Shown piece by piece: positions 1 to 32,648 of a DNA stretch of 32,648 nucleotides. A model generated the notes under the pieces. It saw nothing but the letters and a program-made list of their open reading frames with translations, did not search any database and was not told the DNA's origin. Numbering within the stretch: position 1 is the first letter of the stretch; each line of letters starts with the position of its first letter. The stretch spans positions 1-32,648 of the forward strand of contig JAFWIU010000001.1 of NCBI GenBank assembly GCA_017514765.1, given 5' to 3'. This DNA comes from Candidatus Saccharimonadota bacterium (GTDB lineage: Bacteria; Patescibacteriota; Saccharimonadia; Saccharimonadales; Saccharimonadaceae). Position numbers and translations under genes: made by a program.

Positions 1-1
1 A

Positions 2-1252
2 CAACCACAACCATCTACTGCAGGTTGTATTAACTACCATGCTAATGCTAGTAGTGCTATGGGTACGATGGGGTGTCAGTCTGCGACGGACAATGCTAGC
101 GTAACACTGCTTGCCAGTAACTTTAGTAGAACTGGTTATGGTTTTGCTGGCTGGAGCGATAAGTTTGATTACGCTACTAACGCAGAAGCTAAGTTCTACG
201 GCCCACAAGAAACCATCACTGCTCCAGTAGGAACTACCGCAAATGGTCTTAGCCTTTATGCCGTCTGGGTTAAGAGTGAAGGTAATCTCCAAGACACCAG
301 TAAAGTAACTTCGCTATGTGGTACTAATGGTACTGGCGGCTCACTTATTGCCGCTCCAACTGACGGCACTGCCAACCTAACCTCCGTCTCTGCCCTCACA
401 GATCAGCGCGACAATAACACTTATGCCATTGCAAAACTGGCCGACGGTAAGTGCTGGATGATAGAAAACTTAAGACTAGAAAGTACTGCCGACCATAATA
501 GTGACGGCACCCTTGCCCAGGGTTATGGTACCTCCGCTACCTATGGCAATTTCGGAGGCCTTGCTACTGCAGAATCCACTAATTTCTCAAATATCACTAC
601 AGCCAACAGCCTCTATTATAGCGGTACTCAATCCGGTGATGCTACGATAGACATTGGCACTACAAACTATCCGGGTTACCGTATGCCACGCTATAATAAC
701 CTCAATACCTCGACTCGTGCATCTAACCCAACTAGTAATACCTTCCCAAATGATGATACTACTGGCGGTATGTATTCTTATGGCAACTACTACACTTGGC
801 ATGCTGCCATTGCTGATCTTGCTTATAATGGTACTAATAACCAATCTACTACTGGAACTTCACTATGTCCAGCGGGCTGGCATCTACCTAAGGGCGGCGA
901 TAAGTCCAATGAAGTTAATAATGAACTATGGTCACTAGTAGTTGATGGCATCAATGGTGGAACTAAACCAGCTAATTACGATAGCTCAACTTACCCATAT
1001 TACAACGATACACCAGAAGGTAGTGACGCGTCCAATAAACTAAGGGCTTATCCTAACAACTTCCTCTACTCCGGCTACTTCAGTACGTCGTCGGCGTACA
1101 ATAGAGGTAGTAGCGGCTACTATTGGTCGTCTACTGCGCGCTATCGAAGCAGTTCGTACCGCCTGTACCTGTATAGTTCCCTCGTGAGCCCAGGTACCGA
1201 TAGCATCAGTATGAACTACGGCCTCAGTATTAGGTGTACGGTAGGCTCCTAG
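2..1252 (+). CDS. Surface protein with InlB-like repeat and Fib_succ_major domain, DGR target (5' partial)
   Basis: The frame is open from base 2, so the gene begins upstream of the window; the first in-window ATG at 59 is not a credible start because the residues before it already match the second surface protein (GCINY, NASSA). What remains is an InlB/Listeria-Bacteroides type repeat (RTGYGFAGW ... LYAVW), then a Fibrobacter-paralogous (Fib_succ_major, TIGR02145-like) domain with LTDQRDN.TYAIAKL, KCWMIENLRL and LCPAGWHLP, a C-type-lectin/FGE-like fold by family knowledge. The last ~55 codons are the variable region described separately. It is probably exported, by analogy with the paralogue at 5012. 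The function is inferred to be ligand or host-surface binding; the actual ligand cannot be read from sequence. There is no C-terminal membrane anchor or LPXTG-like motif. Confidence 0.85.
   Translation, partial: QPQPSTAGCINYHANASSAMGTMGCQSATDNASVTLLASNFSRTGYGFAGWSDKFDYATNAEAKFYGPQETITAPVGTTANGLSLYAVWVKSEGNLQDTSKVTSLCGTNGTGGSLIAAPTDGTANLTSVSALTDQRDNNTYAIAKLADGKCWMIENLRLESTADHNSDGTLAQGYGTSATYGNFGGLATAESTNFSNITTANSLYYSGTQSGDATIDIGTTNYPGYRMPRYNNLNTSTRASNPTSNTFPNDDTTGGMYSYGNYYTWHAAIADLAYNGTNNQSTTGTSLCPAGWHLPKGGDKSNEVNNELWSLVVDGINGGTKPANYDSSTYPYYNDTPEGSDASNKLRAYPNNFLYSGYFSTSSAYNRGSSGYYWSSTARYRSSSYRLYLYSSLVSPGTDSISMNYGLSIRCTVGS
1067..1243 (+). repeat. DGR variable region 1 (VR1)
   Basis: This 3' end of the first surface gene aligns codon for codon with 6764-6940. 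Over the 54 codons from 1082 and 6779, 31 are identical, 4 differ only synonymously and 19 differ in amino acid. In 17 of those 19 the third base is shared and only bases 1-2 differ (cgc/tac, agc/tac, tat/gat, ctc/cgc and so on). Where one copy keeps AAY, the other carries a different NNY codon. This is what A-to-N mutagenesis of AAC/AAT template codons produces. Confidence 0.85.
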
Positions 1253-1338
1253 CCCTTTACTACCGTTCTAGTTGATTATTGTATTCCTGAAACCTAGGGT
1301 GGGTGGGGCAGGTCATTACATCACGGTGGAGGATGTGA

Positions 1339-1344
1339 TATAAT
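1339..1344 (+). promoter_or_regulatory. -10 box of tyrS, leaderless
   Basis: TGATATAAT with exactly 6 nt between the box and the ATG at 1351, which places the expected transcription start on the first base of the start codon. No Shine-Dalgarno sequence fits between them. Confidence 0.7.
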
Positions 1345-1350
1345 GAGAGT

Positions 1351-2586
1351 ATGAAATTATCGGAAGAATTGATATATCGGGGGTTTAAGGCGGAGACGAC
1401 GATTGAGAAGCCGGAGGAGTTGGACAATCGGGAGTCGAAGAAGTTTTACTGGGGGGCGGATCCAAGTGCGGATTCGCTAACGATTGGTAATTTGGCGGCA
1501 CTCATGATGTGTGCGTGTTTCGTGCGACATGGGTATGAGCCGGTGCTACTCGTCGGTGGGGCGACGGGGCAGATTGGCGATCCGAAGGAGAATGGCGAGC
1601 GAGAGCTTAAACCACTTGAGGAAGTTGAGCATAACAAACAATGTATTAAGCAGCAAATTGAGAGAGTAGTGAATGCTGATAATGTCGTGATGGTGGATAA
1701 TTATGATTGGTTCCGTGATATGAAATATCTCGATTTCCTAAGGGAAGTAGGGAAGGCATTTTCGATGACGCAGCTACTTGATCGGCAGTTTGTACAGAAC
1801 CGGATTGGTGAAGGTGGAGCGGGGATAAGTTATGCGGAGTTTTCGTATACTTTGATTCAGGGATATGATTTCTTGCACCTTTATCGTGAATACGGTGTGG
1901 ATTTGCAGCTTTGTGGGGCGGATCAGTATGGGAACTGTACGTCGGGGATACATCTGATTAAGCGGCTCGAGGATGCAAGGGCGGATGTGTGGTCAACACC
2001 ACTGGTGATTGATTCGGTGACTGGGCGGAAGTTCGGTAAATCTGAGGGGAATGCGGTGTGGTTGGCGTCATCAGATAATGGGAGTGGGAATTACACGTCG
2101 ATATTTGATTTCTATCAGTTCTGGCTAAATCAGCCTGATGAGGCAGTGGAGTATTTGATTAAGATTTATACATTGCTCGGTAAGAAAGAAATTGAAGATA
2201 TACTAGCGCGACATCGTGAGCATCCGGAGGAAAGATTGGCACAGAAAGCGCTGGCGCGGGGTGCGACGGAAGTGGTGCATGGCAAGGCGGCAGCGGAAGC
2301 GATTAAAAATTTGACTGCAATGCTGTTTAATCGGGAGACGAATTTCACGGAGTTTAGTGAAGATGAGATACTAGAGTTCGGGAAGTTCTTGCCGACGGTG
2401 GGGAAGGGCGTGAAATTGGTAGATGCGTTAGTTGACAATGGTCTGGCGGAATCGAAAAAGAAGGCGCGGGAGTTCTTGGCGGCGGGTGCGATTACGGTGA
2501 ATGGTGAAAAAGTGAAAGAAGATGTGGTGATTGAACAGACAGCGCTTGTAAAGAAGGGTAAGAATAAATTCTTGGTGGTGAAGTGA
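1351..2586 (+). CDS. tyrS: Tyrosyl-tRNA synthetase
   Basis: Class I aminoacyl-tRNA synthetase that charges tRNA-Tyr in the cytoplasm. The 411-aa length is normal for bacterial TyrRS. Seen: the HIGH-equivalent segment at residues 43-48 (LTIGNL, an unusual variant of the common LHIGHL), GGATGQIGDP, the tyrosine-binding GADQYGN, and the KMSKS-equivalent KFGKS at 227-231. A C-terminal S4-like RNA-binding domain (roughly 345-411) carries LAESKKKAREFL and AGAITVNG. The start at 1351 follows a TATAAT box by 6 nt. The gene overlaps the next by 4 nt (GTGA) and heads a likely operon with the methyltransferase and rpmA. Confidence 0.96.
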   Translation: MKLSEELIYRGFKAETTIEKPEELDNRESKKFYWGADPSADSLTIGNLAALMMCACFVRHGYEPVLLVGGATGQIGDPKENGERELKPLEEVEHNKQCIKQQIERVVNADNVVMVDNYDWFRDMKYLDFLREVGKAFSMTQLLDRQFVQNRIGEGGAGISYAEFSYTLIQGYDFLHLYREYGVDLQLCGADQYGNCTSGIHLIKRLEDARADVWSTPLVIDSVTGRKFGKSEGNAVWLASSDNGSGNYTSIFDFYQFWLNQPDEAVEYLIKIYTLLGKKEIEDILARHREHPEERLAQKALARGATEVVHGKAAAEAIKNLTAMLFNRETNFTEFSEDEILEFGKFLPTVGKGVKLVDALVDNGLAESKKKAREFLAAGAITVNGEKVKEDVVIEQTALVKKGKNKFLVVK

Positions 2587-3839
2587 AATATTTAGCGGTA
2601 CTCGGGCGTCAACCTGAGATTTCGATTGCAGAACTAGAAGCCATCTATGGTGTAGGGCGACATCAAACATCTTTCTCGGACTGCGTCGCCGCCGCCCGTT
2701 ACCACGGGGGCGGCGCGCTCATCCTCGCCTTGCCAGGCTTCGGAGGCCTTTCGAAAGACGTTTTGATGTCGCCGTCCATAGATCGTTTTGGTGGTGTATT
2801 GAAATTTGCGGTTGAGCTTGAGCAGTCACCGTTGGAGTTTTTGACGGGGTTGCCGGAGGGAAAGTTGACGATTGGGGTGAGTGATTATTCGGAGCGGGCG
2901 ACGCGGAAGACAGCGAGCCAGGAGGCGTTGAAATTGAAAAAGATTTTGGTGCGGCATGGGCGAAGTGTAAGAGTGGTGGAAAACAAAGATGCGGTGCTTT
3001 CGACGGCGACGTCGCTACATAATGGGTTGGGGAGTGGCAATAAACGGAAGGTAGAATTGATTAAGGTCGATGATGAGTGGTATCGGGTGATTGGAGTGCA
3101 GGATATTGATGCCTATGCGAAGCGAGATCAGGTGCGGCCGGCGCGGGATGCGAAAGTTGGGATGCTGCCGCCGAAATTAGCTCAGATTTTGATTAACTTG
3201 TGTGGACCGTTGAAACCTGGTGCGGTGGTGCTGGATCCGTTTTGTGGAACCGGGGTGGTGCTGCAAGAGGCGATTTTGATGGGATATCGAGCATATGGTA
3301 CTGATATCAGCGAGAGGATGGTTGATTACAGTAAAAAGAACTTGAAATGGTTAACGGAAAGCATCGAAAAATCACTTTTGTCGCCGCGCCCCTCGCGCCC
3401 GTCTTCACGGGGCTCGGGCGCTAATTCTCGGCAGCAGCCTCCGAAATGCGCCAAAAGTGACTTTTTCTCGCTTTCCGTTGGCGATGCAACTTCTTTTCAA
3501 TGGAATCGGCCAATTGACGCAGTAGCATGTGAGGGGTATCTCGGGAAGCCGTTCTCGAGGATTCCGACAGAGATGGAGCTTAAAGAGCAGAAACAGGAAT
3601 GTAAAGGGATAGCGATTGGATTTTTGAAGAATATGGCAGGGCAGATTGAGTCTGGTACGCCAGTGGTGATAGCGGCGCCAGCGTGGTTGAAGTCGGATGG
3701 ATCGTATGAGAGGCTTGAGGTTGTTGACGAAATCGAAGATATGGGGTATAATGTTAATAATAAAACGCGAGAGGGGTTGCTTTACCATCGAGATGGTCAG
3801 GTTGTCGCGAGAGATATATTAATTTTAAGGAAGAAGTAA
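2583..3839 (+). CDS. Trm11/TrmG10-like SAM-dependent RNA methyltransferase with two palindromic inserts
   Basis: The GTG start overlaps the tyrS stop (GTGA). The C-terminal half is a Rossmann methyltransferase: SAM motif I at residues 217-224 (LDPFCGTG), then YGTDIS. The catalytic-loop position, usually N/DPPY in this family (COG1041, tRNA guanosine-N2 methyltransferases), reads EGYLGKP at 317-323. The N-terminal part looks like the variable RNA-binding half of that family. A tRNA target is inferred; the exact position is unknown. Two stretches, residues about 25-64 and 258-299, are GC-rich palindromic repeat insertions (see repeats) that keep the frame open but add Ser/Arg/Pro- and Gly/Ala-rich sequence absent from normal domain structure. 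The protein may still be active, since both fall at plausible surface loops. rpmA follows directly. Confidence 0.8.
   Translation: MKYLAVLGRQPEISIAELEAIYGVGRHQTSFSDCVAAARYHGGGALILALPGFGGLSKDVLMSPSIDRFGGVLKFAVELEQSPLEFLTGLPEGKLTIGVSDYSERATRKTASQEALKLKKILVRHGRSVRVVENKDAVLSTATSLHNGLGSGNKRKVELIKVDDEWYRVIGVQDIDAYAKRDQVRPARDAKVGMLPPKLAQILINLCGPLKPGAVVLDPFCGTGVVLQEAILMGYRAYGTDISERMVDYSKKNLKWLTESIEKSLLSPRPSRPSSRGSGANSRQQPPKCAKSDFFSLSVGDATSFQWNRPIDAVACEGYLGKPFSRIPTEMELKEQKQECKGIAIGFLKNMAGQIESGTPVVIAAPAWLKSDGSYERLEVVDEIEDMGYNVNNKTREGLLYHRDGQVVARDILILRKK
2656..2773. repeat. Palindromic element A, inserted in the methyltransferase gene
   Basis: The ends are inverted repeats: GGCGACATCAAA-CA-TCTTTC at 2656 against GGCGACATCAAAACGTCTTTC reading back from 2773. 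The middle is GC-rich with its own hairpin (CGCCGCCCGT ... ACGGGGGCGGCG). It shares core words with elements B and C. It adds about 40 codons in frame. Confidence 0.75.
3354..3478. repeat. Palindromic element B, inserted in the methyltransferase gene
   Basis: The two 27-bp arms, starting ACGGAAAGC and ending TCACTTTTG on each strand, match at 22 of 27 positions. The core CGCGCCCGTC-N3-ACGGGGCTC is nearly the same as in element C. It encodes SPRPSRPSSRGSGANSRQQ within the methyltransferase. Confidence 0.8.
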
Positions 3840-4112
3840 ATGTCACACGTAAAAGCTGGCGGTACCGCCAAAAACGTCCATAACAATGCTGGTCAGCGCC
3901 TTGGCGTGAAGCGCTTTGGTGGCCAGAAGGTCAAGAACGGTGAAGTTCTTGTGCGCCAGACTGGTGCTACGAAGATAGCTGGTCCTGGTACTTATATGTC
4001 GAGGAATTTTACGATTCACGCAGCGAAGGATGGCGTGGTTACCTTTGTGAAGACGAAGAAAACGCATTTTTCGGGGAAGTCGTTGCCCAGAGTGCGCGTA
4101 GAGGTACGATAA
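3840..4112 (+). CDS. rpmA: 50S ribosomal protein L27
   Basis: Ribosomal protein bL27, 90 aa, near the peptidyl-transferase centre of the large subunit. Seen: KAGGTAKN, QRLGVKRFGGQ, VLVRQTG and the basic C-terminus, which match the family closely. The mature N-terminus begins MSHVKAGG without the cleavable extension of Firmicutes L27. The ATG follows the upstream TAA directly and has a Shine-Dalgarno (AAGGAAG) inside the end of the methyltransferase gene, so it is translated from the tyrS operon. A terminator follows. Confidence 0.95.
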   Translation: MSHVKAGGTAKNVHNNAGQRLGVKRFGGQKVKNGEVLVRQTGATKIAGPGTYMSRNFTIHAAKDGVVTFVKTKKTHFSGKSLPRVRVEVR

Positions 4113-4124
4113 GTATTTCTTGCT

Positions 4125-4153
4125 AAAATCCGCCATGCAAGTGGTGGATTTTT
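4125..4153 (+). terminator. Intrinsic terminator after rpmA
   Basis: AAAATCCGCC, an 8-nt loop, then GGTGGATTTTT: a stem rich in A-T and G-C followed by a T run. It closes the tyrS-rpmA operon. Confidence 0.7.
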
Positions 4154-4185
4154 GATTCAGTGTTCTTGTGGAAAGGGCGGTTCTG

Positions 4186-4191
4186 TGATAT
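4186..4191 (+). promoter_or_regulatory. -10 box of mntA-hepT
   Basis: TGTGATATAAT upstream of mntA. The expected start point near 4198 gives a leader of about 22 nt holding AAGGAA, so unlike many neighbours this gene has a Shine-Dalgarno. It also argues against the longer reading frame from 4160, which would overlap the promoter. Confidence 0.65.
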
Positions 4192-4219
4192 AATTATAGA
4201 CATAAGCAAGGAATATGAT

Positions 4220-4513
4220 ATGCTGACAATAGAAAGAATTAAAGAAGTTGTGACAAGGGTTGGGAAGAAATATGGGATTAAGAGTGCCCATCTTTTTGGT
4301 TCCTATGCGAAAAAAAATGCAACTGAGACTTCTGATGTTGATTTAATAATCGACCGTGATAAGGCGTTGCATACTTATAAAGAGTTCTTCCATTTTTGTG
4401 ATGATTTGGAAACAGAACTTGGCACTAGTGTGGATGTAGTTGTGGAAGATAGTGTGCATCCTGATTTCTTTGATATGATTAAAAAGGATAGGGTTTTATT
4501 GTATGGAATCTAG
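4220..4513 (+). CDS. mntA: MntA-type nucleotidyltransferase antitoxin
   Basis: 97-aa minimal nucleotidyltransferase. Seen: FGSYA at residues 26-30 and SDVDL at 38-42, with a third acidic residue likely at D72 (VDVVVED), the GSX10DXD signature of the MNT family. In characterised MntA/HepT pairs the antitoxin neutralises HepT by adding AMP to a tyrosine of its RX4HXY motif. I place the start at ATG 4220 rather than 4160 because the extra 20 residues would be encoded by the promoter. It overlaps hepT by 11 nt, which indicates coupled expression. Confidence 0.88.
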   Translation: MLTIERIKEVVTRVGKKYGIKSAHLFGSYAKKNATETSDVDLIIDRDKALHTYKEFFHFCDDLETELGTSVDVVVEDSVHPDFFDMIKKDRVLLYGI

Positions 4514-4847
4514 GGATGAATACTTAATAAAACTTATTGTTGAATATTGTGATGATGTACTGGCTGCGGTTCGGGATTATGATGTAGATTTAGACAAGGT
4601 AAATAATAGCCCTGCTATACGTGCGATGATGGCGTTTTTTGTAATGCAGATTGGTGAATCCGCGAGGCAATTAAGTGATATATTTAAAGCTAATCATCCC
4701 GAGATGGAATGGAAAGAAATTATTGGTTTTCGTAACCAGATTGCACATGTCTATGGTAGAGTCATCCCAGATATTCTGTGGGATACGGTGGAAAATGATG
4801 TGCCTAAGTTGAGAAACTATTGTAATACTATTCTAGGAAAAAAGTAA
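4503..4847 (+). CDS. hepT: HepT-type HEPN ribonuclease toxin
   Basis: 114-aa HEPN-domain protein. The catalytic motif RX4HXY is intact: R77, H82 and Y84 in FRNQIAHVYG. Y84 is the expected AMPylation target of the partner MntA. HEPN toxins of this class cut RNA (tRNA in studied cases) when released from the antitoxin; they are often tied to phage defence or element stability. The ORF starts inside the last codons of mntA and ends just before a strong terminator, so the pair is a self-contained two-gene unit between rpmA and a surface protein. Confidence 0.9.
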   Translation: MESRDEYLIKLIVEYCDDVLAAVRDYDVDLDKVNNSPAIRAMMAFFVMQIGESARQLSDIFKANHPEMEWKEIIGFRNQIAHVYGRVIPDILWDTVENDVPKLRNYCNTILGKK

Positions 4848-4861
4848 TACTATTGCTAATG

Positions 4862-4908
4862 GAAACTCCCTAAGATGCTAGTCTACTACTCCGGAGTTTC
4901 TTTTTTTT
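4862..4908 (+). terminator. Intrinsic terminator after hepT
   Basis: GAAACTCC pairs with GGAGTTTC across a 23-nt loop and is followed by eight T residues. Confidence 0.8.
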
Positions 4909-4987
4909 GTGTGTCGGGATGAAAATGGGTGCAGTTGATGATGCTTGTGGTATAATGGTGGTAGGATTCTAAATATTGCAATATTAG

Positions 4988-4993
4988 TATAAT
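4988..4993 (+). promoter_or_regulatory. -10 box of the second surface protein gene
   Basis: TATAAT 18 nt before ATG 5012, with GGAG at a normal distance from the start. A second TATAAT at 4951-4956 could give a longer leader. No good -35 box is visible for either. Confidence 0.5.
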
Positions 4994-5011
4994 AAAAATG
5001 GAGATATCCGG

Positions 5012-6955
5012 ATGAGACAAGGTAAGAGATCATTAAATGGCATGTTGCTAGTAGTAAGTGGGCTAGTGATGATGACAATGTCGGGGATGGTATTGGTCGG
5101 TAGTAGGGTGCTAGCGGACGATGCGGTGACGGTGCAAACATCTATTATGGTACCGATTGCTTGTACAATGCAAGGCACTGGTACGACACACGCAGCGACT
5201 CTGTCGCCAAATACTTATTCGGGTGCATCTGGTTCTGCATATGAAAACGGCATAGGTAAGACTACCCTCACCGCTATTTGTAATGACGATAATGGCTTCT
5301 CTATCTATGCGATAGGATATACTGGTAATTCATATACTGATACTAACCATACTAAATTAGTAGGTAATACGACTGGTGGTACAATTAATACAGCAGTGTA
5401 TGCTAACGGTGATTCTACCTCCAGTTGGTCTATGAAACTAATTAAGGTGACAGACGCATCGGAATCTTACAATCCACAGAACCTAACTATTTCAACTGGT
5501 TATGATGACTGGATAGCGGTACCAGCATCCTTTACTAAGGTAGCTCAATATAAAGCTAATACAGGTTCTTCTACTACAGATATGACATTAGGTGTTAAAC
5601 TAGAAACAACCTATGCGGCTTATGTATCTGCTAATCAATCAGCTGATACTTACATAGGACAAGTGAAGTATACAATGGTGCATCCCTATAATGAAGAACC
5701 AGTACAACCACAGCAAGCTACAGCTGGTTGCATTAACTATTTTGCTAATGCAAGTAGTGCAGTAGGTAGTATGGGATGTCAGTCTGCTACAGATGGAAAC
5801 ACTATTACCCTACTTGCATCTAATTTCAGTAGAACAGGTTATGGTTTTGCGGGATGGTCTGATAAGTTTGACTATGCCACGAATATTGAAGCACATTTTT
5901 ATGGTCCACAGGAAGACATTACAGTACCAACTGGTACTACCGCTAATGGTCTAAGTCTCTATGCTGTATGGGTAAAGTCACAAGGTAACTTGCAAGATGC
6001 TAGTAAAGTCTCATCTATCTGCTCTGGACTTACCACTGCACCTACTGATGGTACTGCCAATCTCTCATCTATCTCCGCATTAACCGATCAACGCGACAAC
6101 GAAACCTACGCTATTGCTAAATTGGCTGATGGCAAATGTTGGATGATTGAAAACCTAAGACTTGAAAGCACCAACAGCGACAACTCGACGGGCGCTCTCG
6201 CGCAAGGTTATGGTACAAGTACTACCTATGGCAACTTCGGAGGTCTAGCCGATGCAGAATCTGCTAAATTTTCTAATTCCACTACCGCCAACTCTCTTTA
6301 TTATAGTGGCACCCAAAGTGGTGATGCAACTATAAATATTGGTACTACGAATTACCCAGCCTACCGTATGCCGCGCTATAATAACCTTAATACTCAATCC
6401 AGAGCACAAAACAGTCCAAATAGTAATACGTTTTCAGACGACAATACTACAGGTGGTATGTATAGTTATGGCAATTATTATACTTGGCATGCTGCTATAG
6501 CAGATCTTACCTACAATGATACCAACAACAGCACTGTAACAAATACTTCACTTTGTCCGTCTGGTTGGAGATTGCCACAAGGTGGTAATAAGACCAGAAT
6601 CACTTCAAATGACGATAATGACTTCTGGAACCTCACAGTAGATGCTCTAAATGGCGGTACCAATCCGGCCAACTATGATAGTAGCGATTCTCCATACTAC
6701 AACGGTACCGCTGAAGCTGGTCCAGTAACAGCTAGGCTTAGAGCTTACCCAAATAACTTCCTTTACTCCGGCTACTTCTATACGTCGTCTGCCTACAGTA
6801 GAGGTAGTAGCGGCTACTATTGGTCGTCTACTGCGTACAATAACTACGGTTCGTACAACCTGCGCCTGGATAGTTCCCGCGTGTACCCAGGTACCGATTA
6901 CGGCGTTAAGTACCTTGGCTACAGTATTAGATGCACGGTATCGGCCGGTACTTAG
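5012..6955 (+). CDS. Secreted surface protein with InlB-like repeat and Fib_succ_major domain, DGR target
   Basis: 647 aa. Residues 1-36 are a Sec signal peptide: basic MRQGKR, a hydrophobic core and likely cleavage after VLA (ADDAV follows). Residues about 37-235 form a Thr/Ser/Asn-rich extracellular region I do not recognise. Residues about 239-327 hold an InlB-type repeat (RTGYGFAGW ... LYAVW), and about 357-642 a Fib_succ_major C-type-lectin-like domain (LTDQRDN, KCWMIENLRL, LCPSGWRLP). The last ~55 codons are a variable region. The protein is paralogous to the one ending at 1252; between the two genes the upstream domains have drifted at synonymous sites while the variable regions have not. 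Likely role: a diversified receptor for host or environmental ligands (inference). No C-terminal sorting signal or membrane helix is visible, so how it attaches is unclear. Confidence 0.88.
   Translation: MRQGKRSLNGMLLVVSGLVMMTMSGMVLVGSRVLADDAVTVQTSIMVPIACTMQGTGTTHAATLSPNTYSGASGSAYENGIGKTTLTAICNDDNGFSIYAIGYTGNSYTDTNHTKLVGNTTGGTINTAVYANGDSTSSWSMKLIKVTDASESYNPQNLTISTGYDDWIAVPASFTKVAQYKANTGSSTTDMTLGVKLETTYAAYVSANQSADTYIGQVKYTMVHPYNEEPVQPQQATAGCINYFANASSAVGSMGCQSATDGNTITLLASNFSRTGYGFAGWSDKFDYATNIEAHFYGPQEDITVPTGTTANGLSLYAVWVKSQGNLQDASKVSSICSGLTTAPTDGTANLSSISALTDQRDNETYAIAKLADGKCWMIENLRLESTNSDNSTGALAQGYGTSTTYGNFGGLADAESAKFSNSTTANSLYYSGTQSGDATINIGTTNYPAYRMPRYNNLNTQSRAQNSPNSNTFSDDNTTGGMYSYGNYYTWHAAIADLTYNDTNNSTVTNTSLCPSGWRLPQGGNKTRITSNDDNDFWNLTVDALNGGTNPANYDSSDSPYYNGTAEAGPVTARLRAYPNNFLYSGYFYTSSAYSRGSSGYYWSSTAYNNYGSYNLRLDSSRVYPGTDYGVKYLGYSIRCTVSAGT
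6764..6940 (+). repeat. DGR variable region 2 (VR2)
   Basis: Partner of VR1. Variable codons lie between 6779 and 6922. Framework codons such as GGYYWSSTA, SS.V.PGTD and SIRCTV are kept, while the 19 differing codons are almost all NNY with the same third base in both copies. One exception class also fits A-directed change: atg in VR1 against aag here. Confidence 0.85.
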
Positions 6956-7019
6956 GATACACCCTCTTATTTCCGAGTACGCCCTGGTTAAAGTGGTCAT
7001 GATGATGCAATAAACGTGA

Positions 7020-7025
7020 TATAAT
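7020..7025 (+). promoter_or_regulatory. -10 box of the flippase-like gene, leaderless
   Basis: GTGATATAAT with 7 nt to the ATG at 7033; no room for a ribosome-binding site. Confidence 0.65.
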
Positions 7026-7032
7026 ATATGTT

Positions 7033-8076
7033 ATGGTTAGTCAGGAACGCAAGTGGTTTTCGGTGCGGTCGGTGTTGATGCTGCTCACGGTAATTCTGGT
7101 GGGGTGGGTAGTATATCAGAACTGGGCAGACATTGTAGATACTCTAAGGCATATCCGCGAAGCGAACGGGTTTGTATTGATGCTCCTCATTCCGGAACAG
7201 TTGTTCATGTACTTTGCGTGTGGACAGATATTTTTCTCATACCTTCGGCATAAGAAGAACGTGCAGAAGTTTAGCAACGGTGAAATATTGAAGATATCGA
7301 CAGAGCTTAATTTTGTGAATCATGCGATACCAGCGGGTGGGGTGGGGGGACTGGCGTTTCTGACATATCGTTTGATGCCTTATGGTGTGACGGCAGGACA
7401 GGCGTCGTTCTTGTACTTATTCCGATATGCAGTGACGACAGTAGTAAACTATGCGCAGGCGCTGGTGGCGATTGGTGTGTTGTTGGCGCTCAAGATGATT
7501 CCTCAGGAGGCGATGTGGATTATTCCGGTGTCGTTACTCATGAATATGGGCGTGTTCTTCTTCTTGTGGTTTGTGATATTCGTGGCGAGCAGTGGTAAGA
7601 GGATCGAGAAGTTTTCGAAGTGCGTATCGAAGACGGTGAATGGAGCAATGAGGATACTGACATTTGGGCATAAACGTGAAATGATTAAAGAGGCAAAGAT
7701 TAGCGATTATTTCCAAGATATTCATAAAAGTGTAGTGATAGCGAAGGAGAATAAACAGTATCTAAAACAGCCACTGATGTGGGGGTTGATTTACAGTTTG
7801 TGCGAGGTGGGGACATATTATATTGTGGCGTTGTCGCTTGGGCGATGGGAGCTACTGCCATTTATTATGATAGGGGAGGCGATTGGATCGGTATTTGATG
7901 GGATTGTGCCGTATGGGTTGTACGAACTGGGGATGGCGGGGGTGATGATTGCACTGGGGGTGGATTTCCCGACAGCAACCATCGTTACCGTGATGACGCG
8001 GGTGATTACGCTATTATTCACTATTGCTTCGGGTTCATATCCGTATTATGAAGCTATTAGAGGTAAAAATTCATGA
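7033..8076 (+). CDS. Flippase-like integral membrane protein (LPG synthase TM / YbhN family)
   Basis: 347 aa with about eight predicted hydrophobic helices. Seen: a membrane segment at residues 13-30, the NHAIPAGGVGGLAFLTYR segment typical of the UPF0104/lysylphosphatidylglycerol-synthase transmembrane family, and a C-terminal helix pair with PYGLYELGMAG. It lacks the cytoplasmic catalytic domain of full MprF, so it is more likely a lipid or lipid-linked sugar flippase-type protein than an aminoacyl-lipid synthase; the substrate is unknown. It is transcribed from its own leaderless promoter, and palindromic element C begins at its stop codon. Confidence 0.8.
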   Translation: MVSQERKWFSVRSVLMLLTVILVGWVVYQNWADIVDTLRHIREANGFVLMLLIPEQLFMYFACGQIFFSYLRHKKNVQKFSNGEILKISTELNFVNHAIPAGGVGGLAFLTYRLMPYGVTAGQASFLYLFRYAVTTVVNYAQALVAIGVLLALKMIPQEAMWIIPVSLLMNMGVFFFLWFVIFVASSGKRIEKFSKCVSKTVNGAMRILTFGHKREMIKEAKISDYFQDIHKSVVIAKENKQYLKQPLMWGLIYSLCEVGTYYIVALSLGRWELLPFIMIGEAIGSVFDGIVPYGLYELGMAGVMIALGVDFPTATIVTVMTRVITLLFTIASGSYPYYEAIRGKNS

Positions 8077-8189
8077 GTAACCGAATAGTGCCTTTCGGGG
8101 ACGGGTCGTTCGCGCCCGTCGTTACGGGGCTCACGCCCTTTTCCCTCGGTCGTAACCTGCGGACACCACTCAAGGCACTATTCGGTCAC
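8077..8189. repeat. Palindromic element C, intergenic
   Basis: A perfect 15-bp inverted repeat (ACCGAATAGTGCCTT at 8080-8094 and its complement at 8172-8186), extended to GTAACCG/GTGACCG, surrounds a GC-rich core CGCGCCCGTC-GTT-ACGGGGCTC shared with element B. It fills the space between the flippase-like gene and xseA and may terminate or attenuate transcription. Confidence 0.8.
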
Positions 8190-8202
8190 CCTGGAGTTTG
8201 TC

Positions 8203-9363
8203 ATGAATAGCTTCACACCGACAGAATTCGTGGCGGTGGTGAATCAAACGCTGGAATATGCATATTCGCCAGTACTAATTACTGGTGAGGTGGCGAGTTA
8301 TAAGGTGAATCAGGGGAAGTGGGTGTTTTTCGACCTGAAGGATGAAGAGTCGAGTGTATCGTGTTTCATGACTTTGTGGTCGCTTCGAGTGCCGTTGGAG
8401 GACGGAATGAAGGTGACGGTGAGGGCGGTGCCGAAGGTGACGAAGTGGGGGAAGTTTTCACTGACGGTAGACGCCGTGAAACCAGTGGGGGAAGGATCAC
8501 TCAAAAAAGCCTACGAAATGTTGAAGAAGAAATTGACCGCGGAAGGATTGTTCGATCTGGCGAAGAAGCGGCCGTTGCCGACGGATTTGACGAAGCTCGG
8601 GGTGATTTCGTCAACGCAGGCGGCGGGTTATGCGGATTTTATCAAGATTGTAAATGCGAGGTGGGGTGGCATGAAAATCCAGGTGGCACATACACAAGTG
8701 CAGGGGATGGATGCGCCGGACCAGATAATAAGGGCTCTACGATATTTTAATGAACGAGGTGAGGTACAGGTGATTGCGATTTTGCGTGGTGGGGGGTCGG
8801 CGGATGATTTATCGTGTTTTAATGACGAGGCATTAGTGCGGGAGATTGCGGCGAGTCGGATTCCGGTGATTACGGGGATTGGGCATGAAGTGGATGAGTC
8901 CTTGAGTGACCTTGCGGCGGATGTAAGGGCGTCGACGCCGTCAAATGCGGCGGAGATGTTGACGCATGATCGAGCGGAGGAACTAGCGAAATTAGAGCGC
9001 GCGATGAATCGAGCGAAACAGAGTTTGATGACGCGAGTAGAGCAGGCGCGGGCGGAGAATTGTCGTAAGGTGAATAACGTTTCAAAGGGTTTACTGACAA
9101 AATATGTGGAGCCGATGCTTGCGACCAATCGTGAGAAAATGGCGAAGCTACTGACTAGAGTGCGAGATGAGCTAGAAAGGAAGACCGTGTCAGTTCGGCA
9201 CAAGCAAGAAGTTTTGGAGGCTTTGAATCCGGAAAAGGTGTTAAGGCAGGGATATGCGATTCTCTCAGGCAAAATCTCGCCAGGCGAGTTTATAAAAATT
9301 ACAACTATGAAACAAGATATTAAAGCAGAAGTAAAGGAGATATATGAGCGAAACGAAGCTTAG
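8203..9363 (+). CDS. xseA: Exodeoxyribonuclease VII large subunit
   Basis: 386 aa. ExoVII degrades single-stranded DNA in both directions as a complex with XseB. Seen: an N-terminal OB fold (residues about 1-95; TGEVASYKVNQGKWVFFDLKDE), the core LGVISSTQAAGYADF, ILRGGGSADDLSCFND, and TGIGHEVDESLSDLAADVRASTPSNAAE, which is the family's catalytic signature, then a long coiled-coil region (about 255-350) used to bind XseB. It is a little shorter than the E. coli protein. The ATG at 8203 follows a GGAG. Its end overlaps xseB by 20 nt. Confidence 0.95.
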   Translation: MNSFTPTEFVAVVNQTLEYAYSPVLITGEVASYKVNQGKWVFFDLKDEESSVSCFMTLWSLRVPLEDGMKVTVRAVPKVTKWGKFSLTVDAVKPVGEGSLKKAYEMLKKKLTAEGLFDLAKKRPLPTDLTKLGVISSTQAAGYADFIKIVNARWGGMKIQVAHTQVQGMDAPDQIIRALRYFNERGEVQVIAILRGGGSADDLSCFNDEALVREIAASRIPVITGIGHEVDESLSDLAADVRASTPSNAAEMLTHDRAEELAKLERAMNRAKQSLMTRVEQARAENCRKVNNVSKGLLTKYVEPMLATNREKMAKLLTRVRDELERKTVSVRHKQEVLEALNPEKVLRQGYAILSGKISPGEFIKITTMKQDIKAEVKEIYERNEA

Positions 9364-9544
9364 TTTGAATCAGAAAATTGAAAAGTTGGATGGACAGGTG
9401 GAATGGTTCTATTCGGATGAGTTTAAATTAGAGGAGGCAACTGGTAAGTACAAAGAGGCGGTGGAACTGGCGAAGGAGATTGAAAATGATTTGAACGGGT
9501 TAAAAAATGAGATTGAGGTTTTGGCGGAAGATTTTAATAAATAA
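9344..9544 (+). CDS. xseB: Exodeoxyribonuclease VII small subunit
   Basis: 66-aa helical protein with the XseB pattern: KLSLNQKIEKLDGQVEWF, then LEEATGKYKEAVELAKEIENDL. XseB subunits stack on the XseA coiled coil. The gene begins inside xseA (AAGGAG before ATG), so the two are translationally linked, as in most bacteria. Confidence 0.9.
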   Translation: MSETKLSLNQKIEKLDGQVEWFYSDEFKLEEATGKYKEAVELAKEIENDLNGLKNEIEVLAEDFNK

Positions 9545-9558
9545 TATAAGAATTATGG

Positions 9559-9564
9559 TATAAT
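9559..9564 (+). promoter_or_regulatory. -10 box of the PsbP-like gene, leaderless
   Basis: TATAAT with exactly 6 nt to ATG 9571. Confidence 0.65.
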
Positions 9565-9570
9565 GGTGAT

Positions 9571-10377
9571 ATGGATAATCAGAATGTAGGTTTACCAAAC
9601 GTGCCGCCTGTTAGTATGGGTGGTTATAATGGAGGGGGATATAATGCGGGTGCCTATAACATGGGTGCACAGGGTATGACGCCGGAGAATCGGCCGATGA
9701 TACAGCAGGTGAATTTGTTGCCGAAGCAGAAGAAAGATTATTCGGGATTGATTAAGACGATTGTGATAATAATTGTGTCGCTGGTTGCGGCGACGTTTAT
9801 TGGTCTCTTTGTGTGGATGAAAGTAGAATATGATTATATGAACGCAAACTGGCAGAGCGAGATTGATAAAGCTGTAGCGGAGGGGAAAAACGAGCAGTTT
9901 AATCTTGATGAAGCTGAGCGCAAGGAGACTGAGAAATACCCGTACAAGATTTTTTCGGGTCCAGCGGATTATGGGCAGTTGACTTTCGAGTATCCGAAGA
10001 CTTGGAGTGTGTATGTAGCGGCTGCGGCAGAGAAAGGTGGTGATTTTAATGCTTATTTCAATCCGAATCAAGTGGATGCAGTAGGTAAGGATACGATTAA
10101 TGCTTTGAGGGTGACGATTCGGGATAAGAGTTTTGAGGATGTGACAGCGGAGTACCAGAGAGCTGTAGAGCAGAGGGATTCGAAATTGACGGTAGAGTCT
10201 GTGACGGTCAATGGCGTGCAGGCTAATCGCTATACTGGGATGATTCCTAATACGGATTTGTCGGGTATCATCGTCATTTTTAAGATTCGTGATAAGGCGG
10301 TGATTATGCAGACGGATAATATGTTATTCAAGGATGATTTTGATAAGTTATTGCAAACCGTCACCTTCAACGCTTAG
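9571..10377 (+). CDS. Membrane-anchored PsbP-like protein
   Basis: 268 aa. Residues 1-50 are Gly/Asn/Tyr/Pro-rich and probably disordered (repeated GGYNGGGYNAGAYNMG), followed by one membrane helix at about 64-86 (IVIIIVSLVAATFIGLFVW). The outer domain (about 130-268) has the features of the PsbP/Mog1-like fold: YGQLTFEYPKTWSVYV, then alternating strands ending DDFDKLLQTVTF. The N-terminus would be cytoplasmic. The function is unknown. The acidic linker (DEAERKETEKY) joins helix to domain. It is followed directly by palindromic element D. Confidence 0.65.
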   Translation: MDNQNVGLPNVPPVSMGGYNGGGYNAGAYNMGAQGMTPENRPMIQQVNLLPKQKKDYSGLIKTIVIIIVSLVAATFIGLFVWMKVEYDYMNANWQSEIDKAVAEGKNEQFNLDEAERKETEKYPYKIFSGPADYGQLTFEYPKTWSVYVAAAAEKGGDFNAYFNPNQVDAVGKDTINALRVTIRDKSFEDVTAEYQRAVEQRDSKLTVESVTVNGVQANRYTGMIPNTDLSGIIVIFKIRDKAVIMQTDNMLFKDDFDKLLQTVTFNA

Positions 10378-10484
10378 ATTTCTTGTTAAAAAGCGTTATT
10401 TTGGTGTTTTTCCTCGTTCGCTCGTCGATTAGACGCACTTCACTCGGAGAAAACACCAATCTAGCGCTTTTTAACTAAGAAATC
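10377..10484. repeat. Palindromic element D, intergenic
   Basis: Arms of about 40 bp (GATTTCTT-GTTAAAAAGCG ... GGTGTTTT on one side, GATTTCTTAGTTAAAAAGCG ... GGTGTTTT in complement on the other) with few mismatches and a 30-nt core. Part of the arm (AAAAAGCGCTAT.TCGGCGTTTTTT) recurs just downstream at 10494-10518. The whole would fold into one long hairpin and may also end transcription of the PsbP-like gene. Confidence 0.75.
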
Positions 10485-10520
10485 TGACTTCTAAAAAGCG
10501 CTATCTCGGCGTTTTTTTGG

Positions 10521-10526
10521 TATAAT
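10521..10526 (+). promoter_or_regulatory. -10 box of the histidine kinase gene
   Basis: TATAAT with 8 nt to ATG 10535, leaving a leader of about 2 nt or none. Confidence 0.6.
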
Positions 10527-10534
10527 AGAACTAT

Positions 10535-11209
10535 ATGTTGGAGGTAGATGGAGTGTTGGTGGCGGCGCACGAGCTGAAGGCGCCGCTTGCGGTATTACGA
10601 CAGCTGGCATTAGCGCTGGGCGAGATGGATATGCAGGATGAACATATTCGGACAGAGATGGTGAAGGTGTCAGAGCGGGCGATGCGGCAAGTTAATGATT
10701 TGACGAGGGTGGCGAGATTGGAGGATGGACTGTTCGAGATGGAACCAGTGGCAGTGCGAGCGGTGTGTGATGACGTGACGCAGGAACTAGAGTATTTATT
10801 TAGAGAGAATCGTCGGAGTTTGTGTGTGAAATATGCGAATCGGGCGAAATTAGTTAATGCGAATAGGGAATTATTATATAGCGTGGTGTATAATTTTCTG
10901 TTAAATGCAATGCATTATGCGGAAGGTGGGCGTGCGGAGTTAATGGTAGGTGATACGAGAGGAAAAGTGAAGATTATGATAAGGGATTATGGACCAGCTT
11001 TACCGATTGGGATTTGGCGTGAAATGAAACGGGGTTTTGTCGAGCAGCCGGTGTCGATGGCGATGCGGCCGGGCTCATCGGGGTTGGGACTATATATTGC
11101 GTCAAGATTTTCGCGTTACATGGGCGCAACGGTGGGTGCAGTGCGACATCGGGATGGCGCGAGTTTTTACGTGGAACTACCAATTTCTAAGCAGGCGAGT
11201 TTGTTTTGA
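10535..11209 (+). CDS. Minimal cytoplasmic sensor histidine kinase
   Basis: 224 aa. The phospho-acceptor H12 lies in AHELKAPL (H box) almost at the N-terminus; then an N box (NFLLNAMHYAEGG), G1 (IRDYGPALP) and G2 (GSSGLGLYIASRF), so DHp and HATPase domains are complete. There is no membrane helix and no PAS, HAMP or other input domain before the H box, and the promoter sits too close for an upstream extension. The signal must come from a partner protein or the DHp domain itself. The stop codon overlaps the response regulator start (TGATG), so the two are a cognate pair. Confidence 0.88.
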   Translation: MLEVDGVLVAAHELKAPLAVLRQLALALGEMDMQDEHIRTEMVKVSERAMRQVNDLTRVARLEDGLFEMEPVAVRAVCDDVTQELEYLFRENRRSLCVKYANRAKLVNANRELLYSVVYNFLLNAMHYAEGGRAELMVGDTRGKVKIMIRDYGPALPIGIWREMKRGFVEQPVSMAMRPGSSGLGLYIASRFSRYMGATVGAVRHRDGASFYVELPISKQASLF

Positions 11210-11559
11210 TGATTTATGTAGTAGATGATGATGCGATAATGGCGAGATGTATTGCGAGAGCGTGTGGCGAACATGAGGTGAGGACGTTTAGCAATGCGGT
11301 GGAGGTGATGGAAGCAATTAGTGAGGGTGAATTGCCGGAGTTGATTTTCCTGGATGTATTATTAGTGGGCCCAGATGGATTTACGCTGTTAAATGAGATG
11401 GTCTCATATGAAGATACGGCACGAATACCAGTGGTGTTGGTGACCTCGCTAGCGATGGGCGAGCGGGATTTGTCGGAATATGGGGTGGTGGGGGTTTTGG
11501 AAAAAGAGACGATGAGGCCGGAGGAGGTGAGGCGATATGTTGACGAATTTGCAAAATAA
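11209..11559 (+). CDS. Single-domain response regulator
   Basis: 116-aa receiver domain without an output domain. Seen: acidic D6-D8, the phosphorylation site D49 (IFLDVLL), a Thr/Ser in VLVTS and the conserved Lys in LEKE. It probably relays phosphate or acts by protein contact, like CheY-type regulators. I use the ATG at 11209, which overlaps the kinase stop codon; an in-frame TTG at 11206 is less likely. Its last 23 nt overlap recO. Confidence 0.88.
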   Translation: MIYVVDDDAIMARCIARACGEHEVRTFSNAVEVMEAISEGELPELIFLDVLLVGPDGFTLLNEMVSYEDTARIPVVLVTSLAMGERDLSEYGVVGVLEKETMRPEEVRRYVDEFAK

Positions 11560-12232
11560 GGATTTAAAAACTGAAGGGTTTGTGCTAAGGCGAACTAACT
11601 ATGGTGAGGCGGATCGGATTTTAAATATTATTACGCCAGTTGGGAAAATATCGGCGATGGCGCGGGGAGTGAGAAAGGAAAAGTCGAAATTAGCGGGTGG
11701 GGTGGAAATGCTGACGCGTTCCAATTATGTGATTCATTTTGGTAAGAGTGAAATAGGAGTAGTAACGAGTGTGAAAATGGTGCGATATTTTGGTGAATTA
11801 TTAAAAGATTACGATACGATGGAACTGGTGGGGATGATTTTGAAAAAGATTAATTGGGCGGCGGATAGTGTGGATAACGCGGAATATTTTAGCATTGTGG
11901 AGCAATGTTTGGAAGCGTTGGAAGCGAAAGCGAAACATGAGTTAGTGGAGGCCTGGTTTGTCTTGAACTTGCGCCGGGCGATGGGCGAGCAGATGAATTT
12001 GTATCGCGATGCAGAGGGCGCTAAGTTGTCGGCGGAAGAGTACTATGCATGGGATGGGACGGAACGGGCTTTAAGAGTACATAAAACTGGTGAATATGGC
12101 GTGAACGAAATCAAACTAATGAGATTAATGCTGGCGATGAACCTCGGAGCGATACAGAGGGTGAAGGTGGATGAGGCGACTATGCGAAAGGTGTGCGGAC
12201 TTTGCAAAATAAGCAATGCAAATATGTTATAA
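11537..12232 (+). CDS. recO: DNA repair protein RecO
   Basis: 231 aa. RecO binds single-stranded DNA and with RecR loads RecA at gaps. Seen: an N-terminal OB fold with TEGFVLRRTNYGEADRILNIITP, GKISAMARGVRKEKSKLAGG and LTRSNYVIHFG, and a helical C-terminal half that ends CGLCKIS, a reduced form of the zinc module of longer RecO proteins. AGGAGG precedes the ATG inside the response regulator gene. Its last codons contain the -10 box of glyS. Confidence 0.88.
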   Translation: MLTNLQNKDLKTEGFVLRRTNYGEADRILNIITPVGKISAMARGVRKEKSKLAGGVEMLTRSNYVIHFGKSEIGVVTSVKMVRYFGELLKDYDTMELVGMILKKINWAADSVDNAEYFSIVEQCLEALEAKAKHELVEAWFVLNLRRAMGEQMNLYRDAEGAKLSAEEYYAWDGTERALRVHKTGEYGVNEIKLMRLMLAMNLGAIQRVKVDEATMRKVCGLCKISNANML

Positions 12233-12233
12233 T
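12228..12233 (+). promoter_or_regulatory. -10 box of glyS, leaderless, inside the recO end
   Basis: ATGTTATAATG overlaps the recO stop codon, with 7 nt to ATG 12241. It excludes the longer glyS frames that start at or before 12232. Confidence 0.65.
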
Positions 12234-12240
12234 GATTGAT

Positions 12241-13584
12241 ATGAGTAGATTAGAGGATATAGTAAGTTTATGTAAACGACGGGGATTTGTGTTTCCGGGT
12301 AGTGATGTATATGGCGGATTCGCTGGGACGTGGGACTTTGGTCCGCTGGGAGTGCAGCTAAAGAAGAAGATTATGGATGCTTGGTGGAAGTTTTTCGTGG
12401 AAGAGCGGGATGATATGTATGGGGTGGATGCAGCGATTCTGATGAATCCACGAACTTGGGAAGCTTCGGGTCATACGGCGACTTTTGCGGATCCGTTGGT
12501 GGAGTGCAAAGAGTGTAAATCGCGTTTTCGGGCAGATAAGATAGCGGAAGGGATTTCTGAATCAGTAACGACAGAGGAGTTCTTGGCAACACATACGAAA
12601 TGTCCAGTGTGCGGAAAGGAAAACTGGGGACCGATTCGGAAGTTTAACATGATGTTTGCGACACACGTGGGAGCGGTGTTGCCGGATGATGACCAAGAGT
12701 TAGCTGACAAGAATTTGGCGTATTTACGTCCGGAGACGGCACAGGGGATTTTCACGAATTATAAGAACGTGGTGGATACGTTTTATCCAGATTTGCCATT
12801 TGGGTTGGCACAGCAAGGGAAGGCTTTTCGGAATGAGATTAGTCCGCGCGATTTTATTCTGCGAGATCGGGAATGTAGCCAGATGGAAATTGAATATTTC
12901 GTGCGACCCGATGCTTGGGAGGCAGAGTTCGAGAAGATGCGTGGCTTGCAACATGAGTTCTTGGAAGGAGTGATAGGATTAAAGGCTGAATCTGTGCATG
13001 AATATGAAGTGCCGGAAGGCGACAGAGCGCATTATTCGAAGCGGACGATTGATTATATGTTCGATTATCCGAATGGCGAAGAGGAGCTGATGGGTTTGGC
13101 GTATCGGACGAATTTCGATTTACAGAATATTATGAGAGAATCGGGTAAATCGATGGAATATCGCGATAAAAACACAGGTGAAGTGTTTGTACCACATGTG
13201 ATTGAGCCGTCGATTGGAGTGGAAAGGCTATTCTTGGCGGTGATTGCTTCTGCATATACGGAAGACGAAGTGGGTGGGAGCAAACGTGTAGTGTTGAAGT
13301 TGCCTGAGAGTTTGGCACCGTATCGATATTGCGTGTCGCCACTTTTGAAGAATAAACCGGAATTGGTGGCTAAAGCGCGAGAGGTGTATGATTTGATGCG
13401 GATTAAATATGGTAATGTGACTTGGGATGATTCGGGTAATATCGGTAAAAGGTATCGCAAGCAGGATGAGATTGGTACACCTAAATGTGTGGTAGTGGAT
13501 TTTGATTCATTGGAAGATGATACAGTAACGGTGCGTGATAGGGATACGACTGAGCAGGTGCGGGTGAAGACTGCTGATCTGTGA
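12241..13584 (+). CDS. glyS: Glycyl-tRNA synthetase (alpha2, single-chain type)
   Basis: 447 aa, class II synthetase of the eukaryote/archaea/Actinobacteria-like dimeric type rather than the alpha/beta GlyQ-GlyS type. Seen: GFVFPGSDVYGGFAGTWDFGPLG, NPRTWEASGHTATFADPLVEC, a CxxC pair set (CKEC, CPVC), motif 2 (FRNEISPRDFILRDRECSQMEIEYF), and motif 3 (IEPSIGVERLFLAV). The C-terminal anticodon-binding domain begins about residue 350. The start at ATG 12241 fits the leaderless promoter; upstream in-frame Met codons overlap the -10 box. Confidence 0.95.
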   Translation: MSRLEDIVSLCKRRGFVFPGSDVYGGFAGTWDFGPLGVQLKKKIMDAWWKFFVEERDDMYGVDAAILMNPRTWEASGHTATFADPLVECKECKSRFRADKIAEGISESVTTEEFLATHTKCPVCGKENWGPIRKFNMMFATHVGAVLPDDDQELADKNLAYLRPETAQGIFTNYKNVVDTFYPDLPFGLAQQGKAFRNEISPRDFILRDRECSQMEIEYFVRPDAWEAEFEKMRGLQHEFLEGVIGLKAESVHEYEVPEGDRAHYSKRTIDYMFDYPNGEEELMGLAYRTNFDLQNIMRESGKSMEYRDKNTGEVFVPHVIEPSIGVERLFLAVIASAYTEDEVGGSKRVVLKLPESLAPYRYCVSPLLKNKPELVAKAREVYDLMRIKYGNVTWDDSGNIGKRYRKQDEIGTPKCVVVDFDSLEDDTVTVRDRDTTEQVRVKTADL

Positions 13585-13676
13585 TAGGTGATTGATTGGG
13601 TTTATCGGGTTTGTTGGTTTTATTGAGTTTATGGAGTTTTGGCATGTGGGTTTGTGGTTGGCTGGTCAAAGTATGT

Positions 13677-13682
13677 TATAAT
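13677..13682 (+). promoter_or_regulatory. -10 box of the acidic-tail membrane protein gene
   Basis: TATAAT with a leader of about 26 nt that holds AGGAGA before ATG 13715. The 90 bases upstream (13586-13676) are almost only G and T on this strand; I see no gene in them. Confidence 0.6.
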
Positions 13683-13714
13683 TAGCGTAAGCTTTAATAA
13701 AGATAGGAGAAAAT

Positions 13715-14320
13715 ATGGTCAAAAGCACGAGTCGTAAAACTAACAAAAATGATAAGTTGATGTTTTGGGTATTTGCAGTGCTGATTTTGTTGATCGTGAT
13801 AGCAGTAACGGTGGTGATTGTGCTAGCTAACAGACCGGATCCAAATACGAGTGAGAAGTTTTTTGAGACCAATGACTCGCAATATGTGATTGAAGCTAAG
13901 CCACAGAAAGTGGACGATGAGATTTTGGGTGATAATGCTCCGATTAATTCTTTCAATGTGTATTATCGTAATGGTGATACGATTACTGGATATAATCTTT
14001 ATTATGAATTTGCAAATGAAGAAGCAGCAAAAAATGCCTTGAGTTATTATCAAGGATTGAAAGGTGAAGAAATTAACTCGGTCGAGCTTGATGGAAAGTA
14101 TATTGTTCTTTCAGCTAATAAGTCACAGTATGAAGGTATGACTTATGAGTTCATTAAGCAATGGACCGAGTTGTTTAAAGAGGCAGATGAAGATGCTAGT
14201 AGTACGGAAGAAAAGACTGATACGGTGGATGCAGGAACTGGTGACGCGAGTGAAGAGGCTAGCGCGGCTAGTACTGATAACGCTGACGGTGCTGTCGAGG
14301 GTGAAGCTAGTAGTAACTAA
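13715..14320 (+). CDS. Membrane-anchored protein with acidic tail, unknown function
   Basis: 201 aa, not recognised. Residues 1-14 are basic, 15-40 form one membrane helix (FWVFAVLILLIVIAVTVVIVL), and about 45-155 a small alpha/beta domain with ANEEAAKNALSYYQG. Residues 157-201 are Asp/Glu/Ala/Ser/Thr-rich and probably disordered. Such a basic-helix-domain layout is a single-pass protein with the domain outside. Its stop codon (TAA) overlaps the stop codon of ppa on the other strand (TAG) by two bases, so there is no intergenic terminator between the convergent genes. Confidence 0.6.
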   Translation: MVKSTSRKTNKNDKLMFWVFAVLILLIVIAVTVVIVLANRPDPNTSEKFFETNDSQYVIEAKPQKVDDEILGDNAPINSFNVYYRNGDTITGYNLYYEFANEEAAKNALSYYQGLKGEEINSVELDGKYIVLSANKSQYEGMTYEFIKQWTELFKEADEDASSTEEKTDTVDAGTGDASEEASAASTDNADGAVEGEASSN

Positions 14321-14847
14321 GCTTTCTTGTAACGCTCGATGGCTTTCTTGATGATTTCCTTGGCGGAATCAATGCCTTCGAAGGCTTTGACTGTGGTGCT
14401 GCCTGGTTTCTTGAGATCTTTGTAATGATTGAAATGGTACTCGATTTGCTTCAAGGTCTGAGCGGGTAAATCTTCGAGAGTGTTGTAAGCATCGCCATTA
14501 TTGCGGTCGTCGGCTGGTACGCAGATGATTTTGTCGTCAACTTCATCGCTATCAATGAATTTCATGACGCCGAGGATTTTGGCTTTCATCCAGATGCCGG
14601 TAGTGAGAGGCTGGTCGGTAATCATTAAGACGTCTAGTTCGTCGCCATCTTCGTCGAGCGTCTGGGGGATGAAACCGTAATTGCAGGGTTTGGCAAATGC
14701 CATTGGTTCAACGCGGTCAAGCATGAAACAAGCATGCTTGCGATCCCATTCGATTTTGTGGTTGGAACCGGTGGGGATTTCGATAACAACGTTGAGCCCG
14801 CCGTTTTCATAATCACCAGGTGTTAATACTTTGTTAAAATCTGCCAT
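14317..14847 (-). CDS. ppa: Inorganic pyrophosphatase (family I)
   Basis: 176-aa soluble pyrophosphatase that hydrolyses pyrophosphate from biosynthetic reactions. Seen: EIPTGSNHKIEWDRK, NYGFIP, and the metal-binding signature DGDELDVL with D67, D69 and D72. Its length is normal for bacterial family I. It has a Shine-Dalgarno (AAGGAG) and shares a short divergent promoter region with the ABC transporter gene; a TACAAT box lies at 14863-14868 on this strand. Confidence 0.95.
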   Translation of the reverse strand: MADFNKVLTPGDYENGGLNVVIEIPTGSNHKIEWDRKHACFMLDRVEPMAFAKPCNYGFIPQTLDEDGDELDVLMITDQPLTTGIWMKAKILGVMKFIDSDEVDDKIICVPADDRNNGDAYNTLEDLPAQTLKQIEYHFNHYKDLKKPGSTTVKAFEGIDSAKEIIKKAIERYKKA

Positions 14848-14869
14848 TGATACTCCTTTATTATTGTAC

Positions 14870-14875
14870 TATAAT
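14870..14875 (+). promoter_or_regulatory. -10 box of the ABC transporter gene, leaderless
   Basis: TATAAT with 7 nt to ATG 14883. It lies only 22 nt from the ppa start codon on the other strand, so the two promoters overlap back to back. Confidence 0.65.
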
Positions 14876-14882
14876 ACAATAT

Positions 14883-16652
14883 ATGAAGCAGAAAAGTCAA
14901 GGGAGTATTCGTAGGACGCTGTATTATTTCTGGAAGGCGTTGATGTATTGCAAGGTGAGAACGGCTTTGTGTTTTCTTTTGGTGCCGGTGTGGATTTTTA
15001 TATCGAATGTATTGGTGCCGTACGGAACATCGGAAATCATTGGCAAATTGTCGAGTGGGGATTTTGAGATTGCGAATTATGTGGGGGTATTGTTATTAAC
15101 GCTTGTGCCGTCGGCATTTAGTAGTCTTGCGGTGATTCGGATGATTGATTGGTTGGACTGGTCGATTGACGCAATTGCGGGTGAATACTTGGCGAAAATG
15201 GCATTTGATGCTGTAATTAATCAGTCGATGACTTTTCATAGTAATCGGTTTTCAGGATCGCTGACTTCGGCAGCAAATAAATTGCCAGACGCTTTTATCA
15301 GTTTGAAATCGAATTTTGTGTGGGATATTTATCCGTTGTTTTTGACGATTATTTATTCTATCGTGGTGGCGGCGCTAGTGTGTGGGCCATTTGCATTAAT
15401 ATTAGCGATTTATGCGACGACCTATATTACGGTTGCGGTGGTGACCTATTATAAGACGAGGCGGGTAGATGAGGCGTTGGCGAATGCGGAAAATAAACAA
15501 ACTGGCCAATTGGCGGATTCGATTACGAACGAATTATCGGTAAAGTCTTACGCGCGGGAATCGATGGAGGCGGCGAGGTTTGGGCGTGCTACGGCACGAA
15601 CACGCAAAGCGACTTTTAGAGTGGCGAAAGTGTCGTTTTGGCGAAATTTGTCGATGAATATGATTAATACAACGACGTTTGCGGGGTTGTTGGTATTGAT
15701 TGTGGCGAGTCATAATTTGTTTGGGTTGACAATTGCCAATATGGTGTTCTTGTATTCCTTGTCGGATTCGCTTTTGTCAAATGTGTGGTCGATTAATCAC
15801 ATTTTGAGGACGATTAATCGGGCTTTCGGTAATGCGAAGGAAATGGTGGGAATCTTGAATTTGCCGCTGATTATAGATGATAAGACAGATCAGTCGCTTA
15901 AGGTGGAGCGGGCGGAGATTGAGTTTTCGCATATTGCGTTTCAGCACGAGGAGCAACGCACGAAATTATTTGATGATTTTGATTTGAAAGTGCCGGCAGG
16001 TAAAACGGTGGGTTTGGTCGGAGTGTCGGGGTCGGGAAAGACGACTTTGACGAAACTACTACTGAGGTTTGATGATGTGACGAGTGGTGGAATTTATATT
16101 GACGGGAAGGATATTAGGGATGTAACGCAGAAGAGCTTGAGGGAAGCGATTGCCTATGTGCCGCAGGAATCGTCGTTGTTCCATCGATCGATATATGAAA
16201 ATATTGCATACGGTCGAATGGATGCAAAACGCAAAGAGGTGATCAGGGCGGCTAAATTAGCGAATGCGGAGGAGTTTATTCGGGATTTGCCTAATGGTTA
16301 TGATACTTTGGTAGGCGAACGAGGGGTGAAACTGTCGGGTGGGCAGCGCCAGCGGATTGCGATTGCGCGAGCTATTTTGAAGGATGCGCCGATATTGGTA
16401 CTCGATGAGGCAACTTCGGCGCTTGATTCGGAATCGGAGGCTTTGATTCAAGAAGCATTGGCGAATTTGATGAAGGGGAGGACTTCTATAGTGGTGGCGC
16501 ATCGTTTATCGACGATTGCGGGATTGGACATAATAGTGGTGTTGCGTGAAGGAAAGATTGTGGAGCAGGGTTCGCATCATGAATTGCTTGCGCGGGGTGG
16601 TGAGTACGCGAAACTATGGTCGCGTCAGAGCGGAGCGTTTTTGGATGAATAA
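14883..16652 (+). CDS. ABC exporter, fused membrane and ATPase domains (MsbA/LmrA-like)
   Basis: 589 aa. Residues about 20-310 carry six hydrophobic helices of a type I exporter membrane domain. The ATPase domain is complete: Walker A GVSGSGKTT at 380-388, Q loop YVPQESSLF, signature LSGGQRQR from 484, Walker B ILVLDEATSALD with D508-E509, and H loop VAHRLST. It works as a homo- or heterodimer; the substrate (lipid, peptide or drug) cannot be told from sequence. I use ATG 14883, 7 nt after the -10 box, rather than 14847, which would put the promoter inside the gene. Confidence 0.92.
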   Translation: MKQKSQGSIRRTLYYFWKALMYCKVRTALCFLLVPVWIFISNVLVPYGTSEIIGKLSSGDFEIANYVGVLLLTLVPSAFSSLAVIRMIDWLDWSIDAIAGEYLAKMAFDAVINQSMTFHSNRFSGSLTSAANKLPDAFISLKSNFVWDIYPLFLTIIYSIVVAALVCGPFALILAIYATTYITVAVVTYYKTRRVDEALANAENKQTGQLADSITNELSVKSYARESMEAARFGRATARTRKATFRVAKVSFWRNLSMNMINTTTFAGLLVLIVASHNLFGLTIANMVFLYSLSDSLLSNVWSINHILRTINRAFGNAKEMVGILNLPLIIDDKTDQSLKVERAEIEFSHIAFQHEEQRTKLFDDFDLKVPAGKTVGLVGVSGSGKTTLTKLLLRFDDVTSGGIYIDGKDIRDVTQKSLREAIAYVPQESSLFHRSIYENIAYGRMDAKRKEVIRAAKLANAEEFIRDLPNGYDTLVGERGVKLSGGQRQRIAIARAILKDAPILVLDEATSALDSESEALIQEALANLMKGRTSIVVAHRLSTIAGLDIIVVLREGKIVEQGSHHELLARGGEYAKLWSRQSGAFLDE

Positions 16653-16655
16653 CTA

Positions 16656-16675
16656 TAATAACATTTCAGTTATTA
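16656..16675. terminator. Small inverted repeat between convergent genes
   Basis: A perfect 7-bp repeat (TAATAAC, 6-nt loop, GTTATTA) between the ABC transporter and hisS stops. It is A-T rich with no long T run, so a weak or doubtful bidirectional terminator. Confidence 0.35.
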
Positions 16676-16679
16676 CAAG

Positions 16680-18017
16680 TTAGTCAGCCCAGAAGTCTTC
16701 GGGTTTTGACGCGACGTCGATGTGGAGGTCGGTGGTTTCGCCGGATTGAAAGTTTTTGGTTTTGTAGGCGTGTGAGGCGACTTCGTCGGCGCCGATGACG
16801 ATGCCGTTTTTGGTGATTTTGCTGGCGTAGGAAAGTTTGTCGCCGAGTTTCTTGCTGGTGAAGATAACGGTAGCACTGTGGCCGTTGTCACGGAGTTTAT
16901 TGGCGATATTCATGGACTCATCGTATTCGTGTTCTGACATGGGGATGATAGCATAATCGAGAAGGTTGTCGGTGGTGGGGTCGAGGAGGTTTTCCTCGTT
17001 CAGAATGAAGAAGAGGCGAGTGAGGCCAATAGAGCCACCGACGCCAGGGAAGGCTTGGTCGGAGAAATGCTTTGTAAGATTGTCGTAGCGGCCACCGCCG
17101 GCAATGGAGCCGATGTTGCGATAATCAGGTAGAATGAACTCGAAAACTGTACCAGTGTAGTAGTCGAGTCCGCGGACGATTTTCATATCGACGGTGATTT
17201 GGTCGGTGAGACCTTGGGATTCGAGGAGGTAGAGTACTAAGTCAAGCTCGGTCAGACCCCGTTTGAAGGTGGGGTTGTCGATTTCGAGATTGGCGAGGGC
17301 GGTGACAACTTCGGAGCGACTACCGTGGAGGTCGATGAAGTTGAGGATTTGCTTAACTATCGGCTCGGTTAAGGGGAGTTCTTCGAGGCTGACTTTGGTT
17401 TGTTCGGGGGTAACCTTCTCGGCGTGATCGATGATATTGATAATTTCCTGTGATTTGTCGGTTAGTTGCAATGCTTCGAGGAAGCCGGTGAGGATTTTGC
17501 GATTATTGATGCGAGCGAGGATGGGGGTTTCGAGGTTGAAGGTATTTAAGGCGGCGAGGAGGGTGGAAATAACATCCGCGTCGTAGGCGAATGAGAGTTC
17601 GCCACGTCCGATGGCATCGATGTCTAACTGATAGAATTCGCGGAAGCGGCCTTTCTGAGCACGTTCGCCACGAAAGTTGAGGCCGAGTTGAGAGACTTTG
17701 AGAGGGAAGACGAGGTCGTTTTCGTGCTCAACGACGTAACGGGCTAGGGGGACGGTGTGGTCAAATCTGAGAGCCTGGTCGGCGGATTCGATGGATTTGT
17801 CACCAGTCTTGATGAGTTTGTAGATTTGCTTCTCGGTGTCGCCGCCGGCTTTGGCGAGGAGAACTTCGGTACGTTCGATGGATGGGGTCTCGATTTCCTG
17901 ATAGCCGTGCATATGATAAGTGTCGGCGATTTTGCGTTTGAGATTACTAAAGATAGTTTGCGCTCCTGGCAGTAACTCTTGGGTGCCGGAGACTTTGGAT
18001 GTGTTGAACTTTTTCAT
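16680..18017 (-). CDS. hisS: Histidyl-tRNA synthetase
   Basis: 445 aa, class II synthetase. Seen: motif 1 region GYQEIETPSIERTEVL, motif 2 FRGERAQKGRFREFYQLD, the histidine-specific GLDYYTGTVFEF, GGRYDNL, and motif 3 GGSIGLTRLFF. The anticodon-binding domain begins about residue 345 (YAIIPMSEHEYDES). The start codon at 18017 is preceded by TACAAT with a 6-nt gap, another leaderless arrangement. It ends 27 nt from the convergent ABC transporter gene. Confidence 0.95.
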   Translation of the reverse strand: MKKFNTSKVSGTQELLPGAQTIFSNLKRKIADTYHMHGYQEIETPSIERTEVLLAKAGGDTEKQIYKLIKTGDKSIESADQALRFDHTVPLARYVVEHENDLVFPLKVSQLGLNFRGERAQKGRFREFYQLDIDAIGRGELSFAYDADVISTLLAALNTFNLETPILARINNRKILTGFLEALQLTDKSQEIINIIDHAEKVTPEQTKVSLEELPLTEPIVKQILNFIDLHGSRSEVVTALANLEIDNPTFKRGLTELDLVLYLLESQGLTDQITVDMKIVRGLDYYTGTVFEFILPDYRNIGSIAGGGRYDNLTKHFSDQAFPGVGGSIGLTRLFFILNEENLLDPTTDNLLDYAIIPMSEHEYDESMNIANKLRDNGHSATVIFTSKKLGDKLSYASKITKNGIVIGADEVASHAYKTKNFQSGETTDLHIDVASKPEDFWAD

Positions 18018-18023
18018 ATCTTA

Positions 18024-18029
18024 ATTGTA
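18024..18029 (-). promoter_or_regulatory. -10 box of hisS, leaderless
   Basis: TGCTACAAT on the minus strand with 6 nt to the ATG. Upstream, 18030-18101 holds an imperfect direct repeat (GCATAAAAAAGCTATGGGTG and GCACAAAAAGTTATGGATG). Confidence 0.6.
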
Positions 18030-18091
18030 GCATAAAAAAGCTATGGGTGCTATTGGGGCATAACAATGGACGATAATCGTGGCACAAAAAG

Positions 18092-18685
18092 TTATGGATG
18101 AGAAAAAGCCCGTAGATTCCTACACGGGCATTCGTTGTCGATTTCTTCCCATCTGGCAGCAAATACGCCATCTGGGTCATGGATTGTATAACATGTGTAA
18201 GTCATAAATTCGCATCCCCAATTGATCCAGGAGTTGCCACTCTCATCGAAGATGTCGTAGGGATCGCCGGTACAGACGTTAGTTTCAACACATCTGTAGG
18301 TGGTCATGGTATTGTCGCGCCAATCAATGATGGCGACGTCGCCGACTTTGACTTCGGGTAGTTTTTCGAAGTCCTGATTGGAGTGATCTACCACAACTGG
18401 GTAGTTGGTCCAACCATCCATGTAGACGGCGGAATCCTCTCGGTCGGTGTAATGCTGGGCGATTGCCGTTGCGTCAACCCAATCATATATCATATGATAG
18501 ATTGGTACACCGATATCGAGGGTGGGTATCCGGAAATACCCAATGAAGGTCTCATCTGTGGAGCGCAGATATTGGATAGTCTCTGTGCTCGGTTTCAGAC
18601 TGTAGGATTCAGCCAGAAATGGATGAATTGCTATCATGATGATAGCTGTGACTATAGCTACTACTGACTTGTTAATGTTAAACAT
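18092..18685 (-). CDS. Sortase-like membrane-anchored transpeptidase
   Basis: 197 aa. An N-terminal signal anchor (residues 7-25), then a sortase-type beta domain: FIGYFRIPTLDIGVPIY, catalytic His H101 in VVVDHSNQDFEKL, VKVGDVAIIDW, catalytic Cys C165 in MTYTCYT, and a likely Arg R178 (AARW). The TLxTC motif appears as MTYTC, so the subclass is uncertain. By family knowledge it would join secreted proteins to the cell surface. It could serve surface proteins elsewhere, although the two in this window show no sorting motif. It has its own promoter, a GGGGG ribosome-binding site, and a terminator-like hairpin overlapping its final codons. Confidence 0.7.
   Translation of the reverse strand: MFNINKSVVAIVTAIIMIAIHPFLAESYSLKPSTETIQYLRSTDETFIGYFRIPTLDIGVPIYHMIYDWVDATAIAQHYTDREDSAVYMDGWTNYPVVVDHSNQDFEKLPEVKVGDVAIIDWRDNTMTTYRCVETNVCTGDPYDIFDESGNSWINWGCEFMTYTCYTIHDPDGVFAARWEEIDNECPCRNLRAFSHP
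18102..18129 (-). terminator. Terminator-like hairpin inside the sortase 3' end
   Basis: On the minus strand GCCCGT, a 10-nt loop, ACGGGC, then TTTTTCT. The T run lies about 8 nt before the stop codon at 18094-18092, so termination here would leave the message without a stop. Confidence 0.55.
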
Positions 18686-18730
18686 CTGATTTCCCCCTGT
18701 ACTAAATAGTATTCTGATAGTAACTCTACT

Positions 18731-18736
18731 ATTATA
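18731..18736 (-). promoter_or_regulatory. -10 box of the sortase gene
   Basis: TGATATAAT on the minus strand, giving a leader of about 40 nt with GGGGG near the start codon. Confidence 0.6.
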
Positions 18737-18791
18737 TCACATTTTGGTGATTTTTGCAATAGGTGAGGGGTGTGATTAGGGTGGGTGAAAT

Positions 18792-18815
18792 AAAAAATAA
18801 GACCTTAAAGGCCTT
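18792..18815 (-). terminator. Terminator of the tRNA-Lys/tRNA-Val unit
   Basis: On the minus strand AAGGCCT, a 3-nt loop, AGGTCTT, then a T-rich stretch, just past the tRNA-Val 3' end. Confidence 0.65.
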
Positions 18816-18821
18816 TTTAGA

Positions 18822-18898
18822 TGGTGGGCGATACAGGAGTCGAACCTGTGACCTCGTCTACGTCAAAGACGCGCTCTAGCCAACTGAGCTAACCGCCC
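18822..18898 (-). tRNA. tRNA-Val (anticodon GAC)
   Basis: 77 nt with full cloverleaf: acceptor GGGCGGT/ATCGCCC (one G-T pair), D arm GCTC/GAGC, anticodon stem CGTCT/AGACG around loop TTGACGT giving anticodon GAC, T arm ACAGG-TTCGACT-CCTGT, and an encoded CCA end. Confidence 0.95.
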
Positions 18899-18910
18899 AC
18901 AGCTTCTTAA

Positions 18911-18987
18911 TGGTGAGCCGGGAGGGGCTCGAACCCTCGACACCGGGCTTAAAAGGCCCGTGCTCTAACCTGCTGAGCTACCGGCCC
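18911..18987 (-). tRNA. tRNA-Lys (anticodon TTT)
   Basis: 77 nt with full cloverleaf: acceptor GGGCCGG/CCGGCTC, D arm GCTC/GAGC, anticodon stem CGGGC/GCCCG around loop CTTTTAA giving anticodon TTT, T arm GAGGG-TTCGAGC-CCCTC, encoded CCA. It lies 12 nt upstream of tRNA-Val on the same strand, so they are probably one transcript. Confidence 0.95.
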
Positions 18988-18989
18988 AC

Positions 18990-19024
18990 AAAAATGTGGT
19001 GTATTGCTATTATACCACATTTTT
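18990..19024 (-). terminator. nagZ terminator whose loop carries the tRNA-Lys -10 box
   Basis: Perfect 11-bp inverted repeat AAAAATGTGGT / ACCACATTTTT with a 13-nt loop. Its T run suits termination of the minus-strand nagZ transcript. The loop holds TATAAT (19014-19009, minus strand), about 21 nt before the tRNA-Lys 5' end, which could start the tRNA transcript. Confidence 0.6.
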
Positions 19025-19070
19025 CTGAAATTACGGAAAAAAGCACGGTAGGTGATATGAATGATGCGTG

Positions 19071-20300
19071 TTAGGGTGTATTGTTTAAACGCGAGAGTTT
19101 TAGTTTGAGGATCTTGGTGACGGATTCGTCGATACGGGTTTCGGTGATGGTGCCTAGTTCGACGGCAGAAAGAATAGCGTTCTTGGCTTCAAGTGGCGAG
19201 GCAGGGGTTAATAATAAATCAGCGCCAGCTAGGACGGCTTTGGTGGCGATGTCGGCGTTTAGATAGTTATCGGTCAAGGCGTTCATATCTAGTCCGTCTG
19301 TAATCACTATGCCGTTATAGTTGAGATGCTCTTTTAGGATGTCGGTGATGATGGTTGGCGACAAACTGGCGGGGGTGTAATCGCCGGTAATACTTGGTAA
19401 AGCGATGTGTGCGACCATGATGATTTCTGCTCCGGAATCGATGGCTTTACGGAAAGGGTAGAGCTCGTTTTGTTCTAGTTCATCGAGAGTTTTGAGTACG
19501 ATGGGTAAAGTTTCGTGTGAATCGGCTATGGTGTCGCCGTGACCAGGGAAATGCTTGAAAACGGGTATGACGTTGGCGTCGGCAAGTCCTTGGGCGAGGG
19601 CAATTGACATGGTGGCGACGGTTTCTCGGTCGGTACCAAAGGCGCGGTTGCCAATGACGGTATTTTGAGGGTTGGAGTAAATATCGGCAACTGGTGCGTA
19701 ATCTAGATTGAGACCGACATTTTTACATTGTTCAGCTAGTAGAAGCCCGGTTTCGTAGGCTGTTTCGGCGGAATTGCTGGCTCCGATTTCTTGCATTGGT
19801 GCGATATATTCTGGTGGATAATCGGAGATTGATTGCAACCTTTGGACTGAGCCACCTTCTTGATCCACTGATAAGATGGCGGGTATTTTGACGATGGTGC
19901 CATCTTCTAGGGTAATGGAGCTTGCGGTTTCGATGGTTTCACGAGTGTCGGCGATTAATTGACGAGTGCCTGCAAGAGTGGTGATATTTTCGTCGAAAAT
20001 AATGTAGCCGCCGGGTTGGATTGCTGCGATTTCAGCTTCGTATTCGGGCGTCATGGTCGTGTAACTATTGCGGATTATGAGCATTTGTCCGATTTTTTGC
20101 TCAAGAGTCATGTGTTCTAAAATTTCTAAATATGGCTGCTTGGTGGGGGTGGGGTTTGATTCAGTGTCGGTCATGGATTCATCTTCAGAGCTAAGACTGG
20201 TGTCGGTATTGCGGTTGATTGTTGCTATGATTTGAAAACAAATAAAACAACCAATGATGAGTAGACATAGGGTTGAGATGATGATAGGTAGTTTTTTCAT
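19071..20300 (-). CDS. nagZ: Glycoside hydrolase family 3 beta-N-acetylhexosaminidase, membrane anchored
   Basis: 409 aa. An N-terminal helix (residues 5-30) anchors it, followed by a Ser/Thr/Pro-rich linker and a GH3 barrel. Seen: GQMLIIR, GGYIIF, LSVDQEGGSVQRL, NLDYAPVADI, VIGNRAFG, KHFPGHGDT..DSH (the histidine acid/base loop of NagZ-type enzymes) and the nucleophile D335 in VITDGLDM. NagZ enzymes cleave N-acetylglucosamine from peptidoglycan fragments; the anchor and exposed domain here suggest work outside the membrane rather than cytoplasmic recycling. Two possible -10 boxes lie upstream (20318-20323 and 20342-20347). Confidence 0.88.
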   Translation of the reverse strand: MKKLPIIISTLCLLIIGCFICFQIIATINRNTDTSLSSEDESMTDTESNPTPTKQPYLEILEHMTLEQKIGQMLIIRNSYTTMTPEYEAEIAAIQPGGYIIFDENITTLAGTRQLIADTRETIETASSITLEDGTIVKIPAILSVDQEGGSVQRLQSISDYPPEYIAPMQEIGASNSAETAYETGLLLAEQCKNVGLNLDYAPVADIYSNPQNTVIGNRAFGTDRETVATMSIALAQGLADANVIPVFKHFPGHGDTIADSHETLPIVLKTLDELEQNELYPFRKAIDSGAEIIMVAHIALPSITGDYTPASLSPTIITDILKEHLNYNGIVITDGLDMNALTDNYLNADIATKAVLAGADLLLTPASPLEAKNAILSAVELGTITETRIDESVTKILKLKLSRLNNTP

Positions 20301-20406
20301 TGCAACTAGTTGCCTTGATTATATGATGCACCTTTAACGCAATTATACAATAGTTTGAGGGATTTTTGATGCGGATGTTTGTCGATTTACTGCTCTCAGA
20401 ACATGA

Positions 20407-20412
20407 TATAAT
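20407..20412 (+). promoter_or_regulatory. -10 box of the AlkD-like gene
   Basis: TGATATAAT with 9 nt to ATG 20422, so a leader of about 3 nt at most. Confidence 0.6.
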
Positions 20413-20421
20413 GTAAAGCAC

Positions 20422-21117
20422 ATGAATCGGATTGATGACTATGCGGAGTTAAAAAGCGGTTTGGAACAGAGCGCTGACGATGAATATCGTAATTTTTCAA
20501 TGAAAATTTGTACAAGTGAATATAGAATGTTGGGCGTTAGAGTGCCGCAAATACGGAAATATGCTAAGTTGGTTGCGACTGGCAGACTCGAAGAATTTAT
20601 TGCGGTTCATCCTACGACTTATGAGGAAGTTTTGCTGCGGGGTTTTCTGATTGCGAGATTGCCTTATGATGAGATGTTGAAGTGGTTTGATTCTCACTTA
20701 ATATATATCGATAATTGGAGTACTTGCGATCTTTTTTGCTCAGCAATAAGTAAACTTGTGCAGAATAATAGGGCAGACTTTTTCGAAAGGAAGATGACGA
20801 AATTGTTAGACGACAGGGATGAGTTTACGATACGGGTTGGCCTAGTGATTTTGAAGTGTAGTTATATGGAACCGGATTATCTACAATTTATCTTTGCCAC
20901 AGTGGATAAGTTGTCTAATCGAGAGGAATACTATGTCAAGATGGGTTTAGCGTGGTTGGTTTCGGAGTGTTTTATTAAGTATCCTTCGGCTACGATGGAG
21001 TATTTGTTGAGAAGCAAAATGTCAGCTTGGACATTTAATAAAACTATTTCGAAAATTTGCGACTCGTATCGCGTGGATGCGGAAACAAAAAAGCTTTTGA
21101 GGGGGATGCGGAGATAA
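20422..21117 (+). CDS. AlkD-like DNA alkylation repair protein
   Basis: 231 aa, all helical HEAT-like repeats of the DNA_alkylation (PF08713) family. Seen: MLGVRVPQIRKYAK at the N-terminus, the active-site region DNWSTCD with W99 and D103 matching the Trp and Asp of studied AlkD proteins, an Arg in FTIRVGLVIL, and EEYYVKMGLAWLVSECF, SAWTFNKTISKICDS near the C-terminus. The family removes N3- and N7-alkylated bases without flipping them. It is expressed alone from a near-leaderless promoter. Confidence 0.9.
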   Translation: MNRIDDYAELKSGLEQSADDEYRNFSMKICTSEYRMLGVRVPQIRKYAKLVATGRLEEFIAVHPTTYEEVLLRGFLIARLPYDEMLKWFDSHLIYIDNWSTCDLFCSAISKLVQNNRADFFERKMTKLLDDRDEFTIRVGLVILKCSYMEPDYLQFIFATVDKLSNREEYYVKMGLAWLVSECFIKYPSATMEYLLRSKMSAWTFNKTISKICDSYRVDAETKKLLRGMRR

Positions 21118-21195
21118 AAATGCCGAAATGTTGACTTGCTGGGGTGAGTTAAATAGTATAGAGACAATTGTGAAGGAAGTAGATTGCATTTATGA

Positions 21196-21201
21196 TATAA
21201 T
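21196..21201 (+). promoter_or_regulatory. -10 box of murI, leaderless with a GTG start
   Basis: TATGATATAAT with exactly 6 nt to GTG 21208, so the expected first transcribed base is the G of the start codon. Confidence 0.65.
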
Positions 21202-21207
21202 TGTTTT

Positions 21208-21867
21208 GTGAAAATTGGCGTATTTGATTCTGGTAAGGGGGGAACAGTGATTTTGGACGAAATCAAGAAGGTTTTGCCTGATGAGGAGTATAGGTATATA
21301 GCTGACTCTGAGAACTGTCCTTATGGCGACAAGAGTTATGCGAAACTGATACGGATTACGAGTGACATTGTGGATGACTTAAGGAACTGGGGAGCGAAGA
21401 TAATTGTGATTGCCTGTAATACGGCGACGACCAAGTGTATTAAAAAGCTTCGTAAAATGTATCCAGATTTACAATTTGTGGGTACGGAGCCGGCGGTAAG
21501 ATTGGCGGCGAAATCTGATGCGAAAAAAGTATTGGTGATGGCTACGCCTGGTACTATTAAATCTGAGAGATTGACGATGCTGTTAAAAGAGAATAAAAAG
21601 GAGGGCCAGGATATTAGTCTGTTGTCTTGTCCTAGGCTGGCCGAAACAATAGAGGCTGGTGGTGATGTAAACAAGATTTTGACGAAACTTTTGAAAGGGC
21701 AAGATAATTACGATTTGGTGGTGCTTGGTTGTACACATTATTCTTTGATTAAAGATGATATTCAAAAGTTTTTCCCTAATGCTGAGCTAATTGATGGCAA
21801 TGAGGGCGTGGCAAGAAGAGTGGCAGAATTGGTATTGAAATCAAAAAAAATAGACCGGATTGTGTGA
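21208..21867 (+). CDS. murI: Glutamate racemase
   Basis: 219 aa (shorter than the common 250-270). It makes D-glutamate for peptidoglycan. Seen: VFDSGKGG with D7, the NCPYGDKS loop, catalytic cysteines C70 (ACNTATT) and C175 (LGCTHYSLI), and PAVRLAA. Both catalytic cysteines are present, so it should be active in spite of its length; the missing residues are at the C-terminus. It starts with GTG on a leaderless promoter. Confidence 0.92.
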   Translation: MKIGVFDSGKGGTVILDEIKKVLPDEEYRYIADSENCPYGDKSYAKLIRITSDIVDDLRNWGAKIIVIACNTATTKCIKKLRKMYPDLQFVGTEPAVRLAAKSDAKKVLVMATPGTIKSERLTMLLKENKKEGQDISLLSCPRLAETIEAGGDVNKILTKLLKGQDNYDLVVLGCTHYSLIKDDIQKFFPNAELIDGNEGVARRVAELVLKSKKIDRIV

Positions 21868-21925
21868 GCATTAATAATACATAGAAGATAGTTGATTCGT
21901 GCTTGCTAGGATTAGATGAAAATGT

Positions 21926-21931
21926 TATAAT
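21926..21931 (+). promoter_or_regulatory. Possible -10 box upstream of the 141-aa gene
   Basis: TATAAT about 50 nt before the start; a TATACT at 21949-21954 is an alternative. Confidence 0.4.
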
Positions 21932-21983
21932 ATAAAATAATCTGAGCATATACTTTTTAGAACGATAGAAAGGGGTGGTCAAC

Positions 21984-22409
21984 ATGTCTAGAATGCACAT
22001 TAAATGGGTTTCAAAAAAGGAAATTATCGAACGGTACTCGCGTATCAAACCCGTAGTCGAAAAGAGCGGAAAGCTTTACTGGTTTCGATTGTTTGATAAG
22101 GAAGAACTGTTTGATATCAGCTATTTATGGGATGGCAAAATTGAGAAGCAGGTTCAAGATGGTGAAATTATTCCAATTCTAGATAAGGATTTCCGGTGTC
22201 TTCACGAGTATGGCTACTATGGGTATTTTAAGCCGAGCGTTGCTGAAGTTTTAACTCAAATCGATCCGGAAATTTTGGGCGATGTGGTGGCATTTGAGAT
22301 TATCGACTCGCCGAAAACCGCAAAAGATTTCCACAGGGATGAATTCACTAGTAATGCTTTTAGATCTGGCCATCATGTATCTACAGTTCGTCTTTATAAG
22401 CTCCCATAA
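21984..22409 (+). CDS. Unknown 141-aa protein
   Basis: Not recognised. I start at ATG 21984 because AAAGGGGTGG lies at a good distance; an in-frame GTG at 21975 is inside that site. The protein is mixed alpha/beta with many aromatic residues: YWFRLFDKEELFDISYLWDG, CLHEYGYYGYFKPSVAEVL, then a C-terminal HRDEFTSNAFRSGHHVSTV. The length and layout suggest a soluble single-domain protein. It stands alone, ends at a terminator and faces the nuclease-like gene on the other strand. It is the first gene of the accessory stretch. Confidence 0.6.
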   Translation: MSRMHIKWVSKKEIIERYSRIKPVVEKSGKLYWFRLFDKEELFDISYLWDGKIEKQVQDGEIIPILDKDFRCLHEYGYYGYFKPSVAEVLTQIDPEILGDVVAFEIIDSPKTAKDFHRDEFTSNAFRSGHHVSTVRLYKLP

Positions 22410-22424
22410 TTTAACGCAATTGAG

Positions 22425-22447
22425 TCGCCCTTTCTGGGCGGTTTTTC
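22425..22447 (+). terminator. Intrinsic terminator after the 141-aa gene
   Basis: CGCCC, loop TTTCT, GGGCG, then GTTTTTC. Confidence 0.75.
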
Positions 22448-22450
22448 TCC

Positions 22451-22480
22451 AGGGTATTAACAATCTACAGGAAAGATATT
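22451..22480 (+). repeat. TATTAACA repeat, copy 1
   Basis: AGGGTATTAACA..CTACAGGAAAGA, close to the copies at 23032 and 24065. A TATAAT lies at 22495-22500, followed by a small hairpin GCTCCT-GCGGT-AGGAGC; no gene is visible in this gap. Confidence 0.5.
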
Positions 22481-22572
22481 TGAGAAAAACTAGGTATAAT
22501 TGCGCCATAAAAAGAAGCTCCTGCGGTAGGAGCATACTGCCCCGTGCAAGAACTTCATTACTTGTAATTATA

Positions 22573-22968
22573 TCAAACTAATGATTTAATGTCAATGATT
22601 TGACCGCGTTTTGCAATAAGGATAAGTTCGCCAATTTGTTTTTGTTCTTTAGCTTTTTTGACTAGAAATCGTCGAAGATTATCGTCTCGCATATTTTTTA
22701 TTCTTGATGAATCGAAGATAATATTTTTGGATTGTCTCAATCCGCGTTTGATGTTACGTTCTAATTTATCCGGTTTATTAGTAAAAGGAGATTTTATCTC
22801 ATACTCAATACCATCTAATAAAATATCAGCAGCGCTTATATTTGATTCTGGCAGGAATTCAATATTGTGACCAGCCATTGCTAAAGTATTGGCAACACGT
22901 AGTTCGTGTGGCCATGGTTGACGACCAGCTGGAATGACAATTTTGCCTTTTTGCTTGGAATGATTCAT
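22573..22968 (-). CDS. Small CdiA-CT-like PD-(D/E)XK nuclease
   Basis: 131 aa from ATG 22968; an ATG at 23004 would add 12 residues but the -10 box TGATAAAAT lies 7 nt before 22968, matching the leaderless pattern. The domain resembles the CdiA C-terminal tRNA nuclease fold (PF18451-like): HELRVANTLAMAGHNIEFL with E22, then AADILLDGIEYEIKSP with D48 and the E57-x-K59 pair, then a helix with GLRQSKNIIFD. In CDI systems such domains are toxin tips; here it is a free-standing protein without a secretion domain and without an obvious immunity gene next to it. It may be a cargo toxin, a defence nuclease, or a domesticated domain. The catalytic residues look intact. Confidence 0.6.
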   Translation of the reverse strand: MNHSKQKGKIVIPAGRQPWPHELRVANTLAMAGHNIEFLPESNISAADILLDGIEYEIKSPFTNKPDKLERNIKRGLRQSKNIIFDSSRIKNMRDDNLRRFLVKKAKEQKQIGELILIAKRGQIIDIKSLV

Positions 22969-23031
22969 TCTCCATATTTTATCACAGAGGTCACCTATCG
23001 CCAACTTTTAATTAATTTGGGGCGAATTGTT

Positions 23032-23061
23032 CAGACATTAACAATTTATAGGAAAGACATT
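23032..23061 (+). repeat. TATTAACA repeat, copy 2
   Basis: GGCGAATTGTTCAGACATTAACA..TTATAGGAAAGACATT. TATAAT follows 78 bases after the ATTAACA word, the same spacing as copy 4, so the two are diverged copies of one ~120-bp unit. Between 23121 and 23188 I see a weak hairpin and a run of C then T, but no gene. Confidence 0.55.
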
Positions 23062-23188
23062 CAAAGTAAACTAAGTAATTTTTAAAAAAGCCTAGTTTTT
23101 ATGGAAAAGCATACTATAATATAAGAGTATTACGATGAGGGTAATGCGAACGGAGAAATGCCTAAGCAAATCCCCCCTTTTTTTGTGA

Positions 23189-23194
23189 TATAAT
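23189..23194 (+). promoter_or_regulatory. -10 box of the hydrolase gene, leaderless
   Basis: GTGATATAAT with 7 nt to ATG 23202. Confidence 0.65.
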
Positions 23195-23201
23195 TTTAGA
23201 T

Positions 23202-23825
23202 ATGGAAAAGTTGAGTTGTTCAGGTATTAACGATTTTAATTTTGTAATCTTGCATGGATATACTGAGCATAACGATACGGAATTCTTCCCGTGGCTCAAG
23301 AACCAATTGGAACATTTAGGATACAAAGTGCAGCTTCCAGAGTTGCCCGATACTGATATGCCATTAGAATATAAACAGGTTGAATATGTAGTAAAAAATA
23401 TTATGTTTAACGAGAGGACTATTCTGATAGGGCATAGTCTTGGTGGAGTGGTAGCAATGAAAACGCTAGAAAAACTTTCATCGGGGGTTTTCGGACTAGG
23501 GTTAGTAGCGCCGGGTGGTCTAGAGAAACAGTTTTGGACGGAAGATTTTGAGTTTGACCGCCGTTCTGGTACGCAAAAACAGTATTTGGCAGGGTTTGAT
23601 TTCGAATATGATTTTACACAGATTACGTCAAATATTAAAAGATGTATAATCTTGGGATCAGATAATGATGCTGAATACAGACTACCATGGATGGAATACC
23701 TCGCAAAAAAACTAAATGGTCAGTTAAGAATGGTGCATGCTAGGGGGTTTCATTTTACTGCAACTGAGGAGCCTGAAGTTTTAAAGATGGCTCTTGATTT
23801 TGTTAAGAGGCAAGAAAACCGTTAG
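23202..23825 (+). CDS. Alpha/beta hydrolase, RBBP9/YdeN type
   Basis: 207 aa. Seen: VILHGYTEHNDTEFFPWLKNQLE at the N-terminus, nucleophile S79 in IGHSLGGVVA, a likely catalytic Asp in LGSDNDAEY, and a His in GFHFT near the C-terminus, in the order Ser-Asp-His expected for the fold. The small size and DTEFFPWL segment match the RBBP9/YdeN serine hydrolase group. The substrate is unknown. It is a single gene on a leaderless promoter in the accessory stretch. Confidence 0.85.
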   Translation: MEKLSCSGINDFNFVILHGYTEHNDTEFFPWLKNQLEHLGYKVQLPELPDTDMPLEYKQVEYVVKNIMFNERTILIGHSLGGVVAMKTLEKLSSGVFGLGLVAPGGLEKQFWTEDFEFDRRSGTQKQYLAGFDFEYDFTQITSNIKRCIILGSDNDAEYRLPWMEYLAKKLNGQLRMVHARGFHFTATEEPEVLKMALDFVKRQENR

Positions 23826-23892
23826 GTGTAGAACGCTTGTTGATTCTTGTGGTTGGAGGAGGTCTAACAGTTTTGAATGATAGGTTTATATT

Positions 23893-24050
23893 AGGGTATT
23901 AACAAAAATTTTAACAGGGGTAAATGTGTATTTTTGGCAGTTTTTTGCTAGAAAAAATGGTCCAAAATTACATACTATTTTTGCAGGGTACTTAACAGAG
24001 ATTTACCGCTAAAAAATCGGCCATTTTGCCGATTCGTATATAATCTGGTG
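23893..24050 (+). repeat. Non-coding repeat module R1 (contains TATTAACA copy 3)
   Basis: About 158 bp that aligns along its length with 24519-24677. Shared points in order: GTATTAACA, a GGGGTAAA word, TACTTAACAGA, an AAAAAATCGGC...GCCGA hairpin, and TATATAATCTGGTGG at the end. On the minus strand the hairpin plus TTTTTT would act as a terminator. No reading frame of note. It lies in the 330-base gene-free stretch between the hydrolase and the structured RNA. Confidence 0.65.
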
Positions 24051-24064
24051 GGGGCGAATTGCCC

Positions 24065-24100
24065 AAGTATTAACACGATATAGGAGGAAAATTTGACATT
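24065..24100 (+). repeat. TATTAACA repeat, copy 4
   Basis: GTATTAACACGATATAGGAGG, preceded by the small palindrome GGGCGAATTGCCC that is also seen in part before copy 2. It ends just ahead of the -35 box of the structured RNA. Confidence 0.55.
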
Positions 24101-24123
24101 TTAATAAAAAACCATAAAAAGTA

Positions 24124-24152
24124 TTGACTTTTTTGATAATGTGTGCTATAAT
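24124..24152 (+). promoter_or_regulatory. Consensus promoter of the structured RNA
   Basis: TTGACT at 24124-24129 and TATAAT at 24147-24152 with a 17-bp spacer and a TGC just before the -10. It is among the best sigma-70-type promoters in the window. Expected start near 24159. Confidence 0.75.
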
Positions 24153-24158
24153 GTAATC

Positions 24159-24494
24159 ATACTCAAATGATATCCCTAGTGTCAGATGAGTAAGCAACTG
24201 CTTAGACAATTGCCCCAGTATTGTCCTACTGAGGAATAACAATTGAGAAAGACTAAGCGTAATTGGTGGGACACTCTCTCATCTCTGCCGAAAGGTGAGA
24301 CTGCTACCCGAAAGGGTAATGTTCTAGGGTATATCCGAAAGGATGAAATAAGAAGGGGCGGTAGGTCGTCCCAAAACAAAGAGATGATTATTCAAGGCAA
24401 GACCGCAAGGTTAAACGGAAAACCATCCTCAACCTACACCCTGCGAGCACAGCTCGCAACCCCCCGCAGAATGTTGCGGGGGCTTTCTTTTTTT
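24159..24494 (+). ncRNA. Candidate structured RNA of about 335 nt, unknown class
   Basis: Bounded by a consensus promoter and a strong terminator. Hairpins seen in order: TAAGC-AACT-GCTTA; GACAAT...ATTGTC; then a multibranch closed by GGGAC (24268-24272) with GTCCC (24368-24372), holding three GAAA-capped stems (CC-GAAA-GG; TACCC-GAAA-GGGTA; ATCC-GAAA-GGAT). GTAGGT at 24361-24366 can pair with ACCTAC at 24432-24437, outside the multibranch, which would form a pseudoknot. Further on come GACC-GCAA-GGTT and GCGAGC-ACA-GCTCGC. I could not match it to tmRNA, RNase P RNA, SRP RNA, 6S or a known riboswitch. An 87-codon frame (24243-24506) crosses it but has no ribosome-binding site and runs through the terminator. 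Confidence 0.65.
24460..24494 (+). terminator. Terminator of the structured RNA
   Basis: CCCCCGCA, short loop, TGCGGGGG, then CTTTCTTTTTTT. Confidence 0.85.
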
Positions 24495-24518
24495 GAAAAA
24501 ACCTAGACCAAATTGTTT

Positions 24519-24677
24519 AGAGTATTAACAGACGATTTTATAGGGGTAAAAGGCAGTTTTTGCCCCATTTTTCGTGCAAAACCGATGCAAAATAACACCC
24601 TAGAACCTGTAAGATACTTAACAGAAACTTACTACTAAAAAATCGGCTTTAAATGCCGAGTTTTATATAATCTGGTG
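24519..24677 (+). repeat. Non-coding repeat module R2 (contains TATTAACA copy 5)
   Basis: Second copy of the R1 module. The hairpin AATCGGC...GCCGAGTT differs from R1 in loop and one stem base, and TATATAATCTGGTGG is identical. Near its start GGGGTAAAA pairs with TTTTGCCCC (24543-24566) before ATTTTTC, a second terminator-like hairpin that is weaker in R1. Confidence 0.65.
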
Positions 24678-24881
24678 GACCCACCTGAAATTCAATGGAA
24701 CCAAGTTATCGACGAATTACGGGAACTGAGGTATATCCTTTATTCCCCAGAAGTATCCATAAAGGACTTAAAGGAGTAGCACTTAACAAAGAAACATAGA
24801 ACTCTCTATGTAGTAGGGTAGGGTCAGAGTGAAGCTTGCTTCATCTGAGCAACCAGGAGCATTAGCAACCCAGGAGGATAT
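24678..24881 (+). promoter_or_regulatory. Structured leader upstream of the 149-aa gene
   Basis: No convincing gene lies here. Seen: TCCTTTAT...ATAAAGGA, a hairpin CAGA-TGAAGC-TT-GCTTCA-TCTG around 24826-24849, and a near-tandem repeat AGCAACCAGGAG / AGCAACCCAGGAGG, of which the second copy gives the ribosome-binding site of ATG 24882. The TATAAT at 24666 in R2 could start this leader (about 208 nt). Confidence 0.45.
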
Positions 24882-25331
24882 ATGGTAAAGAAAGGGCAAA
24901 GTAAGACCACCAATACAGACCAAACGGTTTTAAGGGACTCTAAGGGCCGTTTTAAGAAAGGTAGTAAGCCGAAGAACGGTTTTGATAAGAACCCAAAGAA
25001 TATCGCACCAGGAGGCTTCTGGCGCTATAAGGAGCATGGTAAGGCGGCTATTATCGATATATTCAAGATGACTATGGCTGACTTCAATAGTATTACCAAA
25101 ATTAAAGAGACAGATAAAACCGTACTAGACGAAATGCTGTTTATCAAGTTTAAGTCAGCAATGAATGGCAATTCAAGAGATGCTGACTTTCTATTAACGC
25201 AAGCATTCGGCTGTCCCCCAAAATACGAGGAGGCAAAGTATGACTACCAAGCAGATTTTCGAAATAAGCGGAGCCCTCTAGAAGATCTGACCGTAGAAGA
25301 ACTAAGAGCACTCATTAAAGATACTAAATAA
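24882..25331 (+). CDS. Small basic DUF5681-like protein
   Basis: 149 aa. The N-terminal 60 residues are Lys/Gly/Asn-rich (DSKGRFKKGSKPKNGFDKNPKNI), resembling the DUF5681 motif found in phage and plasmid proteins, some placed near terminase genes. The C-terminal part is helical with a conserved-looking FLLTQAFGCPPKYEE and an acidic end. A nucleic-acid-binding role is a guess. AGGAGG precedes the ATG. No other phage gene is nearby, so this may be a remnant of a mobile element or a cargo gene. Confidence 0.5.
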   Translation: MVKKGQSKTTNTDQTVLRDSKGRFKKGSKPKNGFDKNPKNIAPGGFWRYKEHGKAAIIDIFKMTMADFNSITKIKETDKTVLDEMLFIKFKSAMNGNSRDADFLLTQAFGCPPKYEEAKYDYQADFRNKRSPLEDLTVEELRALIKDTK

Positions 25332-25384
25332 TAAAAAGCTTAATATGGTGGGTTATAATTAAATAAAGATGAGCAGTATACACC

Positions 25385-25413
25385 TTGACTAGCTATTGAT
25401 TATATGATATAGT
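25385..25413 (+). promoter_or_regulatory. Promoter of the PLD-helicase/DndD-like operon
   Basis: TTGACT at 25385-25390 and TATAGT at 25408-25413 with a 17-bp spacer. AAAAGGA follows before ATG 25433. Confidence 0.7.
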
Positions 25414-25432
25414 AATCAAAAGGATTCATGTT

Positions 25433-27541
25433 ATGGGGAATCTAAAAGATATTCAGATAGAAAAATCATATTCGAGCGAAGGACAAAATTTACTCAGTGA
25501 TTTCTATGTCCCCGTACTTAAATGTGCTAAAAAATATGACCGGATCTCTGGTTTTTTCTCTCCGAAAATTCTTTCTGTTGCAGCAAGAGGTTTTGCGCAA
25601 GCTATTAAGAACGACGTAAAAATTAGACTCGTGACCAGCATAAAAGTCGATCAAAGCTTAGCCGAACTATCTATTGAAGACATTCAAAAAACGTTACTAT
25701 TCAACTTGGCTCAGTGGGATGTAAATGAAATACAAGACGAACTTGAAAAAGATTATTTAAAAGTCTTTTCGTACATGCTTAGTAGTGGGATGCTAGAGAT
25801 GAAAATAGCCATCATGAATAATGATGGTATTTTGCATCAAAAAGTTGGTATTATTACTGATCAGGACAATAACGCTATTTCGTTTAGCGGATCGAATAAT
25901 GAGACTGTTTATGGTTGGGAAACAAACGACGAGGAGTTTAAAGTATTCACAAATTGGAATATTGCGTCAATTGATTATTTTGACTCTGATAAAAAGAAGT
26001 TCGAGAAGATTTGGAGTGGCAATTATGCGCACGCAAAAGTAGTTGATTTGCCAGATGCTATACGTACGAAGATTATTGATTATACAAAAACCGAAGAAGA
26101 CATCGATAAAGTAATTGAACGAGTTAAAAAACGAGAGAATGGCGGTATCGTAAAACCGGACGAGAATAAAAGAGAGCCAAGACCATATCAACTTGAAGCT
26201 ATCAACCACTGGTTTAGCAATAATTTCAATTCGATATTCGCCATGGCAACTGGTACTGGAAAAACTTTCACAACAATGAATGCTCTAAAGCGTTTTAGGG
26301 AAATTATGGGATCGTTAAACGCAGTAATAGCTGTGCCATTAAGAACGCTAGCGGAACAATGGGAAAATGAAGTGGTTGATTTTTTCCCAGATATAGCAAT
26401 TATTAATACGTCGGAAAGTTCAGATTGGAAATATAGAGTCAAAGCAATTGAGCAAGATTATCAACGTCGAGGTACTGTTAAGGATTTCGTAATTATTACG
26501 ACTTATTCATCATTCCCCAATATAGCTGAATCGATGATTGGTGAAGATGTATTGTTGGTAGCAGATGAAATGCACAATTTAGCCACCGATAGAGGACTAA
26601 AGGCAGCAGCTTCCGATATATTTAGATATAAGATCGGACTTAGTGCCACTCCGGAAAGATTATGGAAACCATCCGAAAGCGCAGTACTAACTCAATTATT
26701 CGGCAATAATCGTTTCGAATTTGGCATTGAACAGGCGCTGGATAATAATTGTTTGGTACATTTTAATTATCATCCGAATTTTATTGAGCTTACAGCAGAC
26801 GAATATGAAGAATATGTCCAGCTATCAAGAAAAATTGCAAAGATGGCGGCAAGTGTGAGTGGGGACGTTGATGATAACTACGATGCTGGCGATAATACTG
26901 CACTGAATATGGAACTTATAAAACGATCCAGAATCAAAAAGAACGCCGTATCTAAAATTCCTTATATCATCCAACAATTAAAGAGCCTAAAAGATAAATC
27001 CGAGCTAAATAGAGCCCTCATATATGTAGATAATGAAGTGTTCTTAAACGACTTACAAAATGCTCTAGCAACATCAAGGATAGTTACATCACGTTTTCTA
27101 GGAAGTACGCCATCGGATGAGAGAAATAAAATAATTCAGAATCTATGTTCTAATACAATCGATGCAATTATAGCAATTAAGTGTCTTGATGAGGGTGTCG
27201 ACATTCCATCAGCCAGACAAGCGTTTATCCTATCTAACGGTACTGATCCACGTGAGTATGTGCAGCGCTTAGGCCGTGTTTTGAGAAAAGATGATAAAAG
27301 TGGAAAGAAAGTGGCTGAAGTTCATGACTATTTGATACTACCGCCATCAGGAATTCGATACGCTGACGACTTCGAGAGAAACACTATTAGAAATATGGTT
27401 AAAAACGAAATCAAAAGATCTAATTTCTTTGTTCGTCTTTCGAATAATGGAGACGAAGCCAAAGATATAATAGCGGAAAAGGCGTTTTCGCTTGGCTTTG
27501 ATTTCACGGATGATTTTAATGACGAAAGAAAGGAGATTTAA
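25433..27541 (+). CDS. PLD-nuclease/SF2-helicase fusion, restriction-type
   Basis: 702 aa. The N-terminal phospholipase-D-like nuclease domain (residues about 1-200) has H135-x-K137 and GSNNE at 153-157. The SF2 DEAD/DEAH core follows: Q-type RPYQLEAI, Walker A ATGTGKT at 272-278, motif II DEMH at 378-381, motif III GLSATPERL, motif V LDEGVDIP, motif VI QRLGRVLRK. One PLD half-motif means a dimer would be needed for catalysis. Such fusions act as DNA restriction effectors, including helicases named for phosphorothioation restriction in Dnd islands. It is the first gene of a four-gene operon; one base separates its stop from the next start. Codon use is rich in AGA, unlike the core genes. Confidence 0.85.
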   Translation: MGNLKDIQIEKSYSSEGQNLLSDFYVPVLKCAKKYDRISGFFSPKILSVAARGFAQAIKNDVKIRLVTSIKVDQSLAELSIEDIQKTLLFNLAQWDVNEIQDELEKDYLKVFSYMLSSGMLEMKIAIMNNDGILHQKVGIITDQDNNAISFSGSNNETVYGWETNDEEFKVFTNWNIASIDYFDSDKKKFEKIWSGNYAHAKVVDLPDAIRTKIIDYTKTEEDIDKVIERVKKRENGGIVKPDENKREPRPYQLEAINHWFSNNFNSIFAMATGTGKTFTTMNALKRFREIMGSLNAVIAVPLRTLAEQWENEVVDFFPDIAIINTSESSDWKYRVKAIEQDYQRRGTVKDFVIITTYSSFPNIAESMIGEDVLLVADEMHNLATDRGLKAAASDIFRYKIGLSATPERLWKPSESAVLTQLFGNNRFEFGIEQALDNNCLVHFNYHPNFIELTADEYEEYVQLSRKIAKMAASVSGDVDDNYDAGDNTALNMELIKRSRIKKNAVSKIPYIIQQLKSLKDKSELNRALIYVDNEVFLNDLQNALATSRIVTSRFLGSTPSDERNKIIQNLCSNTIDAIIAIKCLDEGVDIPSARQAFILSNGTDPREYVQRLGRVLRKDDKSGKKVAEVHDYLILPPSGIRYADDFERNTIRNMVKNEIKRSNFFVRLSNNGDEAKDIIAEKAFSLGFDFTDDFNDERKEI

Positions 27542-27736
27542 ATGGACGACTATTTAAATAATGATATGGTCGAAGCAATAAACGCCTGTAAACTGTCACA
27601 AGAAGCAAATAGCGCCATAAGACAAATACTAATGCGAGAGCGTAGCGAAAAAAACGTCTTAGGGGCGAACGACCTCGAAACGCTAGAGCAATATGACAAA
27701 ATAATTGACGAGGCTGTTAATAAGGGAGGAAATTAA
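27542..27736 (+). CDS. 64-aa helical protein between helicase and DndD-like ATPase
   Basis: Not recognised. It is acidic, probably two or three helices, with NDLETLEQYDKIIDEAVNKGG at the end. The start ATG directly follows the helicase stop, with AAAGGAG inside the helicase end, and its stop lies just before the next start, so it is translated as part of the operon. It is likely a small subunit or adaptor of the complex; a bridging role is inference only. Confidence 0.6.
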   Translation: MDDYLNNDMVEAINACKLSQEANSAIRQILMRERSEKNVLGANDLETLEQYDKIIDEAVNKGGN

Positions 27737-27737
27737 T

Positions 27738-29672
27738 ATGGTACATTTTGATTATGTAAAAATCTCCCACTTTAGATCATATATTGATACAGAAATTGAA
27801 TTCGACAGCGAAACCGGCGTCTATATAATTAATGGCGATAATGGTACAGGTAAGTCAACTTTCTTGAATGCAATCAACTGGTGTCTATATGGAGATACCC
27901 CATTCTACAGCGTTAAGAGATATATAGAAGTCGCAAATATTGACGACCCAGATGGTACGGAAACTTCAGTTGAACTATGGGCAACAATTGATGATTATAA
28001 ATATCGCTTTATTCGAAGAGTCAGAAAAGGACAAGGCACAACTGGAGAATTATCCGTTCAGAGAGCAAGAGAGATCGATGCGAACAATTACGAAACCCTA
28101 GACAGAGTAGAAAGCAATGATGCAGTAAAGCAATTAGTACCAAAAGAATTACGACAGCTATTCTTCTTTAACGGCGAGCAGTTAAAGGATATCTATAGCG
28201 GTACCGGCGACGGCCATAACACTTTGCGCAGTAATGTATATCAAGTGTCAGAGCTTGATATTATCGATAACGGCATCAATCACCTTACAGAGTTAAGCAA
28301 GCGTTATTATAAGGCGATCACCAAAAATAATAAGAACAAAGATAAATGCGACGAACTAAAAAGCGATATTGAACAACTTGAGTCAGCCATCAAGGGTAGC
28401 CAAGAGCTCATTGATCAATATAAAGATGAAGTAAAAGATGCCAAAGCCAAAATCAATACACTTGACGAATTAATCAAGAATACCGCAGATGCACGCTCGT
28501 TGATCGAGCAGCGTGATATCTACGACAAACAAATAAAAGAACTAGATACGCAGATCTTCAACTTAAAACAAGATAAGAATGAAATTTTAGTAGAAAACTT
28601 TCATTCGGCTATTTTGTTTGATAAATTTGCAGATTACGCAGTCGTTCTCAATAACGCTAAGAGTGACGGAAAAATTCCAGCAGAAGTAGACCCGAAAGTA
28701 ACTAGAGCTATTCTTGATTCCGGGATCTGTTTGTGTGGACACCATATCACGGATGAAGAAAGAGCATTGATTCAGCAAAGACACGATGACTACGAAAAAC
28801 GCCAAGAGCTCCAATTCTTGACCGATGGAATCTATAAGTTTTCTGAAATTGCAAATAAATTGCCGATTGAGGGCGACAAATATGAAGACAGAGTAGATCG
28901 AATTAGCGAGCTAAAAACTCAAAAGGACAACATAGCGAAGAAGCTTAAAAAGATAAACGAACAACTTGAACAAGTTGATACAGCAAATATTCCAGACCAC
29001 CCAGAGAACGAAAGAGCTCGCCTACTTAGTAAAATTGAGCGTAATGGCATATTGGCCGTAAACGCAGCGCAAAACAAGGTCAAAAAAGAAGAAGAGCTAT
29101 CAGAAAAGAAGACGGAGCTCAAGCGCCTCACGAGTGCGGATACTGATACTAAAGACTACCAAAATAAGTATGAATATGTCGAAAAACTTATTGAGACTAT
29201 GTCTGAAGTAAAAGATAAGATGGAGAAAATTATTCGAGAAAAGCTCGAAGACAAAATGTGGCGTGTCTTCTCGGATATCTTGCCAAACACTGAGTATAAA
29301 GGAATCGAAATAAGCGATACATATTCCATCCGCTTGAAATACAAGGGCGATCAGGCATATTCCGTAGAAATGCTCGCAACCGGACCGGCTAAGGTACTGG
29401 GGCTAGCACTAATCTATGCTTTATCAATGGATCTTGGCTACAAGAGCGTTCCACTGCTAATTGATAACTTATACGGCGACATCGCAGATACTCACCATGA
29501 GGCTATGTCTACAATGATAAATTCGTTGGCAAAGAACAAACAGATCATCGTGATGAACCTAGTAGGAACAAATACCAGTGATATTCATATCGGCGGAAAC
29601 AACGTCATGGGTCGCTTCTTAATTGTCAAAGACGAAAATGCCAATGAGGCAAAGATCGTAAAGGAGAACTAA
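27738..29672 (+). CDS. DndD-like SMC-family ATPase
   Basis: 644 aa. ABC/SMC-type ATPase split by a coiled coil: Walker A GDNGTGKST at 33-41, then LFFFNGEQL, the FFF(D/N)GE motif typical of DndD. Two long coiled coils (about 190-290 and 385-495) flank a CLCG centre at 331-334, where a zinc hook would lie, although only two cysteines are seen per chain. The C-terminal lobe has a loose signature (ATGPAKVLGLALIYAL) and Walker B-like LLIDNLYGD with D576, in place of the DndD-type IDTPLG. DndD serves DNA phosphorothioation with DndC and DndE, but none of those is present, so here it probably powers or gates the PLD-helicase. I start at ATG 27738, after GGGAGGAAA; the longer TTG frame overlaps the preceding gene. 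Confidence 0.82.
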   Translation: MVHFDYVKISHFRSYIDTEIEFDSETGVYIINGDNGTGKSTFLNAINWCLYGDTPFYSVKRYIEVANIDDPDGTETSVELWATIDDYKYRFIRRVRKGQGTTGELSVQRAREIDANNYETLDRVESNDAVKQLVPKELRQLFFFNGEQLKDIYSGTGDGHNTLRSNVYQVSELDIIDNGINHLTELSKRYYKAITKNNKNKDKCDELKSDIEQLESAIKGSQELIDQYKDEVKDAKAKINTLDELIKNTADARSLIEQRDIYDKQIKELDTQIFNLKQDKNEILVENFHSAILFDKFADYAVVLNNAKSDGKIPAEVDPKVTRAILDSGICLCGHHITDEERALIQQRHDDYEKRQELQFLTDGIYKFSEIANKLPIEGDKYEDRVDRISELKTQKDNIAKKLKKINEQLEQVDTANIPDHPENERARLLSKIERNGILAVNAAQNKVKKEEELSEKKTELKRLTSADTDTKDYQNKYEYVEKLIETMSEVKDKMEKIIREKLEDKMWRVFSDILPNTEYKGIEISDTYSIRLKYKGDQAYSVEMLATGPAKVLGLALIYALSMDLGYKSVPLLIDNLYGDIADTHHEAMSTMINSLAKNKQIIVMNLVGTNTSDIHIGGNNVMGRFLIVKDENANEAKIVKEN

Positions 29673-29673
29673 T

Positions 29674-30114
29674 ATGAGTACAACAGTAAAATGGCCAATG
29701 CTTTCAATATCCGAAGAAGATAACGAACTAGTTAAAAAAGTTAAGAAATTTCCAGGTGCTCTCCAGTCAATACAAGACAGGGATATTTTAATGATAGCCG
29801 CCTCCATAGCGGTAGCATTAGACATTAAACCGGCCCCACAAAAAGAGACACGTGGACACGATATCATGAACGGTCCAACATTAAGTGGCGCTCCACTTGA
29901 TGATTATAGACAACATATGTTACTTATGTACTGGTCGACTCAAATAAAAAACGATGACTTATCATCAATGGGTGACACCAATGCCGTCGTTGAAAACTTT
30001 AAAGATTATGCACATAGAGGACTTTTGTACTTAAACGAAGTGTATCTTAAGCCCGATGGAGATCAGAAACTCCAAGATAAATTTTTGGATTTAGTCCAAC
30101 GATTTAAGAAGTAA
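29674..30114 (+). CDS. Dnd-associated protein 4-like small protein
   Basis: 146 aa. Two landmarks recall the 'Dnd system-associated protein 4' family as I remember it: a helix with RDILMIAASIAVALDI at 36-51, where that family has RDALMFAAALG-like sequence, and a C-terminal helix with FKDYAHRGLLYLNEVY. The family is known only by its position in phosphorothioation islands and has no proven activity. It is the last gene of the operon (AAAGGAG before ATG, one base after the DndD-like stop) and is followed by a strong terminator. The assignment is from memory of motif shape, so it should be treated as a hypothesis. Confidence 0.55.
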   Translation: MSTTVKWPMLSISEEDNELVKKVKKFPGALQSIQDRDILMIAASIAVALDIKPAPQKETRGHDIMNGPTLSGAPLDDYRQHMLLMYWSTQIKNDDLSSMGDTNAVVENFKDYAHRGLLYLNEVYLKPDGDQKLQDKFLDLVQRFKK

Positions 30115-30138
30115 AAAACAAAGAGCATAAAAACATGG

Positions 30139-30170
30139 TCTGCGGGTTAGTGAAGCCCGCAGATTTTTTC
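30139..30170 (+). terminator. Terminator of the defence operon
   Basis: TCTGCGGG, a 9-nt loop, CCCGCAGA, then TTTTTTC. Confidence 0.85.
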
Positions 30171-30220
30171 TATGGCGTGATTAAGATTAATGACAAAAAC
30201 GTCACAAATAGTAGATATGA

Positions 30221-30226
30221 TATAAT
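30221..30226 (+). promoter_or_regulatory. -10 box of the zinc-ribbon nuclease gene
   Basis: ATGATATAAT with 11 nt to ATG 30238, so a leader of about 5 nt and no Shine-Dalgarno. Confidence 0.6.
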
Positions 30227-30237
30227 AATTGTTATAG

Positions 30238-32199
30238 ATGTCAACTAGCAAACCTAAGCTATCAGTTTCGGAGACGCCGTTCATTAGCGAGTGGGATTTT
30301 GAGGACAACAAACTTGACCCATCGGTTACCTCGATCTCGTCTAAAGAAAAAGCATGGTGGAAATGCCACAATTGTGGAGGGAGATACGAGACTTCGATCA
30401 ATCTAAAAACTATTCGTGGCATTAAATGTCCATATTGCACTGGAAATAGAGCTCTACCTGGTTTTAATGACCTGTTAACCAAATATCCTGAAATATGCAA
30501 AGAATGGGATTACGACAAAAATGTCATTCAACCATCAGAAGTTATGCCAGGATCAGGAAAGAGAGTATGGTGGATTTGTAGCAAATGCCATGGCAGCTAT
30601 GAAACCCAAATTCTTTCAAGGACGGGCGGACATGGATGTCCTTTTTGCAGAGGAATTAAAGTACTAAAAGGTTATAATGACCTGCAAACCTTAAGACCAG
30701 ATGTGGCGAAATACTGGGATACGAAGAAAAATAATCTTAAACCAGACGAAGTCACAATTGGCACGCATAAGAAATATTACTGGAAATGTAACAGCTGCGA
30801 TTATACTTGGTGCGACAGCGTTAATCATCAAGTCCACAAAAAAGGCTGTCCGGCATGCAAGATTGGAAAAAGCGATAGGTGCGGCATTAGAGTAGCAACA
30901 AAAGACAACTGCTTGTCAACTACGAACCCAGAAGTATTAACAAGTTGGGATTATTCGAAAAACACAATAAAGCCAGAAGAAGTAACTTCAGGAAGTGGCA
31001 AGATCGTATATTGGCATTGCGACAAATGCCACACCGAGTATCAGAAGAAAATTGGCGAACAAGTGAAGTATGGGTGTAGCTATTGTAATGGCAAATACCC
31101 AATTAAGGGTAAAAATGATTTAGCGACGTTATATCCAGATGTAGCTAAAGAATGGAATTACGAGAAAAATGGCAACTTAACACCAGACTGCGTAACCGCA
31201 ATGAATACAAGAAAGGTCTGGTGGAAATGTTCAAACTGCGGCAGAGAGTGGCAAGCCTATATTGAAAACAGGACGAGAGATAATAATGGGTGTCCTAGTT
31301 GTCAGGCACGCACGCACACATCCTTCCCAGAACAAGCAGTATTTTATTATATTAATAAAGCACTCCCAGATACACTCAATAGTTATCGAGATATTTTTGA
31401 TACAAGGATGGAGTTGGACATATACATACCTTCGAGAAAAATTGCAATCGAATATGACGGTAAGGCCTGGCATAAAAACAAATCAGATATTCAAAGAGAT
31501 ATCAACAAATACAATATCTGCAAAAAACATGGAATAAAACTAATAAGATTAGCTGAAGGCAATGATATCATTGAGCATTGCGATGAAGTAATAAAGTGCG
31601 ACTATAAAGCATTCCATTATATAGAGCTCGACGATGCAATTAAGAAGCTATCTGAAATCCTTGATATAAAAGTAGACATAGATAGCCATAGAGATGAAAA
31701 AATCATATTGCAGTCATACTTGGGTAGATTAGAAAAAGAATCAATTAAAGAGCTCTATCCGGAAAAATGCAAATACTGGGATTATGCGAATAACGGCACG
31801 TTAAAACCAAGCATGTTTAAACCCACAAGCGGAGTCCGTGTTGCATGGATCTGCCCTTCATGCGGCAAAAAATATGAAAGAAAAATTGGTGAGCAAATGC
31901 GAGGCTTGGGGCTATGCGCCAAATGTACCAGAAAAGAAACGTCAAAGCGATTACATGAAACAAAATTAAAAGAAAACGGAAGTCTAATGGACAAATATCC
32001 GGAAATCGCAAAATCGTGGGATTACGAAAAGAATGGCAAGTTAACGCCTAATGATGTTACGGCGCATTCTAGTCAAAGAATTTGGTGGAAATGCAACAAT
32101 TCGGAATGTAATCATTCTTGGATAACAGCTATATCTAATAGGACTGGCGGAGACAGAACTGGTTGCCCTAAATGCCACCAGGGTGGCCAAGGCAAATAA
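30238..32199 (+). CDS. Multi-zinc-ribbon protein with central Vsr-like nuclease domain
   Basis: 653 aa. Seven copies of the DUF4379-type (PF14311) zinc ribbon, each about 60-65 residues: P(E/D).(A/C)K.WDY.KN..L.P..V.....K.WW.C..C...........GCP.C. Five precede and two follow a nuclease-like domain at about 360-450. That domain has FPEQ at 363-366, E392-L-D394 and IAIEYDGKAWH with E405 and D407, then IKLIRL, the layout of Vsr/PD-(D/E)XK proteins. The ribbons presumably bind DNA; the nuclease would cut or nick it. Similar proteins occur beside defence and mobile genes. It has its own promoter after the operon terminator, so it is a neighbour rather than a co-transcribed member. It is A-rich and shares the accessory codon bias. 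Confidence 0.8.
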   Translation: MSTSKPKLSVSETPFISEWDFEDNKLDPSVTSISSKEKAWWKCHNCGGRYETSINLKTIRGIKCPYCTGNRALPGFNDLLTKYPEICKEWDYDKNVIQPSEVMPGSGKRVWWICSKCHGSYETQILSRTGGHGCPFCRGIKVLKGYNDLQTLRPDVAKYWDTKKNNLKPDEVTIGTHKKYYWKCNSCDYTWCDSVNHQVHKKGCPACKIGKSDRCGIRVATKDNCLSTTNPEVLTSWDYSKNTIKPEEVTSGSGKIVYWHCDKCHTEYQKKIGEQVKYGCSYCNGKYPIKGKNDLATLYPDVAKEWNYEKNGNLTPDCVTAMNTRKVWWKCSNCGREWQAYIENRTRDNNGCPSCQARTHTSFPEQAVFYYINKALPDTLNSYRDIFDTRMELDIYIPSRKIAIEYDGKAWHKNKSDIQRDINKYNICKKHGIKLIRLAEGNDIIEHCDEVIKCDYKAFHYIELDDAIKKLSEILDIKVDIDSHRDEKIILQSYLGRLEKESIKELYPEKCKYWDYANNGTLKPSMFKPTSGVRVAWICPSCGKKYERKIGEQMRGLGLCAKCTRKETSKRLHETKLKENGSLMDKYPEIAKSWDYEKNGKLTPNDVTAHSSQRIWWKCNNSECNHSWITAISNRTGGDRTGCPKCHQGGQGK

Positions 32200-32200
32200 T

Positions 32201-32216
32201 ATTACACTATTGTAAT
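32201..32216. promoter_or_regulatory. Inverted repeat, likely operator of the MerR-like gene
   Basis: ATTACA-CTAT-TGTAAT overlaps the -35 box TTGTAA (32210-32215) of the promoter below. Binding here could block transcription, so autoregulation by the MerR-like protein is plausible. Confidence 0.45.
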
Positions 32217-32238
32217 GTTTTAACAAAAGCGGTATACT
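32210..32238 (+). promoter_or_regulatory. Promoter of the MerR-like gene
   Basis: TTGTAA at 32210-32215 and TATACT at 32233-32238 with a 17-bp spacer; AAAGGAGG follows before ATG 32261. Confidence 0.65.
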
Positions 32239-32260
32239 TACTTTAATTAAAGGAGGTAAG

Positions 32261-32648
32261 ATGCCGGAACTTGACAGCATCAAAATCTGTAAGCTATCTA
32301 AAGAAGCGCAAGCTAAAATCGATAGTAAAGCCGAATACCGAGAGAAGATTCTTCATTTCTTACATAATGACGATTTATTTCGCATTGGCAATACAAATGT
32401 TTCGGCCAGAAACGCCGTTTATCTTGAAAAAGTAGGCCTGTTAAAAGAAAAGAAAGCTAAGACAGGCTGGCGCAAACTAAACTTTATCGATGCCATCTAT
32501 TTTGATTTATTAGTCGAACTACGCAAGTTCGGAATGACCGCCAAGAAACTCATTCATCTCAAAGAGGCTTTCTATAAAAGCGATGATGCGATGGATGCAA
32601 TGCTCCTGGCGGCTTTTTATGGCTACGAAATAACACTCATTATCTTCA
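32261..32648 (+). CDS. MerR-like transcription regulator (3' partial)
   Basis: The window ends inside the gene after about 129 codons. The sequence FRIGNTNVSARNAVYLEKVGLLKEKKAKTGWRKLNFIDAIYFDLLVELRKFGMTAKKLIHLKEAF reads as a MerR-type winged helix: recognition helix, YLEKVGLL wing with a basic tail, then a helix with LRKFGM. The residues before it (about 35) are an extra N-terminal helix. The C-terminal effector domain is missing from the window. It has the best Shine-Dalgarno of the region (AAAGGAGG). It could regulate the neighbouring zinc-ribbon gene, the defence operon, or genes beyond the edge. Confidence 0.75.
   Translation, partial: MPELDSIKICKLSKEAQAKIDSKAEYREKILHFLHNDDLFRIGNTNVSARNAVYLEKVGLLKEKKAKTGWRKLNFIDAIYFDLLVELRKFGMTAKKLIHLKEAFYKSDDAMDAMLLAAFYGYEITLIIF

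Follow-up and report, generated by a model that had tools for sequence, protein, structure and literature searches.

Palindromic elements with a conserved core and variable, complementary arms, inserted in genes of one genus of Saccharibacteria

Why does a conserved enzyme gene carry two long palindromes that leave its reading frame open, and how might such segments spread? The gene lies in the window, by which we mean the whole 32,648-nt stretch of DNA from a Candidatus Saccharimonadota bacterium that was analysed. Its product is a Trm-type methyltransferase with a DPFCGTG motif; the Pfam assignment is UPF0020/N6_N4_Mtase, the protein resembles TIGR01177 but scores under the cut-off of that model, and it was matched in 40 of 40 relatives. 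An AlphaFold model made from a six-row alignment was uninformative (mean pLDDT 46). The original prediction had placed two palindromes inside this gene, in frame. Both are present, as elements A and B, and element C lies between genes in the same window:

2583..3839, + strand: host gene, Trm-type (DPFCGTG) methyltransferase, 418 aa, carrying A and B in frame
2643-2783, + strand: element A, whole, in the host methyltransferase
2643..2675, + strand: left arm of A (main part 2656-2675); 2643-2650 lies within native codons around A-I-Y-G
2676..2752, + strand: GC-rich core of A, with hairpin CGCCCGTTACCACGGGG at 2693-2709 and a covariance model match at 2674-2755
2753..2783, + strand: right arm of A (main part 2753-2773); 2776-2783 lies within native codons S-I-D
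3353-3479, + strand: element B, whole, in the host methyltransferase
3353..3384, + strand: left arm of B, 32 nt
3385..3447, + strand: core of B, with hairpin CGCCCGTCTTCACGGGG at 3396-3412
3448..3479, + strand: right arm of B, whose outer half is native beta-strand codons (FFSLSV before GDAT)
8080-8186, + strand: element C, whole, intergenic, with an LPG_synthase_TM ORF on one side and the exonuclease VII large subunit on the other
8080..8094, + strand: left arm of C; degenerate pairing extends to 8067
8095..8171, + strand: core of C, with hairpin CGCCCGTCGTTACGGGG at 8113-8129
8172..8186, + strand: right arm of C; degenerate pairing extends to 8199

The cores are indeed GC-rich (0.70-0.73 vs 0.43 across the window). 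Pairing scores for the arms of A and B are 16 and 17, whereas random segments of the window average about 7; each score was equalled by one of 300 random draws, possibly a draw overlapping the elements themselves. In element B, the two 32-nt arms are 81% complementary. The core pattern proposed in the original prediction matched exactly at 3394 and 8111, where shuffled sequence leads one to expect none, and the version of it with three free positions gave no matches because the hairpin loop has four bases. The core of element A is a variant that matches only the shorter pattern CGCCCGTNNNNACGGGG.

We searched the 697-kb genome with this core, a step proposed along with the original prediction, and recovered 14 exact copies of CGCCCGTNNNNACGGGG plus variants; a covariance model made from 20 copies raised the count to 28. 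The same model found the family in 57 of the 60 congeneric genomes examined (1-34 copies each), gave one weak match in 12 genomes from other genera of the family, and had no match in the sampled families beyond the host's own. A public scan for exact cores, with one genome per species, returned at least 116 loci; among the matches listed, nearly all were from Candidatus Saccharibacteria and most were from the ruminant gut. By simple arithmetic, about two chance matches would be expected in the genome contig collection. One viral match (L286), when inspected, had no complementary arms and appears to be due to chance. The family is specific to one genus of gut and rumen Saccharibacteria and almost absent outside it. 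We found no description of it in Saccharibacteria or other CPR bacteria in the literature searched, which was largely without subscription papers.

A unit consists of an arm (about 22 nt), a GC-rich core (about 75 nt) and the complementary arm, and spans about 115 bp overall (about 105-140 bp). The core comprises an invariant hairpin, CCCGT-N4-ACGGG, and a second, more variable part. Thirteen of the 14 exact copies in the genome (the exception is L010) have self-complementary arms, mostly 15-30 nt long, whose sequences vary from copy to copy. Among 132 exact-core elements, the left and right flanks of the same element had a median pairing score of 15.5, vs 6 for flanks swapped between elements; 92% paired above the 99th percentile of the swapped flanks, and the median arm was 22 nt. 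When copies are aligned on the core, hardly any sequence information is left in the left arms, the exceptions being TTC at the inner edge and a weak A-rich stretch at 9-13 nt out. Across 169 copies, all four Watson-Crick pairs occur in each arm column, and the five central pairs of the first hairpin are nearly invariant; covariation is seen in the arms and the outer core helix. A common core with arms that differ between copies, first noticed from the window, thus holds for copies in this genome and its congeners.

Comparison with orthologues showed genes without the insert for both sites in the methyltransferase, and many of the 24 congeneric methyltransferases have neither. At site A, other methyltransferases have about 16 ordinary residues where this gene has element A. 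Site B lies between NLKWL and xFxLxxGDAT and is occupied by an element in seven genomes, in both orientations. Elsewhere, the tyrosyl-tRNA synthetase (TyrRS) gene of L239 carries a 118-nt unit where the empty genes of our genome and L187 have 1 nt between the flanks, and the empty sites in IleRS and ArgRS have 8 and 9 nt, respectively. These empty orthologous sites show that the unit is an insertion. The segments are not conserved protein carried by all orthologues, and the genome holds further copies; the opposite in either respect would have spoken against the original prediction. Presence is patchy among related genomes. No transposition event was seen, and the closest genome pair compared was 88% identical in one gene, so that there was no truly fresh insertion among the copies inspected.

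The insertions recur in the same protein loops, and essential genes are among their hosts. Recurrent sites, named by sequence motifs, lie in putative GatA, ValRS, IleRS, LeuRS, ArgRS, TruB, MnmA and others. These aminoacyl-tRNA synthetases, as well as GatA, TruB, MnmA and further proteins, gain loops from the element. Overall, 141 of 177 catalogued copies are flanked on both sides by coding sequence in an open frame, and 132 of the 136 copies with both flanks matching one protein are in frame, where one third would be expected. This excess is what the survival of in-frame insertions would produce, with the inserts presumably translated. The peptides that the core encodes, in several frames and either orientation, include EPRNDGRE, SPVTTGA, SRPSLRGS, APVVTGL and ARRYGA; stretches of the first three kinds in these proteins should be annotated as inserted repeats.

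The original prediction offered two origins for the arms, compensatory evolution and capture from the target. Compensation is clearly supported; capture of target sequence is seen at certain sites alone, methyltransferase site B and TyrRS in L197, where it concerns outer or single arms. In 140 pairs of non-orthologous copies that share at least 95% core identity, median arm similarity was 0.28, vs 0.22 for shuffled arms, and 5% of the pairs shared arms; orthologous pairs with equal core identity had an arm similarity of 0.61. Loci L170-L285 were retrieved by an exact 20-nt core pattern, which inflates their core identity; the smaller sets from looser searches (G000, G062, G066 and G020) show the same pattern. 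At orthologous sites the arms diverge more than the core and yet keep their pairing. Where both sides of an arm pair had changed, 305 pairs were still paired vs 86 unpaired, with about 59 paired expected by independence; this count is indicative, since the orthologue comparisons share elements and are not independent. Examples are GTGCC/GGCAC vs GTGTC/GACAC in L126/L134 and ATACTCTC/GAGAGTAT vs AAATCTTC/GAAGATTT in L130/L136. Complementarity at orthologous sites rules out plain decay of one common arm. The core itself is inverted between its arms in 45 of 174 orthologous pairs; in L123/L127, for example, an inverted 68-nt core is identical while the flanking loci are 82% identical.

Could the arms instead be made at the moment of insertion? 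Under this proposal, the core is attached to the end of a nicked or broken target and then folds back so that about 20 nt of target are copied, leaving one native arm and its inverted copy. Site B looks like such a product, in that across the seven genomes the right arm is mostly the native, conserved beta-strand, which the left arm repeats in inverted form. Likewise, the left arm of TyrRS in L197 includes native codons located outside the arm in L239. When filled and empty sites were compared (n=67), 31% of the comparisons had an arm that matched the empty homologue more closely than 95% of foreign arms (p<0.05), where about 10% would be expected. Another point in favor of the proposal is that near-identity of the core in non-orthologous copies goes with arms that are unrelated. 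However, both arms of the TyrRS insert in L239 are extra to the single native nucleotide between its flanks, and the clearest shared arms, of the GCGAGAATACCCGTCGTTC type and with the same core sub-type, occur in four different genes (L007, L190, L194 and L250). Arms can thus be carried with the element, and such carriage is seen in at least one sub-lineage. The empty TyrRS site and the shared arms rule out pure target copies as a general rule. Orthologous copies also go on changing their arms after insertion, and we consider arm formation at insertion unlikely. Most simply, arms are carried and then turn over rapidly, in pairs, with flanking sequence being copied into the arm opposite. On this account the arms probably move together with the element and later undergo compensatory, perhaps templated, turnover that spreads into native sequence. 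The kept complementarity may reflect selection on the hairpin or templated repair, and the data fit both. The family offers a natural set of well over 100 palindromes in which such co-evolution of arms, by either route, can be measured.

The best clue to the mechanism of spread is a strand bias. For 80% of copies the G-rich strand is also the + strand of the core (mean GC skew +0.096, se 0.011), and the skew stays positive for cores antisense to the host gene. On three contigs of our genome (C5, C6 and C9), 19 of 22 copies are on the G-rich strand; genes on C5 are mostly on the opposite strand, yet the copies there follow the G-rich one. In most bacteria the G-rich strand is the leading strand, and elements that exploit single-stranded DNA at replication forks are known to show an orientation bias of this kind. 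If the G-rich strand is also the leading strand here, the bias, antisense copies included, indicates that orientation follows replication and not transcription, which makes a fork mechanism testable.

We therefore favor, with somewhat more confidence than doubt, a small, non-autonomous, selfish element, specific to the genus, that spreads as a hairpin and whose arms are kept paired by templated change. From the strand bias, the palindromy and the lack of a target duplication, we infer that it would spread via a single-stranded hairpin form at the replication fork. The arms would travel with the element and need only to pair. After insertion, template switching or gene conversion between arms would keep them complementary and push the palindrome outwards, so that native flank codons would be copied, inverted, into the opposite, unconstrained arm. 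Only insertions that keep the frame, at places where the protein tolerates a low-complexity loop of about 35-45 residues, would survive, and the inserts would be translated rather than removed.

A second palindromic family bears on how general such a process might be. Two sister genomes (G062 and G020) carry, at some of the same sites, an unrelated element (CTCGGGAGCGCTCCGGGCCGCTAGGCCGAGTCTTACTCCCTCGAG and relatives) with arms of its own:

L159 1406-1451: second palindromic family, unrelated
L153 1405-1448: second palindromic family, unrelated
L160 568-613: second palindromic family, unrelated
L078 2836-2878: second palindromic family, unrelated

The sites, and perhaps the process, are thus common to more than one core. 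We tentatively entertain a broader idea, which we think possible but would not expect to hold: hairpins free of any transposase could move as single-stranded DNA at forks and rebuild their arms from host surroundings by template switching, with at least two unrelated cores using the same process and the same protein loops. If true, transposase-free, fork-borne hairpins with self-rebuilt arms would form a class.

An ordinary MITE, whose ends are recognised by a transposase encoded elsewhere and whose arm differences are plain decay, would share the size, copy number, inverted ends and lack of coding capacity of the unit. Its ends should not be the least conserved part, however, and here the centre is the most conserved, the arm logo is nearly flat, arms are mostly unrelated between copies, and complementarity is kept rather than lost. 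A target duplication, which the original prediction suggested looking for, was not found: direct repeats at the outer edges were at or below chance for k>=3, with the outer edge itself fuzzy, as arms may grow. Our screen for mobilising enzymes covered Y1 transposases and reverse transcriptases (RVT_1). Y1_Tnp (PF01797) was found in only 2 of 60 congeners and not in our genome; RVT_1 (PF00078) genes are present in 40 of 60 congeners, but none was found in our genome, with its 28 copies, or in G003, G004 and G070. Neither RAYT (Y1) nor reverse transcriptase mobilisation showed an association with the element, and we regard the MITE explanation as improbable.

Host selection for a structured RNA or a bidirectional terminator would account for the covariation in the arms and outer core helix, and several intergenic copies do start with A-runs and finish with T-runs, as bidirectional terminators would. 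Yet most catalogued copies lie within unrelated protein genes, related genomes differ patchily in carrying them, cores are often inverted at orthologous sites and no Rfam family was matched by the element, which together make a maintained host function very improbable. A mini-intron removed from RNA, or a bypass element skipped by the ribosome, is scarcely credible: complementary arms would bring the flanks together and insertions in essential genes would be explained, but neither removal nor bypass needs the near-universal frame-keeping seen here, and no intron family matches.

Selfish palindromic DNA lying in frame within genes is a classic curiosity of Rickettsia and Wolbachia, and the elements described here look like a previously unreported counterpart of the Rickettsia selfish palindromes. 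That a family of this kind runs through a genus of the reduced Saccharibacteria suggests a phenomenon that recurs where bacterial genomes are reduced. Rickettsia palindromic elements (RPEs) are transposable palindromic repeats, present in many copies within protein genes whose function they do not abolish (PMC6649704; PMC3733652). The Saccharibacteria elements resemble them as dispersed palindromes, at tens of copies per genome, in frame and absent from orthologues, and the likeness to RPEs in a CPR host, suggested in the original prediction, holds. They differ in host, in conserving the core and not the ends, in an orientation that follows the G-rich strand, and in arms that stay complementary by paired changes, whereas RPE repeats are reported to lose identity over time (PMC6649704). 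By analogy the element works like an RPE; as to kinship in sequence, the scan for exact cores, with one genome per species, gave almost only Saccharibacteria among the matches listed.

Wolbachia palindromic elements are palindromic regions that sit in frame and bring in no premature stops (PMC4224334). The likeness, in a different host, is one of behavior, and arm turnover does not figure in the part of the description drawn on here (PMC4224334). REPs are small palindromic repeats, sometimes intragenic, with a RAYT-linked GTAG class and a CGTC class that includes RPE-4 and RPE-6 and seems to have no dedicated transposase (PMC3733652). They measure 20-40 bp, in contrast to about 115 bp with site-specific complementary arms in Saccharibacteria, where the Y1 transposases of the REP/RAYT system are nearly absent from the genus. 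The mitochondria of Nematomorpha have palindromes in coding genes whose arm complementarity is actively maintained, and for which template switching was proposed (PMC6649704). The likeness lies in complementary arms that are kept paired within coding genes; the nematomorph palindromes have no described dispersed core, and their arms are native coding sequence of up to 142 bp (PMC6649704).

Several further observations were made along the way. In L073 (about 1460-1560) and L139 (about 1420-1520), the left arm and first core bases are partly duplicated in tandem beside a full element, as if copying had restarted. L124, aligned to L126/L134, has a 24-nt, partly palindromic insertion, CTCGGAACGAATTGCCGAAGGCAA, in the loop of the invariant hairpin. 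A long palindrome just after an ORF in the window (10381-10480) has arms of about 30 nt and the core CCTCGTTCGCTCGTCGATTAGACGCACTTCACTCGGAG, which recurs in L177 at 97.5% identity and may be a third repeat family. Two diverged copies of a putative surface protein gene, about 73-80% identical in blocks of DNA, lie at 59-1252 and 5012-6955 of the window. By eye, adjoining nucleotidyltransferase-like and HEPN-like small ORFs at 4160-4847 are possibly an MNT-HEPN toxin-antitoxin pair, and positions 25433-32199, with a helicase-type protein, an SMC-like ATPase, a small ORF and a protein in which zinc-ribbon-like motifs are repeated, resemble a defence island.

Follow-up and report, generated by a model that had tools for sequence, protein, structure and literature searches.

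The stretch of DNA analysed here, referred to as the window, is an entire contig of 32,648 bases from a nearly complete genome of 697 kb. Between an alpha/beta-hydrolase gene (23202-23825) and a gene for a 149-aa protein, which is followed by PbeA- and PbeC-like genes, lies a unit (24124-24494) that begins with a promoter and ends with an intrinsic terminator, with a predicted RNA of about 330 nt between the two (Table 1). The promoter matches the consensus at 11 of 12 positions in addition to its TG extension, the terminator hairpin (24461-24482) has nine pairs followed by a T tail, and the RNA folds at -107.4 kcal/mol compared with -85.5 ± 5.1 kcal/mol for dinucleotide shuffles (z = -4.29; none of 100 shuffles was as good), so that the boundaries drawn in a preliminary description of this DNA, in which a promoter and a strong terminator enclose a structured RNA, stand. 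The next gene begins approximately 400 nt past the terminator, beyond another terminator-like hairpin. A 37-nt stretch at G000:C12:3804-3840 (minus strand) shares 95% identity with the A+T-rich promoter region (window 24119-24155) and may perhaps mark a second gene under the same type of promoter.

The 149-aa gene (24882-25331) matched nothing in Pfam, PHROGs, PADLOC or NCBIfam, its N-terminus LRDSKGRFKKGSKPKNGF being DUF5681-like by eye. Two genes at 25433-29672 resemble parts of a phosphorothioate-dependent restriction system, one matching PbeA (E = 3e-186) and the other PbeC (E = 2e-57). Beyond them come an unassigned 146-aa gene and a protein (30238-32199) that contains seven DUF4379 treble-clef domains and weakly matches endonucleases, soon after which the contig ends. 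Two FISUMP (Fib_succ_major) domain proteins, probably surface proteins, are encoded at 59-1252 and 5012-6955. No phage genes were recognised adjoining the RNA.

Table 1. Predicted features of the RNA gene, in window coordinates.
Feature	Sequence or description	Position	Strand	Remark
Promoter	TTGACT 24124-24129, 17-nt spacer, TATAAT 24147-24152, TG upstream	24124-24152	+	direct reading
P1	5' hairpin with central 2x2 AA/RA internal loop (CUCA AA UGA.. / ..UCA RA UGRG)	24161-24191	+	direct reading
Helix A	GCTTAG 24200-24205 x CTAAGC 24253-24258	24200-24258	+	
P2	CAATTG 24207-24212 x CAATTG 24240-24245	24207-24245	+	invariant
P3	CCCCAGTA/TACTGAGG, invariant loop TTGTCC 24221-24226	24213-24234	+	
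PK1	pseudoknot, loop TGTCC 24222-24226 x GGACA 24269-24273	24222-24273	+	
P5	TCTCATC/GGTGAGA, conserved loop containing GCCGAAA 24287-24293	24277-24300	+	
PK2	loop-loop kissing contact P5-P9, GCC 24287-24289 x GGC 24396-24398 (AAGGCAA, P9 loop)	24287-24398	+	
P6	TACCC GAAA GGGTA, variable hairpin	24305-24318	+	missing in G393 unit 1
P7	TATCC GAAA GGATG, variable hairpin	24332-24345	+	ACCAC/GTGGT in G316 and G393; missing in G058
P8	GGGGCG/CGTCCC, loop GTAGGT	24355-24372	+	missing in G058
PK3	loop GTAGGT 24361-24366 x ACCTAC 24432-24437, just before P10	24361-24437	+	
P9	long irregular hairpin; loop with AAGGCAA and optional extra hairpin (GACC GCAA GGTT in window)	24381-24430	+	
P10	pre-terminator hairpin GCGAGC/GCTCGC	24443-24457	+	GCAGGT/ACCTGC in G058
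Terminator	intrinsic, CCCCCGCA..TGCGGGGG and T tail	24461-24494	+	

The RNA was found in four genomes of one bacterial family (that of the window, G058, G316 and G393), with six units in all. BLAST within the genus detected a single unit in G058 (79% identity over 87 nt, E = 5.7e-13), where the parts follow the same order as in the window, namely promoter, hairpin, core, hairpin and terminator. A first covariance model, representing a 107-nt core and run on 394 genomes of the family, added G316 and G393 from another genus (E = 6e-13 to 1.5e-9, including 8e-12), each with a tandem pair of units, about 310 nt apiece, that share a single promoter and a single terminator. The identical -35/17/-10 promoter layout lies 5' of all three homologous loci and all of them close with terminators, both by direct reading, and the folds of the homologous units are comparably stable relative to shuffles (z = -4.63 for G316 unit 2 and -3.95 for G058).

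A second covariance model recovered all six units at E = 2e-19 to 4e-25 and no further units in overlapping samples drawn from the order (393 genomes), the class (393), the window's genus (all 174) and the genus of G316 (45); since scoring in the large samples was limited to the best first-look candidates of each genome, weak relatives may be missed. The sole extra match of this model was weak (E = 0.04) and lay inside a protein-coding stretch. Weak model matches in G281 and G007 were likewise discarded as false, both falling within apparent coding sequence (SecA-like by eye in G007). By covariance model the RNA is present in two of 174 congeners and missing from the other 172, a rarity that holds within the genomes sampled. 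A sequence pattern that matches all known copies, and a variant of it, found nothing in viral contigs, and distant BLAST gave no full-length match in phages or plasmids; the short phage matches, none covering more than 13% of the query, were confined to the A+T-rich promoter stretch. A literature search on structured RNAs in Saccharibacteria or Patescibacteria found no papers. On these searches, the RNA is a rare, previously uncatalogued family that is accessory in one bacterial family.

Overall identity between the window and the other copies is about 55-62%, and that between tandem units is 91-95%. Unit 1 of both G316 and G393 contains a common 13-nt insertion that unit 2 of both lacks, which implies that the duplication predates the split between these two genomes. 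Two copies standing side by side in one genus have seemingly been kept by selection.

Covariation was assessed in two alignments. In a MAFFT alignment of the core, 92.9% of cells are paired versus 87.9% in shuffles and 27-40% when partners were slid, and both sides have changed in eight pairs versus 2.7 in shuffles, counts that rest on few events as there are effectively three independent lineages; for four of the five measures, all 500 shuffles fell short of the real alignment. The full hand alignment, which takes in every helix, has 450 of 470 cells paired and both-side changes at 30 of 82 positions, the counts for the 3' half leaning towards structure as this half was aligned with pairing in view. 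Strands also pair better with their own partner than with that of another species (window and G058, 96/103 vs 72/103; window and G316, 130/136 vs 101/136), and none of 20000 permutations reached the own-strand value. The search for homologues with compensatory changes that had been proposed in the preliminary description thus found them in most stems, with no reading frame kept. An 87-aa open frame (24243-24506) does overlap the RNA, as might be expected of a decayed protein gene or of a chance fold without function; such an explanation is scarcely credible and is refuted on present evidence, given z values near -4 in three lineages, the compensatory changes, and the lack of any open frame shared among the copies, the longest frame differing from copy to copy. 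The unit displays what marks a structured non-coding RNA gene, that is, its own promoter and terminator, stability above that of shuffles, compensatory changes and no conserved frame, and 24124-24494 is very probably a self-contained, free-standing gene of this kind from a family absent from Rfam.

The predicted fold can be followed helix by helix across the lineages. In the outer and inner stems of P1, 64 of 66 pairs are kept, with both-side changes at three positions (hand alignment). Genome G058 has about three successive copies of P1 before the core (L024, G058:C36, about 5580-5700), with an AA/GA or AA/GG internal loop. Helix A reads ACTCAA/TTGAGT in G058 and is weak in G316 and G393; two of five counted pairs have changed on both sides. 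The cleanest case of covariation is P3, where the alignment is gap-free and four of eight pairs show both-side changes, the relatives having CCTTCATA/TACGAAGG, CCATCGTA/TACGATGG or CCACCGCA/TGCGATGG on either side of the invariant UUGUCC loop. P5 closes a conserved 10-nt loop, UCUGCCGAAA, by UCUCAUC/GGUGAGA; nearly all bases of this stem are replaced among the copies with pairing kept (UCUCAUC/GGUGAGA, CUCCA/UGGAG and CUUCAGUC/GGCUGGAG; both-side change in two of four counted pairs, MAFFT alignment), and the loop retains GCCGAAA. The inner stem of P9 keeps 34 of 36 pairs, with both-side changes at five of six positions (hand alignment) and with its AAGGCAA loop kept, and P10 has both-side changes at three of six positions (hand alignment).

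Among the predicted loop contacts, both sides of PK1 are invariant in all six units and show no covariation; the two motifs of PK2 are conserved in all units, again with no covariation, and form three to five pairs only. PK3 is paired in 30 of 30 cells with one both-side change (hand alignment): G316 and G393 have GTAGGG/C(C/T)CTAC, the sixth pair having gone from U-A to G-C. G058 has neither P8 nor the CUAC partner, so both halves of PK3 are missing together. Taken together, the predicted helices P1, P3, P5, P9 and P10, the coupled P8/PK3 and the tandem doubling in one genus are supported by comparison, and PK1 and PK2 are candidate contacts supported by conservation only.

This fold departs from the preliminary description in several respects. 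That description placed three GAAA-capped stems within a closed multibranch. The hairpins at 24305-24318 and 24332-24345 exist, whereas the third (24287-24296) is the 3' side of the P5 loop and no tetraloop; nor is the multibranch the conserved core, the GAAA hairpins P6 and P7 varying or vanishing in relatives and hence being peripheral. A stem with a GCAA loop is present as described, inside P9 (24381-24430), in a variable part of the RNA. A long-range helix crossing the multibranch had also been proposed, probably CATCTCT 24280-24286 with AGAGATG 24380-24386; pseudoknots do appear to be present, in the form of PK1, PK2 and PK3, whereas this helix competes with P5 and P9 and is only partly kept in relatives. 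As crossing interactions the three loop contacts are better supported by the comparison than is that helix.

The competing helix could nevertheless have a role of its own, if the 5' strand of P5 paired either with its 3' strand or with the 5' strand of P9 and a bound signal decided between the two conformations. We regard such a switch as unlikely. The alternative helix has seven of seven pairs in the window, where it is near-isoenergetic (-83.7 vs -84.6 kcal/mol), and six of seven in G316 despite altered bases; however, it has only five of seven pairs (four contiguous) in G058, is about 12 kcal/mol worse in G316, and agreement by chance at the one position searched is not negligible.

The same loops could also act between molecules. 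Kissing or palindromic elements (CAAUUG/CAAUUG of P2, CARAUG of P1, PK2 and PK3) would then join RNAs into dimers or multimers, as in OLE, ROOL and GOLLD, which multimerise by kissing loops (PMC12286853). The invariant loop complementarities and the tandem units suit an RNA-only assembly of this type, but a length of 300 nt is small against about 660 nt (ROOL) and more than 800 nt (GOLLD), there is no match to the ROOL or GOLLD Rfam models, and every contact is equally possible within one molecule, which leaves the assembly improbable.

The neighbourhoods of the RNA differ from site to site. In G058 it is preceded by an exo/endonuclease-phosphatase gene, and the next gene has its own promoter (direct reading). 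G316 and G393 share a convergent gene 3' of the RNA, on the opposite strand, with a papain-fold glutamine deamidase-like product that falls below the Pfam cut-off; on the upstream side, these two genomes differ in the genes that separate the RNA from an ABC transporter. No protein common to the neighbourhoods of the three lineages was found, the only cross-lineage match being a distant ABC-transporter similarity about 9 kb from the RNA in the window. The idea of a common tRNA neighbourhood was abandoned, since different tRNAs are found at the sites (Val/Lys, Ile/Ala, Val or none).

A low-copy intergenic repeat, GGGGGCRAATTGGGCAGGCATTAA / GGGGGCRAATTGGGCAGGCATTAAC.., flanks the RNA in the window (23018-23041 and 24050-24073) and occurs also at G000:C6:113-136 and in G002, G004, G005, G006 and G058. 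Of 12 genomes sampled in the genus, seven have it, six of these being without the RNA, and it was found in none of eight genomes from other families. The repeat is sometimes paired at a distance of 0.5-1 kb and sometimes has a CGGC..GCCG hairpin in front; in one frame it reads WWGRIGQALTIYKEDIRxKL with third-position variation, as though a short conserved peptide were encoded. It was considered as a cassette boundary and rejected: because it is found genus-wide in genomes without the RNA, it is a repeat of the genus and defines no cassette. Of the suggestion that the RNA is mobile or regulatory within an accessory stretch, what survives is its patchy presence at unrelated sites; the repeat marks no mobile unit and the orientation of the genes contradicts regulation in cis.

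The latter idea deserves a closer statement, since an arrangement of tandem aptamers ahead of a terminator is already known (review, PMC9481103), and G316 and G393 have two units and then one terminator in the same manner. A tandem riboswitch or attenuator would govern the next gene as the leader of a co-directional transcript. Here, the next gene in G316 and G393 lies on the opposite strand and is oriented towards the RNA, that in G058 is separately promoted and that in the window lies some 400 nt beyond the terminator, with no neighbour in common and downstream genes unrelated among the sites; cis-regulation is therefore very unlikely and largely refuted.

A partnership with a protein system, in which the RNA would serve as a TnpB-, IscB- or Cas12-like guide or scaffold or as a type III toxin-antitoxin RNA, is brought to mind by a pseudoknotted RNA in an accessory region beside the defence-type genes PbeA and PbeC. 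We consider it highly improbable, as the TnpB/Cas12f zinc ribbon was detected in none of the four RNA-bearing genomes (six of 14 controls were positive) and at the RNA Rfam matched neither HEARO/IscB RNA nor any CRISPR repeat. In type III systems the antitoxin consists of short repeats, each a few tens of nt long, that precede the toxin gene, while the units here are about 300 nt with no gene common to the three sites, and no ToxN-like toxin was found by Pfam among the neighbours at the window locus.

The reading that we favour, with moderate confidence, is that of a stand-alone gene for an untranslated RNA of about 300 nt from a new and rare accessory family, with a compact fold, a docking site for protein at P1 and a role in trans as a ribonucleoprotein scaffold. 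Its sigma-70-type promoter and its terminator would yield a free-standing transcript, in which the loop contacts (P2-P3-PK1, P5-P9 kissing and P8-PK3) would fold the core into a single compact body. P1 might be where a protein docks, a guess based on its conserved AA/RA internal loop and its multiplication in G058; no protein partner was indicated anywhere in the analysis. Action in trans is suggested by the differing neighbours and by the convergent downstream gene in two genomes, and the RNA looks like an accessory trans-acting gene rather than a cis-regulator, presumably aiding the strain that carries it much as orphan 'ornate' RNAs may on phages and accessory elements. More tentatively, and with a distinctly smaller probability, the RNA may represent an undescribed natural class whose tertiary core, with three loop contacts within 300 nt, is ordered. 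Such an RNA would act alone, either through ribozyme activity or as a multimer made of RNA only, and would spread as an accessory element of one gene among bacteria that have small genomes and are probably epibiotic.

Bacterial RNAs of such elaboration are few, and most of the known ones are unusual, being involved in catalysis, sensing or large assemblies. The present RNA is compact enough for direct structural work and comes from small-genome bacteria in which non-coding RNA has hardly been studied. Because it is dispensable in most relatives, its gain and loss can be compared.

With respect to known systems, the view that no known class fits was borne out by Rfam 15, where neither the window nor G058, G316 or G393 gave a match to the RNA above the gathering score. 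Relaxed thresholds gave weak matches in the window far below gathering scores; in the other three genomes only tRNAs passed, and no weak match recurred save a generic one at the terminator. By these tests, the RNA belongs to none of ROOL, GOLLD, OLE, tmRNA or the other Rfam families. Similarities to tmRNA are a size of about 350 nt, several pseudoknots and the ability to ride on mobile elements, but the new RNA has no tRNA-like domain or tag peptide frame, and ARAGORN and Rfam find no tmRNA in the window. The two homologous structured units ahead of a terminator in G316 and G393 recall tandem riboswitches, from which the RNA differs in apparently controlling no gene, the downstream gene being convergent or separately promoted. 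Like OLE and raiA, it would be a large trans-acting bacterial RNA with an elaborate conserved fold; unlike them it has no Rfam match and is far rarer, being restricted to one family as far as searched, and OLE exceeds it in length and functions together with known proteins. Kissing loops and A-minor contacts hold together the homo-multimers formed by OLE, ROOL and GOLLD; of these, ROOL and GOLLD, whose function is not known, are carried by phages or prophages and form RNA-only cages via kissing loops (PMC12286853). Compared with ROOL and GOLLD, the RNA reported here lacks an Rfam match, is at most half the size, has other stems and has no recognised phage genes adjoining it; it resembles them in being accessory, patchy and free-standing, with predicted pseudoknots and kissing loops and no known protein partner (PMC12286853).
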